Assembly (NCBI GenBank): GCA_012295275.1 | Contig: CM022669.1 | Span: forward strand, 810,573 to 874,572 | Length of the DNA stretch: 64,000 nt | Direction of reading: 5' to 3' | Source of the DNA: Chrysomallon squamiferum | Taxonomy: Eukaryota > Mollusca > Gastropoda > Neomphalida > Peltospiridae | Shown here: piece by piece, positions 1 through 64,000 of the stretch | How positions within the stretch are numbered: position 1 is the stretch's first letter | Layout: every line of letters starts with the position of its first letter | Made by a program: the position numbers and the translations under genes | The notes under the pieces: generated by a model | Told to the model about the DNA's origin: nothing | What the model saw: the letters and a program-made list of their open reading frames with translations, nothing else | Databases searched by the model: none

Positions 1-315
1 GTTTAGATTTGTTAAACGTTCTGGCAGCGTTTAGATACAACACAGTGTAAATGTATTTTAAAGAACGATAACCCATCTGGTGAACATTCGCAGACATTTG
101 TTTTCTAAATTTTAGTTGTTATTAAAATATTTACATTTTTAACATTTTCTTATGAATAAAATTTAATAATAATATCACTAACATTTATTTTTTGATCTAA
201 ATGTTTTATTGTTATTGTTGTTATTTGTCTAACGTATAACGTTTCAATACGGGTAATGTCTACATTCAAAACATTGCATTACTGTTTACAACAAGGAAAG
301 TTTAATCAACTGAAT
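1..315. other. AT-rich DNA, no gene seen
   Basis: No open frame with coding character. TTTATT at 184-189 reads AATAAA on the minus strand and is a possible polyadenylation signal for the minus-strand receptor gene to the right. That would put the neighbouring minisatellite in its 3' UTR. Confidence 0.4.
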
Positions 316-1005
316 TGTATACTATACATCCTAATACATTTACAGAAGTGTATACTATACATTTTCATACATTTACAGAAGCATATACTATACATCGTTA
401 TAAATTTACAGAAGCGTATACTATACATCCTAATACATTTATAGAAATGTATACTATGCAATCTAATACATTTACAGAAGCATATACTATACATCGTTAT
501 ACATTTACAGAAGCGTATACAGAAATGTATACTATGTATTCTAATACATTTACAGAAAGTTATTCTATACATCTTTATACTGTACAAGCTAATTCACTTA
601 CAGAAGTGTATACTGTACATCTTTATCCACTTACAGAAATGTATACTGTATATCTTTATACACTAACAGAAATGTATACTGTATATCTTTATACACTTAC
701 AGAAATGTATACTGTATATCTTTATACACTTACAGAAATGTATACTGTATATCTTTATACACTAACAGAAATGTATACTGTATATCTTTATACACTAACA
801 GAAATGTATACTGTATATCTTTATACACTTACAGAAATGTATACTGTATATCTTTATACACTTACAGAAATGTATACTGTATATCTTTATACACTACAGA
901 AATGTATACTGTATATCTTTATACACTTACAGAAGTGCATACTGTACATCCTATTACATTTACAGAAGCGTATGCTATACATCTTTATACACATACAAAC
1001 CACGT
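316..1005. repeat. 33-bp minisatellite, about 20 units
   Basis: Tandem units of about 33 bp contain TGTATACTGTATATC and TTTATACACTTACAG. The left half (316-630) is degenerate with some shortened units; the core (about 630-905) is nearly uniform. Because 33 is a multiple of three, a plus-strand frame stays open for 230 codons with an 11-residue period (EMYTVYLYTLT). This is best read as a by-product of the repeat. The array ends a few bases from the stop codon of the minus-strand receptor gene. Confidence 0.9.
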
Positions 1006-1012
1006 AAATGTT

Positions 1013-1969
1013 TTAGAAAATTTCATCGTTTGTATTAGCTTCAGTGACGACGTCCACCTCCTGCGACTTGCATCCAAATATTTCTCTAAACGCCTTCTTG
1101 AAGGAGCGATTTTTTATTCCATAAATAAAACAGTTGACGCCTGAACTGCAGACTCCGAGAAGGGAGACAATCCTGAGTCCTAACAAACTTGTAAGTTTAG
1201 GACTGAAAACGCTGATAAAGAGAAAAATGAGCTGAGGAATCCAGCAGAGCAGAGAGAAGAAGTAGACGGTGAGGACGAGAGTGGACTTGAGCGAGTCCTG
1301 CCGTCTGCGCGCCGTCTGGTCCTGGTTCCGGTCTCTCAGGCGCATCAGCACTTCCGCCGCCAGCACGCGCAGGAAGCAGACGAATCCTGCAAGTTGGACA
1401 ACAAATATGACAGACACCACAGCCCAGACGTAGTAAGCCGGCAGGATGTTGGTGTTGAAACATATTTTGCCTGGAGCCCACAGATCGATTCCGCAGAGGA
1501 TGGGCAGAGCCACGCACACTGCCGCAGCAAAGATGGCGGCACAGCAGACGAGGCTGCGCGTGACCGTCACGCTTGAGTGATAGTGGAAAGGAAACTGCAC
1601 CGCATAGAAACGTTCAACAGACAGAACAGACAGAAACAGCATGGCGCACATGACTGACAAATAGGAGATGAAAATGTTAATTAAACACGGAACGCGGTCC
1701 ATAAACAGGTACAAATAATTAGAGAAAACTATTTTTGTTGGCATGTAAATTCCTCCCATCATGAGATCTCCGACAGCAAGACCCACGATCATGACGTTAC
1801 TGGGAGACCTCAGCCACTTGAACCTGCACACCGCAGAAATAATGAGAATGTTTCCACACACGATCACCGGAACGACTGCGACTTCAAACACAAGTATCGT
1901 GTTTCTGGTCGTCCGCTTGGCTTCATCCACCTCTGCTGTGTCAGACAGACCTGAACTGTTGTTAGACAT
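1013..1969 (-). CDS. Orphan class A (rhodopsin-family) GPCR, single coding exon
   Basis: A 318-residue seven-helix receptor of the plasma membrane, expected to couple an unknown extracellular ligand to G proteins. The N-terminus has NNSS glycosylation sequons (residues 3-6). TM1 carries GN at 39-40, TM2 has LAVGD with Asp68, and Cys95 precedes TM3 for the usual disulphide to extracellular loop 2. The TM3 end reads E-R-F (119-121) instead of D-R-Y, TM6 has CWIP, and TM7 reads NCFIY where NPxxY is usual. A basic short tail follows. It shares most of its core with the two receptors at 12985-16432 (for example QFPFHYH, TNILPAYYVW and QLAGF), so it is a divergent paralog in inverted orientation. 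The start is the first ATG of the open frame. A possible 3' splice site (TTACCTCAAG) lies just upstream of it, matching the leader arrangement of the paralogs. The ligand is not recognisable; an amine, peptide or chemosensory role is possible. Confidence 0.94.
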   Translation of the reverse strand: MSNNSSGLSDTAEVDEAKRTTRNTILVFEVAVVPVIVCGNILIISAVCRFKWLRSPSNVMIVGLAVGDLMMGGIYMPTKIVFSNYLYLFMDRVPCLINIFISYLSVMCAMLFLSVLSVERFYAVQFPFHYHSSVTVTRSLVCCAAIFAAAVCVALPILCGIDLWAPGKICFNTNILPAYYVWAVVSVIFVVQLAGFVCFLRVLAAEVLMRLRDRNQDQTARRRQDSLKSTLVLTVYFFSLLCWIPQLIFLFISVFSPKLTSLLGLRIVSLLGVCSSGVNCFIYGIKNRSFKKAFREIFGCKSQEVDVVTEANTNDEIF

Positions 1970-3132
1970 TTTGCTTCACGTCGTTTTCTTGAGGTAACTA
2001 AAACAAACGACATTAAAAAACTTACAGTCTTTACCTCAAACTGATCACAAAGTTTGTAGCCGGTTCATGAATAATCTATATTTTATTTATTGTCACAGAC
2101 CTTTTTAGAGGCCATTTGTAATTAATTTAATATTAACTATAACAAAGACCCGTCTTTTTCCTGAGATGCTGCAAAGAGAAAAATTAGAAACGAACCTTCA
2201 CTGGCTCAGACTGATGACAGTATATTATAAATCCATATTTTATTTATTGTCATAGACATTTATTTATAATTAAATGTAACAAAGCCCCGCTGCCAAACAT
2301 GGACAACAAAGACATTCTGTATTGGAAACAAAGACTTGTCAAAGGACACTCAGAGAGTAAAATAATAAGTTTTATAATTTTATAAAAGATTAAAGGAATT
2401 ATTTCTACACTTTTATTTCTCATTTCAGATGAAAAATTAAAAAAAAAAAAAAAAAGTCGCTGAAAGATGAAGAGATATTGATTCTTTAGAAAACAAATAA
2501 CTATCATATCTTTGGTTCTCCAAATAAGTTTTCATTTACTAATTTGTTTAATGAGAAAAATATGTTTATGTTAAACAAATATGTTTATGTTAAACAGATT
2601 TTATCTGTGGACAAGAACAGCGTGAGAGACAGCGTCAATCAACGTTTCTACGACACAGTGAAAAATTCGCATAAATTTCAAATCTTTGCTGGATTTTAAC
2701 AAAATAAATTTTGTAAAAAAACATTGATAACATTTTTAAATTTAATTCATTTAATTCATTTAATTAATTAATTAATTAATTAATTTTATTCATTCATTTA
2801 TTTATATATGAACGTACGTACGTGTATATGCATGTATGTATGTATATGTGTATGGATATATGTCTGTATATGTGTGTGTGTATGTTTCTAGGTATGTATG
2901 TATTTATTTGTTTATTTTTTTATTTATTTGTTTATTTATTTCTTAATTTCTCTGCATACATAATAAAATAAAAATCTTTGTAAATATAAATATGTTTTAA
3001 TGTCGATTTATTAATTTTCCATACGTCAACTGTACTTTAAATTGAACATATTCCATTTCCCCGTGACTTTCTTAAACAGCAACTGAAACTGGATGATAAA
3101 ACAGTGTGTGTACTTAGTTCAATGGCTGGCAA
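1970..3132. other. AT-rich intergenic DNA, no gene seen
   Basis: Upstream side of the minus-strand receptor gene. It contains poly(A) at about 2440-2454, a TTAA run near 2757-2790 and TGTATG-rich microsatellite at 2815-2900. No coding-like frame was found. Confidence 0.5.
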
Positions 3133-3326
3133 ACTGAAGTGACTATTTCACAACGCTGTTACTGTATTTAACAAAGGAACGTCCACGTGGTCAGACTGAA
3201 GTGTCTATTTCACAACGCTGTTACTGTATTTAACACAAGAACGTCCACGTGGTCAGATTGAAGTGACTATTTCACAACGCTGTTACTGTATTTAACAAAG
3301 GAACGTCCACGTGGTCAGACTGAAGT
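3133..3326. repeat. 62-bp tandem repeat, three copies
   Basis: Three direct copies start at 3133, 3195 and 3257, with a truncated fourth at 3319. They differ at only a few bases. Each carries GTCCACGTGGTC, an inverted repeat centred on the E-box-like hexamer CACGTG. Confidence 0.93.
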
Positions 3327-4449
3327 AAAAACAGAGTGACACAAACAAACTTACCTGCCGTGGATGAATGGACTTGTTAGTAAATTAACTTCTGTCGTGT
3401 GGAATATTTTAAAACAGAAAGAGCAGCTCTGCAGACAACTTCCATGAGTAAATAACTGAAATAAATCACACCCCACCCCGCCATGAAACTTGTTGTTTAA
3501 TAATATAAAGATATAAAAAATTGTCCATTAGTGTTATTAGAATAAAATAAATTAATGCAGAGATTAGATAAGTGTAGAATCAACAAAATTATTTTGTTCG
3601 TATGCTTGAACATAGAATTTTGATGTCATCACATTAAATGAATTGATGTTAGAACTTACCTTTTAACAATCATCACGTGCAAATTTACCTTTATTAGATA
3701 TCAATGTTTTTAGATAACGGTGCATTCACAACAAACACACACACATACACATACACACACATACACACATACACACACACACACACTAAGCATTCTTTCA
3801 TAAGTACCAAAAACACAAAACGCAACCAGCATACAAAACATATACATGTACATAGACCTCACACGTGCATACACACATATATCCACACGCATACATTCAC
3901 ACACATACACACATAAACAAACATATCAGTACAAACACCATAATTCATGAATATCATATTACAAACATATATACACACACATACATACACACATATATAA
4001 ATATAAATAATTAAATACGTACGTTTGCGAGTAGTTCTGTGTGTGCATGTGTATAAAATCCACGACAAACTAAACAAGAGATAATAAAAATCAGACTGAA
4101 ATGGTAAAATTACTAATACTCTTTAGTTAACAGATTTTATTTTCTTAAATTTCGTTTCTAATACGAAATTTCATTCCATTCCTGCGTTTCAATTAACTGA
4201 TTATTATGTCTGTCTTCAGTTTAATAACGCTAATGGCAGTTCAAAAAAAACGGCGAACAAAACAAAAACGTTTATGTCATTTTTTGATAAACATTATTAA
4301 AATTAATCCATTTGTTGTGAACTCTGTTTAAACGACTTACTTATATATCTGTGCTGAAAGTCACGTTTGAAGGTTTTGTTGCAGTCGACGGAGAGATGCA
4401 TGGATAGATAAATAAGTAGATAGACAGAGAGATAGAAAGATAGAGAACA
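3327..4449. other. AT-rich DNA with CA microsatellites
   Basis: ACAC/ACAT microsatellite at 3735-3787 and interrupted CACATA runs at 3850-4000. The rest is AT-rich with no coding-like frame. Confidence 0.6.
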
Positions 4450-5240
<791 letters not shown>

Positions 5241-5375
5241 TCTTCATTATCATCATCATCAGTATCATTATCAACATCAATAATTATTATTAATGTTGTT
5301 TCTCTTATTATTATTGGTTCTGTCCTGGTTATTGTTGCTGTCGCTGCTACTGTTTTTATTTTTCTTCTGTTAACG

Positions 5376-5414
<39 letters not shown>

Positions 5415-5955
5415 AAAGTCACTGCGAATATCCGCATGTTCTGCGAAGACATTATCATTAACTAAGATTTGTTTCTGATCCACAGCGAATGTTCTAGAGC
5501 AAGCACATTAACTGATCCTGTACTGGAAGGTGCAGTTTGATACAAACTTCTAACGGAAGAAAAGAAAGAAGATGAAATAGTAGTCACACATGAATGGAAA
5601 TGACTGATGTTTACTGATAGAGCTGTGAATATGAAAAGAAACGAAAAAAAAAAAAAAAAAATAAAAAAAGTAAAGAACAACAACAACAAAAAATTAAAAC
5701 GAAAAACCAAACAAAAAGAAACACACAAAACAAAAAAGAAACAGAAAAAAAAAAAGACATCGACAAAGAAACACGTTTGTAATGAAAGCTTTCCTGGCCT
5801 GACGTGCGAAACTCTGAGAGCTGGATAACGAAGTAGATGACTGATCTACCAGCTAGAAAACCCAGCAGCAAGAAATATTATAATAAAAACTATTTCTGTT
5901 TGGTAAGTAGTATCACTATACGCACACATATTCATATATGCAGGAAACACACACA
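5241..5955. other. Low-complexity A-rich DNA, no gene seen
   Basis: ATT/ATC-rich sequence, a 37-base poly(A) run at 5376-5412, then AAAC/AAAG-rich sequence at 5638-5760 and a short CA run at 5947-5965. Open frames here are compositional. Confidence 0.6.
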
Positions 5956-6795
5956 CACACACACATTACTTTGTCTTTTATTATATTACACTATTTAGTA
6001 CTGTAGGTATTGCTCTGTGTGGTACTCTTTGTATTTTGTTGTCTGATATATTCCATTACATTGTGTTGTGTAGTATTGTGTTGTAAGTGTATTGTATTAT
6101 GTTGTATGGTTCTGTATTTTGTTGTATTATATTATGTAGTTTGTTGTATTTGTACTGTGTAGCATTGTGTTGTAATGTGTTGTATTATGTTGTATGGTGT
6201 TGTATTTTGTTGTATTGTATTGTGTATCAATGTGTTGTAATGTGTTGTACGGTGCTGTATATTCTTGAACTGTATTACACTGTGTTGTAATATGTTGTAT
6301 TATGTTGCATGATGCTGTATTTTGTTGTATTATATTGTGTAGCATTGTGTTTAATGTGTTATATTATGTTGTATGATGCTGTATTTTGTTGTACTGTATT
6401 GTGTAGTACTGTGTTGTATTATGTTGTAATGTGTTGTATTGTGTTGTATGATGCTGTATTGTATGGTGCTGTATTTTTGTTGAAACTGTTGTTCTATGTT
6501 TGTATTGTGTTGCATTATGTTGTTGTAATTTGTTGTATTTAATGTTGTATGATGCTGATGCTGTATTTTGTTGTATTGTATTGTGTAGTATTGTTGTATT
6601 ATGTTGTGTGTTTTATTATGTTGTATGGTGCTGTATTTTGTTGTATTGTATTGTAGTATTGTGTTACTGTCTCGTACTGTGTTGTAATGTCTTATATTGT
6701 GATCTAGTTCATTGTATGTGTTGTGTTATTTCTTGTATTGTGTTATATTATGCTGTTTTGCGTTGTGTTATGTTATATTGTACTGTGTTGAACTG
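5956..6795. repeat. Degenerate TGTTGTATT-type repeat
   Basis: About 0.8 kb built from variants of GTATT, GTGTTGTA and TATGTTGTATG, with larger quasi-units near 50 bp (TATGGTGCTGTATTTTG and neighbours). Both strands show long open frames only because the repeat lacks stops. Confidence 0.85.
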
Positions 6796-7002
6796 TGTTA
6801 ATTATAACTTGAAGTGCATGTGCTCACATTAGACATCCGGTTCACTGTTATGATAATCAATAATACTTTTCCATATATCAGTCTTTAAAATGATCTGGTA
6901 TGTATATTAGTGAGGATAGTGAACTGTAAAAATATATTTAAAATGTAATTTATTGTACAATAAAATTATTTATATATTTAATAGTAATATGTACAGGTAA
7001 GT

Positions 7003-7390
7003 ATGAATAATGTTATGCAAGACTATCGTATAAGAGCATCAGCAACTGTATTAGTTGTAGTTGTTGTTGTAGTGGTCGTCGTTTTACTAATAGCAATATT
7101 AGTAGTTCTAATAATAGTAACAGTAATAATAGTAATAGTAATAGATAATTGTAGCAGTTGGATAATAGCAATTGTTGTAGTAGTTGTTGTGATGTAGTCG
7201 TTGACGTCGTGATTGTAGTAATGGAAGTAGAAGTATTATTAGTGGTCATGGAAGTTATATTAATAGTGATAGTAATGTTGTTGTGGTTGTAGTAGTCGTA
7301 GTAGAATCAGTATTAGTAGTAGTAGTAGTAATAGTACTTGTTGTAGTATCAGTAGAATTAGTAATAGCAGTAGTAAAAAAGTAGTGTTGT
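7003..7390. repeat. Degenerate GTA/GTT trinucleotide repeat
   Basis: Imperfect runs of GTA, GTT and ATA triplets. The Val/Ile-rich and Leu/Gln-rich open frames here are repeat artefacts. Confidence 0.85.
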
Positions 7391-7487
7391 CGTTGTAATT
7401 TTTATTGTACTATGAAAAGTTTTGTTTTTGTTATTCAAATAAGATATGACACAAAGAAATCGCACAACTAGTCAAAGGATCTGATCG

Positions 7488-7625
7488 CGTAGACTGGTCA
7501 CGTTGGCTGGTCACATAGACTGGTCACGTGGACTGGTCACGCTGACTGGTCACGTAGACTGGTCACTTGGACTGGTCACGTAGACTGGTTACGTTGGTCA
7601 CTTCTGGTCAGTAGACTGGTCATGT
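7488..7625. repeat. 17-bp tandem repeat (GACTGGTCACGT)
   Basis: About eight imperfect copies of a 16-17-bp unit containing ACTGGTCACGT, with the variants GGTCACTT, GGTCACAT and GGTTACGT. Many copies carry a CACGT core. Confidence 0.88.
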
Positions 7626-7686
7626 CGCTGTTGTTCTGGGTAATCTGGTCACGTGACTGGTCAAACATCAGATGTTGTTTTCTGGT

Positions 7687-7704
7687 AATCGTGTGTGGAA
7701 ACAT
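7687..7704 (+). other. 18-nt identity with receptor TM1 codons
   Basis: This stretch is identical to positions 13089-13106, the codons for the I-V-C-G-N motif of TM1 in the tandem receptors. The surrounding frame (about 7622-7840) is open but does not otherwise resemble the receptors. It may be a relic of a lost receptor copy or chance. Confidence 0.3.
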
Positions 7705-8383
7705 CAGAGTTGTTTGTGTAGATTCCAGTCACTCGGCTTGTTTACCTCATTGCCAGTGTTTTCACCTTACAACAGTGTCTACATCCAGCAGTCGTGTCTA
7801 CATCCAGCCCCGGAATCAACGTCTTTATTTATTAAATTAATATTCGCACTTTTATAAAAGCTTTCAGACAACTGTGTAGCTGCAGAAAACAGGCTCCGTA
7901 AACAGTCAGGCTATACAAGGTAAATCAATAATAATAAATTACTTATGACAAAATTGTAGATAAAAGTAACTGAAAAGAGAAAACAAGAGGAGTGACATAC
8001 TACAATAAAGAAAAAAGGCATTTCTTAATTTTATCTTCACACTGTTATAACTGTCTGTCAACGTTTGTGTATAAAACATGTTGACAGATTCAAATTTTAA
8101 GTGTTAGACGTTTCAGTTGTTTGCATTTTTAGAAATAGAAATTTGTTCCGAGATATTTTCTTTTTCTTCTTCTTTTTTTTACCTTTTATTATTTATATTT
8201 TATCTCGGAATATTTGAATATTTTAAACTTTCTTTAATAACTGTTTTCCTTTAGCTGAATTTATCAAAGGTTTTTTTTTTTTTTTTTTCTCTGTTTTTTC
8301 TCATTTTGTTTTCGTCTTACCTCTTGTATTTCAGGCAAATATTTATTTAAATCAGTGAAGTGCTGTAAACAGTGGATAAAACT
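7705..8383. other. AT-rich DNA, no gene seen
   Basis: No supported feature apart from T-rich runs near 8160-8290. Confidence 0.5.
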
Positions 8384-8472
8384 AAAAATATCACATCAAA
8401 ACTAAACACTGTTAAAGCTTAACAAATTAAAAATATCACATCAAAACTAAACACTGTTAAAGCTTAACAAAC
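8384..8472. repeat. 45-bp direct duplication
   Basis: Two adjacent, essentially identical 45-bp copies containing ATCACATCAAAACTAAACAC. Confidence 0.9.
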
Positions 8473-9397
8473 AGTTTACACTGAGAATTTCCAGAAGAAT
8501 AACACAAACAGTTTTTTCATTGTGTGACGTTGTTGATGAATTACTACAGACGATGACGATAATGATTAGGATGCTGAAGATAATTAAAATGACAATGATG
8601 ATGGTATATAGTGATTTGTGGTGATAATTATGATAATTATTATGATGCTGATGATAATTAATATAATGATGATGATGATAAAGGTAACGATGATGACGAT
8701 AGTATAATGATAATAGTTGTGAATTTGCAGAAGATGACTGGTAGTTATAATGACGATGTACAATGGTGAAATATTTAATCTCAAACGTTGTATACTGTTA
8801 CACGGTACGTTGTAACGTTCAGTTATAAATTCCTGTTATGCTAGTTTGTGCAGTTTCTTACACTGTTAATATCTGCTTTTTCTGAGAGCTAACAAAGTCG
8901 ACCGGAAAATCAGAAAAATATTACAGTTTTATCTTCCTTCTTATTACCGTTTTCTATTCCATACTAATTGTCCTTCATATATTCTTATATCAATTACTTA
9001 TAAACTTTATATGGCTTCGGTTTTCTAAATCACACATTATATATATATAATAAGAAAGAAATTTAGATTAGTAAAAGTAAATGTGGACACTGTTGTACTG
9101 TAGACAATGATTAAAACATAAAAGCTGATACAATAATTTGCAGACATGTTTGATGTTTTATTTTCGGTCTGGTTTTCATTACCAGTGTATATACTGTTAT
9201 GAATTTAGACTGTTTTGCATTAACAAGGTAAATGAGTTATTTCAGTGAACTATTTCAGTTTTAAAACATCTGTCCTGATACAGGAACACAAACGCGAGTC
9301 TCCTGCTGGACTCAGTAAACTTCTTACTTTGATGTCTCAGCTCTCTGTCTTCACACAAAATTCTTACAGACAACCCTCAAGTAGTTATATTTATTTC
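8473..9397. other. AT-rich DNA with GAT-rich patch, no gene seen
   Basis: GAT/GAC-rich low-complexity DNA at 8545-8710, then unique AT-rich sequence. No coding-like frame. Confidence 0.5.
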
Positions 9398-9456
9398 TAA
9401 CACTACTACTACTATTACTACTACTACTACTACTACTAGTACTACTAGTACTGCAG

Positions 9457-9487
<31 letters not shown>

Positions 9488-9790
9488 CACTGCTACTGCT
9501 ATCATCACCACTACTACTACTAATATCACTACTACATCTTTTGTTACTACTGCTACTACCACCACCACCACTACTACTACTAAAACCACTACTACTTCTA
9601 CTACTAATACCACTACTACATCTTCTGATAATACGACTATTATACTACTATAACTACTACTACTGTTATTATTAGTATTATTACTACTACAAGAACTACT
9701 ACTACTATTACTACTACTACATTAACTACTATTACTACTCTTACTACTGCTACTACTACTACTACTACTATATCTACTACTACTACTATG
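9398..9790. repeat. (CTA)n-type trinucleotide repeat
   Basis: About 390 bp of imperfect CTA/ACT triplets with ACC and ATT interruptions. The Val-rich minus-strand frame is an artefact of it. Confidence 0.95.
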
Positions 9791-10059
9791 TACAAACTAA
9801 TTTGACGGAGGTTTTAAGTTCACTGATTCTGTAAACAATCACTGAATTACTTCGAAATGAGTAAAAAGCAGTTTTCAGATTCCGAATCGATAAACAATTT
9901 TCTTGATTTAGTTCTCAAAGCCGCGGCACAGACAAAGAAACTAATTAAACCTTTATAAACATTTTCTTTCTCACACATAATTACAAACAGTACTTCTAAG
10001 ATTGCCAAATTCTTAGTTTGTTAAAAAAGAATGTTTTCTGTTGAAGTGCGACTAATAAC
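9791..10059. other. Unique AT-rich DNA between triplet repeats
   Basis: No feature seen. Confidence 0.45.
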
Positions 10060-10248
10060 AACTTCATACTGCTGTTACTACTGTTACTGCTACTACAACT
10101 AAAATAGCTATACTACTACTACTACTACCACTACTACTACTAGTACTACTACTCCTACTACTAATACTACTGAAGCTACTACTACTACTATTTCTGCTAC
10201 TAAAATTACTACAGCTAATGATATTGACACTACTACTACTACTACAAC

Positions 10249-10281
<33 letters not shown>

Positions 10282-10400
10282 AATTAATAATAATAATAAT
10301 AATAATAATGATGATGATGTTGATGATGATGATAATAATAATAATAATGATGATGATGATGATGATGATGATAATAATAATAATAATAATAATAGTATGT
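10060..10400. repeat. CTA, AAT and GAT triplet repeats
   Basis: Imperfect CTA triplets (10070-10245) pass into AAT and GAT runs (10246-10396). Confidence 0.93.
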
Positions 10401-10985
10401 ACTATACGTCGATTCCACGAAGGTCATATTCTAACCTGTCTGACTGCTTTTTTATTTTTAAACAAATGTTTTAATTAGTCGTTGTTGTAGAAGCAGATAC
10501 AGAAGTATTTGTTGTAGGAAATAAATGCAGTCTAATTTTTTTTCGGAAAATGAAACAAAAACAAAAATAACAGAGGCCAGTAACAATGCCACAAATGATC
10601 AATAAACTGTTCAAGTATTGGATATTCTATTTCTTAACCGAGCACTGCAAATAAGTTCTACTTTCCTTGCTTTTAAACATTTTTTTCGGTAACTTCCGTG
10701 AAATTCCGCCTACTTATCGATATTGAATGAAAGCCGATGTCAAAAAATGAAAGAAGACTTTGATGAGATTCCGCCAGTGATTGTAATTACCAACCAAAGC
10801 AAGAAACATCACGTGTACAGGATCAGTTGTTTAAGTACAACAAACACAATCAAACCATCAAACACGAATTGAAAAAATATAATAATAATAAAAAAAAAAA
10901 AAAAAAAAAGTGAAAGAAAAAAGTGAAAGAAAAAAAGAAAGAAAGGACAAATCTTTAAATAAAATAAATGTTTTAGTTCTAACAT
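10401..10985. other. AT-rich DNA, no gene seen
   Basis: Unique AT-rich DNA with an A-rich tract at 10870-10945. Confidence 0.45.
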
Positions 10986-10989
10986 AAAA

Positions 10990-11093
10990 CATGCGCATCA
11001 GACTAACGTCACCATGGAAACTGTTGTCACTGGGTGCGGACATTTGAGACGAGAGTGGACATGACACGTGCAGTTCTGTGAACGTCGCTTGAA
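10990..11093 (+). other. Candidate noncoding leader exon of the receptor gene
   Basis: A GC-richer island ends in a strong donor (GAA then GTAAGA at 11094). Both tandem receptors have a 3' splice site just before the ATG (AG at 12976-12977), so a 5' leader exon must lie upstream. This is the best candidate I see. It lies outside the duplicated unit, so the second receptor copy would lack its own version. Start and promoter are undefined. Confidence 0.25.
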
Positions 11094-11099
11094 GTAAGA

Positions 11100-12405
11100 A
11101 TCTTTTTCTTATTGATTTCTACAAAACGTAAGTTTTTTTTCTCTCCTTTATTAAACTGCTATAACGGATTTTTAAATTTATTTTCTTCGTTTCAAACTGA
11201 ACATTCCAGACGTTTTTAAAATAAAATAAGAAATTAACATTAACACTCACAAAGTTTTCATGTAGGTACAACCTAAAAGTGACTGACAAGGTTAAGATTT
11301 TCAGATAATTATTTTTTTTTTTCTTTTTTCAAAAAGTTCAGACTGACATAAACTGTTGAAACATAATTAAAAAAATATTTCAAGATTTGTTTCTAAACGA
11401 CAACAACAGCAACGGCACAGAAACAGCAATAACAACAACAACAGAAATAATAATAATAACAATAACGACAAAAATACAAGTAATAGTGAAATGATAAGAA
11501 GAAAAAAAGAAAAAAAAAACGAATTGCGAAAGACAGAAAGAAAGAAAGAATGAGAAACAGACAGAGTGAGGGAGAACGAGAGACGTACACTTTTCATTTA
11601 ATTAGACACAGAACAGACAACTGATAACAACGATTATTACAGCTGGACGATGTTCCACATTTCACGAAATTAATCTTCTTTTTATGTACATCTTCAATAT
11701 GTGCAAACATAAGCAGGTGCACACACCCACGTACCCCCACCAATCAGGCACATATACCCCCTCCACACACACACACATGTAATTTCATAAACTCCACTCT
11801 AAGAATGATTTAAAAAAAAAAAAAAAAAAAATACTTATAAAGAGAAAAATATCTATCAATCACTTTTTCTTGTTTAAATCTGTCATATAACTGATTTATG
11901 AGAGAGATGCACGCAAAGATATTGTCGTAGTTTATCATACTGTTTTTTTTAGTCCATTGTTTTAAAATGCAAACACAATGAAACCACTCGCTGGGTTTGA
12001 GTTGTGTGCAGTTGTTTTATAACACAAAGCACAGACAGTGCAGGGTTTTCACTTTTTTAAATTTCACTCAAAAACCTGTGACAATACATGACAAAACGTT
12101 TTGACGAAGTTTTCACGTCTCATAAAACGGAAAAAAAAGATAACTCGTGTTGTGCAAAGAATCAGGTACGTTTGACGTAATTTATAATACACAAACAAAG
12201 AATAAATAAGTAAATAAGTAAGTAAGAAGGTAAGTAAGTAAGTAAGTAAATAAATAAATAGTATTGTTTGTTGTGTATGATTCAATTTTAATGTGTTAGC
12301 CCCAAAAGAAAAAGTAAATGTGCATTGTAATTTGACATTAATGATTTTTATAAAAAATCAGAATCAAAATATAAATAAATAAAAAAAAGTATTTGTATTC
12401 CTATA

Positions 12406-12406
<1 letters not shown>
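11100..12406. other. AT-rich low-complexity DNA, no gene seen
   Basis: CAA/AAC-rich sequence at 11398-11470, a GAAA-rich patch at 11500-11580, CA runs near 11720-11780, poly(A) at 11812-11831 and TAAG/TAAA repeats at 12200-12260. This would be intronic if the leader exon at 10990 is real. Confidence 0.5.
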
Positions 12407-12446
<40 letters not shown>

Positions 12447-12648
12447 CAATAATAATAATAATAATAATAGACAATAAAACTTTGTAAAATAATTAATTTA
12501 GTGAGATTTTTCTCCTTTTTTTAATTTAAAATCAACTAATTCTTAGAAATGTTCTCTGAAAATAAAATGTATAACTACGCCAATAAACAACAGAGAAAGA
12601 AACAATACAAGATTTAATAATAAGAACAACAACAACAATAATAAAGTA

Positions 12649-12687
<39 letters not shown>

Positions 12688-12690
12688 GTA

Positions 12691-12750
<60 letters not shown>

Positions 12751-12965
12751 GATAATAATAATAATAATAATAATAAAATCAACTAATAATAATAAAATGT
12801 ATAATAATAACAGTAAAATAAGAAAACTATTATATATAAAGTTTAATGGACAGATAAAAAGTTAAACTGACTGATTTTACATGTAGGTGTTAAAAAGAGA
12901 TTTAAGATATCAGACATTACTAAGTAACATTTACTGATTTAAGTGTCACGTGATTTGTTCACGTG

Positions 12966-12977
12966 TTTGTTTTACAG
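12966..12977 (+). other. 3' splice site before receptor start codon (copy 1)
   Basis: A pyrimidine-rich TTTGTTTTACAG ends at 12977, seven bases before the ATG at 12985. It argues that translation starts at 12985, not at the in-frame upstream ATG at 12943, which would be intronic. Confidence 0.7.
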
Positions 12978-12984
12978 TGTGAAG

Positions 12985-13920
12985 ATGAATTTCGGGAGCT
13001 CGGAGACAAACGGGACAAACAAACAGTTCCACATCGACGACGTCTCCAACACCGTTGTCAGCGTGTTTGAGATCGCCGTTATTCCTACAATCGTGTGTGG
13101 AAACATTCTCATCATTTCTGCGGTGTGCAGGTTCACGTGGCTGAGGTCCCCCAGTAACATCATGATAGCCTTTCTGGCTGGGGGCGACCTGATGATGGGG
13201 GGGTTGTACCTACCGCTGAAGCTGCTGTTCACGTACCGTGCGTACCTGTTTGACTCGCGTGCCTCGTGTCTCGCGTACATCTTCCTTTCGTACCTGTCTG
13301 TAAACAGCTGCATGTTCTTTCTGTCCACGCTCTCGCTTGAACGTTTCTACGCAGTCCAGTTCCCCTTCCACTACCACCGCGAGGCGACGCTCGCCCGAAG
13401 CGTGCTCGGCTGTCTGGGCGTGTTCGCACTCACGCTGGTTGTCACTCTGCCCATTCTCAGCGGAATAGACTCGTGGGCAGAGGGCAAACTCTGCTACAGC
13501 ACCAACATCCTGCCCGCCTACTACGTCTGGACTTTCACACTCGTCATTTTCGTCATGCAGCTGGCGGGTTTCTTCTCTTTTCTACGAGTGCTGTACGCCG
13601 AACTTCGTCAAAAACGACGTGGTACAAACCTGACAGAGAGCAGACGTCAAGACTCTGTGAAATCGACTCTGATGCTCGTGGTCTACGTCATCTCTCTCGT
13701 CTGCTGGATTCCAGAGTTCATCTACATCTTTGTCAGCGTGTTCAACCCGGAGCGCACGACCTTTCTAGGACTGAGGTCAGTGTCGCTGGTCGGCATCGGC
13801 AGTTCTGGCCTCAACTTCTTCGTGTACGGCTTGAAAAACAGCAAGTTCAAGAAAGCGTTCAAAGTGATGTGTGGCTGTCCACTGGATCGAAGTGTCCAGC
13901 CCGAAACCGTGACTGAGTAA
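12985..13920 (+). CDS. Orphan class A GPCR, tandem copy 1
   Basis: A 311-residue rhodopsin-family receptor of the plasma membrane, coded in one exon. It has an NGT glycosylation sequon at residues 9-11, GN in TM1 (39-40), LAGGD in TM2 (Asp68), E-R-F in place of D-R-Y (119-121), the signature QFPFHYH in intracellular loop 2, CWIP in TM6 and NFFVY in place of NPxxY in TM7. A short basic tail follows (KNSKFKKAF). The frame is open from an ATG at 12943, but a clear 3' splice site at 12977 makes 12985 the likely start. Its protein is identical to that of the copy at 15497; the coding sequences differ only at four synonymous third positions that I could find. It is a close paralog of the minus-strand receptor at 1013-1969. 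The ligand is unknown; a chemosensory or peptide receptor is possible but not shown. Confidence 0.95.
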   Translation: MNFGSSETNGTNKQFHIDDVSNTVVSVFEIAVIPTIVCGNILIISAVCRFTWLRSPSNIMIAFLAGGDLMMGGLYLPLKLLFTYRAYLFDSRASCLAYIFLSYLSVNSCMFFLSTLSLERFYAVQFPFHYHREATLARSVLGCLGVFALTLVVTLPILSGIDSWAEGKLCYSTNILPAYYVWTFTLVIFVMQLAGFFSFLRVLYAELRQKRRGTNLTESRRQDSVKSTLMLVVYVISLVCWIPEFIYIFVSVFNPERTTFLGLRSVSLVGIGSSGLNFFVYGLKNSKFKKAFKVMCGCPLDRSVQPETVTE

Positions 13921-14326
13921 AACAAAACACTGAACAGTGTGGCGTGTTTTCACACACACGAAACACTCGTACCAGGAAAGTGAGATAGTTTGTGTAATGT
14001 TTTACTAGTCATCACGCGAGTGCACAGCGACTGTAAAGACTGATTTAAAGCAAATAACGTGAACAAATAATTAATCCTCGATCTCTGACGTCTTCGTACT
14101 AAATGTTTCAAATGTACAAATGCAGACCAACAGAGGAGATTACAGGAAAGAAACTTAATTCATAAGCAAAAACTTATGTTACGACAAAGATTAATGGATT
14201 TTAAAAACGACGCATTGCTACTGGCACTGTGCGTGATTTTCTTTCATTAACACCGACTGATGTTCTAGTTTGATCGTCTTATTTAAATCTTTATAAGTGC
14301 AACGACTTTTAAACGTAACACTGAAC

Positions 14327-14332
14327 AATAAA
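14327..14332 (+). promoter_or_regulatory. Candidate polyadenylation signal, receptor copy 1
   Basis: AATAAA about 405 bp after the stop codon, followed at once by a second AATAAA. The position is conserved in the other copy. Confidence 0.45.
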
Positions 14333-14995
14333 ATAAACAACTGACGTTCATTTGGAAACTGTTGTATACATGTAACAATAACATCAATACACTGGTAAAA
14401 AAGATTGGCGATTACTTAAAAACAAATACTATTTGGTCTACGACGATGCTTAATGCTTTATAAGTTGACCGATGTAAGCTCTAATTATTTGGTTTGAAGT
14501 TTAAACAATTAGCAGAACAGTAATGTATGTTACTAATTTAATTTTCTGAGATTTTGATTTTTGCAAACATTTATTATGGATATGAAACAGACGTTGCTCC
14601 AAGCTGAAATATCAGTGAAAAACTCGTACTTTAAATGTGCTGGTTTAATCTGGGTACAGGTGAACATTCCAAAACACGTCGAGCTGATATATTAAGTTTA
14701 ATACACATTTGCTGTCAAGTTAAGACAAGACAATGATGACAAAATATAACCACAGCTGTCACCTGATAACATGATGTAATCATAGACGTCACGTGATAAC
14801 ATAATGTAATCATAGCTGTCACGTGCTAACATGACATGCTTGGAATTATTCATAATTATTTCTTGTCTCTTGACTTCACAAACTTATTTCTTTCAACTAA
14901 ATATAACAAATATTTCATTTTAAACATTACATCATTGCCAGTAATGATAATAATAATAATAATAACAACAACAACAATAATAATAATAATAATAA

Positions 14996-15029
<34 letters not shown>

Positions 15030-15189
15030 GACAATAAAACTTTGTAAAATAATTAACTTAGTGAGATTTTTCTCCTTTTTTTACTTTAAAATCAACTAAT
15101 TCTTAGAAATGTTCTCTGAAAATAAAATGTATAACTACACCAATAAACAACAGAGACACAATATAAGATTTAATAATAAGAACAACAAC

Positions 15190-15232
15190 CACAATAATAA
15201 TAATAATAATAATATTAATAATAATAATAATA

Positions 15233-15330
<98 letters not shown>
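15190..15330. repeat. (AAT)n microsatellite
   Basis: About 140 bp of AAT with rare interruptions, upstream of receptor copy 2. The matching tract in copy 1 is at 12640-12780 and has more interruptions. Asn-rich and Ile-rich open frames here are artefacts. Confidence 0.96.
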
Positions 15331-15331
<1 letters not shown>

Positions 15332-15477
15332 GTAAATGAAAAACTATTATATATAAAGTTAGGACAGATAAAAGTTAAACTGACTGATTTACATGTAGGT
15401 GTTAAAAAGAGATTTAAGATATCAGACATTACTAAGTAACATTTACTGATTTAAGTGTCACGTGATTTGTTCACGTG

Positions 15478-15489
15478 TTTGTTTTACAG
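15478..15489 (+). other. 3' splice site before receptor start codon (copy 2)
   Basis: Same TTTGTTTTACAG as in copy 1, seven bases before the ATG at 15497. Confidence 0.7.
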
Positions 15490-15496
15490 TGTGAAG

Positions 15497-16432
15497 ATGA
15501 ATTTCGGGAGCTCGGAGACAAACGGGACAAACAAACAGTTCCACATCGACGACGTCTCCAACACCGTTGTCAGCGTGTTTGAGATCGCCGTTATTCCTAC
15601 AATCGTGTGTGGAAACATTCTCATCATTTCTGCGGTGTGCAGGTTCACGTGGCTGAGGTCCCCCAGTAACATCATGATAGCCTTTCTGGCTGGGGGCGAC
15701 CTGATGATGGGGGGGTTGTACCTACCGCTGAAGCTGCTGTTCACGTACCGTGCGTACCTGTTTGACTCGCGTGCCTCGTGTCTCGCCTACATCTTCCTTT
15801 CGTACCTGTCTGTAAACAGCTGCATGTTCTTTCTGTCCACGCTCTCGCTTGAACGTTTCTACGCAGTCCAGTTCCCCTTCCACTACCACCGCGAGGCGAC
15901 GCTCGCCCGAAGCGTGCTCGGCTGTCTGGGCGTGTTCGCACTCACGCTGGTTGTGACTCTGCCCATTCTCAGCGGAATAGACTCGTGGGCAGAGGGCAAA
16001 CTCTGCTACAGCACCAACATCCTGCCCGCCTACTACGTGTGGACTTTCACACTCGTCATCTTCGTCATGCAGCTGGCGGGTTTCTTCTCTTTTCTACGAG
16101 TGCTGTACGCCGAACTTCGTCAAAAACGACGTGGTACAAACCTGACAGAGAGCAGACGTCAAGACTCTGTGAAATCGACTCTGATGCTCGTGGTCTACGT
16201 CATCTCTCTCGTCTGCTGGATTCCAGAGTTCATCTACATCTTTGTCAGCGTGTTCAACCCGGAGCGCACGACCTTTCTAGGACTGAGGTCAGTGTCGCTG
16301 GTCGGCATCGGCAGTTCTGGCCTCAACTTCTTCGTGTACGGCTTGAAAAACAGCAAGTTCAAGAAAGCGTTCAAAGTGATGTGTGGCTGTCCACTGGATC
16401 GAAGTGTCCAGCCCGAAACCGTGACTGAGTAA
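15497..16432 (+). CDS. Orphan class A GPCR, tandem copy 2
   Basis: A 311-residue receptor whose deduced protein is identical to that of the gene at 12985-13920. All seven helices and the same unusual motifs (E-R-F after TM3, NFFVY in TM7) are present. The four coding differences I found are silent: a GCG/GCC Ala, two GTC/GTG Val and an ATT/ATC Ile codon. The 5' leader acceptor and a candidate AATAAA are kept, so this copy could be expressed, but it may lack its own promoter or leader exon because the duplication starts in the AAT tract just upstream. It could also be an assembly artefact, with two alleles placed in series. Confidence 0.93.
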   Translation: MNFGSSETNGTNKQFHIDDVSNTVVSVFEIAVIPTIVCGNILIISAVCRFTWLRSPSNIMIAFLAGGDLMMGGLYLPLKLLFTYRAYLFDSRASCLAYIFLSYLSVNSCMFFLSTLSLERFYAVQFPFHYHREATLARSVLGCLGVFALTLVVTLPILSGIDSWAEGKLCYSTNILPAYYVWTFTLVIFVMQLAGFFSFLRVLYAELRQKRRGTNLTESRRQDSVKSTLMLVVYVISLVCWIPEFIYIFVSVFNPERTTFLGLRSVSLVGIGSSGLNFFVYGLKNSKFKKAFKVMCGCPLDRSVQPETVTE

Positions 16433-16847
16433 AAAAAAACACTGAACAGTGTGGCGTGTTTTCACACACACGAAACACTCGTACCAGGAAAGTGAGATAG
16501 TTTGTGTAATGTTTTACTAGTCATCACGTGAGCGTGCAGCGACTGTAAAGACTGATTTAAAGCAAACAACGTGAACAAATAATTAATCCTCGATCTCTGA
16601 CGTCTTCGTACTAAATGTTTCAAATGTACAAATGCAGACCAACAGAGGAGATTACAGGAAAGAAACTTAATTCATAATTAAAATTTAAAAAAACTTATGT
16701 TACGACAAAGATTAATGGATTTTAAAAACGACGCATTGCTACTGGCACTGTGTGTGATTTTCTTTCATTAACACCGACTGATGTTCTCGTTTGATCGTCT
16801 TATTTAAATCTTTATAAGTGCAACGACTTTTAAACGTAACACCGAAC

Positions 16848-16853
16848 AATAAA
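16848..16853 (+). promoter_or_regulatory. Candidate polyadenylation signal, receptor copy 2
   Basis: AATAAA about 415 bp after the stop, at the position equivalent to that in copy 1. Confidence 0.45.
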
Positions 16854-17055
16854 TTAAACAACTGACGTTCATTTGGAAACTGTTGTATACATGTAACAAT
16901 AACATCAATACACTGGTAAAAAAGATTGGCGATTAATTAAAAACAAATACTATTTGGTCTACGACGATGCTTATTGCTTTATAAGTTGATCGATGTAAGC
17001 ACTAATTATTTGGTTTGAAATTCAAACAATTAGCAGAACAGTAATGTATGTTACT

Positions 17056-17153
17056 TTGACAATTCAAATCTTTTTAAACTATTAAAAAAAGGGACAACTT
17101 ACAACGCTTTAGCTGATTTTGACTTTGAACATAACAACTGCATAACTACAACT
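17056..17153. other. 98-bp insertion/deletion difference between duplicate copies
   Basis: This segment is present in copy 2 and absent at the matching point in copy 1 (near 14533). It is flanked by the trinucleotide ACT on both sides, whereas copy 1 has a single ACT. It is either a small insertion with a 3-bp target duplication or a deletion in copy 1 by 3-bp microhomology. No ORF and no clear terminal inverted repeat. Confidence 0.75.
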
Positions 17154-17576
17154 AATTTAATTTTCTGAGATTTTGATTTTTGCAAACATTTATTATGGAT
17201 ATGAAACAGACGTAGCTCCAAGCTGAAATATCAGTGAAAAAGTCCTACTTTAAATGTGCTGGTTTAATCTGGGTACAGGTGAACATTCCAAAACACGTCG
17301 AGGTGATATGTCAAGTTAAGACAAGACAATGATGACAAAATATAACCACAGCTGTCACCTGATAACATGATGTAATCATAGCTGTCACGTGCTAATACAC
17401 ATGACATGCTTTGAATTATTCATAATTATTTCTTGTCTCTTGACTTCACAAACTTATTTCTTTCAACTAAGTATGACAAATATTTCATTTTAAACATTAC
17501 ATCATTGCCAAAATGATAATAATAATACAATTGTTTTTTTTCTATGTTGACTCAAGAATGTCTGCTATGAAGATGA

Positions 17577-17595
17577 TGATGTAATAATAATAATA

Positions 17596-17629
<34 letters not shown>

Positions 17630-17660
17630 CGATGATGATGGTAGTAGTAGTAGTAGTAAA
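17577..17660. repeat. GAT and TAG triplet microsatellites
   Basis: ATAATA, then about 16 GAT triplets, then TAG triplets up to 17658. Confidence 0.95.
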
Positions 17661-17775
17661 AAATAACAGAAAATAAAAACGAAATATTTATATGTAATAA
17701 AAAAAATGTCCCTGATACAACATTTACAAAGCTTATGCATATAAATGTATTTAGGTGCATTAAATAGAGACAGAC

Positions 17776-18532
<757 letters not shown>

Positions 18533-18620
18533 TCAGAGAGCATCGTTTAAGGTGAAGCTGGTGAAAGGAGTGATTTGTCACAGACAGAGCAAGTGAAATA
18601 TGTTGCGGAGAAGAAAGTAG
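18533..18620 (+). other. Candidate noncoding 5' exon of chitin synthase
   Basis: A strong 3' splice site (TTTCTTTCCTCCGCAG ending at 18532) is followed by a GC-richer stretch of 88 bases and a GTGTAA donor at 18621. It contains a six-codon upstream ORF (MLRRRK then TAG). With the 3' splice site-like TTTGTTTAAG before the chitin synthase ATG, it could be an upstream leader exon. Not tested; it competes with a promoter at about 20.3 kb. Confidence 0.3.
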
Positions 18621-18762
18621 GTGTAAAAATAATTTAAACTGCTGTTACAGCTAATGTATATGTCAGAATGTGGTATTGTAAAAACATAGCATTTAAACAG
18701 CAATAGCAATAGCGACAGTGATAATGACAGCAACAACAATAACAACCAATAACAACAACAAC

Positions 18763-18809
<47 letters not shown>

Positions 18810-20129
18810 TAACAACCTATATTCAGTTTTAATGGCTGTTATTATTATTATTATTATAATAAATAAATGATAAAATATACAATATAATCAACAAAAGTGA
18901 ATGTTGTGACTGCACTTGAAATCATAAAAAAAAAAAAAAAAGAACTGAAATAAATACACAGTAAATAGACTAGATAGTTAGAAGGAGAGACAGACAGATA
19001 GACAGACATATGCATAGATAGATAGAGTATATCCGTATGTGTGTGTGTGTTTTTATATATATATAGAGAGAGAGAGATAGATAGATAGATAGATAGACTT
19101 GACAGACATATATAGATAAATTAGATAGACAGATACACAGACAGACAGATAAATAGAGAGTAGAAAGGCAAATAAGTAGGTAAGTAGGTACGTAGGTAGA
19201 TAAACAGAGATCAGAGACGGACAGATAGTCAGACAGATTGACGAATAGATAAAATAAATAAAAAGGAGAGAAATAAAGAAAAGAAGAAAAAGTGGACTAG
19301 AAAAAGAAAAATGGCCTGGTTGTCAGGGATGTTATGTCTCTGTCACTCACAAAGAGCAATAAAAACTATTTTTTTACATCCTGACCACTGAACAAGTCGC
19401 AGGTGACAAAACAGTTTGTCACTGGAGTCTTCTCACAAGACAGATGAGCGAGCTCGACAGGGAAACGTTTGCTTTCTGTGTGGGAAAATGTTTTGCTTTG
19501 ACGAGAAACAACTCAAAACGTGCGGCTGGAGCAAGGTCCGGGGGAGGAAAGAACTTTCTTCTCAAAATGTGACAAAATAACGTGCAGCGCGTGGAACTAC
19601 TAATTCAGCAGAGAAAAAACTTCAAAGTTGTTTTTTCTGTTCACTTATAAAAATATATAGCTGAATTTCGGTAAGATATGTGTATTCTGTAAACCAATTT
19701 CTTTTTAATTACGTGCTTAGACACACACACACAGACAGACAGACAGACACACAAATGCATACATCTACACAAATATACATATATTCATAAATACATACAT
19801 TTTTACACATATATATATATATGCACATACACACAAATTGCCACATACATAGATGCATGTATGCATAGATTTGCTCAAATCAATTTCTATCTGTTTCTAT
19901 CTATTTATCTATTTATTGTATAATTTCTATTTATCTATGTTTCTATTTATTTATCTATTTATTGTATAATTTCTATTTATCTATGTTTCTATTTATTTAT
20001 TGTATCTCTCTGTATCTATGTTTCTGTTTATTTATTTATTTATTGTAATTTCAATTTAGCTATGTCTCTATCTATTTATATGTGTTCATAGTATATCTAT
20101 ATTTCCGTGTATTTTCATTAATTAGAAGT
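18621..20129. other. Microsatellite-rich noncoding DNA
   Basis: AAT/AAC triplets at 18740-18815, poly(A) at 18927-18941, GATA/GACA tetranucleotides at 18980-19250, CA/ACAG runs at 19718-19755 and TTTCTATTTATC repeats at 19890-20050. A GC-richer unique patch lies at 19370-19600 but shows no coding frame I can support. Confidence 0.6.
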
Positions 20130-20219
20130 ATTACATTGCGTTACCTAGTTACGCCAGTTCACTGTGCATCAACTATTACATTGCGTTACCTAGTTACGGC
20201 AGTTCACTGTGTATCAGCT
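20130..20219. repeat. 45-bp direct duplication
   Basis: Two adjacent copies (starts 20130 and 20175) containing ATTACATTGCGTTACCTAG; they differ at three positions or so. Confidence 0.9.
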
Positions 20220-20339
20220 ATGTTCTGTCTGCTGTTTTAAAGAGCGCGCCTACGTGACAACTGTAAAATTACCTCACAAAACAATTCGGCAGTAAATTTC
20301 CAGAACGCTTTACCTCACTAGAAACACGTAAACCACAAA

Positions 20340-20419
20340 TGACGTATAAACATTTAATATAAACACGCTATGATGGCGTTACGTCAGCAAACACGACAAT
20401 GACAATAGCTATTACGTCA
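20340..20419 (+). promoter_or_regulatory. Cluster of CRE-like sites with TATAAA
   Basis: TGACGTA at 20340-20346 overlaps TATAAA at 20345-20350. TTACGTCA occurs at 20379-20386 and 20412-20419. Three ACGTCA-type sites in 80 bp, about 0.95 kb upstream of the chitin synthase ATG in a CpG-bearing patch, suggest a promoter. No initiator or transcript start can be read from the sequence. Confidence 0.3.
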
Positions 20420-20640
20420 CAATGGCCATAGCACGATGAATTAGGCGAAGGACTGTTTTAGCGAAAACGGTGAAGGGCGGACATTTACAGTGTGATATAT
20501 TCACCACCTCTCAGTTTTAGGTTAGTAGTCCCGTTACGCATATTCTGTCAAACAGGGCGTAAATAAATTATCAAAGTTACATTTTTCACAAAGATACAAT
20601 ATTTCAAGCCACAATTAACCTACATTCACTTGTAATAACC

Positions 20641-20641
20641 G

Positions 20642-20692
<51 letters not shown>

Positions 20693-21035
20693 TTACACCA
20701 CCACTACCACTATCAATATATAATTATACTGAACATTGGGACTGTAAGTCATTTTATTAATTTGATTTATTTTGTTTTATTTTATTTTATTTTATAGTAT
20801 GTTTCTTTGTTTTTGTTAAAATACAGATAATCATTTTATTTCTCTCTCTCTCTCACAATAAAATGCTACATAAAACGACTATTTAAATTGCATTTAGAAG
20901 GAAACAAAATGAAAGGAAAATACGAGAAACGAAAACAGCTCAGACTATTAATTTTCATATTTTTATAGGGCGTCGACTGTATTAAATGATTTACGAGTTT
21001 ATGTGAGGTGTGTGTTGTTTTATGTGTGTTGGACA
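20641..21035. repeat. Dispersed repeat, copy B
   Basis: It carries the same unique blocks as 4450-5240 in the same order: an ATT microsatellite, ACCACCACTACCACTATCAA, the ACATTGGGACTGTAAGT block, a CT run (short here, 20841-20855), then the GAAGGAAACAAAATGAAA block and AGCTCAGACTATTAATTTTC. Homology fades near 21035. Confidence 0.75.
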
Positions 21036-21351
21036 AAGCTGTACATCTAACTTTGACTTCTTCTCATTCTTTTTACGACTTCCCCAACAATAAAATTGAT
21101 AATGAAAACTAAGAAAATGACCTTTCGCAATTTTAGTTACTTTAATCTGTAAATTTAGGATAATATGTACAAATCTGATAATAAATTATTGCTATACACA
21201 CAAACACATGGACACACACTCAAACACATAAAGTCAGAAATCCTTTTCTTCTTTTCTTTCTTTCAATCATTTTTTTTTTTTTTTTTTTGTTTATATTGAT
21301 CCTTATTTTAATTTTTACTTTATTCTGTTTTGTTTAAGATTTTTTTCCAAC
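21036..21351. other. Upstream region of chitin synthase start codon
   Basis: AT-rich with a T run at 21270-21288. TTCTGTTTTGTTTAAG, ending 13 bases before the ATG, looks like a 3' splice site, so the coding exon may be preceded by a leader exon. Confidence 0.4.
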
Positions 21352-21393
21352 ATGTGGCACTCAGCGGATTTTGACGTTGATTCAGATACAAAG
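21352..21393 (+). CDS. CHS: Chitin synthase exon 1
   Basis: Codes for residues 1-14 (MWHSADFDVDSDTK) and ends in phase 0 at a GTAAGG donor. The start is the only ATG that joins in phase to exon 2. A myosin-type N-terminus could only exist if an alternative upstream start were used, and none is visible. Confidence 0.75.
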
Positions 21394-21567
21394 GTAAGGA
21401 AAAAGCTGTAAAACTGATTACATTTACACCACTCACTACAACAGTTTTGAAAAAATAAAATTATATTTCTCAGAATCTGAGTTTCTGTATTTATTCTTAT
21501 TTAAACAAGTTCTACTACAATCTGTCCTCGATATGTAACGAAACAATTAAGAGATAAATAATAAAAA

Positions 21568-21601
<34 letters not shown>

Positions 21602-23765
21602 TTATATGGATGAAGAAATGCTTTATCTTTCAAACTTTAAACAGAATGAACCAAAGGTTAATTTCAGCCTTTATCTTGTGTTTGAATTCCAAAATACGAA
21701 GAATATGTATATTTTTAATTATTTTAATTCTTACAGACGAAGTGTCACAAACAGTAATTTCAGGATGGTAAAATAATAGTAACAACTGTCGTTATCATAA
21801 TAAAGATTTGAAATTTGGATTTTTTAAAATGTAATAATGTCGATGAATTCTGTATGGGCTGGCATGTCTAGAGATTGTGTGAAAATAGTTTGGTATGAAT
21901 GGAACACTTTTTTACTACATTTGCGCTCTTTCCTGTCAACAACTTTAAAATGCACATTGAGACGTCAACACAGGTGGATAATATCAATTTATCAAATTCA
22001 CGTAAACGCCTCTAGCAAAAACACGCCATATATTCAATGAACCAATATCCTTTTTCAATTAAACAGCTATTTAAAACACTTACGTGTCCACATTTCAATT
22101 CATAACAGGAAAAGTTAAGTAAAATTACACGCGTTGAGTAATAATCTGCCTTCAGGTCACAGAACGGGACAGCGGACAGCCAGCCTCGTTTTCAAGCACC
22201 AGCACACGAAATGACTCACTCGGTGTGGAGCTGTATTTATCTCAGCCCCACTCCCTCGACAGCGGACACGCGTCCCACAGCAGAAGCTCACCTACAGAAA
22301 CCTGCCTGAAAAGATTCTCAGTTCCAAATCTGCTCGCCTATAACAAAATCAACTCTGATAAAACTGGTCACAGAAGATTCACGGTCGGCGACATTGTCCC
22401 CAGTCGCACGAATCAACCAATGGAGAAGCAGCATCGCAGTTTCCTCCAAGTTCCAAAGAGCACCAACAGCAGACGACCGTCCTTGGCGAACGCGCTGGAC
22501 GATGATTTCCACGAGAGTGTCTCGATGACTGGGGTGAACGTCCAGAACGGGATAAACGAATGTCTGGAGAGGAAAGGCGGCGGCAGCAGCAACAGCAGCT
22601 GTCACAGCAGCATTCCGCATTCGACAGACGACAGCCACAGTTTAGGAACAACTGTCGAGATAGAAGAAGACGAAGATGAAGACGACAGCTGGTACTTTAT
22701 TTATTTACTTATTTAGTTATTTACTTACTTACTTACTTATTTATTTATTTACTTATTTACTTATTTATTTATTTACTTATTTACGTATTTATTTATTTAC
22801 TTATTTACGTATTTATTTATTTATTTACTTATTTATTTACTTATTTATTTACTTACTTATTTACTTATTTATTTATTTACTTATTTATTTACTTATTTAT
22901 TTATTTACTTATATATTTAATTACTTATTTATTTATTTGTTTATATATTCATTTCAGAAAATAGCATACGTACACACAAATATTAGTTGAGTTAAGAAAA
23001 TGACCAAAGAAACGAAACCACTATTAAATAACACAAGAAAATGATAAATAAATAAATAAATAAATAAATATAACAACAATAATAACTTATAATAACAATG
23101 ATGATGATGATGATGATAATAATAATAATAATAATAAATTCAAAAAATAATATTAAGAAGAAGAAAATAAAAAAAATATAAATATAATAATAAATACAAA
23201 AAGAACAATAACAACAAGGAAACTTGGGATTGTCTGTACTTGTTGAACTCTGCTATTAATGATGTACATAAAACGTGCAGTTTCGTCTGTTAATCGACAC
23301 GGTTCAGTGAATTTTCATATGTGCTATAAACATTCCTCTACTTAAAACTTTCTTCACGTTGTTATTATGTAAAATCAGTAATTACTGTCATGTTTTAATA
23401 TCGTTGTGTTTTACTGTTATTACTGTTGTTATTCTACAAGTTTATCGTTTATATTAATTAACTTACTTTTGTTATTTATTATTATTTTTTTTAAATTATT
23501 ATTAGTATTTACAGTAAGAATCAGTGTGTTAGATTGTCATATTCTGTAGACTCCTAGTACTACACATGTAATTAATGTCTTACTTTCTCTGTATTTTGTC
23601 TTGTTCCTTCTGTTCACGTTGGTCCTTCAGAATGTTAGACTACAAAGATACGTGATCTGAAAACCTGTCTAATCACTTGATTAGCGGCTTATTGTAAAAC
23701 TAAAGTTATTTCTGGTATCATTATTTCAGCATTACTGGCATGTATATATATATTTCTATATCTAC

Positions 23766-23815
<50 letters not shown>

Positions 23816-24632
23816 ATTTTTATGCATTTTATTAATCGCTAACATTACCATCATCATCATCATCTCATCGTTATTATTATTATTATTGTTGTTGTTGTTA
23901 GTTATTATTATTATCATCATTATTATTGTTTTACTGTTATTGCAGGAGGCCGTATGACGTGTTTCAGATATCAGAACGAGACTGTGACGTCAACGACTCT
24001 ATTTTCAAGGAGATCCTGCAGGTGATGAGAATCGTGCTGTACGTGTTTCTCACTGTTGTTGTTCTGGGCAGCACTGTGACCAGCAGACTCGCGCTCCACC
24101 TCCTTGTCTCCGGCATGAACGAGGTGCGTCTCATTTTCACGTCTGTCTGCAGTAGTCGTAGCAACAGCAGCAACAGCAGCAGCAGCATTAGTAGTAGTAA
24201 TAGAAAAAGTTTGTAGTTGTAGTAGTAGAAGTAGCAGTAGCATTATTAGTAGCATTAGTAGTAGTAGTGTTAACAGTACTAATGGTAGTCGTAATAGTGG
24301 TAGCACTTGAAGTAGCAGTAGTAGTAATAGTAATAGTTGTAGTGGTAGAAATGTAGTAGAAATTGTAGTACTAGCAGCAGTAGTAGTAGCAGTAGTTGTA
24401 ACAGTAGTAGTAGAGTAGTAGTAGAAGTAGTAATGATAGAGGTGGTGGTGGCAGTAGAATGGTGATTATACAATTATGTAACGTGTACACGTATTGGTGG
24501 CAATAATGAGATGGGAATTTCCTTAGTAGAAACAGTTTCAACAACTCTAAATTTGTGTTATTCAAAATACGTTTAAGCGTAGTACGAAAATTCTGACGCT
24601 TAAAATATTTCTGACGGGAAGTAATAAAGAAC

Positions 24633-24675
<43 letters not shown>

Positions 24676-27007
24676 AGTCTGTGGCTAGGTGAAGAGTAAA
24701 TGAAGATTGTTATTTCAGGACAGGAAATCTTTAAGTGAATGTCTCGTTCTGCTTCTCTTCTGTATCTGCGCACCGATTGGCTGGAACTGGCTCTTGTCCT
24801 TCATGAAGATTCTCTTTGGAGGGAAGGAGTGGCCGTCAGTGAAGACGTTGCTTGTTGTAAGTTCTACTATTGAGATTTATACAGAAGTTATTTTTATTAG
24901 ACTGTCATCAACAGAAAGCAGCAGAAGTAATAGTTGCAGATGGAAAATTTAATAGTAATAGTATTATTATTATTGGTAGTAGTAGTAGTAGTAGTAGTAA
25001 TAGTAACAGTAGTAGTAGTAGTGGTAGCTGTAGTATAAATAGTTGAATTATTAGAAAAACAGAAACTGTCAAGATAAACTTTATCAGTAGTGAGTTATGG
25101 TTGTAATGAACATCATAGTCACATTCTCAGATTGCTGTACTGTTCACATGTAAAATCCTGTTTTCAGTTGACGGTGTTGGAACTATTACAAACCTGTGGA
25201 CTTTCACTTCTCGTTTTCAAAGTTCTTCCTTCCACCGACTTCTTCAGAGGAATAGTCATCACGTTTGCCATGTTTCAAGTGCCGAGTTTCCTCAAGCTGA
25301 GTTTAGCAGAGAGCAGGCTGAGTTCGGGATTCTGCAGTTTGTTTAAACTGATGAGCGTCGTGGCAGCTTTTCTCTGTCAAGTGGCTGGCTCGGCTTTCTT
25401 TTCTCTGACAGACTTCACCTCGGCTGGGCAGAAGACGATTGAACTGGAACCAGGAACAAGTCTGAGTTTAGAACACCTTGTCCAGTTCGGATACTTTAGC
25501 TGGGAACTTCCTCTCTCTTTGTTTCTTGTGTCCCTTGGATTCTGGCAGAACTTCATCTCCGGAGACTGGTGTTTCTGCGGTAAAGTGAGCGGCTGTTTCA
25601 AGTGCTGGCGAAACTCGTTAAACAGCGTCAAGGAGACGTCGTACTTCCTGATAGGACCGCTGAAGATTGGTTTGACTGTGTTACTGGCCAGACTGATAAC
25701 TAACAGCGAGTTCAGGCTGCCTGAACCCGGAGACAACGCTAACGTTGTCCTCAACCACCTGCTAACGTACAGCCTCATGTACATACAGATAGGCTCAGGC
25801 ATCGTCTGCACCTACCTGGCTGGTCTGGCGTGCAAACTGCACATGCAGAGAGTGTCATTCGCCTTACCTTTACTCATTTCCCCCCCAGTCAGCCTCGCTG
25901 TGGTCTACCTCCAGTGTCGATTCAACTTCCTCCCGTCTTACTGGCACGAGAGGGCGTGGTCGTGTCCTAACCTTGACCTCACCTCACTGATTGTTCCCCT
26001 CGCGTGCGCCTCAGCTCTCTGGCTTTCCTACTGCCTCATATCATCGCACATCTGGTTTCCGAAGTGTGAACGAATGGCCAAAATTGAAAGATTATTTATC
26101 ACGCCAAACTTCAATGGGATATTTCCTGACTACAATCTGAGCATGCGTCGACGCCGGAACGAGGAGGACACAGTGAGGGGGAGGTGTGACAGTAAGGCCG
26201 GGGTGCAGGGGTCAGGTTTGACGCCCATGTTGTACGTGTGTGCCACAATGTGGCACGAGACGAGGAAAGAAATGACGCAACTTCTGAAATCGTTGTACAG
26301 GTAAAAACTACGTGTGCGTGTGCGTGTGCGTGTTAGTGAGTACAGAGCTAAAGACAGCATGACGTAGTGTAAAGTAGAGTATTTAATGTGATAAAGTTCA
26401 GTACGACTCCGTCAGAACTATGTTTTGATCAATGACAGTACATATGATATTATATCTATCTATCTCTCTGTCTGTCTGTCTGTCTGGCTGTCTATCTATC
26501 TATCTATGTATGTATCTATGTATGTATGTAAGTATGTAAGTATCTATGTATGTATCTATATATGTATATATATATCAATCTATTTATCATCTGTCTGTCT
26601 GTCTGTCTGTCTATCGATCTATCTATGTATGTATCTATGTATGTATGTATGTATGTATGTATGTATGTATGTATGTATGTATGTATGTATGTATGTATGT
26701 ATGTATGTATGTATGTATGTATGTATGTATATATGTATATATATATCAATCTATTTATACATATATCTGCCTGTCTCTTTGTCTGTCTATCTATCGATCT
26801 ATCTATGTATGTATCTATGTATGTATGTAAGTATGTATGTATGTATGTATGTATGTATAAATATCAATCTATTTATACATCTATCTGCCTGTCTCTCTGT
26901 CTGTCTATCTATCGATCTATCTATGTATGTATCTATGTATGTATGTATGTATGTAATTATGTAAGTATGTATGTATGTATCTATATATGTATATGTGTGT
27001 ATATATG

Positions 27008-27095
<88 letters not shown>

Positions 27096-28648
27096 AAATA
27101 AAGTTTAAGAAAAGTTATTGCAACATTATTACAAACAAAAATGAATAAGTTCGTGCAGTGTAACAGTTTAAAAGAATGGAGAACAAAAATAAAGAAATAA
27201 AAAGGATATTTATTTATTTATTTATTTATTTATATTCTCGTTGTTTCAGACTGGATTATATGCACTGTGCTAGTCGTCTGGCTCAAGAGAAGTTTTTGAT
27301 TCGAGATCCTGATTACTTCGACCTGGAAAGTAAATATTTTCTACTCTTCTCTACTAATCCGTCTCTGTACTAGTTTAACTAGGTAGTAAGATATACTCTT
27401 CTCTACTAATCCGTCTCTGTACTAGTTTAACTAGGTAGTAAGATCTACTCTTCTCTACTAATCCGTCTCTGTACTAGTTTAACTAGGTACTACGATCGGT
27501 TCTTGGTGCCCGCAGATTCTAGATTTGACAGCAGAGAAACAAGCGGCACATTGTCCGGGGCTCACAGAAAACTGAGTATGGAGTGGGTAGCTCACTGGCA
27601 CAGTGTCCGGGGCTGTGAGAAAACTGAGTATGGAGTGAGTAGCTCACTGACACAGTGTCCGGGACTATGAGTAACCTGAGTATGGAGTGGGTAGCTCACT
27701 GACTGAGTGTCCGGGGCTGTGAGTAAACTGAGTAGGGAGTGGGTAGCTCACTGTCACAGTGTCCGAGGCTGTGAGTAAATTGAGTACGGAGTGGGTAGCT
27801 CACTGACACAGTGTCCGGGGCTGTGAGAAATCTGAGTACGGAGTGGGTAGCTCACTGGCACAGTTTCCAGGGCTCCGGCACAGGGCTGTGAGTGGGTAAA
27901 TCTGACAGTGTCCAAGGCTGGGTGGGTAGCTCACTGGCACAGTATCCGGGGCTGTGAGTGGGTAGATCACTCGCACAGTGTCCGGGTGTGAGAAATCTGA
28001 GTACGGAGTGGGTAGCTCACTGGCACAGTGTCCGGGGCTGTGAGTGGGTAGATCACTCGCACAGTGTCCGGGTGTGAGAAATCTGAGTACGGAGTGGGTA
28101 GCTCACTGGCACAGTGTCCAGGGCTGTGAGTGGGTAGCTCACTGGCACAGTAACCGGGGCTGTGAGTGGGTAGATCACTCGCACAGTGTCCGGGGTGTGA
28201 GAAATCGCTGACTCGACAGTAAACGTTTCTCTTCCCGGTTTCAACACATCGATCCCCGCTGACAGCACACGCTCACCTGAGGGAATTCCGTTGAGGAAAA
28301 CTCCGACAATAAAACACGTAGCACGTCACGACTACTAAGAATAGACACGTCAGTTTGTGATGAATGGGAGTATGAGAGTCGTGAAGCCAATCCTTTACGC
28401 GTGCATTTCATACCTTACAAATCTACATTTACTGAAACATCGCAAGCTGAATGTTAGATATTAATAGTTTGTGTGTCGAATATGAATGCTATTTTATAAC
28501 CCTTCCACTACTGTTAAAGGAATTATATTTATTGTAATTTCTAGATCAGTAAAAAGTACAGGAGAATGTAATTATACTATTAATATTTGCTGGCCGTTAT
28601 CAAACAAGTATTTTTAAATTTTTATTTAATTTAATTTTTATTATTATT

Positions 28649-28681
<33 letters not shown>

Positions 28682-28693
28682 CTTCTTCTTCTT

Positions 28694-28724
<31 letters not shown>

Positions 28725-31700
28725 TTATTATTATTAATTTTTGTTTGATGTTATTTCTAGGTTAATAACTCTATGTGCTAATACAGATTTATTTTTGGAA
28801 CCTTAAATAAGTACACATTTTTTAAAAAAAATAAGTTATTTTGACATATTTCTTAATTAGAAATTTTTTGTTTGAATCTGAAATAGGTACATATTTATAA
28901 AAACAAAACAAAACAACAATATTATTTTAATATATTTAATTATTAGATTTATAATTATAATCTTAAGTAGGTACACGTTTATTTATAAAATAAATAAAAG
29001 TTATTTTGATATATTTCTTAATTGCATATTTATTGCTAGAATCTGAAATAGGTACGCATTTATATATAAAAAAAAAAAAAAAAATTATAACGAATATGAT
29101 TTGCTGATTACAGTTCACATTATATTTGATGACGCGTTTGAGTACGACAGCGAGGCTGATAGATTTGTACCCAACACCTTCGTCCTTCAGTTAGTCGAGG
29201 TCATGGAGGACGCCGCCAGGTGAGGTCACGTGATATCAGTACGCATGCGCGACAAGTTTAATAGTTCCCATTGAGATGTATCCGAGACATTAACATAGAA
29301 TTAAAAAAAAAAAAAAAAAAAAAAATTAGAATTAAAAATTTAATTGAAAGAAAAATTAAAAAACATATTTATGATTGATTAACATTTTGATTTGCAGTAT
29401 GTAGTTTTATCAACAGGTCTAATATTATAATGTTCATTTGCAGTAGTAGTATTATCAGCAGGCCTAACATTATAATGAAAGTAAAGTTTCTATTTTTTTC
29501 AATTTTTTTCTTTTTTTTTTGCTTATTGTTGCTTGTTTACTTTTTTTTTATTCATTTCTTTTCTCTCTCTTTTTTTCTTATTAATTTTTATCTGTTTATT
29601 TATTTTTGTTGTTTCTTTTTCTTCATTATAAAATTTCATCTTGTTTATTTAATTTAGTTATTAATCATATAAATCATTGCTTTTTAAAATTAAATTATTA
29701 TTATTATTATTATTACTTGTTAAACTTTAAAAAATATTTGTTTATGTTTGCAAATATTTTTAGATCTGTGGTTAAAGGACCTATAGTCATCCCGGCCCCT
29801 ACCAAAATCCCCACCCCTTATGGCGGGCGGCTAGTCTGGACAATGCCAGGACAAACCCAGCTGATCATTCACTGCAAAAACAAGAACAAAATCAGACACA
29901 GAAAAAGATGGTCACAGGTAAATAATATAACTATATATGTATGTGTGTGTATATATATTACTTACTGGGTTTTGTTGTTGTTGTTGTTATTTCAGTGTAT
30001 GTATGTGTATTACTTACTGGGTTTTGTTGTTGTTGTTGTTGTTGTTGTTTCAGTGTATGTATATGTATTACTTATTGGGTTTTATTGTTGTTGTTGTTGT
30101 TTCAGTGTATGTATGTATATGGGTTTTTATTGTTGTTGTTGTGGGTTTTTATTGTTGTTGTTGTTGTTTCAGTGTATGTACATGTATTACTTACTGAGTT
30201 TTATTGTTGTTGTTGTTGTTTCAGTGTATGTACATGTATTACTTACTGAGTTTTATTGTTGTTGTTGTTGTTTCAGTGTATGTATATGTATTGTATATGT
30301 ATTACTTACTGGGTTTTATTGTTGTTGTTGTTGTTTCAGTGTATGTACATGTATTACTTACTTTATTGAGTTTTGTTGTTGTTGTTGTTGTGTATGTACA
30401 TGTATTACTTACTGGGTTTTATTGTTGTTGTTGTTGCAGTGCATGTATATGTATTACTTACTGGGTTTTATTGTTGTTGTTGTTGCAGTGTATGTATATG
30501 TATTACTTACTGGGTTTTATTGTTGTTGTTGTTGTTGTTGTTTCAGTGTATGTATATGTATTACTTACTGGGTTTTATTGTTGTTGTTGTTGTTGTTGTT
30601 TCAGTGTATGTACATGTATTACTTACTGGGTTTTATTGTTGTTGTTGTTGTTGTTGTTTCAGTGTATGTATATGTATTACTTACTGGGTTTTATTGTTGT
30701 TGTTGTTGTTGTTTCAGTGTATGTACATGTATTACTTACTGGGTTTTATTTTGTTGTTGTTGTTGTTTCAGTGCATGTATATGTATTACTTACTGGGTTT
30801 TGTTGTTGTTGTTGTTATTTCAGTGTATGTACATGTATTACTTACTGGGTTTTATTGTTGTTGTTGTTGTTGTTGTTTCAGTGTATGTATATGTATTACT
30901 TACTGGGTTTTATTGTTGTTGTTGTTGTTATTTCAGTGTATGTATATGTATTACTTACTGGGTTTTGTTGTTGTTGTTGTTGTTGCAGTGTATGTTCATG
31001 TATTACTTACTGGGTTTTTATTGTTGTTGTTGTTGTTTCAGTGTATGTATATGTATTACTTACTGGGTTTTATTGTTGTTGTTGTTGTTTCAGTGTATGT
31101 ATATGTATTACTTACTGGGTTTTATTGTTGTTGTTGTTGTTTCAGTGTATGTATATGTATTACTTACTGGGTTTTATTGTTGTTGTTGTTGTTGTTGTTT
31201 CAGTGTATGTATATGTATTACTTACTGGGTTTTATTTTTGTTGTTGTTGTTGTTGTTTCAGTGTATGTACATGTATTACTTACTGGGTTTTATTGTTGTT
31301 GTTGTTGTTGTTTCAGTGTATGTATATGTATTACTTACTGGGTTTTATTGTTGTTGTTGTTGTTTCAGTGTATGTATATGTATTACTTACTGGGTTTTAT
31401 TGTTGTTGTTGTTGTTGTTTCAGTGTATGTATATGTATTACTTACTGGGTTTTTTATTGTTGTTGTTGTTGTTGTTGTTTCAGTGTATGTATATGTATTA
31501 CTTACTGGGTTTTATTGTTGTTGTTGTTGTTTTTTCAGTGTATGTACATGTATTACTTACTGGGTTTTCGACTACTGGGTGGACGTGGTTCTAGCAGCAC
31601 GACAACAGACACAGACGGCGACTCTGCAGACACCCCAGACGCCTACGACAACACCGTGAGAAACAGGAAGAAACGAAAGAGCAGGAAGGGGAAGAAACAG

Positions 31701-32014
31701 AAATCTGTTCCACTGAAAACCTTGCTGATGAGAATGCCGCCTGAGCAGTACGAGCAGGTAACAAAACAGAGTCTTAACCGATCCCCAAATTATTCATTGA
31801 TCTTTTACTTCTATTTACTTTTGTTCAAATTACCACAGTATCAAAATATCGAATGTTTCAAAAGAAATTCTTACCTTTTGCATGCTTGTTGTCTAGTCTC
31901 CATCAAAAGTTATCCTATTAATGACGTAAATTAATTGATTACATCATTAGTGCAGATACACAGCTGGTAAATATAAGGGAAGCTGTTTTTCGGAACCTTT
32001 CGACTATTTTCGGA

Positions 32015-32075
<61 letters not shown>

Positions 32076-32571
32076 TGTACTTTCAAATCATTAAATTATT
32101 ATAAATTCTTCCCTGAGAGTTTGTACCACTTCAGTATTTGAATAAGTATTTTCTATTCCGAATCCTTGATACCTTTTACGATTACAACAGTTGTGTCAGA
32201 AATAATGTTATATCACAAAAGAGTAATTAACAGCAGTACTGTAATTACTGAGTTAGACTAAAGAGTTATTTATTATTACTCAGGTTTATCTCACTCAGTT
32301 TATCAAAACGTTTTTGTTTTCAGATTTTGGAGAAAGCCGAGCGTTGTTTCATTCTCTGTCTCGATGGTGACGTCGACTTCCGGCCCGAGTCTGTGAAGCT
32401 GCTGATGGACAGGATGAAGAAAAACAAGAAAGTTGGAGCCGTGTGTGGCAGAATTCATCCAGTTGGTTCAGGTTACCATTGTTTATATATTTGTTTTTAT
32501 TTATTTTTTCTTATTATTATTTTTTTTCTTATTGTTTTATTGTTTCGTTCTTTTATAAAATTGCATACGTG

Positions 32572-32603
<32 letters not shown>

Positions 32604-32629
32604 GTTTAATTAATTAATGTATGTATGTA

Positions 32630-32690
<61 letters not shown>

Positions 32691-35461
32691 TGAAATATTG
32701 CAGGTCCCATGGTCTGGTATCAGCAGTTTGAGTACGCTATTGGTCACTGGTTGCAAAAGGCCGCGGAACACGTGTTCGGTTGTGTTCTCTGCTGTCCAGG
32801 TTGCTTCAGTCTGTTCAGAGGTTCTGCGCTGATGGATGACAATGTACTGAAAATGTACACGACAAAACCAACAGAAGCCAGACATTACATCCAGTTTGAG
32901 CAAGGTTAGTTATTAGTGATTATCTCCCCTGCATTGTTCAGTAGGTCGAAAGAAACTGAAGAGTTTTGTAAAGCTGTTAAAAAGAAATTCGGAAATTTTG
33001 CAGCAACCAAGTTAGTGATAGCTCATTTGTGTGAACAGCATCATTCACAGATTTATTCTAAAACGAAAAAGTAGGAACCATAAACAAACAAATAAATAAA
33101 TAAATAAATATATAAAGATATTATATTTGTACAAGTGACATATCAGATATTTTATTGTACAAGTTATATAAGATATTGTATATGTACAAGTGATTTATAT
33201 CAAACATTGTATTTGTACAGGTGTGTTATATCAGATATTGTATTTGTACAGGTGTGTTACAACAGATATAGTATTTGTACAGGTGTATTATATCAGATAT
33301 AGTATTTGTACATATGAGATATAAGACTAGTGAGTGATATAAGATGTTGTATATGTACTAGTGAATGATATAAGATGTTGTATATGTACTAGTGATATAA
33401 GATGTTGTATATGTACTAGTGAGTGATATAAGATGTTGTATATGTACTAGTGAATGATATAAGATGTTGTATATGTACTAGTGATATAAAATGTTGTACA
33501 TGTACTAGAGAATGATATAAAATGTTGTACATGTACTAGAGAATGATATAAAATGTTGTACATGTACTAGTGAATGATACAAGACGTTGTACTATTCAGG
33601 TGAAGATCGGTGGCTGTGTACTCTGCTGCTACAACAAGGTCACAGAATTGATTACTGCGCCGGAGCAGACGCTTTGACCTTTGCTCCTGAAACGTTCAAC
33701 GAATTTTTCAACCAACGTCGGCGCTGGTCGCCGTCAACTTTGGCCAACCTGATGGACCTGCTGGAGTCGTGGAGGGAGACTGTGCGCATCAACGACAACA
33801 TCAGCAGACCGTACATCTTCTACCAGTTCATCCTGATCGCGTCCACCGTGTTGGCGCCCGCCACCGTCATCCTGATGATCACCGGCTCCTTCCACTCAGT
33901 CCTCGGCCTCAGCGTCTGGTGGTCCTTCCTCCTCTCCATGACCCCAGTCGTCTTCTACGTCGTCATCTGCCTCACTCAGAGCAACAACGTGCAGATTACC
34001 GTGGCCGCTGTGCTCACGGCTTTGTACACCGTCGTCATGATGATAGCAACGGTGGGAACCATCATCAGCATCGCCACTGAAAGCTTCAACAGCCCGAATG
34101 TCGTGTTTCTCTGTGGTCTGATTGTCGTGTTTCTCATCGCCGGCTTGTTGCACCCGCAGGAGTTTTTCTGTCTCGTGTACGGAGCGCTGTATTTTCTTGT
34201 CGTTCCGACGACGTTTATCCTGTTAACGGTTTACTATCTGTGCAACCTCAACAACGTGTCGTGGGGCACTCGAGAGATTCCCAAGAAGCTGACACCACAG
34301 GAACAAGAAGCAGCTGACAGAGAGGCCGAGAGAAAAAAGAAAAACAAAAGCAAGAGTATCTTCAGTCTGTGGGGCCTGGTCGCCCTGGTGCAGGAGCTGC
34401 GAGACATCACGAGAAGTTTGATGGGTCTGAAGAATGACATGGTGACCACTGTCCAGCAGCAGCAGATGGAAGGTACAGAAGTGACCCTCGACATGAGGAG
34501 TGATTGCGTGCACAAGACACTGAGTTCGAGAGATTCTGTCATATCGAGGACTCCAGTCGGATGGGAACCTAATCCCGATCTGCCTTTCTGGCTGAATGTG
34601 GAAGAGCTGGGGAATGGGGCAGTGGAACTGATACACGATGAGGAGCTGGAGTTTTGGAACTTCACAATTAAGAAATATCTGCTGCCTCTGGACGAGGACA
34701 AGCAGCACAAGGAGCAGGTGAAGAACGACCTGATGCTGCTGAGAAACAACGTCGTCTTCATCTACTTCCTCCTCAACTTCCTCTGGTGCGTCATTACATT
34801 ACAGCTGCAAGGACTGGAAAGTGAACTGAAAAACTTTTACATCATCAGAAAGTACGAGCCGTTGTCGCTGATTTTCCTCTCAGTATTTGCGATTGTCCTC
34901 GTACTTCAGTTTATCAGCATGCTCGTACACAGGTGGGGAACTTTCCTCCACTTAATGTCGAGCACCAGAGTGGACTGGTTCAAAAAGTCTCACAGCGAGC
35001 AGGAATTTGCAAAGTTTGTGTTAAACGAGACACGACGTCTGCAGCGACTGGAGCCAGATCTAGAACCTGACCCCGACTACGGCGACGAAGAAGATGACGC
35101 CAATACGTCCACTTTCTCTGACCCGGAAATCGGAGAGGAGATGACGTCAGTGAGAGATAATAGTAGCTACTACGACACTCTGAGGAGTTTCAGAAGTGAC
35201 ACGTTGAAAAGGTTAAGAAATCACTCACAGAGAGGAGGAGTGCCCATATTACAAACAATATTTGAACAGAACTTGAAAACCATGCAGAATTACCACAGCA
35301 AGTGGAACAGTGACTCTCTGCGCTACAAAGGCTCCAGTCGCATGCAGCGAGCCGACAGCAAACACAAAGGCGCAGTGAAAGAACAGGAAATGCGACAAAG
35401 ACTTTACACACAGACAATGGAGAGAGACAAAGATCATCTGAAACGAATCCGAGTGATGTGA
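21352..35461 (+). CDS. CHS: Chitin synthase, 12 coding exons (complete)
   Basis: A processive family 2 glycosyltransferase of the plasma membrane that polymerises N-acetylglucosamine from UDP-GlcNAc into chitin and extrudes it. Exons: 21352-21393, 22156-22691, 23946-24123, 24719-24856, 25168-26300, 27250-27329, 29114-29219, 29764-29917, 31539-31757, 32324-32471, 32704-32904, 33600-35461. All introns are GT-AG and all phases match; the sum is 4797 nt, giving 1598 residues, close to the usual 1500-1600 for animal enzymes without a motor domain. Order: hydrophilic N-terminus, membrane cluster from about residue 220, CATMWHE (656-662), GGRLVW (758-763), LDGDVDF (875-881), EDRW (980-983), QRRRW (1017-1021), five or so membrane helices, SWGTRE (1199-1204), coiled-coil-like segment (about 1236-1270), two more helices and an acidic C-tail. 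Unlike some mollusc chitin synthases it has no myosin head. Intron 8 is a 1.6-kb array of decoy acceptors. Confidence 0.93.
22156..22691 (+). CDS. CHS: Chitin synthase exon 2
   Basis: Residues 15-193, a Ser/Asn-rich cytosolic region ending in an acidic stretch (EIEEDEDEDD) just before Trp193, whose codon is split. Acceptor CTTCAG, donor GTACTT. The donor lies at the very edge of a TTTA microsatellite. Confidence 0.85.
22692..22965. repeat. TTTA/CTTA tetranucleotide repeat in intron 2
   Basis: About 270 bp of TTTA and CTTA units starting right at the intron 2 donor. The rest of the intron (to 23945) is AT-rich with GAT/AAT runs near 23098-23138 and TATC at 23768-23814. Confidence 0.95.
23946..24123 (+). 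CDS. CHS: Chitin synthase exon 3
   Basis: Residues 193-252: the RPYDVFQ motif after the split Trp, then the first membrane helix (VLYVFLTVVVLGS). Acceptor ATTGCAG, donor GTGCGT, ending in phase 0. Confidence 0.9.
24130..24718. repeat. Intron 3: degenerate AGT/AGC triplets
   Basis: AGT, AGC and GTA triplets fill 24150-24450, and an AAT run lies at 24633-24673. The intron ends in TTATTTCAG at 24718. Confidence 0.85.
24719..24856 (+). CDS. CHS: Chitin synthase exon 4
   Basis: Residues 253-298, with a hydrophobic helix (LVLLLFCICAPIGWNWLL) and a GGKEWPS turn. Phase 0 at both ends; strong GTAAGT donor. Confidence 0.9.
24857..25167. other. Chitin synthase intron 4
   Basis: 311 bp with AGT/GTA triplets at 24975-25030; acceptor TGTTTTCAG. 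Confidence 0.85.
25168..26300 (+). CDS. CHS: Chitin synthase exon 5
   Basis: Residues 299-676, the largest N-terminal exon. It holds several membrane helices and, near its end, the family motif YVCATMWHE (654-662) that opens the cytosolic catalytic region. It ends within the Arg676 codon; donor GTAAAA. Confidence 0.95.
26455..27092. repeat. Compound microsatellite in intron 5
   Basis: TATC, TGTC and GTAT tetranucleotide blocks occur in a repeated order (three related blocks at about 26455-26620, 26750-26830 and 26865-26960), with a pure GTAT run at 26630-26728, then CT (27020-27064) and TA (27065-27092). Open frames over it are artefacts. Confidence 0.95.
27250..27329 (+). CDS. CHS: Chitin synthase exon 6
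   Basis: Residues 676-703, including RDPDYFDLE, which matches the family's conserved stretch before the first acidic loop of the catalytic domain. Starts with one base and ends with one base of split codons; donor GTAAAT. Confidence 0.88.
27342..27497. repeat. 52-bp tandem repeat at the intron 6 donor
   Basis: Three copies start at 27342, 27394 and 27446, beginning only 12 bp after the splice donor. Each contains CTACTAATCCGTCTCTGTAC. Confidence 0.95.
27559..28200. repeat. GC-rich minisatellite in intron 6, about 53-bp units
   Basis: About a dozen imperfect units contain CACAGTGTCCGGGGCTGTGAG and GAGTGGGTAGCTCACT in variable order, with shortened units from 27860 on. It is much more GC-rich than the surrounding DNA. 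Confidence 0.92.
28201..29113. other. Rest of chitin synthase intron 6
   Basis: Unique DNA, then GTT and TTC triplet runs at 28650-28722 and poly(A) at 29069-29084. Several AGGTAC-containing quasi-repeats lie at 28800-29060. Acceptor GATTACAG at 29113. Confidence 0.7.
29114..29219 (+). CDS. CHS: Chitin synthase exon 7
   Basis: Residues 703-738, containing HIIFDDAFEYD, the conserved acidic motif of animal chitin synthases, and VEVMEDAA. Donor GTGAGG; the Arg738 codon is split. Confidence 0.92.
29220..29763. other. Chitin synthase intron 7
   Basis: AT-rich: poly(A) near 29303-29324 and T-rich DNA at 29490-29640. Ends in ATTTTTAG. Confidence 0.7.
29764..29917 (+). CDS. CHS: Chitin synthase exon 8
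   Basis: Residues 738-789, with the conserved PYGGRLVW (756-763) and RKRWSQ (784-789). Ends in phase 0 at a GTAAAT donor that opens the decoy-acceptor intron. Confidence 0.93.
29918..31538 (+). repeat. Intron 8: array of about 30 copies of its own 3' splice junction
   Basis: From about 29950 to the intron end the sequence is a tandem repeat with units of 37+3n nt (commonly 52, 55 or 58). Each unit has ten codons reading CMYMYYLLGF, one A, a (TTG)n tract and TTTCAG or GCAG. The ten codons are the start of exon 9. CTTAC inside them fits the yUnAy branch-point pattern and lies about 25-35 nt before the next AG, so each unit resembles a complete acceptor. Units near 30103, 30275 and 30338 are rearranged. 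The first unit follows the donor closely. All three forward frames are open throughout, which yields long spurious ORFs rich in Cys, Val or Leu. Confidence 0.96.
31539..31757 (+). CDS. CHS: Chitin synthase exon 9
   Basis: Residues 790-862. It opens with CMYMYYLLGF (family norm VMYMYYLLG), then has a Gly/Ser/Thr/Asp-rich stretch and a strongly basic one (RKKRKSRKGKKQK) before MPPEQYEQ. This linker precedes the UDP-binding LDGD motif and is longer and more basic than in the insect enzymes I recall. Phase 0 at both ends; acceptor TTTTTTCAG, the last of the array; donor GTAACA. Confidence 0.92.
31758..32323. other. Chitin synthase intron 9
   Basis: AT-rich, with an AAT microsatellite at 32015-32075; acceptor TTGTTTTCAG. 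Confidence 0.8.
32324..32471 (+). CDS. CHS: Chitin synthase exon 10
   Basis: Residues 863-912: catalytic LDGDVDF (875-881), KKNKKVGAVCGRIHPVGS. The Asp residues of LDGD are expected to bind UDP-sugar and metal. Donor GTTACC; the Gly912 codon is split. Confidence 0.95.
32472..32703. other. Chitin synthase intron 10
   Basis: 232 bp of T-rich and TTTA/TA microsatellite DNA (32580-32688) directly before the acceptor TATTGCAG. Confidence 0.85.
32704..32904 (+). CDS. CHS: Chitin synthase exon 11
   Basis: Residues 912-979: MVWYQQFEYAIGHWLQK, CCPGCFSLFRG and LMDDNVL, all conserved in animal chitin synthases and part of the acceptor-binding half of the catalytic domain. Donor GTTAGT in the codon of Gly979. 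Confidence 0.96.
33100..33590. repeat. 31-bp minisatellite at the 3' end of intron 11
   Basis: Older units (33110-33320) contain TATCAGATATTGTATTTGTAC. Homogeneous units (33325-33590) contain ATGTTGTATATGTACTAG and TGAATGATATAAG. The last unit runs into the real acceptor, and the segment CTAG-TGAATGAT of the unit resembles the junction CAG-GTGAAGAT. Confidence 0.93.
33600..35461 (+). CDS. CHS: Chitin synthase exon 12 (3' terminal)
   Basis: Residues 979-1598 and the stop. It holds EDRWLCTLLLQQG (980-992), QRRRW (1017-1021), a run of about five helices (from residue 1050 on), SWGTREIPKK (1199-1208), the charged segment EAADREAERKKKNKSKS, a coiled-coil-like stretch ending in VQQQQ, two further helices around 1350-1440 and an acidic, Ser-rich cytosolic tail. 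The exon is long and uninterrupted, and its GC content is well above that of the introns. Confidence 0.97.
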
Positions 35462-35576
35462 ACCTGCGTGTGTGATCAGATGTTTACATCTCGAATACCT
35501 CATAATCCCTGTCTGTCTGTCTGTCTGTCATTTATGTTAGGAAAATTGTTCTCTGTTAGAGTAGTATGCAGTTAGT

Positions 35577-35701
<125 letters not shown>

Positions 35702-35948
35702 CATAATTTTTTATATTTGAAAGTAATATTTTGTACAGATATAAATCATCCATGCTGGTTCATGGTGAAACACACTCATATATATATATATATTTAAAAC
35801 ATATTTTTAAATAGTTTGTTGTATTTTTAGAAAGTCTAACCTGACATCAACTTAATATCATGTTCATGATGATAATGATATAATGACAATAACAAAATGA
35901 AGATGATATAAATAAGAGGCAATGTTAACATATTCGGGCAGAATGCTA

Positions 35949-35954
35949 AATAAA
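35949..35954 (+). promoter_or_regulatory. Candidate polyadenylation signal of chitin synthase
   Basis: AATAAA about 490 bp after the stop. Other AT-rich matches exist further on, so the choice is weak. Confidence 0.3.
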
Positions 35955-36069
35955 TATCTCTTTAGTGAAAATAATGATTTTCCTTTCCTTTTGTGTTTTG
36001 CATAGTAGAAGACTAGAAGTCTTTCCGTTATTTTTTTCATTATTATTTTTCTTTATTTCTTTCTAGCTA

Positions 36070-36074
<5 letters not shown>

Positions 36075-36122
<48 letters not shown>
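36075..36122. repeat. Poly(A) run, 48 bases
   Basis: Uninterrupted A run about 610 bp after the chitin synthase stop. No sign of a retrocopy next to it. Confidence 0.95.
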
Positions 36123-36127
<5 letters not shown>

Positions 36128-38771
36128 AGAAAGAAAAACTAAAGAAAGAGAAAAAAATACAAATGAATTGACATTGCAGATTCTATCTCTTATTTTACTT
36201 CCTTTTATTTTTTCTAAAACAGACTCAAATAACACTTCTTACTTTCTAAGTTATTTGGTTTACAAAACCAAACAAAACAGCCTCTGTTAATCCAAACACA
36301 GAATGTTTTTCTCACGAGATGAAACTGTTATTCATATCACAGTCGCCAGTGATACTTGAACTTCTGAACACAGAAGATAATAAATTTAACATCTTAATAT
36401 CGATCATCATGTTTTGTATTGAAATGACAGTGTTGAGATTTTAATTAGGTTTTATAAGATTATTTCAAGTTAATATCTGCTAACAAGTCTTGTTTCTGTA
36501 AGTCTCGTGTAATTTACGCCTTGTGAACACTGCAAATTAACTGTGTTCATTTTTAAAATCATCATTGCAGTCTGCTTTTACAAGCCATACCTTTTCGTCG
36601 TATTTTCTTATTTCATACGATAAATACTGCTGCTGCTACTACTACTACTACTACTACTACAACTACTGCTACTACTATTGCTACAGCAGCAACAAAAATA
36701 ATTACTACTACTATTATTATATAAACAAGAACAGTCCATATAACTGAAAAGCATTTTTGATTTTGTCATCAATTTAAAACAGAACAAGACAAAAATGAAA
36801 CTGTTTTATTAGAAATTATATGTACAGTATTCACAACTTTGTACATAGAAATATTAAAAAACATCAAACAAAACTGAATACGTATGTGTGTGAAAGTATA
36901 TATATGCATGGGTGAGAATATACATATTGTGTGTGTGTGTTTATAGGTTGTTAAATGTGTGTGTGTGTGGGTGTGTTATCTACGTGAGGGGTTGATGTCT
37001 GGATGTGTCCTGTGACTGGGCTTCAGTTCTTTAACACTTAAAAGTCGTAAATTTCACCTTTTCTAACTTACCAATGATTAACAAAATACATTAAGTGAAA
37101 GAAGTAAATATATTTAAATCTATAAACAATAGTGCGTACAGATATATATAATAAAATTAATAATAATAAAAAATAAGAAGAAACATAAATAAATAAATAA
37201 TGATGATGATGATGATGATGATGATAATAATAATAATACAAACTATGTTACAAAATAGATTATTAATTATTGTCTTGTTCTAAGATTGCAGTTTAGAAGA
37301 CAGATATTTTAACTGTAAGAAATTATATACAATATTTTGTATGAATGCTAGTAAAACCTCATTGACTTAAATAAAAATTAATATACAAATGAAATCTCAT
37401 TTACATAAAAATTTGTAATTAATTAAACATTTCAGACAATTATTTTATTACTAAACCTATGTCTGTACACTTTAACAAGCTGAATTAATTTAAATCACTC
37501 AGTTATTTAAATCTTATTTGTGTCAATGACACACGTTTGAGCAGGACTGTACAGTTAAGCTGAAAACATTTTTTATGTTAATATAATTTTGACAGACAAT
37601 GACAAAAATATTGACAAAAAACATAGAATGAAAATGTCGCAAGAATATTTCAGCTTCCATCTTGCATGGACAAAAGACGTAACATTCAGAAACGTTAGAC
37701 TAGAACGGGAAATCCTGTGAAATGTACTGGGCACCGAAGTGAGGATTTGAGTTTATATGTGAGTTTTTAATTCAAGTGTTAACATCACTTCTTCCTTCAC
37801 TTTGCTATGCGACTTTGTTACTGACTGCTGTTTACTTATTAACCAGTCGTATTCGTTTCATCTTTAATTCAATTCAAACACGTATGTGAATCAGGGTAAC
37901 CTCGACTGACTGTCTTCGTTGTCTTTGTACGGACTTTGTGTTTCTCGAAAGACAGTGGCCATGTTTAGCAGTTAGTGTTTGATTTCTTGTTCTACAAACG
38001 TTATACCCTTTTCCTGGACAGACACGATTCGGTATAAAATAGCGCAGTTGTATGTTAGTAATTCTGTCTGGATATTTGATTTAAACCAGTAACATCATCT
38101 ACACGAATTTCTTACCAGTAACAAACTTAACAGTGATAATTTAGTTATAATTGTGCCAGTGCCATAGCATCATAGCAAAATAAAATAATCAACTGTTCTC
38201 TGCAAAACAGTGGTAACAAACTGACTTAACAAATCACATGACTTCACTGATACCAACGTATAGCGTTATTCCATCTCACGTCATATTCCTATGTTAAATA
38301 TCTAGTCTGTGTGAAACGATTTCATATAGCATAAATAATATTCACTCGTGTCATATTTCTAATCCATTTACCCGATACCATATAACATAGTTCACCTCAT
38401 TTATATTATAATTTGATAACATAGTTCACCTCATTTATACTATAATTATATAACATAGTTCACCTCATTTACCCGATACCATATAACATAGTTCACTTCA
38501 TTTATATTATAATTTTTAACTCAATTCATTTAATTTATAATTTTGTAATACAGTTCATGTGAGGTTTCATACATAATAGCTGACATCACGTCACAGCATA
38601 TAACACAATTCTCATTGCGTCATACCGTATAAAGTAGTTCACATTACATCATACGTATACTACTAATATTACGTAGTTCAGATTATATCATACAGGGTAG
38701 TTACCGTGGCTACAAGTAGATCTCACTTAGCATTAATTATTTCAGTAACCTCAAAGAACTGAACGCCTAAG
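36123..38771. other. AT-rich intergenic DNA, no gene seen
   Basis: CTA triplets at 36640-36700, GT runs at 36930-36975 and GAT/AAT at 37200-37240. Quasi-repeats of CATAGTTCACCTCATTTA lie at 38390-38500. The rest is unique AT-rich DNA without a coding-like frame. Confidence 0.55.
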
Positions 38772-38890
38772 TTAAAACCTGTGTGTAGCCACTGTGAGGT
38801 TAGAGCCTAACACTTGTTAGTCTAGTTAAAAACCTGTATGTCACCACTGGGAGGTTAGAACCTCACACTTGTTAGTCTAGTTAAACACCT
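38772..38890. repeat. Direct duplication of about 54 bp
   Basis: Two diverged copies containing GAGGTTAGA and CACTTGTTAGTCTAGTTAAA, with the start of a third. Confidence 0.8.
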
Positions 38891-42290
<3,400 letters not shown>

Positions 42291-42449
42291 CTCTGACTAC
42301 ACAGACACTAAAGAAGCTGTAGTAAGGAACAGAAGGAAAAAGAAAATAACACTTGGTGCACAGGGTGAATACACAAAGTAAATGCGCATGCGTGCTATAG
42401 TGCACATACCTTTGCAAGTGGTGCTATTGGCGAAAGCAGAAGTGCAAGT

Positions 42450-45051
42450 CTAAATAGAGGGGTAAATAAAGCGAGACGGGATTCCTAACCTCCGTTTATG
42501 GATGACAGTGATCGCGATCGCAAACACGATGATCGAGGGGATCCCTATCACCAGAGCGGCCACTATTGGCCAGAAGGTGTCGTCTCCCTCTGCGTCACTT
42601 CCGGCCGACATGCTCATTTTCTGTGTGCTCTTGACAGCCAGCAGAGATTCTGTAGTTCCCACAATGATCGTCTCCGTAGATGTCGTTTCACTGGCAGTCT
42701 GAGCCAATGTATGCGACGTTGTTTCTTCTTTGTCAGTGATATGTCGTTCAGACGTTGACTCTGACGAACTTTTCACGGATTGTTGAGTTTTAGCGTAAAA
42801 CGGAATCGTTGTTTCGTTGTCTGCGCTCAAAGACGTCGTGTCGACACTAACAAGCGATGAAGTTGCTGTCGGTTCAAGATTTCCTGTGTCGGTAGTTGCT
42901 GTTTCTACACTTCTGTCTGACAGGCTTTCCGAGCTGCTGAAAGGTGGAGTTGATTTTGTAGTCGATGCCGTTGTAGAAGCGTCTCGTGTTTCTGACGTGA
43001 TGCTGACATCATGCTGAACGGTGTTGTTATCCACTAACACGTCGTTGTAATTGTAGTTGAAGTTGTTTGATGAGATATTTGTCACGCTGTCGGTTTTATC
43101 ATTTACTGAAGTTGAAAGTTCTAATTCAGCAACTGTAGCCACAGTCCCGGTTTGTTCGTCTGTTTTTGTGAAAGTTTTAGATTGCGGAGTATTTTTATTG
43201 GTTTCCTGATGTTTACCATCAGATTCCGTTGAATTCGTTTTATTCAGTAATTCTGGTGACTCTTTAACAGCAGCTACAATCAAACTCGAATTAAATTTTT
43301 CACTTGGTAAAAACGGTGATTCTTTTAATTCCACTGAATTTGAGCTTTCCGAATCTGCATTTAACGAAACTTGACTAACTGTCGATTTATCAGTAGTTGT
43401 TGAAGCTAAGTCTAACGACGTTGCTGATGTTGAAGTCTGGGTGTCAGCTAAGGTTTTAGAAATTCTTTCCTTTGCTTGCCGAAGTGTTTTCAAAGTCAAA
43501 TCTTCTGACTTGTAATGTTCACCGTCTACATCAGAGTGTTTCGAAATGGCATCTCTATTGGTGCTCGCTGCTGTAGTTGTCGTTGAAACTGTTTGAAGTG
43601 TTGTGTTTGCGGCATCCTCCTCGAGTCTGGAATCAGTATCATTTACGTCTACATTCGATTCTTTCTCTTCTCCAGTTAGATCAGCTTGTCTGAGGTTTAA
43701 TTCAGGTAAAGTATCACTGGTGTTTGGTGAGAGAAAGTTCGTCGTCTCCAGTGCGTGTTTTGACAGACCTTCAGCCATTACTTCATTTCCTGATACGTCC
43801 ACCTTCTGCGTGCTGAGTTCCTGCGTTAACATGGATCTTTCTCTCAGAACACGCGGTCGAAGCAGCGACTTGATTTTCTCTTTGGCTTCAATTTTCAGTG
43901 ACTTTTCATCTAAAAGTTTTGACTTTGTTTTCTTTGAAAGTTTTGGGAGCTTACTGTTGTGTTTCACTCTGCCAGCTCTTCCTTCCACGACTCCACGTCG
44001 AATATCCCCAATTTTCAAAGTCTCTCCAATTCTGTCCTCATCTGAGAAAACTGACGCCACAAATTCTGAATCACTGCTTTCATTTCCTTCATCACTTTCA
44101 CCTGCTGCTTTAGAAACCCGTTTAACATGTTTATTTATCAACATCTTCTCTTTGTTCCGCTGTTTTAAAGACGCCATAAATCTCTTGTAGAAGGTAGACA
44201 CCTCGGGAGAGGTCGACTTTAACGTTTTCAACAACCTCGGCTGCACAACGTCGTCCATCATTTCCTCTAACGGCGTGTCGTCGACAACTGCCTCAACTTC
44301 AACAACAGCTTCGCTGTTAGCAGCACTTCGCAGTTGTCCCATCGGGGTGAGGCCTCGCCGATCTGTGGACGAGTCTCTCTGCGGCAGACCTGACTTCACT
44401 GTTGACGTGTGTCCACCAGAGTCAGTTAAATGTTTAAAATGTTCTATACCAGAACTTACAGACTGTTTGTTGTTTTCTTCAAGTATATCTTTGTTGGTGT
44501 CCTTAAAAGTTTTATCAGTTGTTGCCCTTAATCCGGGAAAAAATGAAAATGTAAACCCAGGTGTCTTACTAATATTCTGTGCCTTTTCCAAAACGGAGGA
44601 TGATTTTTTACTCGAAATGTTTATAGATTCTGATAATGATGAAGATATGTTATTGGTAGACTGCTGAACTGTAGAAATGGCTTTTTGTTGTTTTTCTGGT
44701 TTAACTAAAACCTCTGAAATTTTAAAAAGCTGTGGACTTTTTATTAAGCTCAGTTTAGAATAGTCATCCTTCAGGACCGGTCTGTTTGTGGGAGAAGATT
44801 CTGAGAATCTGTTTCTGAGAAAATCTTCCAAATCCGCGTCTCCTGACGACTCGAACTCGTCTGCGTGCAGCGACGTCGCACCAAACACGACCGAGTCGAG
44901 GTAGTCGCGTGACGTCGTCGTGTCGCCGCCACCTGGTGGTTCACTCACAGACGTCGTTGTCCTTCCATCACGTCGTGGTCTGTCTAGAACATCAGCAGAT
45001 TTCTCTCTGTCTGGAGACGTGATACACGTTCTGTGAAACGCTGTTTGAAGT
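42450..45051 (-). CDS. Membrane protein gene, last exon
   Basis: 2602-nt exon entered through the acceptor TTTTCATATTTCGCAG; its first base completes an Arg codon. It codes for the long Ser/Thr-rich stalk, the C-terminal membrane helix starting after Trp954 and the short tail. The stalk has patches of basic residues (KLSKKTKSK, KAKEKIKSLLRPR-like) and many SS/TT pairs. The frame is open for over 860 codons in AT-rich DNA, which strongly supports coding. Confidence 0.9.
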
Positions 45052-46150
45052 CTGCGAAATATGAAAACATTAAAATGAATTTTTGTTGAATATAATAACA
45101 ATAAATTGAATGTAGAAACCCTTATAATTTATTTTTAATTTAAAACTGAACTAAGAGTGGTTAGATTCTTAGGCTAACATGATTCACTCAGAGGATCATT
45201 TCACTACTGGATTATCGTGAATTTTACTTAAAATAGCAAATTTTGATGTCACTTATTTTCTAAGATATTTATGCTTTGAAGGTAATATTTGATATTGAGT
45301 GATTTGACATGTTGTGAAGTCAGATAAAGAACGGTGTCTGTTAAACCTTTCTCCTACTACAGATGTGTGTTACTGTCACATTACCACGAGGAAAAAGTCT
45401 TTGATAAGTCAAATGCTGGGCGTGTAACTATTAAAGATATTCCTACTTTAACTGCAGAAGTGTAAGACGCGAACAAAGTGAGAACTGGAGAAATGAAGAG
45501 ATTGTTTTTCACATCAGTAGATGTCTTTCACACTGAGTCAGCTGGTATTAATAAACGAATCTGAATCAGTGAATTAGTGTCTAACATCAAATACATTTTT
45601 TAACATATGTTAATACTGTTTGTTCAGTCTGTTTATAGTTTGCTGACCCAGTTTGTTTTATTGCTGACATATACTGATCAGAAAACTGTCAGACGTGATC
45701 GTATGCTGTTACCGTGTCTGATGTTGTCTTCCTACGGCCTCCACGTCTGTGACGACGTCTGACGTGGAGTGGAAAGTGGCGCGAAGAGGAAACGTGTCGA
45801 GGACTTCAAACTGGTCACCGCGTCTGCCTAGCAACGTCACCTCTACAGTCACAACAGCATGCTGAACAACACAAACACAACAACATCGAAAATTAAAAAC
45901 ATGTCTTAATTCATTTTTTGTATCTGAAATTATTTTTATTATCATCATGCTTCTCCTCCTTATCATTTATTATTATATTGTTTAATCAGAAAATAAACAA
46001 TTATTCGCGAATCGTTACTAAGACATTTTAATTTGTTTTAATTATAAACATTTCAGTACATTTGTTATCTCCCTTTGTGTTCCAGATGTATGAGAAAAGC
46101 CTAATCGATTTAAACGTGTTCTTGTTTAAATCAACTATCCTCAAAATAAT

Positions 46151-46233
<83 letters not shown>

Positions 46234-47072
46234 TTGTGTGTGTGTATACATACTTGTGTCAAATTTAGTTTTGTATTACTTTGTATGCAACAAAATCAAT
46301 ACTTAGTTATCTCCCGTTAGAAACTCTTTACAACAGAAAAACAAATATAGATACAATAACTAATTATCATTTAATGGTAAGCATAATTATTATTGTTTAC
46401 CTTTTCCTTATCAGTTGTCATGGAAATATGCAGTTCCTTAGTTAGTGGTTGTTTCTTGTTGCAGACGTCAATGTTGATGATACTGGAAGACTTTGAACAA
46501 TTTAATCTTTGACAAAAGAAAAAAAATACACCGTAGTAAGATAAACTATAATTTTCTTTTAATATAGTAAAACAAACTGTACATTTTTGCAGTTGTTGTT
46601 TAATAGTAAATAGATATATATAAAAAAAAAAAAAAAACAATTGAAGAAAAATAGAAACCAATAAAGAATTAGTAAATAACTTACACAGAAACACACACAC
46701 CTACAGAAATAAATAAATATTTTTAATAATATGAAGTTAAAATAAATTAATTTAGATATAAAAGTCACTCAGTCTTGAAAAAAGTGTGACGTAAATTCCA
46801 ACTCAAATTTGCCGTTATGATTAAATAAATAAATAAATAAATAAGTAAGTAATGTTTTTATGTCAGATAATTAAAGATCAATATTTTCTGCTTGTTATTT
46901 GTCTACTAAGAAATATTAGAAATAAACGTTGCAAAACCAAATAATAAGTAAAGTGTTAATAAGAAAACTATATTTAAATTTTGAACTGTTCCAAGTAAGA
47001 AACAAAGTGTAATAGCAAACTAGATTATCTAAACATTTGTTTACATTACTACATATTTCTTTTACTAATTTC

Positions 47073-47148
<76 letters not shown>

Positions 47149-47334
47149 GTTGTTGTTGGGTTTTTTGTTGTTGTTTCTGTTTCTGTTCTTATTTGTCTTT
47201 TTTCTTTCTTTCTTTTTTCTTTTTTTTTTTTTTTTAAAAAGCAACGTTATGAAACATTTGATTTCTTTGAAGAAAAGTCCTGACAGACTGAGTTGATGAG
47301 TTTAAAAATAATAATGATGATGATGATGATGATG

Positions 47335-47382
<48 letters not shown>

Positions 47383-50020
47383 TTTGACATACGAAATGAC
47401 GTCACTAACTGAAATTTATCAACCATTCATGTATGAACGATTTTTGCTAAAACAGAAATCAGATATGTTTAAACAAATAAAGCAATCATTAGAAAGAGAT
47501 GCCAAAAAAACAAAAATAATAATAAAAAATAATAATAAATAAATAAAATTTTAAAAAAAAGAATAATAAATAAATAAATAAATAAAAACAAATTTGAAAA
47601 CGTGATTAATATTAGAACACTATAACATATGTTTGTAAGCTAAATAACATCAATATCTACAACAACAACAACATTAATTAACTAACCATGAATTAATTTA
47701 ATTATTTTAAATACATTAAGAATTATTAGCAACCAGTTATTTTCTAAATGTATTGTAACACGTGTATTTCAGTTTCATCGTCATTTTGTGGAATTCTGAC
47801 CAAGGACACGACTGAAGATTAAATAAATTTAATTTCCATTTTTAATTTCGTTTTTAACTTGGAGAACATATTTACATTGACTGGCTGACAGTCTAAATAC
47901 AGGAAAAACGAGGTTGACACCGACGTGGTTAATGTGTCATGGATATGTTGCATACTTGGGCTGCACCAACAGCAATAATCGAAATTTGAGAAGTTGTCGA
48001 TGTTGCACTATAAGGCTTTGATACAGGCATATCGCCACCGTGGTAGTTGCTATTCAAATAGTTGTGTGTGATTCATGCAAAACGTTGTGATTGGCTTTCT
48101 ACTGATCTTTATCAAACATCTCACTGTGAGACTATTTTGTGAGCAGAACAAGTGGATGGTCATCTCACACCCAGTCTGAACTACCTGTACAATAAAACTA
48201 CCCGTATAATAAAACTATCTGTACAATAAAACTACCCGTACAATAAAGCTATCTGTAAAATAAAACTATCTGTAATATAAAACTACTGTACAATAAAACT
48301 ACCTGTACAATAAAACTACCCGTACAATAAAGCTATCTGTACAATAAAACTATCTGTACAATAAAGCTATCTGTAAAATAAAACTATCTGTACAATAAAA
48401 CTACTGGACAATAAAACTACCTGTACAATAAAACTACCCGTACAATAAAGCTATCTGTACAATAAAACTATCTGTACAATAAAACTACCCGTACAATAAA
48501 ACTATCTGTACAATAAAACTACCCGTACAATAAAGCTATCTGTACAATAAAACTACCCGTACAATAAAACTATCTGTACAATAAAACTACCCGTACAATA
48601 AAGCTATCTGTACAATAAAACTATCTGTACAATAAAACTACCCGTACAATAAAACTATCTGTACAATAAAACTACCCGTACAATAAAGCTATCTGTACAA
48701 TAAAACTACCTCTTCAGTTTAAAAATAAAGCAGTTTGTTTAACAAAAGTATTAACTTTCTATATTTTTTCTCCACCTAGATGCCAGTAATTTTCAGTTTC
48801 TACTCCACTACATCAGACACATCACCTTCTACAGACTGTCTTCGAGACTAAATCAGACACATCACCCTCTACAGACTGTCTCAGAAACTAAATCAGACAC
48901 ATCACCCTCTGCAGACTGTCACAGTCACTAAATCAGACACATCACCCTCTGCAGACTGTCACAGACATTAAATCAGACACATCACCCTCTGCAGACTGTC
49001 TCAGACACTAAATGAGACACGTCACCCTCTGCAGACTGTCTCAGACACTAAATCAGACATCAAACTCCTCAGACACTAAATCAGACACGTCACCCTCTGC
49101 AGACTGTCTCAGACACTAAATCAGAGACATCACCCTATGCAGACCGTCACGCAAACACTAAATCAGAGACATCACCCTATGCAGACCGTCACGCAAACAC
49201 TAAATCAGACACGTCACCCTCTGCAGACTGTCACGCATACATTAAATCAGACACGTCACCCTCTGCAGACTGTCTCAGACACTAAATCAGAGACATCACC
49301 CTCTGCAGACCGTCACAGACACTAAATCAGACACATCACCCTCTGCAGACTGTCTCAGGGACAAACACGTTTTCAAACATTCTATGTTTCATACAGTGTG
49401 AGAAACAGGAACATTCTGATTTCATACACAACTGAATTACTAAGATTAATTTAACATGGGATTACTTTTACTTTAATTGTTTAAATCAACAAAATTCTCA
49501 TCGACAGAAAATAAACCCCCAAAAAAAATTAAAATTAAAATATATATATATATATATGAAAATTAACACTGACCAGATATATGTTTTCCATTCATTATTT
49601 TGTTTCCTTTATTCTAATTTTATTTATTTATTTATTGTTACATTTAATGGCTTCTCTTTAAATTTAAATAGTGATAATGATTATGATGATGATTATGATG
49701 ATAATAACAATAATGAAATACACATCTTTCTCATGCATTAGTTCTGTGCTTGTCCAAACAAAAAGAAGATACACACGTCAAGTAGAAAAAACTAACCAAA
49801 AACCCACTGAGGACTTTTAATTGTTAGCTATTACATTGTCCGCTGTTTACAGTGGTCTGTTTGAACAAGGCGTAACTAATTGGACTGAGCAACCATGTAT
49901 ACTTATAAAGTGACTTTGTAAAGTGATAGATTCTCTGTTTTACACAGACGTACACCTTTCTTCTTTTCTTCTTCTTCTTCTTCTTCTTCTTCTTCTTCTT
50001 CTTCTGTTTGTTCTTCTTCA

Positions 50021-50079
<59 letters not shown>

Positions 50080-51251
50080 TCTTTCCCCGTTTCTTGTTAA
50101 AAATAAGTGAAATCTCTGTATGGTTTTCTTGTAATTGTTTAACGCAAGACTTGTGACTATGAGGTAAAAATGAAGTAATCTGATTGTGTGGCTCTCTTTG
50201 CTAGAAACATGTTTTATATGTTAACCCTGCCTCATTTAACTGCAAGTTTAGTTGTTTAAGTTGTTTTTAACCTTCGTTGTTATCATCATCGTCGTTGTCG
50301 TAGACGTCGTCAATGTTGTTATTGTCATTATGCTTTCTTTTCTTTCATTTTTCAAGACATCTGAACAACCAGTTATGTAAAGTTGTCATCCTGCACTTTA
50401 TTTATTTATTTATTATTTTTAATTTAATTTATTAGCAGTTCAAAAGCAATATTAATTTCTATAAATTTAATAGAAATTACATTTCAAATAAAGATATATA
50501 ATTACATATATAATTTTGCTCCAGTAAACACATACATATATTTTATAACAAAAGAAGAAAAAAAAACTTCGAAAAGAAAAACACCTGTAAACACTACGAA
50601 AAGAAATGCGCGTTCTGTTGAGATGTGACACACACACATGTATGTATGAGAGTGCCTGCGCGTTCTGTTGAGATGTGACACGTGCACACACATGTAGCTG
50701 TATGTGAGAGTGCCTGCGCGTTCTGTTGAGATGTGACACGTGCACACACATGTAGCTGTATGTGAGAGTGCCTGCGCGTTCTGTTGAGATGTGACAAAAC
50801 TGAAAACACATCGAGTTCAAGAGAGTGCCTGCGCGTTCTGTTGACATGACGTCACAAATGCGTTCTGTTGAGATGTCACAACATATTTCTGTAGGATTTG
50901 CTTCTGTTGAGATGTGACAACTGGAAAACATCAACTTCAAGGTTTTTGTTATTATTACTACTACTACTAGTAGTAGTAGTAGTTCTCTTTGTAATTGTAG
51001 TTGTTGTTGTTTATGTTGTAGTAATAAAATATACTAATATATTAAATAAAGCAAAAGACAAACATACATACGTATACTCACTCATACATACATATATAAT
51101 TATGTAAATAAATAAATAAATATTACCTGGTAGAACAGTTTACGGCGAGGTAGATGTCACGTGACTTCTGGTCACTACATATCACATTGTTGTCAATTAT
51201 CTGTCCTTCTAGACCAACGACAACCAGTTCTGTTGTACACAGCGCAGCACT
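42450..51251 (-). CDS. Ser/Thr-rich type I membrane protein, 3' four exons (5' end missing)
   Basis: Exons in transcript order: 51251-51127, 46506-46401, 45861-45713, 45051-42450. The junctions are GT-AG and join in phase (0 to 2+1, 0, 2+1), giving 993 residues plus a TAG stop. Residues 1-126 are Cys-containing and look like part of a folded extracellular domain (CTTELVVVGLEGQI, NCSTR, DVCNKK, VTVEVTLLG). A stalk of roughly 820 residues follows, rich in Ser, Thr, Asp, Glu and Lys, without Cys clusters and probably disordered or mucin-like. A single helix spans about 955-977, followed by a 16-residue basic tail (HKRRLGIPSRFIYPSI). No family was recognised. The signal peptide and first exons should lie right of 51251 but were not found. 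The topology fits an adhesion or matrix-linked surface protein, which is inference. Confidence 0.75.
45052..45712. other. Intron of membrane protein gene
   Basis: 661 bp of unique AT-rich DNA, no repeat array. Donor GTAACA on the minus strand. Confidence 0.75.
45713..45861 (-). CDS. Membrane protein gene, internal exon
   Basis: 149 nt from TTGTTCAG to a GGTAAC donor. Codes for HAVVTVEVTLLGRRGDQ and on through FEVLDTFPLRATFHS to GRQHQT, a strand-like extracellular segment. Phase 0 at entry, two bases left at exit. Confidence 0.82.
46154..46229. repeat. (CT)n microsatellite
   Basis: 38 CT units within the intron between the internal exons. Confidence 0.97.
46401..46506 (-). CDS. Membrane protein gene, internal exon
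   Basis: 106 nt coding for LNCSKSSSIINIDVCNKK and on to TTDKEK, with two Cys and an NCS sequon. The donor AAG-GTAAAC is good; the acceptor TTTTGTCAAAG is weaker. A second in-phase acceptor (TCTTCCAG) 20 bp inside would shorten it. Confidence 0.72.
47075..47150. repeat. (ATT)n microsatellite
   Basis: About 24 ATT units followed by TTG and T-rich DNA. Part of the 4.6-kb intron 46507-51126. A second AAT run lies at 47300-47380. Confidence 0.95.
47381..48183. other. Intronic AT-rich DNA, no feature seen
   Basis: Part of the large intron of the membrane protein gene; AAT/AAATAA-rich at 47515-47590, otherwise unique. Confidence 0.5.
48184..48712. repeat. 17-bp minisatellite (ACAATAAAACTACCCGT), about 31 units
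   Basis: Units of 17 bp alternate between AAACTACCCGTAC, AAACTATCTGTAC and AAAGCTATCTGTAC variants. The variants form higher-order groups of several units, so amplification took place in blocks. Every unit contains AATAAA. Confidence 0.95.
48820..49360. repeat. 40-bp minisatellite, about 13 units
   Basis: Units contain AAATCAGACACATCACCC and TCTGCAGACTGTCTCAGACA with point changes; one shortened unit lies near 49048-49080. Confidence 0.95.
49361..50590. other. Intronic AT-rich DNA with triplet runs
   Basis: TA run at 49541-49557, TTC triplets at 49964-50005 and ATT triplets at 50021-50080. No coding-like frame. Confidence 0.6.
50605..50915. repeat. Minisatellite of about 56 bp with GCGTTCTGTTGAGATG core
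   Basis: Six or seven occurrences of TGCGCGTTCTGTTGAGATGT. The middle units also carry GACACGTGCACACACATG; later units are truncated. It lies about 210 bp left of the exon at 51127-51251. Confidence 0.92.
51127..51251 (-). CDS. Membrane protein gene, first exon found
   Basis: 125 nt between a good acceptor (TTGTTTTCAG) and donor (CCAG-GTAATA). Codes for SAALCTTELVVVGLEGQ and on to AVNCST, entering in phase 0. Three Cys and an NCS sequon point to an extracellular domain. Only this frame is open. Confidence 0.72.
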
Positions 51252-54200
51252 CTGAAAACAACAATAACGTCATCATCATTAGCAACAACAACACCATTAA
51301 CATTAATAATAATAACAAGATTTATAATTACAATAAAGATAACAACAAAATCCAAAGGGGAACAAAATAGGGGAAAAATAATAAAAAAAATAAATTAAAA
51401 AAAAAAAAAAACCAATGAAACTAACAAAAACAACAATAACAATAATTAAAATAATAATAATCGAAGCAGTAGTAGTAATAGTTGGTGCTGATGTTTAGAT
51501 GTAGTAGTTGTATTTGTAGCGGCCGTGGTGGTGGTAGTAGTTGTTTCTGTTGTTGCGAGAGGAGGTGTTGTAACAGTTGCTGTCGTCAAAGATCACTGGA
51601 ATTGGGTTTTTGTTTTAATGTTTTTTCAGAAACCTCTGTTATTCTGTTTATTAATGAAGAAAGAACACGTACAGGCATTCAACAAAACAGCACAAAATTT
51701 ACATCAAATGCAAAACGTCACCATAAAACAGTGCCAAACATTACTGACCAACTGATACGACAGAAACACGTGCGCACAACGTAAACGTAGAAGCACGTGA
51801 TCTGCGCGTTATACGTGCCCGTGCATTACTGACAAACACTGTGAATGTTCAGAGAGAAGATGCGTCACGTATTACTGGAATATTCATAATGTTATCTGTG
51901 TGAAATATTCTGTGTCAGAATACAGAGAGTGTGTGTCTGTCTCGTCTTCTCGTCTTTTAAACGCTGCAGGTTCTGTCACGTGGCAGACACAGAACAATGA
52001 ACACGTTTCTTCTCCACTGTTTGCTGTGTTGATCAGAGTTTGTGGTTTGTGTTAGTTTTCATACACTGCGCAAATATCAAAATATCGTCAGACATTGACA
52101 GCATCATTGTGTATTTGACTGTTGTAATTTTGTTCAAGTATTTTTATTTTATTTTTCTGTACATCTCCATCCATCAGAAGAATAGAAAGAAAGACAGAGA
52201 GACAGACAGAAGCAAAAAGTTGAGAAAAATGAATTAAATACACATGTAATACAAAGGCAGATGCATTCAGATATTCAGACAGATAACTGTTTTACATCTG
52301 AGCTTATACAGAGAATTAAAAATAGATTAATAATACACACATAATCACAGACAGAAGACTGCCGTAATAAAATGAATGTTAAAATGAATATTAAAATACA
52401 TGTTAATATTGTCAGTTTAAGCGTTCACAAAGACATCAAACTTTCATTTCAGATTTCATACTCAGTGAAAACTACTCGTGCTAACAAAAAAAATTATTTC
52501 GTATAAGATACATTTAGATATACAACAACAGGATAGTAATGAAACATGAATTTGTTGGTCGTTTTCTTCTGGAATGTTAACTAATTTCAAGCTGTTAGTG
52601 AATTATTTACTTCAATGTGCATTTGGCTCTCAACAAATCATAGTCATCACTTCAAATCCGTCCCTTTGCTCCTGTGATTTAACACACAGGTGTCTGTGTT
52701 TTTCTCATTTCAAGTGTTGTGAATCATTAACAGGAAAGGAGAGTCGATGTTGATTAGGAATGTGTGTGTGTGTCTGTGCGTGCGTGCGTGTGTGTGTGTT
52801 TGTGTGCGTGCATATTTGTGACTGTTTTATATATTACATTTGTATTGTTTTTCTTATTCTTGCTTTTAGAGTTTGTTAAATACAAGATTTATTTCATATC
52901 CAAAATAACCTTGAGAATCCAATTCTACATTCTTTGTTATTCTTAACAAACAAAAATAAACTCTGTGTTTGTTGTTAGTAGGGAAGTGATTTTTCATATG
53001 ACATGTCCAGCCTTTGGTATCTCTCTTTTTCTACAATGTCCTGTTTGTGTTCTCTACCTTTGTTCTCTGTCTGCTTTTTAGTTTACCGTTTAAAGACGAG
53101 TTTTTGTTGTTAATCTGTTTGACATTGAACTTTGTTGTTCGTGTCCCTTAATGAGTAGACCAGCTTTGAGTACACTTGTTGTCAAACACTGCTAGTCCGT
53201 TGTAATGCGGAACACGTCCTCGGGATCGGTATTGGCTGACTGACCAATAGAAACTGATCTGGAGATAGGAAGGGGAAATAACTCCGTGTGATGATAAGAA
53301 AGATAATCTGACTTCAAATATTTCGTGTAAACATAATTTAAAACTGGGTTTATGGAAAGACTAACATGAGACTATTAACCCAGATGACCATCCTGTGTTT
53401 CGTTTTCATCAAAAAAGAAAAGATATTTTCAAGTCTAAGAATTTTCTTGTCATCTTGATACGACCCTGGAGCCAGTCTTCAAAGTCTGTGATTTTGGAAA
53501 CCCAAAATAAATTTAAACATAATTTGTGTGTGTAAAGTATTAAACAGGTCTTTATAACCATCCATTTTGGCCTCCCAGTGTTTGGCTCCACAGAAATCTT
53601 CTGGTATTCTAGGCGAAACATTTTATTTTTGATGAGATGTTGTTTGTTTTTTAATATTGTCTAATAACTCTTTTTTCAAAACTTTGTATTATTTAGAGGT
53701 TACATCAAGGCTGGACTTGATAAGCTATTTGAAACATTAACTACGAGACGTCTGCATACACACCACTGTTTGGTTTGACTTGTTGTGACAACATAAAGAG
53801 AGAAGAGAAATGAAAACTATTAATTCTACAAATTAATCTAATTCTAATTAAACAGAATAACACTGATTTTTAAACAACAACAACAACAATAAACAGTGTC
53901 TATTTTTAGAATAAAATATTTTATTAGCATAAAGTCGGTTTGTTTGACTGACCTCCAGGAAGGTCAACATTCTGTTGTGAAGAAATTTATTAAATGTTTC
54001 TCTGTGTTCACAAGTGAGATGAAAAAAAAAAAAAAAACAAACAAACAAAAACAGTACAAAAAAACAACAACAGTATAATGTATGTGTAGTAATATGTTCT
54101 TTTTCTCTGCGTATTAAAAGAAACATTTCATTTACACAGAGGCATCTCACTATAACGGTATTAGACAGTCAGTGAAACAAGACTCTAAAACAAGAATATT

Positions 54201-54343
54201 GTGTTTAATAGTTTGTATAGTGATTACTCAGTAATACAAAAGATGTTTTATATATGCACCTACCTATAAACAGGAAAACACACAAATTTGACAAACTAGT
54301 CGCGAAGCTCGAATAGGCCAATAGAGAGACCTGATGAATCAAC
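51252..54343. other. AT-rich DNA, possibly intronic, no exon supported
   Basis: AAC/AAT triplets at 51263-51340, TAG-type triplets at 51465-51580 and GT at 52762-52805. A CpG-bearing patch at 51765-51850 has CACGT motifs. It may hold missing 5' exons of the membrane protein gene, but none could be identified with matching phase. Confidence 0.45.
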
Positions 54344-54345
54344 AT

Positions 54346-54388
<43 letters not shown>

Positions 54389-54424
54389 TTGTTTTCATAA
54401 TTTATTTTATATTATCATTAGTAT

Positions 54425-54477
<53 letters not shown>
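54344..54477. repeat. TTTA and CTA microsatellites
   Basis: TTTA units at 54344-54391 and 17-18 CTA units at 54424-54477. Confidence 0.97.
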
Positions 54478-54802
54478 TGTTTATTGTTGTTGTTATTCGA
54501 GCAAAGATAATAACTGTTGGTGAAACATTCGTGTCAAACTTTGCTGTGATATATTCTACCGCAATTACCTAGAAATAATTCATATGTCCGCAAATTTGTT
54601 TTATTCTGTACTTTATTATTAGAAAAGACTGCGTGCGAGTCAAATTATTTATTTAATAAATTTTACATATCAGAGGATTATCGAAATCAGTCCAAAAGAA
54701 AAAAAACAACGGATTTAATAAGTCCAGAACAAAAAATATGCGATGACCTTGACAAAGAAAGAAAAACAGAAGAGCATTCGCAATTAGTGAATAATCTTTT
54801 AA

Positions 54803-55009
54803 ATGATAAAGCATTCAGTCCTATTTTTGGTCGCTGCTCTTGGGAATAGATTTAACGTTCGGCGTTTACGTGACCTGCTGAGCAAGTGTTACGACGCGAG
54901 GCTTCTTAACCTCGATTTGATAACTCAACCTGGCACCGAACACACAGATGTTAAAAACAAAGATGTAACCTGGCAACTGAACAAACCTCACAAACATGTT
55001 GTTTTCTGA
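54803..55009 (+). CDS. Candidate small secreted protein (weak)
   Basis: A 68-codon open frame with a signal-peptide-like start (MIKHSVLFLVAALG) and codon composition richer in GC than its surroundings. A possible GTAACC donor after AAAGAT (near 54961) would join in phase 0 to the candidate exon at 55225-55308. No family recognised; it could be chance. Confidence 0.2.
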   Translation: MIKHSVLFLVAALGNRFNVRRLRDLLSKCYDARLLNLDLITQPGTEHTDVKNKDVTWQLNKPHKHVVF

Positions 55010-55224
55010 GACGTATTAGCAGCATCAAAGTCTCACGTAAAGTCAGATACTGGAAGCTTATTTTTATTTACAAGTAGTTATTCAAAGGATTTGTAAATAT
55101 AATTTTGGCAAGATGAAGGCCAAGGTTTTTCGATTTTTTTATTTTTAATTTAACTATTATTATTGTTTTCGTTTGTTGGTGTTGTTGTTTGTTACTATTT
55201 TTATCTTTTTACATTAGATTTCAG

Positions 55225-55308
55225 GCATTAAAAACCTGTCGCAGAGAACAAGTTCAAACAGGAAGTAAGCCAGTGCGCAGGTCATGCAGCACGGAGTTCG
55301 CCGCGTGT
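55225..55308 (+). CDS. Candidate 84-nt exon (weak)
   Basis: Bounded by TTAGATTTCAG and a strong TGT-GTAAGT donor, open in phase 0 and coding for ALKTCRREQVQTGSKPV plus a Cys-containing end (RRSCSTEFAAC). A second strong donor (GTAAGC) lies inside. No similarity recognised. Confidence 0.2.
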
Positions 55309-55344
55309 GTAAGTGTGTTCATGAGTTTGTTTGTTTGTTTGTTA

Positions 55345-55462
55345 GTATTGTTATTATTATTATTATTATTATTACTATTATTATTATTATTATTACTATT
55401 ACTATTATTATTATTATTATTGTTATTATTGTTGTTTATTATTGTTATTATTATTATTATTA
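55345..55462. repeat. (ATT)n-type repeat
   Basis: ATT/ACT/GTT triplets; the Leu-rich open frame across it is an artefact. Confidence 0.93.
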
Positions 55463-55647
55463 ATTTTATTATTACAGTTTATTATTACGTAATTCCTCAT
55501 TTTACAGTTCACACGTACTTCCTCATGTTTCGTCCACAAAGGAAGACATTTATCGGGTGACATATTTCTTGTGTGCAGGTAAAAATACGCTCGCGCTAAG
55601 AAAACATGGCAACTGCTTGTTACTCAGAACGATTTCTCTCTATCCTT

Positions 55648-55712
55648 CCGTCCGTTAATCCGTCCATTAATCCGTCCATTAATCCGCCCGTTAATCCGCC
55701 CGTTAATCCGTC
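55648..55712. repeat. 12-bp tandem repeat (CCGTCCATTAAT)
   Basis: About five imperfect units of CCGTCCRTTAAT or CCGCCCGTTAAT. Confidence 0.9.
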
Positions 55713-56139
55713 CTTTGTCGTTCTCTACCCACAATTTCAGGGCAATTTAAGTGTTAAAGGAGATAATTTCACATATTCTTTAACGATGTTTTCTGTGATT
55801 TTTTCTTTTTTTCCCCGTTTTATTCCCTGCTTAGCAATAATGTGTAAAACTGCTGTTATGTAATAAAGTAACCTTTATAGGCAGACAAGACGGTTACCTG
55901 GACAGAGCGGCTACGACAGGCGTGCTTTAATTTGTTGTCACCAAATTAACCGAAATTTTTGAAAAGTATATAGATTCTGGCACAACACGATTTTGGAAAT
56001 AATATTGTATGACCACCGCACTTGTATTTGAACTGTCAGTGAAATAAAGAAAACAAAAGTGATTGAAATAATATATTTTATAATATATTTTATAATTCGT
56101 ATTTCGATTTGAAGAAAGACATCATCAGTCAATGCTAAA
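55713..56139. other. Unique AT-rich DNA, no gene seen
   Basis: No supported feature. Confidence 0.45.
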
Positions 56140-56163
56140 ATGTTTATTATTTATTTATTTATT

Positions 56164-56235
<72 letters not shown>

Positions 56236-56236
56236 G
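56140..56236. repeat. TTTA and ATT microsatellites
   Basis: TTTA units run into about 20 ATT units. Confidence 0.96.
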
Positions 56237-56329
56237 TAAAGAATAAAAATTTTCAAAAATAGAAATTACCTTCGTTCTCATTCTTATTAATCATTCTTTT
56301 TTTGGAAACAAAAAACAGAAAGAAAGTTA

Positions 56330-56412
56330 AACATAGATATGTAAATAGATATACACAGATATGTAAATAGTATACACAGATATGTAAATATCATGCACAG
56401 ATATGCAAATAG
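56330..56412. repeat. 24-bp tandem repeat (CACAGATATGTAAATAG)
   Basis: Four diverged copies. Confidence 0.85.
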
Positions 56413-57120
56413 TCTTGTCAAAGCTTTGTATCAGTCTGACTATGCAGTTATCTCTATGTAACGAGTGATGACGAATACTTTGAAATCCAGGCTGACTGTG
56501 AGTTTAAACTGTGCATTAGGTCAGCGCTAACAAGATATAAATGTCAACCGATGTGCAAGTCTTTCTGTTTCGTTGTTTTCTTGTTGTCTTCTTTTTTCTT
56601 TTTCTTTTTGTCTTTGTTTTTTCTTTTTTCTATATTTTTTTTATTTTTTTTATTTTTGCCGGTTTATTTTATATTTAATTATTTATTTATTTATTTATTA
56701 CATCTGTTTTCTTTTGTTTTCTTTTATTCAAAATGTTTTATTTTATTTTAATATCACTGTAGACATTAATACAAGTATAAAGTTTCAGAAGTTGCTGTGT
56801 GTTCAGTGTTTAACTGTTATAAAATAAACACGCAGTGATAACACGTCTAAACACAAAAATCACTTGTTTGGCAATTTTTTCATTTTCTGTCGGGTGTTAA
56901 TACTTTATTTTGAACCTCGCTATAATTCACATGTTCAGATTCGCAGGTTTGTCTCAGCAAATCTCTCGCATTATCCGCTTTGTCTGCTTTTCATAGGACT
57001 TACCACCATGCTGCGAGTTTTTAAATAGCCCTTTACTCTTACCCGGTCACGTGAGAGCTAAATTAGGTAACACGTTTAAACACTTTGAAAACAGCTTTGC
57101 GGAAAGCTAATTAAAGAAAC
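56413..57120. other. T-rich and unique DNA, no gene seen
   Basis: T-rich low-complexity DNA at 56570-56740, otherwise unique. Confidence 0.45.
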
Positions 57121-57627
57121 GTATTTTATTTGTCTGGTATCAGATAAAGTCTTTGTTATTTCTCTAATCTGATGTGAGGTTTGATATTTTATTTGTCTGG
57201 TATCAGATAAAGTCTTTGTTATTTCTCTAATCTGATGTGAGGTTTGATATTTTATTTGTCTGGTATCAGATAAAGTCTTTGTTATTTCTCTAATCTGATG
57301 TGAGGTTTGATATTTTATTTGTCTGGTATCAGATAAAGTCTTTGTTATTTCTCTAATCTGATGTGAGGTTTGATATTTTATTTGTCTGGTATCAGATAAA
57401 GTCTTTGTTATTTCTCTAATCTGATGTGAGGTTTGATATTTTATTTGTCTGGTATCAGATAAAGTCTTTGTTATTTCTCTAATCTGATGTGAGGTTTGAT
57501 ATTTTATTTGTCTGGTATCAGATAAAGTCTTTGTTATTTCTCTAATCTGATGTGAGGTTTGATAGTTTATTTGTCTGGTATCAGATAAAGTCTTTGTTAT
57601 TTCTCTAATCTGATATAAGGTTTGATA
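57121..57627 (-). repeat. 63-bp minisatellite, eight near-identical units
   Basis: Units contain TTTGTCTGGTATCAGATAAA and CTCTAATCTGATGTGAGG. Copies are almost base-identical apart from the first and last. Because 63 is a multiple of three, the minus strand is open for 206 codons (57076-57696) with a 21-residue repeat (IREITKTLSDTRQIKYQTSHQ is split across units). Protein status is unproven. Confidence 0.95.
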
Positions 57628-57735
57628 CGCTAATTCAACATGTCTGGATGTGCGTTGAACATGATATTGCAGCTGTATGTACCTGTGTACGCTCATGTTG
57701 TTTGGTTATATTTTTCATTGTTTTTTTCTCTGGGG

Positions 57736-57736
<1 letters not shown>

Positions 57737-57796
<60 letters not shown>
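57737..57796. repeat. (TA)n microsatellite
   Basis: About 30 TA units, self-complementary, followed by ACAT and TATC units. Confidence 0.97.
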
Positions 57797-57802
<6 letters not shown>

Positions 57803-57859
57803 CATACATACATATCTATCTATCTATCTCTCTCTATATATATATATTGTCTGATTCAT

Positions 57860-58397
57860 TATTATTATTATTTTGTTGTTTTTTATTAGTTTTTTTTCTT
57901 TACGATGTCACATGTAAAAACATTGTTTTCGTGCTAATCTCATATGTCATAAAAGCTTTCTAACTTAGGAGGTCAGCAGATCGTAGAAAGCTTCTAAATG
58001 TATAGTTCACTTCTATGTTGAAAATAACTGAAATGTAACTGATAAAAACTTGTTAAAACAGTTGCTGCACAAGTTAGCATGATTGCAAGCATTCAGTGCA
58101 CGAGCAGTTTTTTAAACACATTCCAGTTGCTGTACCGACTAGTTTCAAGTGAATGCGTTTTCACTGTGGCTAACAAACACATATCCAGTAATATGTACAG
58201 TTAGGATGGACAGCGCTGGAATAATAATAAATAAATAAAAATAATACAAAAATTTAAACCCAGTTACTCGGAAAATAAGAAGTTATTAACGTATGAAGAA
58301 TTTAAAGACATTGCAAAAAGATTGCAACAAGACGACAAATAGAAGTTTGTAAAATAAATATCAAAGCTGAACAATGGGCTTAGTTCTCCGTGATTAC
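57860..58397. other. Unique AT-rich DNA, no gene seen
   Basis: No supported feature. Confidence 0.45.
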
Positions 58398-58409
58398 AAA
58401 AACCATTGA

Positions 58410-58495
58410 TGTGTGTGTATGTGTGTGTGTGTCTGTGTGTGTGTCTGTGTGTATGTTTGTGTGTCTGTGTGTGTCGGTGTGTGTGTGTGTGTGAA
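58410..58495. repeat. (GT)n microsatellite
   Basis: Interrupted GT run with TCTGTGT variants. Confidence 0.95.
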
Positions 58496-58499
58496 TACA

Positions 58500-59672
58500 C
58501 GCACATCTAGAGACAATTGGGCAGGTGGTCAGATCGGTATTTATGTAAAGAGAATGCTTGTCACTGTTCTGTTCTATGAATATGACAAAAGCTGCAGGCC
58601 AGAGTTAGAGAGCTGTATGATCTACTCTTAGCCACGTTTTATGAATTTAACCTGATTTCAACCTCAAATCATAAAAACAAACCTTGCTGAAAAAAATATA
58701 CCATCTTGTTTAGTTCACTTTTTTTTTGTTTACCTTCGTATAAATTTAGTGAGAAGAAAAAGAAATAATATTATGAAATATAATTTATCCTTATGAAGGT
58801 TAGAAAAGTAAAATAAGATAAAATATAGAGTTAAATTGAATACAAAAGAAAAAAGAAAGAAAAAGAAAAAAGTACAATAATGTACAAGAAGAGAAAGAAT
58901 ATAATATATAACAGTGAAATTTTTATTTGTGATATTACTAAAACGTCTTGTTCCAAACCTCGTATTCATGTGATTTACAACTGGTTTCCAGATTTAGCGG
59001 CTTGCACAAATGAAGATCGCGGAACTACAAAGTCGCTAGTCTAAGAATATCGATATAAACTGATTGATTGATTCGAGAAATAATAAAATCAGTGATAGTC
59101 CTTTCTTCACTACTGATGTTTTGTATAACAAAATTTCATTAGTACATGAAATAATAATAATAACTGTAATTTGTCTTATTACGTTATACGTTTCATTAAC
59201 GAATTAAAACATAATTTTAGATCTGTATTATGAAATCTTCAGTGACAAAAATAATTAATCTGAGAGTTAATAATAGTATCAGTAATAAAACTAGACTTCT
59301 AGATGTAGCCTTAGCGTTTTCTCATTTCATTCAGAATTCATTGGCAAATATTTCTTAACCGCGGGGACTAAAACGCGTCATTCTAAAAGTGATCTTGTGC
59401 CGGAAATGTACTGCGGATGTGTTACGACGTCGTGTATGTAATCAGCAACGTCTTGCTTTAATTAGGTCACACAAACAGCTCGTGCAAACTGATAAACACG
59501 CAGCAGTTCGTGACACGCGGTGTTTGACTCTGTCAGTTCTTCCCTGAACTGGGCGAGGTCAGAGGTCGCTCGTGCAGTCTGCTACGTTTCGTGTCAAATG
59601 TCAACTCGCATTTCTAACACTGAAATAGTTTTGTACTAAGTTACTGAATAAAGCACATGTTATACGTTGGTT

Positions 59673-59674
<2 letters not shown>
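58500..59674. other. AT-rich DNA with a CpG-bearing patch
   Basis: The stretch 59390-59610 has more CpG (ACGACGTCGTG, CACGCGGTG) than its neighbours and could be a promoter or exon, but no frame or splice pair supports a gene. Confidence 0.4.

Positions 59675-59720
<46 letters not shown>
59675..59720. repeat. (AAT)n microsatellite
   Basis: About 14 AAT units. Confidence 0.96.
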
Positions 59721-60362
59721 TATTTAAATGAATACATGGAAAAAATTATTTTAATTCTTCTGTAAGTTTAATTGTTTTAAAGAGTTTTCAGATTTTAATT
59801 CTTTAACGATAATTTTAAATAAACAAATAAATAAATAAAATATTTTTTTGTAAAGAAGTCTGTTAGATCTAGGCTCATTTTCGAGCATTGCTTATTGCGC
59901 TGATTAATTATTTATCTTTTTTAATTTTTATAAAAATGTTTATTGTTTTGTTTATTTATTTTATTTCTTTTTCTTTTATTCGTTTTCTTTTATTAATGAG
60001 TTTCGTGTTGTTTACTCTGTAAGAGAAATAAAACATTGTGTGTTTGATACAGAGAGAATATGTAAATTAACTCTGGGTTTCTTTCTTGTTTGTTTGAGGA
60101 ATTTGTTTGATGTATCAAAGAAATAAAATTAGTTTTCGTTTACTCTCCTCGTCATCGCATTGTGTGTGTCAGTGAGGTGGCAACAGCCCCAGCACGACTT
60201 CCTGTGTCGGCGTTTAACTACGTCAACTGTTTGTCGTCGTGACAGTCGAAAGTGTGGCAGTCACAAAAATAGCTACAGCCGCACCCAGAGCAGCTACAAT
60301 GATGTCGAGGAAAAAACGAATCAATTCTAGAACGTCGTTCACGTCTCGTCAGAATTTAACAG
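59721..60362. other. AT-rich DNA with a GC-richer patch
   Basis: On the minus strand of about 60200-60340 a short frame reads like a hydrophobic helix (LDIIVAALGAAVAIFVTATL) and then stops. It has no clear splice site and is too short to call. Confidence 0.3.
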
Positions 60363-60830
60363 AATAAACAACAACAAACACTAAAATAACAACAACAAAC
60401 ACTAAAATAACAACAACAAACACTAAAATTACAACAAACACTAAAATAACAACAACAAAAACTAGAATAATAACAACAACAGACACTAAAATAACAACAA
60501 CAAACACTAAAATAACAACAAAAACTAAAATAACAACAAACACTAAAATAACAACAACAGACACTAAAATAAAAACAACAAACACTAAAATAATAACAAA
60601 CACTAAAATAACAACAAAAACTAAAATAATAACAAACACTAAAATAACAACAAACACTAAAATAATAACAACAAACACTAAAATAATACCAACAAACATT
60701 AAAATAACAACAAAAACTAAAATAATAACAACAAACATTAAAATAACAACAACAAAAACTAAAATAACAACAACAAAAACTAAAATAATAACAACAACAA
60801 ACACTAAAATAATAACAACAACCACAATAA
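60363..60830. repeat. AACAACAACAAACACTAAAAT tandem repeat
   Basis: About 25 units of 15-24 bp, varying in the number of AAC triplets around a constant CACTAAAAT core. Val/Phe-rich minus-strand frames are artefacts. Confidence 0.94.
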
Positions 60831-62506
60831 TGAAAACAACACCAGTAATGAATACTAAAGACCAAAATTCAAAGAAAATATATCAAGATAATAATAAGGA
60901 CCTGCAACAAATAAACAACACTAAAGATAATGTAAATATCAGTAAATCAACTACATTAAATGGAAACCATCATACAACCATTATTAGATAAAACTACTGG
61001 TTCATTCTTTAATACAGAATCTAGTAATAATATTTTGAATTAAGACAATTTTCTTAAAGCAGCTACAAGAACTTGGTGAAATAATTTCTATAATAGAGCA
61101 ATTTGTAATTATCTTACAAATGCTTGAAAATAAGCAGACACACACACATACGCACGCACACACACACATACGCACACACACACACACATTGTTTTTATTA
61201 CTACTGTATTACCTTTTTATAATTTATTTTTTCATTTTTTTTCTTCTTCTTTTTATTTTATCATACACAGCTGTGAAAGTGTTGATTTAGCGGGGAGTAT
61301 CATTAAATACTACAAATTAGGAGAAGAAAAGTGGGTTATTTGTTAACTAAATAGCGTGATTAACTGTGGGAGTGTTTCAAATAGCTCGCGTGTCTTCCTC
61401 TTAAAAAATCGTGATTGCTCGATGTGCGTGGTTACGAAAAACAAACCGGAGCATGGAACCGGGCCAGACCCAGTCTGATGACGCAGGACGCACGCTTTAG
61501 CGGAGGATGTAAATATTTTAGCAGGCAGTTACATAAAATTTAAAAGTAGAAAATAATTGTCAGTGACGTTTCTGTCTAGCATGATACGCATACACACATA
61601 CATACATACCTGTACACCTACGTAAACATACTTATGTATACACATACATTTAATATTCATAAATACATAAATACATAAAAACAATCACACATACATACTT
61701 GTGTTCTTTTGAATATATATTATGTCCTTATTCATTTAAGTATTTATATTGTAATGATATTAAACAAATGCAGATGCACAGAAAGAAAACTAAATTTATA
61801 GAGGAAAAAGAAATAAGAGAAAAGGAGAGAAAAAAAAGTAAGAAAAAGGAAAGAAAGAAAGAATTTTTAAATTTATCAAGACACATACTCTGTTACGGAT
61901 GTGTACAAAGAAAATCTGACTTCGGCCCTGGAATAGCAGACATTAGAAATAAACTCACTGTGATTAATCAGGAGACTTTTTTTTATTTCATTTGTGACGT
62001 TATCGTCAATTTAAGACGATTAAATAACATTTGAAACTTTGACTTTGACTTTATTCTCGTAAACTGTAGGATTACCGAGAAAAATGTATTACAGACGTAT
62101 AATAACAAAATTAGAATTAAAATGCACATTAAACAGAAGGATTTATATACCTTGATTAATACGATTAATTAGTTAATCCATCGACGTAACCGTTACCACG
62201 CTTATCGAAATCGGTTAATCAGGTGTAATAAATAATGATCAGTGAACAATAGCACATTGTTATAATTAACAATACCGCGTTAATCGCTTTAAACAAGGGA
62301 TACCAGTTAATAAAACGTATTATTATATTTGCTATTACTATATAAATGTCTTAATTATTACATTAGCTTTCTTTTTCTTTATATGTATTATTATTATTAT
62401 TATTATTATTATCTTTGTTCAGTTATGATTTATTTATTCCTCATTGTTATTTATAATAATTCATCCTAACGCTGTTTATAATTTTTCTTCTCTACGTTTT
62501 ATTCTT
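60831..62506. other. AT-rich DNA, no gene seen
   Basis: CA microsatellite at 61137-61190, ACATAC runs at 61590-61700 and a GAAA-rich patch at 61800-61865. Otherwise unique. Confidence 0.5.
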
Positions 62507-62510
62507 TCCA

Positions 62511-62626
62511 GTGTTAGCGGTTTCGACTTCACGCATGTTCCTGTTTTCGGGAGTGTTTTATTTTCGACCTGTCTTGAGCAGGTGATCATGCACTGCAAAC
62601 TGAAGAAAAACTCTTATTGTTGTTAA
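62511..62626 (+). other. Candidate exon (weak)
   Basis: Preceded by a pyrimidine-rich TTTATTCTTTCCAG; a GC-richer open frame (VSGFDFTHVPVFGSVLFS) runs to a stop at 62626, with an in-phase GAGCAG-GTGATC donor-like site. No family recognised. Confidence 0.15.
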
Positions 62627-62964
62627 TCTGCGCGTCTGACAAGCTTGGCCTGTACAAACACGAGTAAATCTTAGTAAAGCTGCTCTTTTCACTGATATGT
62701 TTAATGTCAAAAACTCAGTCTGCGAGCAGAGACTCGGTTATCAGTGAGGTCAAAATTAACATACAGCGACAAGAGAGATGTTAGCTTGACAGTCTTTTTT
62801 TCTTCTTTCCATCTTTTTGTTTCTTTTTCCTCTTCTTTCTTTCTTTTTCTTCTTTTATTCGTCTTTATTTATTTTGATTTATTTTGTTTTGTTTTGTTTT
62901 GTTTACTTTAGTATGCATTACTTTATTTTAATTTAATTTTAATATTATAATAATCTATCTATAT

Positions 62965-62970
<6 letters not shown>

Positions 62971-63019
<49 letters not shown>

Positions 63020-63050
63020 ACACACACATACACATACACACACACACACA
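62971..63050. repeat. (CA)n microsatellite
   Basis: About 40 CA units with a few CATA interruptions. Confidence 0.97.
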
Positions 63051-63320
63051 GGTTATTACTGGTACAGAGAGGTCCTATGCGTTTTTTCCATAACTTTTAA
63101 GATTTTGCAGTAAATATCTTCCCATGATGAGGTTAGAGCCTGAATTTAAAACAACTCTTAATAAGCCGGAGTTGTGCTTAGATCGACCTTTCCGTGTCAT
63201 GTTTTAAAATTCACAAATATCGGCAGGCCTGCTTTTTAATTATTGCTTCAAACTCCATACGTATTATACTTGAAAGGAATTAGTGAACAGAATCAATTAC
63301 TTTCTTTTGATCCCCTCTAG

Positions 63321-63532
63321 GTCAAAGTTCGGCTGGTGCTGTTGGTGTGGGGTCACGTGACGACGTTGTTTTCGTTTTCTGTAATCGCCAGTGTTTGTCT
63401 AACTCGACATTACCCTGCAGTGGGGAAATACGCGAGATACTTTGACTTGCGTGTTTTCAGACTTAAACAGCAATTAGCGGTTTATATCGCGCAGAATAAA
63501 CTGTTAATCATTCTTGTGTATCTTCTAAAGTT

Positions 63533-63536
<4 letters not shown>
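63321..63536 (+). other. Candidate terminal exon (weak)
   Basis: After the acceptor-like GATCCCCTCTAG, a frame of 71 codons with GC-rich codons stays open (VKVRLVLLVWGHVTTLF and on) and stops at TGA just before a GA tract. A hydrophobic segment is present. It could pair in phase with the candidate at 62511. Unrecognised. Confidence 0.2.

Positions 63537-63604
<68 letters not shown>
63535..63604. repeat. (GA)n microsatellite
   Basis: 35 GA units. Confidence 0.97.
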
Positions 63605-63607
<3 letters not shown>

Positions 63608-64000
63608 GTAGATGGCGTGTGTTTTGGCAACAGTTAAGAAGATCAGTTCTCTCTTGTGTGTTTTGTCTACGTCACTGTACACAGTTTAAATACGGTTACC
63701 TGCTGAACCATGTTTCAAAATGAAAGTAAAAATTTCAATATTATTATTTATTTAAGATAACCTAAACACATTTGACTAATAATGGTTATGGTCAAATATG
63801 ATTTTTTAAATTATTATTATTATTTTATTTTTTTTTTTGTTTTTTACTTGTTTTTGTTGTTGTTTTACGGTAGATCAATTCAGCGGCTTCTGTCATCAAC
63901 TAGAGACACATAGACAGTGAGACACACAGACAACGAGACACACAGACAGTGAGACAAACAGACAGTGAGACACACAAACACAAACAGACAGTGTCGTCTG
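63605..64000. other. Unique DNA and short AGACAGTGAGACACAC repeat
   Basis: Unique AT-rich sequence, then imperfect units of about 17-20 bp (ACACACAGACAGTGAG) from 63903 to the window end. Confidence 0.6.

Follow-up and report, generated by a model that had tools for sequence, protein, structure and literature searches.

The question raised by this locus is how an intron came to consist almost entirely of copies of its own 3′ splice junction, and how the exon downstream could still be joined to the preceding one. The locus lies within the window, i.e. the whole stretch of 64,000 nucleotides analysed, and the gene concerned encodes a chitin synthase, of a family described in parts of PMC7142155 and PMC9156901 as making chitin in the shell-secreting mantle and in the iron-mineralised scales. 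Intron 8 of this gene, in which a single exon is preceded by 27 acceptors that are nearly identical, is a natural test of 3′ splice site choice, in which exon definition can be set against proximity, and the sister genes, some very similar and with 2 to ~30 additional units, provide a natural dose series. If duplication across splice boundaries were common, it would be a source of intron growth and of decoy splice sites that gene annotation could miss.

The gene was rebuilt from exon 5 (partial) to exon 12 on the basis of splice sites and conserved protein. The features relevant to the argument, in window coordinates and with a slash marking splice boundaries, are:

27250..27329, + strand, chitin synthase exon 6 of the rebuilt gene model
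29114..29219, + strand, chitin synthase exon 7 of the rebuilt gene model
29764..29917, + strand, chitin synthase exon 8, ending in the conserved peptide ...KRWSQ, with intron 8 in phase 0
29918..29923, + strand, true donor of intron 8, CAG/GTAAAT, matrix score 11.5
29918..31538, + strand, intron 8, 1,621 nt
29943..31568, + strand, tandem array, the unit being a (TTG)n tract plus TTTCAG plus the first ~30 nt of exon 9
31484..31538, + strand, last array unit, its exon copy containing CTTAC with the A at 31504
31539..31757, + strand, chitin synthase exon 9 of the rebuilt gene model, 219 nt, beginning CMYMYYLLGFRLLGG
32324..32471, + strand, chitin synthase exon 10, with the LDGD motif
32704..32904, + strand, chitin synthase exon 11 of the rebuilt gene model
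33600..35461, + strand, chitin synthase exon 12 and stop, with a match to Pfam Chitin_synth_2

Exons 8 and 9 are joined in frame as ...KRWSQ/CMYMYYLLGFRLLGG..., and this junction peptide is identical in Gigantopelta aegis P0001, the closest among the proteins listed (87% over the query). Tandem Repeats Finder gave one array of ~29.5 copies of a 52- or 58-nt unit at 29943-31568. It makes up ~98% of intron 8, of which only the first ~25 nt fall outside, crosses the 31538/31539 boundary and enters exon 9 by 30 nt. The common unit is approximately TGTATGTAYATGTATTACTTACTGGGTTTT-A(TTG)nTTTCAG, its first 30 nt corresponding to the start of exon 9 and the remainder to the TTG tract and the acceptor; when split by script, the units were mostly 49-58 nt long, with lengths equal to 1 mod 3. 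The script found 28 CAG sites, i.e. 27 upstream copies (decoys) and the true acceptor at 31538, together with the exon-derived core in 29 copies, of which one lies in exon 9 itself; at one unit junction, within 30340-30439, the AG has been lost. When the intron was shuffled 200 times, no shuffle equalled the copy match of the real sequence (p = 0.005, the floor of the test). In the window gene, such copies occur at one of seven acceptors and at none of seven donors, and a 104-nt unit dimer gave 25 matches in the genome, 21 in the window array and four partial ones elsewhere. The sequence-only reading of this stretch had described intron 8 as a tandem array of the acceptor plus the start of exon 9, different from a minisatellite confined to an intron; both points were borne out, the former by Tandem Repeats Finder and by script, the latter by the extension of the array 30 nt into exon 9. 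Its figure of about 30 copies is corrected to 27 decoys plus the real junction.

Concerning the signals available for splice site choice, the acceptors were scored with a weight matrix derived from 38 different acceptors found in genes of the chitin synthase family. The decoys scored 8.25-8.67 in 25 cases out of 27 and 11.3-11.4 in the other two, compared to 8.90 for the true site and 3.3-17.7 for the references, and the true acceptor ranks third among 31 AGs. A run of six T before CAG occurs only at the true acceptor among the 28 CAG sites; it was considered as the deciding signal and rejected, as it gains only +0.23 in the matrix over most decoys (8.90 versus 8.67). RNA hairpins over four units gave a weak result (z = -1.8) and were rejected as well. 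The site sequence thus appears to offer the spliceosome no clear reason to prefer the last acceptor, and the idea that each unit is a sequence-complete acceptor holds, the decoys being indistinguishable from the true site by matrix. The CTTAC in the unit, which we take to match the branch-point motif, had been proposed as a branch site and is indeed a good candidate. The CTTAC in the last of the decoy copies of exon 9, whose A is 34 nt upstream of the true AG, would then be the probable branch site for the real acceptor. On the other hand, the hexamer GTATGT, said to be donor-like, did not survive scoring: it reached -2.16 versus 4.3-13.3 for 17 real donors, and it is weak because the bases on its exon side are wrong. 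The window units read AG/TGTATG, with a donor-likeness of -2.5, and contain no AGGT that could act as both donor and acceptor.

The reading that we favour, with a probability of roughly 60%, is that the junction was duplicated recurrently, that the decoys are tolerated and that the last copy is used. A segment of ~52-58 nt straddling the 3′ splice junction, made up of the last ~22-28 nt of the intron and the first ~30 nt of exon 9, would have been duplicated in tandem repeatedly, with the consequent growth of intron 8. Each duplication would deposit in the intron a working-looking acceptor with a stub of exon 9, and only the last copy would run on into exon 9. The spliceosome would take the last acceptor since no other is followed directly by a whole, purine-rich exon that has a good donor; a block of 90% A/G lies at +120 to +150 of exon 9. 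We infer this last-site choice from the conserved protein and the anatomy of the exon; duplication as the cause and tolerance of the decoys are likewise inferred. The upstream copies would decay unless re-homogenised, and a likely side effect would be that the branch point of the real acceptor now falls within a decoy copy of exon 9. An intron that is a string of its own junctions, together with similar strings in sister genes, suggests that introns here can grow by duplicating their own splice junctions.

The use of decoys would have consequences for the reading frame. Seven of the 27 are in frame with exon 9, and six of these stay open, while the other 20 shift the frame and reach a stop codon before exon 9 is complete. 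If intron 8 were retained, translation would continue across the array as far as a stop at 31592. The array is open for hundreds of codons in all three forward frames (29585-31594, 30198-31934 and 30370-31659, one of them continuing from exon 8); these long frames exist because the units rarely contain stops, and they are not taken as genes. The frameshifts are what could be expected if the decoys were a regulatory device sending transcripts to non-coding forms and so tuning chitin synthase output. The good preservation of the sites in two arrays points the same way, with only one unit junction lacking its AG in the window and 27 of 27 decoy AGs kept in the sister gene C11:0.36M. This explanation is taken up again below with the older arrays.

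A genome search with a query spanning exon 6 through the beginning of exon 12 yielded 89 matches, which make up a large family of chitin synthases. All 16 genes scanned have the acceptor in front of the same codon of (V/C/I)MY, and in 14 of them the donor follows RWSQ, exon 8 of the remaining two being outside the stretch. Intron 8 is therefore at a family-wide position and does not qualify as a new intron in the sense of intron gain. Copies on C9, C7 and C13 have no intron at this position, those on C9 and C7 (L053 and L054) reading RWSQVMYMNY uninterrupted; all three were left out of the counts, as were C11:0.435M and C11:0.514M for exon 9, which is outside the stretch. Copies of each junction (6 intron plus 18 exon nucleotides, with AG kept) were searched in the upstream intron, up to 2,500 nt, against shuffles that were first-order Markov samples rather than exact permutations. 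The exon-9 junction was found copied upstream in nine of 16 genes at shuffle p<0.01, and 11 of 16 reached 16/24 identities, while the acceptors of exons 8, 10, 11 and 12 showed copies in 0/16, 0/9, 0/15 and 0/14 genes, i.e. 0/54. With an earlier threshold of the same test, the outcome was 8/14 for exon 9 versus 0/55 for the other acceptors. Fisher's test by gene gave 1.8e-7, a value to be read with the non-independence of the genes in mind, as there are close kin among them (five C11 copies, a C8 pair and the C4:13.74/13.77M pair); by lineage, grouped by hand, it was 5/10 versus 0/31 (p = 3e-4). C5:10.88M and C8:4.89M, at p = 0.025 and 0.030, were not counted as positive; a decayed series of copies is visible by eye in C5:10.88M. 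The chitin synthase donors showed copies at 0/16, 0/6 and 1/12, at the 16/24 level and without p-values. A duplicated exon-9 peptide was also sought in database proteins: among the 120 homologs listed of 2,131, eight had two loose motif matches, and in two of these, P0056 and P0101, the second is a full copy of the peptide, but distant in the protein and not array-like.

It could be argued that an ordinary minisatellite overlaps the exon edge by chance, and that the sister copies are simple TATG-like sequence. The region is certainly rich in micro- and minisatellites (219 overlapping Tandem Repeats Finder rows in the window) and the start of exon 9 is AT-rich (0.67). However, the exon-9 query reached 16/24 in only three of 53 other introns of chitin synthase genes, once each and never above 16; on the reverse strand of intron 8 it did so in two genes out of 16, and in one case this was an inverted copy, in C11:0.53M. 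A pattern for junctions with a Val start matched 53 times in 404.6 Mb, each time at a chitin synthase locus, and the reversed control gave no match; the Cys-start copies of the window do not fit this pattern. Besides, the decoys carry up to ~30 nt of coding sequence, which in the window is always that of the gene itself. An origin by chance or from simple sequence was ruled out by the shuffles, the other introns and the reversed-pattern control, and we regard the minisatellite explanation as quite improbable. Slippage of ATGTAT-like coding hexamers (MYMY) was tried as the cause of the hot spot and discarded: the self-match of exon 9 starts is 0.45 versus 0.35-0.41 for other exon starts, and simple slippage does not explain the hot spot because this excess is so slight.

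A different account of how the arrays are dealt with is that the decoys are used and then respliced. In Val-start (GTN) paralogs, AG/GT would rebuild a donor after each use, allowing stepwise removal or a corrected choice. The exon-9 acceptors read AG/GT in 14 of 16 genes, the rebuilt donors of Val-start paralogs score 5.6-9.2, and those of the C11 units (CAG/GTGATG, 7.9; CAG/GTAATG, 9.2) are inside the range of real donors, 4.3-13.3. Donor-likeness is also highest at exon 9 among five acceptor positions (median 7.9, the next being 5.0), and dual-specific sites in tandem arrays are reported, in part of PMC10809524, for human UBC. Against this, arrays exist without a rebuilt donor, both in the window gene (TGT, -2.5), where such a ratchet fails, and in C5:3.04M (ATT, -1.9), and the exon 12 acceptor reads AG/GT in seven of 14 genes, yet there are no copies there. 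As a general explanation, resplicing is therefore doubtful, and we keep to recurrent duplication with use of the last copy.

The arrays differ from gene to gene. The unit length is 52-58 nt in the window gene; it is 63-65 nt in the C11 genes and 21 nt in C4:13.53M, and C5:3.04M has irregular units. The decoys match best the start of their own exon in the window (27/27, TGT), in C5:3.04M (3/3, ATT) and in C11:0.36M (26/27, GTG); this match fails or is mixed in C5:10.88M (0/5), C4:13.53M (1/6 uniquely), C4:13.79M (2/2 tied) and C11:0.53M (7/18 uniquely). Among the very similar C11 genes, three have two extra copies and C11:0.36M has 27; C11:0.53M has 31 anchors including the real junction. There seem to be several independent or re-homogenised arrays, because neither the unit length nor the spacer is the same from gene to gene; that arrays arose several times, or went on being homogenised, once the genes had separated is likely and is favoured by the clear own-exon cases. 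The gene tree requires three changes and is compatible with a single ancestral array; C4:13.506M, C11:15.168M, C11:0.435M and C11:0.514M were skipped in it, and its rows C13 and C5:19.25M are unreliable (stops). Polar growth from the exon was considered and rejected, since divergence, as ungapped counts with indel units included, falls toward the exon in the window (Spearman 0.50, p = 0.008) while two C11 arrays gave p = 0.73 and 0.13.

Some side observations were made on intron 8 of the C11 genes. That of C11:0.36M holds, at L047:682-4369, a second array, in which a 32-nt unit is repeated ~114 times and which lies upstream of the acceptor one; L056:1-2919 is similar to this second array. Intron 8 would be of ~22.5 kb between C11:514390 and 537619, if exon 8 and exon 10 there belong to one gene, and a lone exon 8 match lies at C11:437663.

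The state of the decoys in these arrays bears on the regulatory explanation. The AGs of C11:0.36M are all intact at a pairwise divergence of 0.11, which is compatible with youth and also with some constraint. The oldest array, that of C11:0.53M, has a mean pairwise divergence of 0.32 in the exon parts and keeps 18 of its 30 decoy AGs, and conservation over 26 units is 0.75 in the AG columns versus 0.83 in the exon part and 0.84 in the spacer. Purifying selection on decoy AGs is thus unsupported there, and with 12 of 30 AGs lost in this oldest array nothing indicates that the decoys are maintained as a sink for splicing; the suggestion in the sequence-only reading of a splice-site sink, if meant as one under selection, was not supported. 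The swings in copy number, from 2 to ~30 among very similar C11 genes, also speak against regulation by the decoys, as do comparable junction copies at donors and acceptors of unrelated myosin genes, described next. Altogether, a regulatory role seems improbable.

As a control outside the family, 30 myosin-head exons of the same genome were analysed, the best acceptor near the start of each match being chosen by matrix; the exon ends were set by matrix rather than annotation, and the sample is a small one, of a single family, with one near-duplicate among the 30 rows. Two of 30 acceptors had junction copies at p<0.01 (L067 and L082). In L082 (C7) the acceptor and ~39 nt of exon are repeated once, 126 nt upstream, and in L067:1100-1504 (C1) the intron ends in a series of related units, of which some read TTTCAG/AGGTTGAG while others no longer have the AG. 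Two of 29 donors were also positive at p<0.01 (L059 and L086), a third, L082, being at p = 0.02. In L059:1758 (C2) the exon end TATCTTGTACAG/GTAAAT is copied in the following intron, with seven copies of at least 16/24, the best being 24/24, and in L086:1647 (C13) part of the exon end and the donor are copied in the intron as five decayed copies of at least 16/24. These myosin copies weaken a gene-specific function and strengthen a general mutational origin. It seems that introns of this genome grow by junction-spanning duplication more widely than in one gene family, with chitin synthase exon 9 as a hot spot. Triplets of TTTCAG spaced 40-70 nt number 6,630 genome-wide versus 1,188 in the reversed control, a count that cannot give prevalence because many of the matches listed, from C1 only, look like coding-type repeats; large TTTCAG arrays at C1:5295615-5300832 and 13075515-13076807, with units of ~75 and ~57 nt, are probably of this kind.

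A tentative extension, which we regard as possible, is that introns of many genes grow through duplication seeded at junctions, giving arrays of complete decoy acceptors or donors, and that this has happened again and again at chitin synthase exon 9, in some five sister lineages. Arrays with a GT start would then be self-correcting, as a used decoy would rebuild a donor, whereas the window gene would rely on exon definition alone among 28 near-equal sites.

An assembly artefact inflating the number of units, or producing the entire array, has some grounds in the Nanopore/Illumina assembly of an animal with 1.38% heterozygosity (PMC7142155, in part). In the window itself, two GPCR-like genes with 100% identical proteins lie 2.5 kb apart (12943-13917 and 15455-16429), the result of a recent tandem duplication or of an unmerged haplotype. 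However, the exon parts of the window units differ from each other by a mean of 4.6% (26 units), and assembly error is a very unlikely source of the array because sister genes hold arrays of other units at the same junction.

In a literature search that covered few subscription papers, no report was found of acceptor-junction arrays of one gene recurring across a family. Introns are reported to have originated from tandem arrays by Zhuo et al. in 2007. The window array is not a cluster of mutually exclusive exons either, as each unit contains ~30 of the 219 nt of exon 9 and lacks a credible donor. Among the known systems, intron gain through tandem duplication of an exonic AG/GY, as outlined in parts of PMC2891723 and PMC4974935, is similar in that a duplication carrying splice motifs alters gene structure, but it makes a new intron, while the snail case is the growth of an intron at a family-wide position. 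In primate internal tandem repeats, repeat numbers varying between paralogs likewise change the exon/intron structure, although, in the part of PMC2812944 considered, they are not linked to a single homologous junction that is affected repeatedly within a family.

The ratchet points of recursive splicing in flies are described, in part of PMC8605326, as numbering in the hundreds, being well conserved and occurring for the most part in long introns. They share AG/GT composites with the units of several sister genes, recurring every 63-65 nt in C11; the juxtaposed acceptor and donor are absent from the window gene and present as sequence in the units of C11, C4:13.79M and C5:10.88M. By comparison with those fly sites, the snail arrays are dense and decaying.

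In humans, 792 introns have been counted in 262 tandem repeats, with dual-specific AGGT sites in, e.g., UBC and VCX3A (PMC10809524, in part). In UBC the repeat is a coding unit and one site is both donor and acceptor, and an array of this type would be expected to have both intron ends in the repeat and an intron length that is a multiple of the unit; the window gene is non-repetitive, only its acceptor is arrayed, no AG/GT is formed and the donor at 29918 lies outside the array, which starts at 29943. Dual AGGT sites of the UBC type occur in this family, judging by sequence, only in the Val-start paralogs. With these differences, the UBC-type arrays are the nearest kin of the present one, as in them too, like in intron 8, the splice site is part of a tandem repeat and multiplies along with it.
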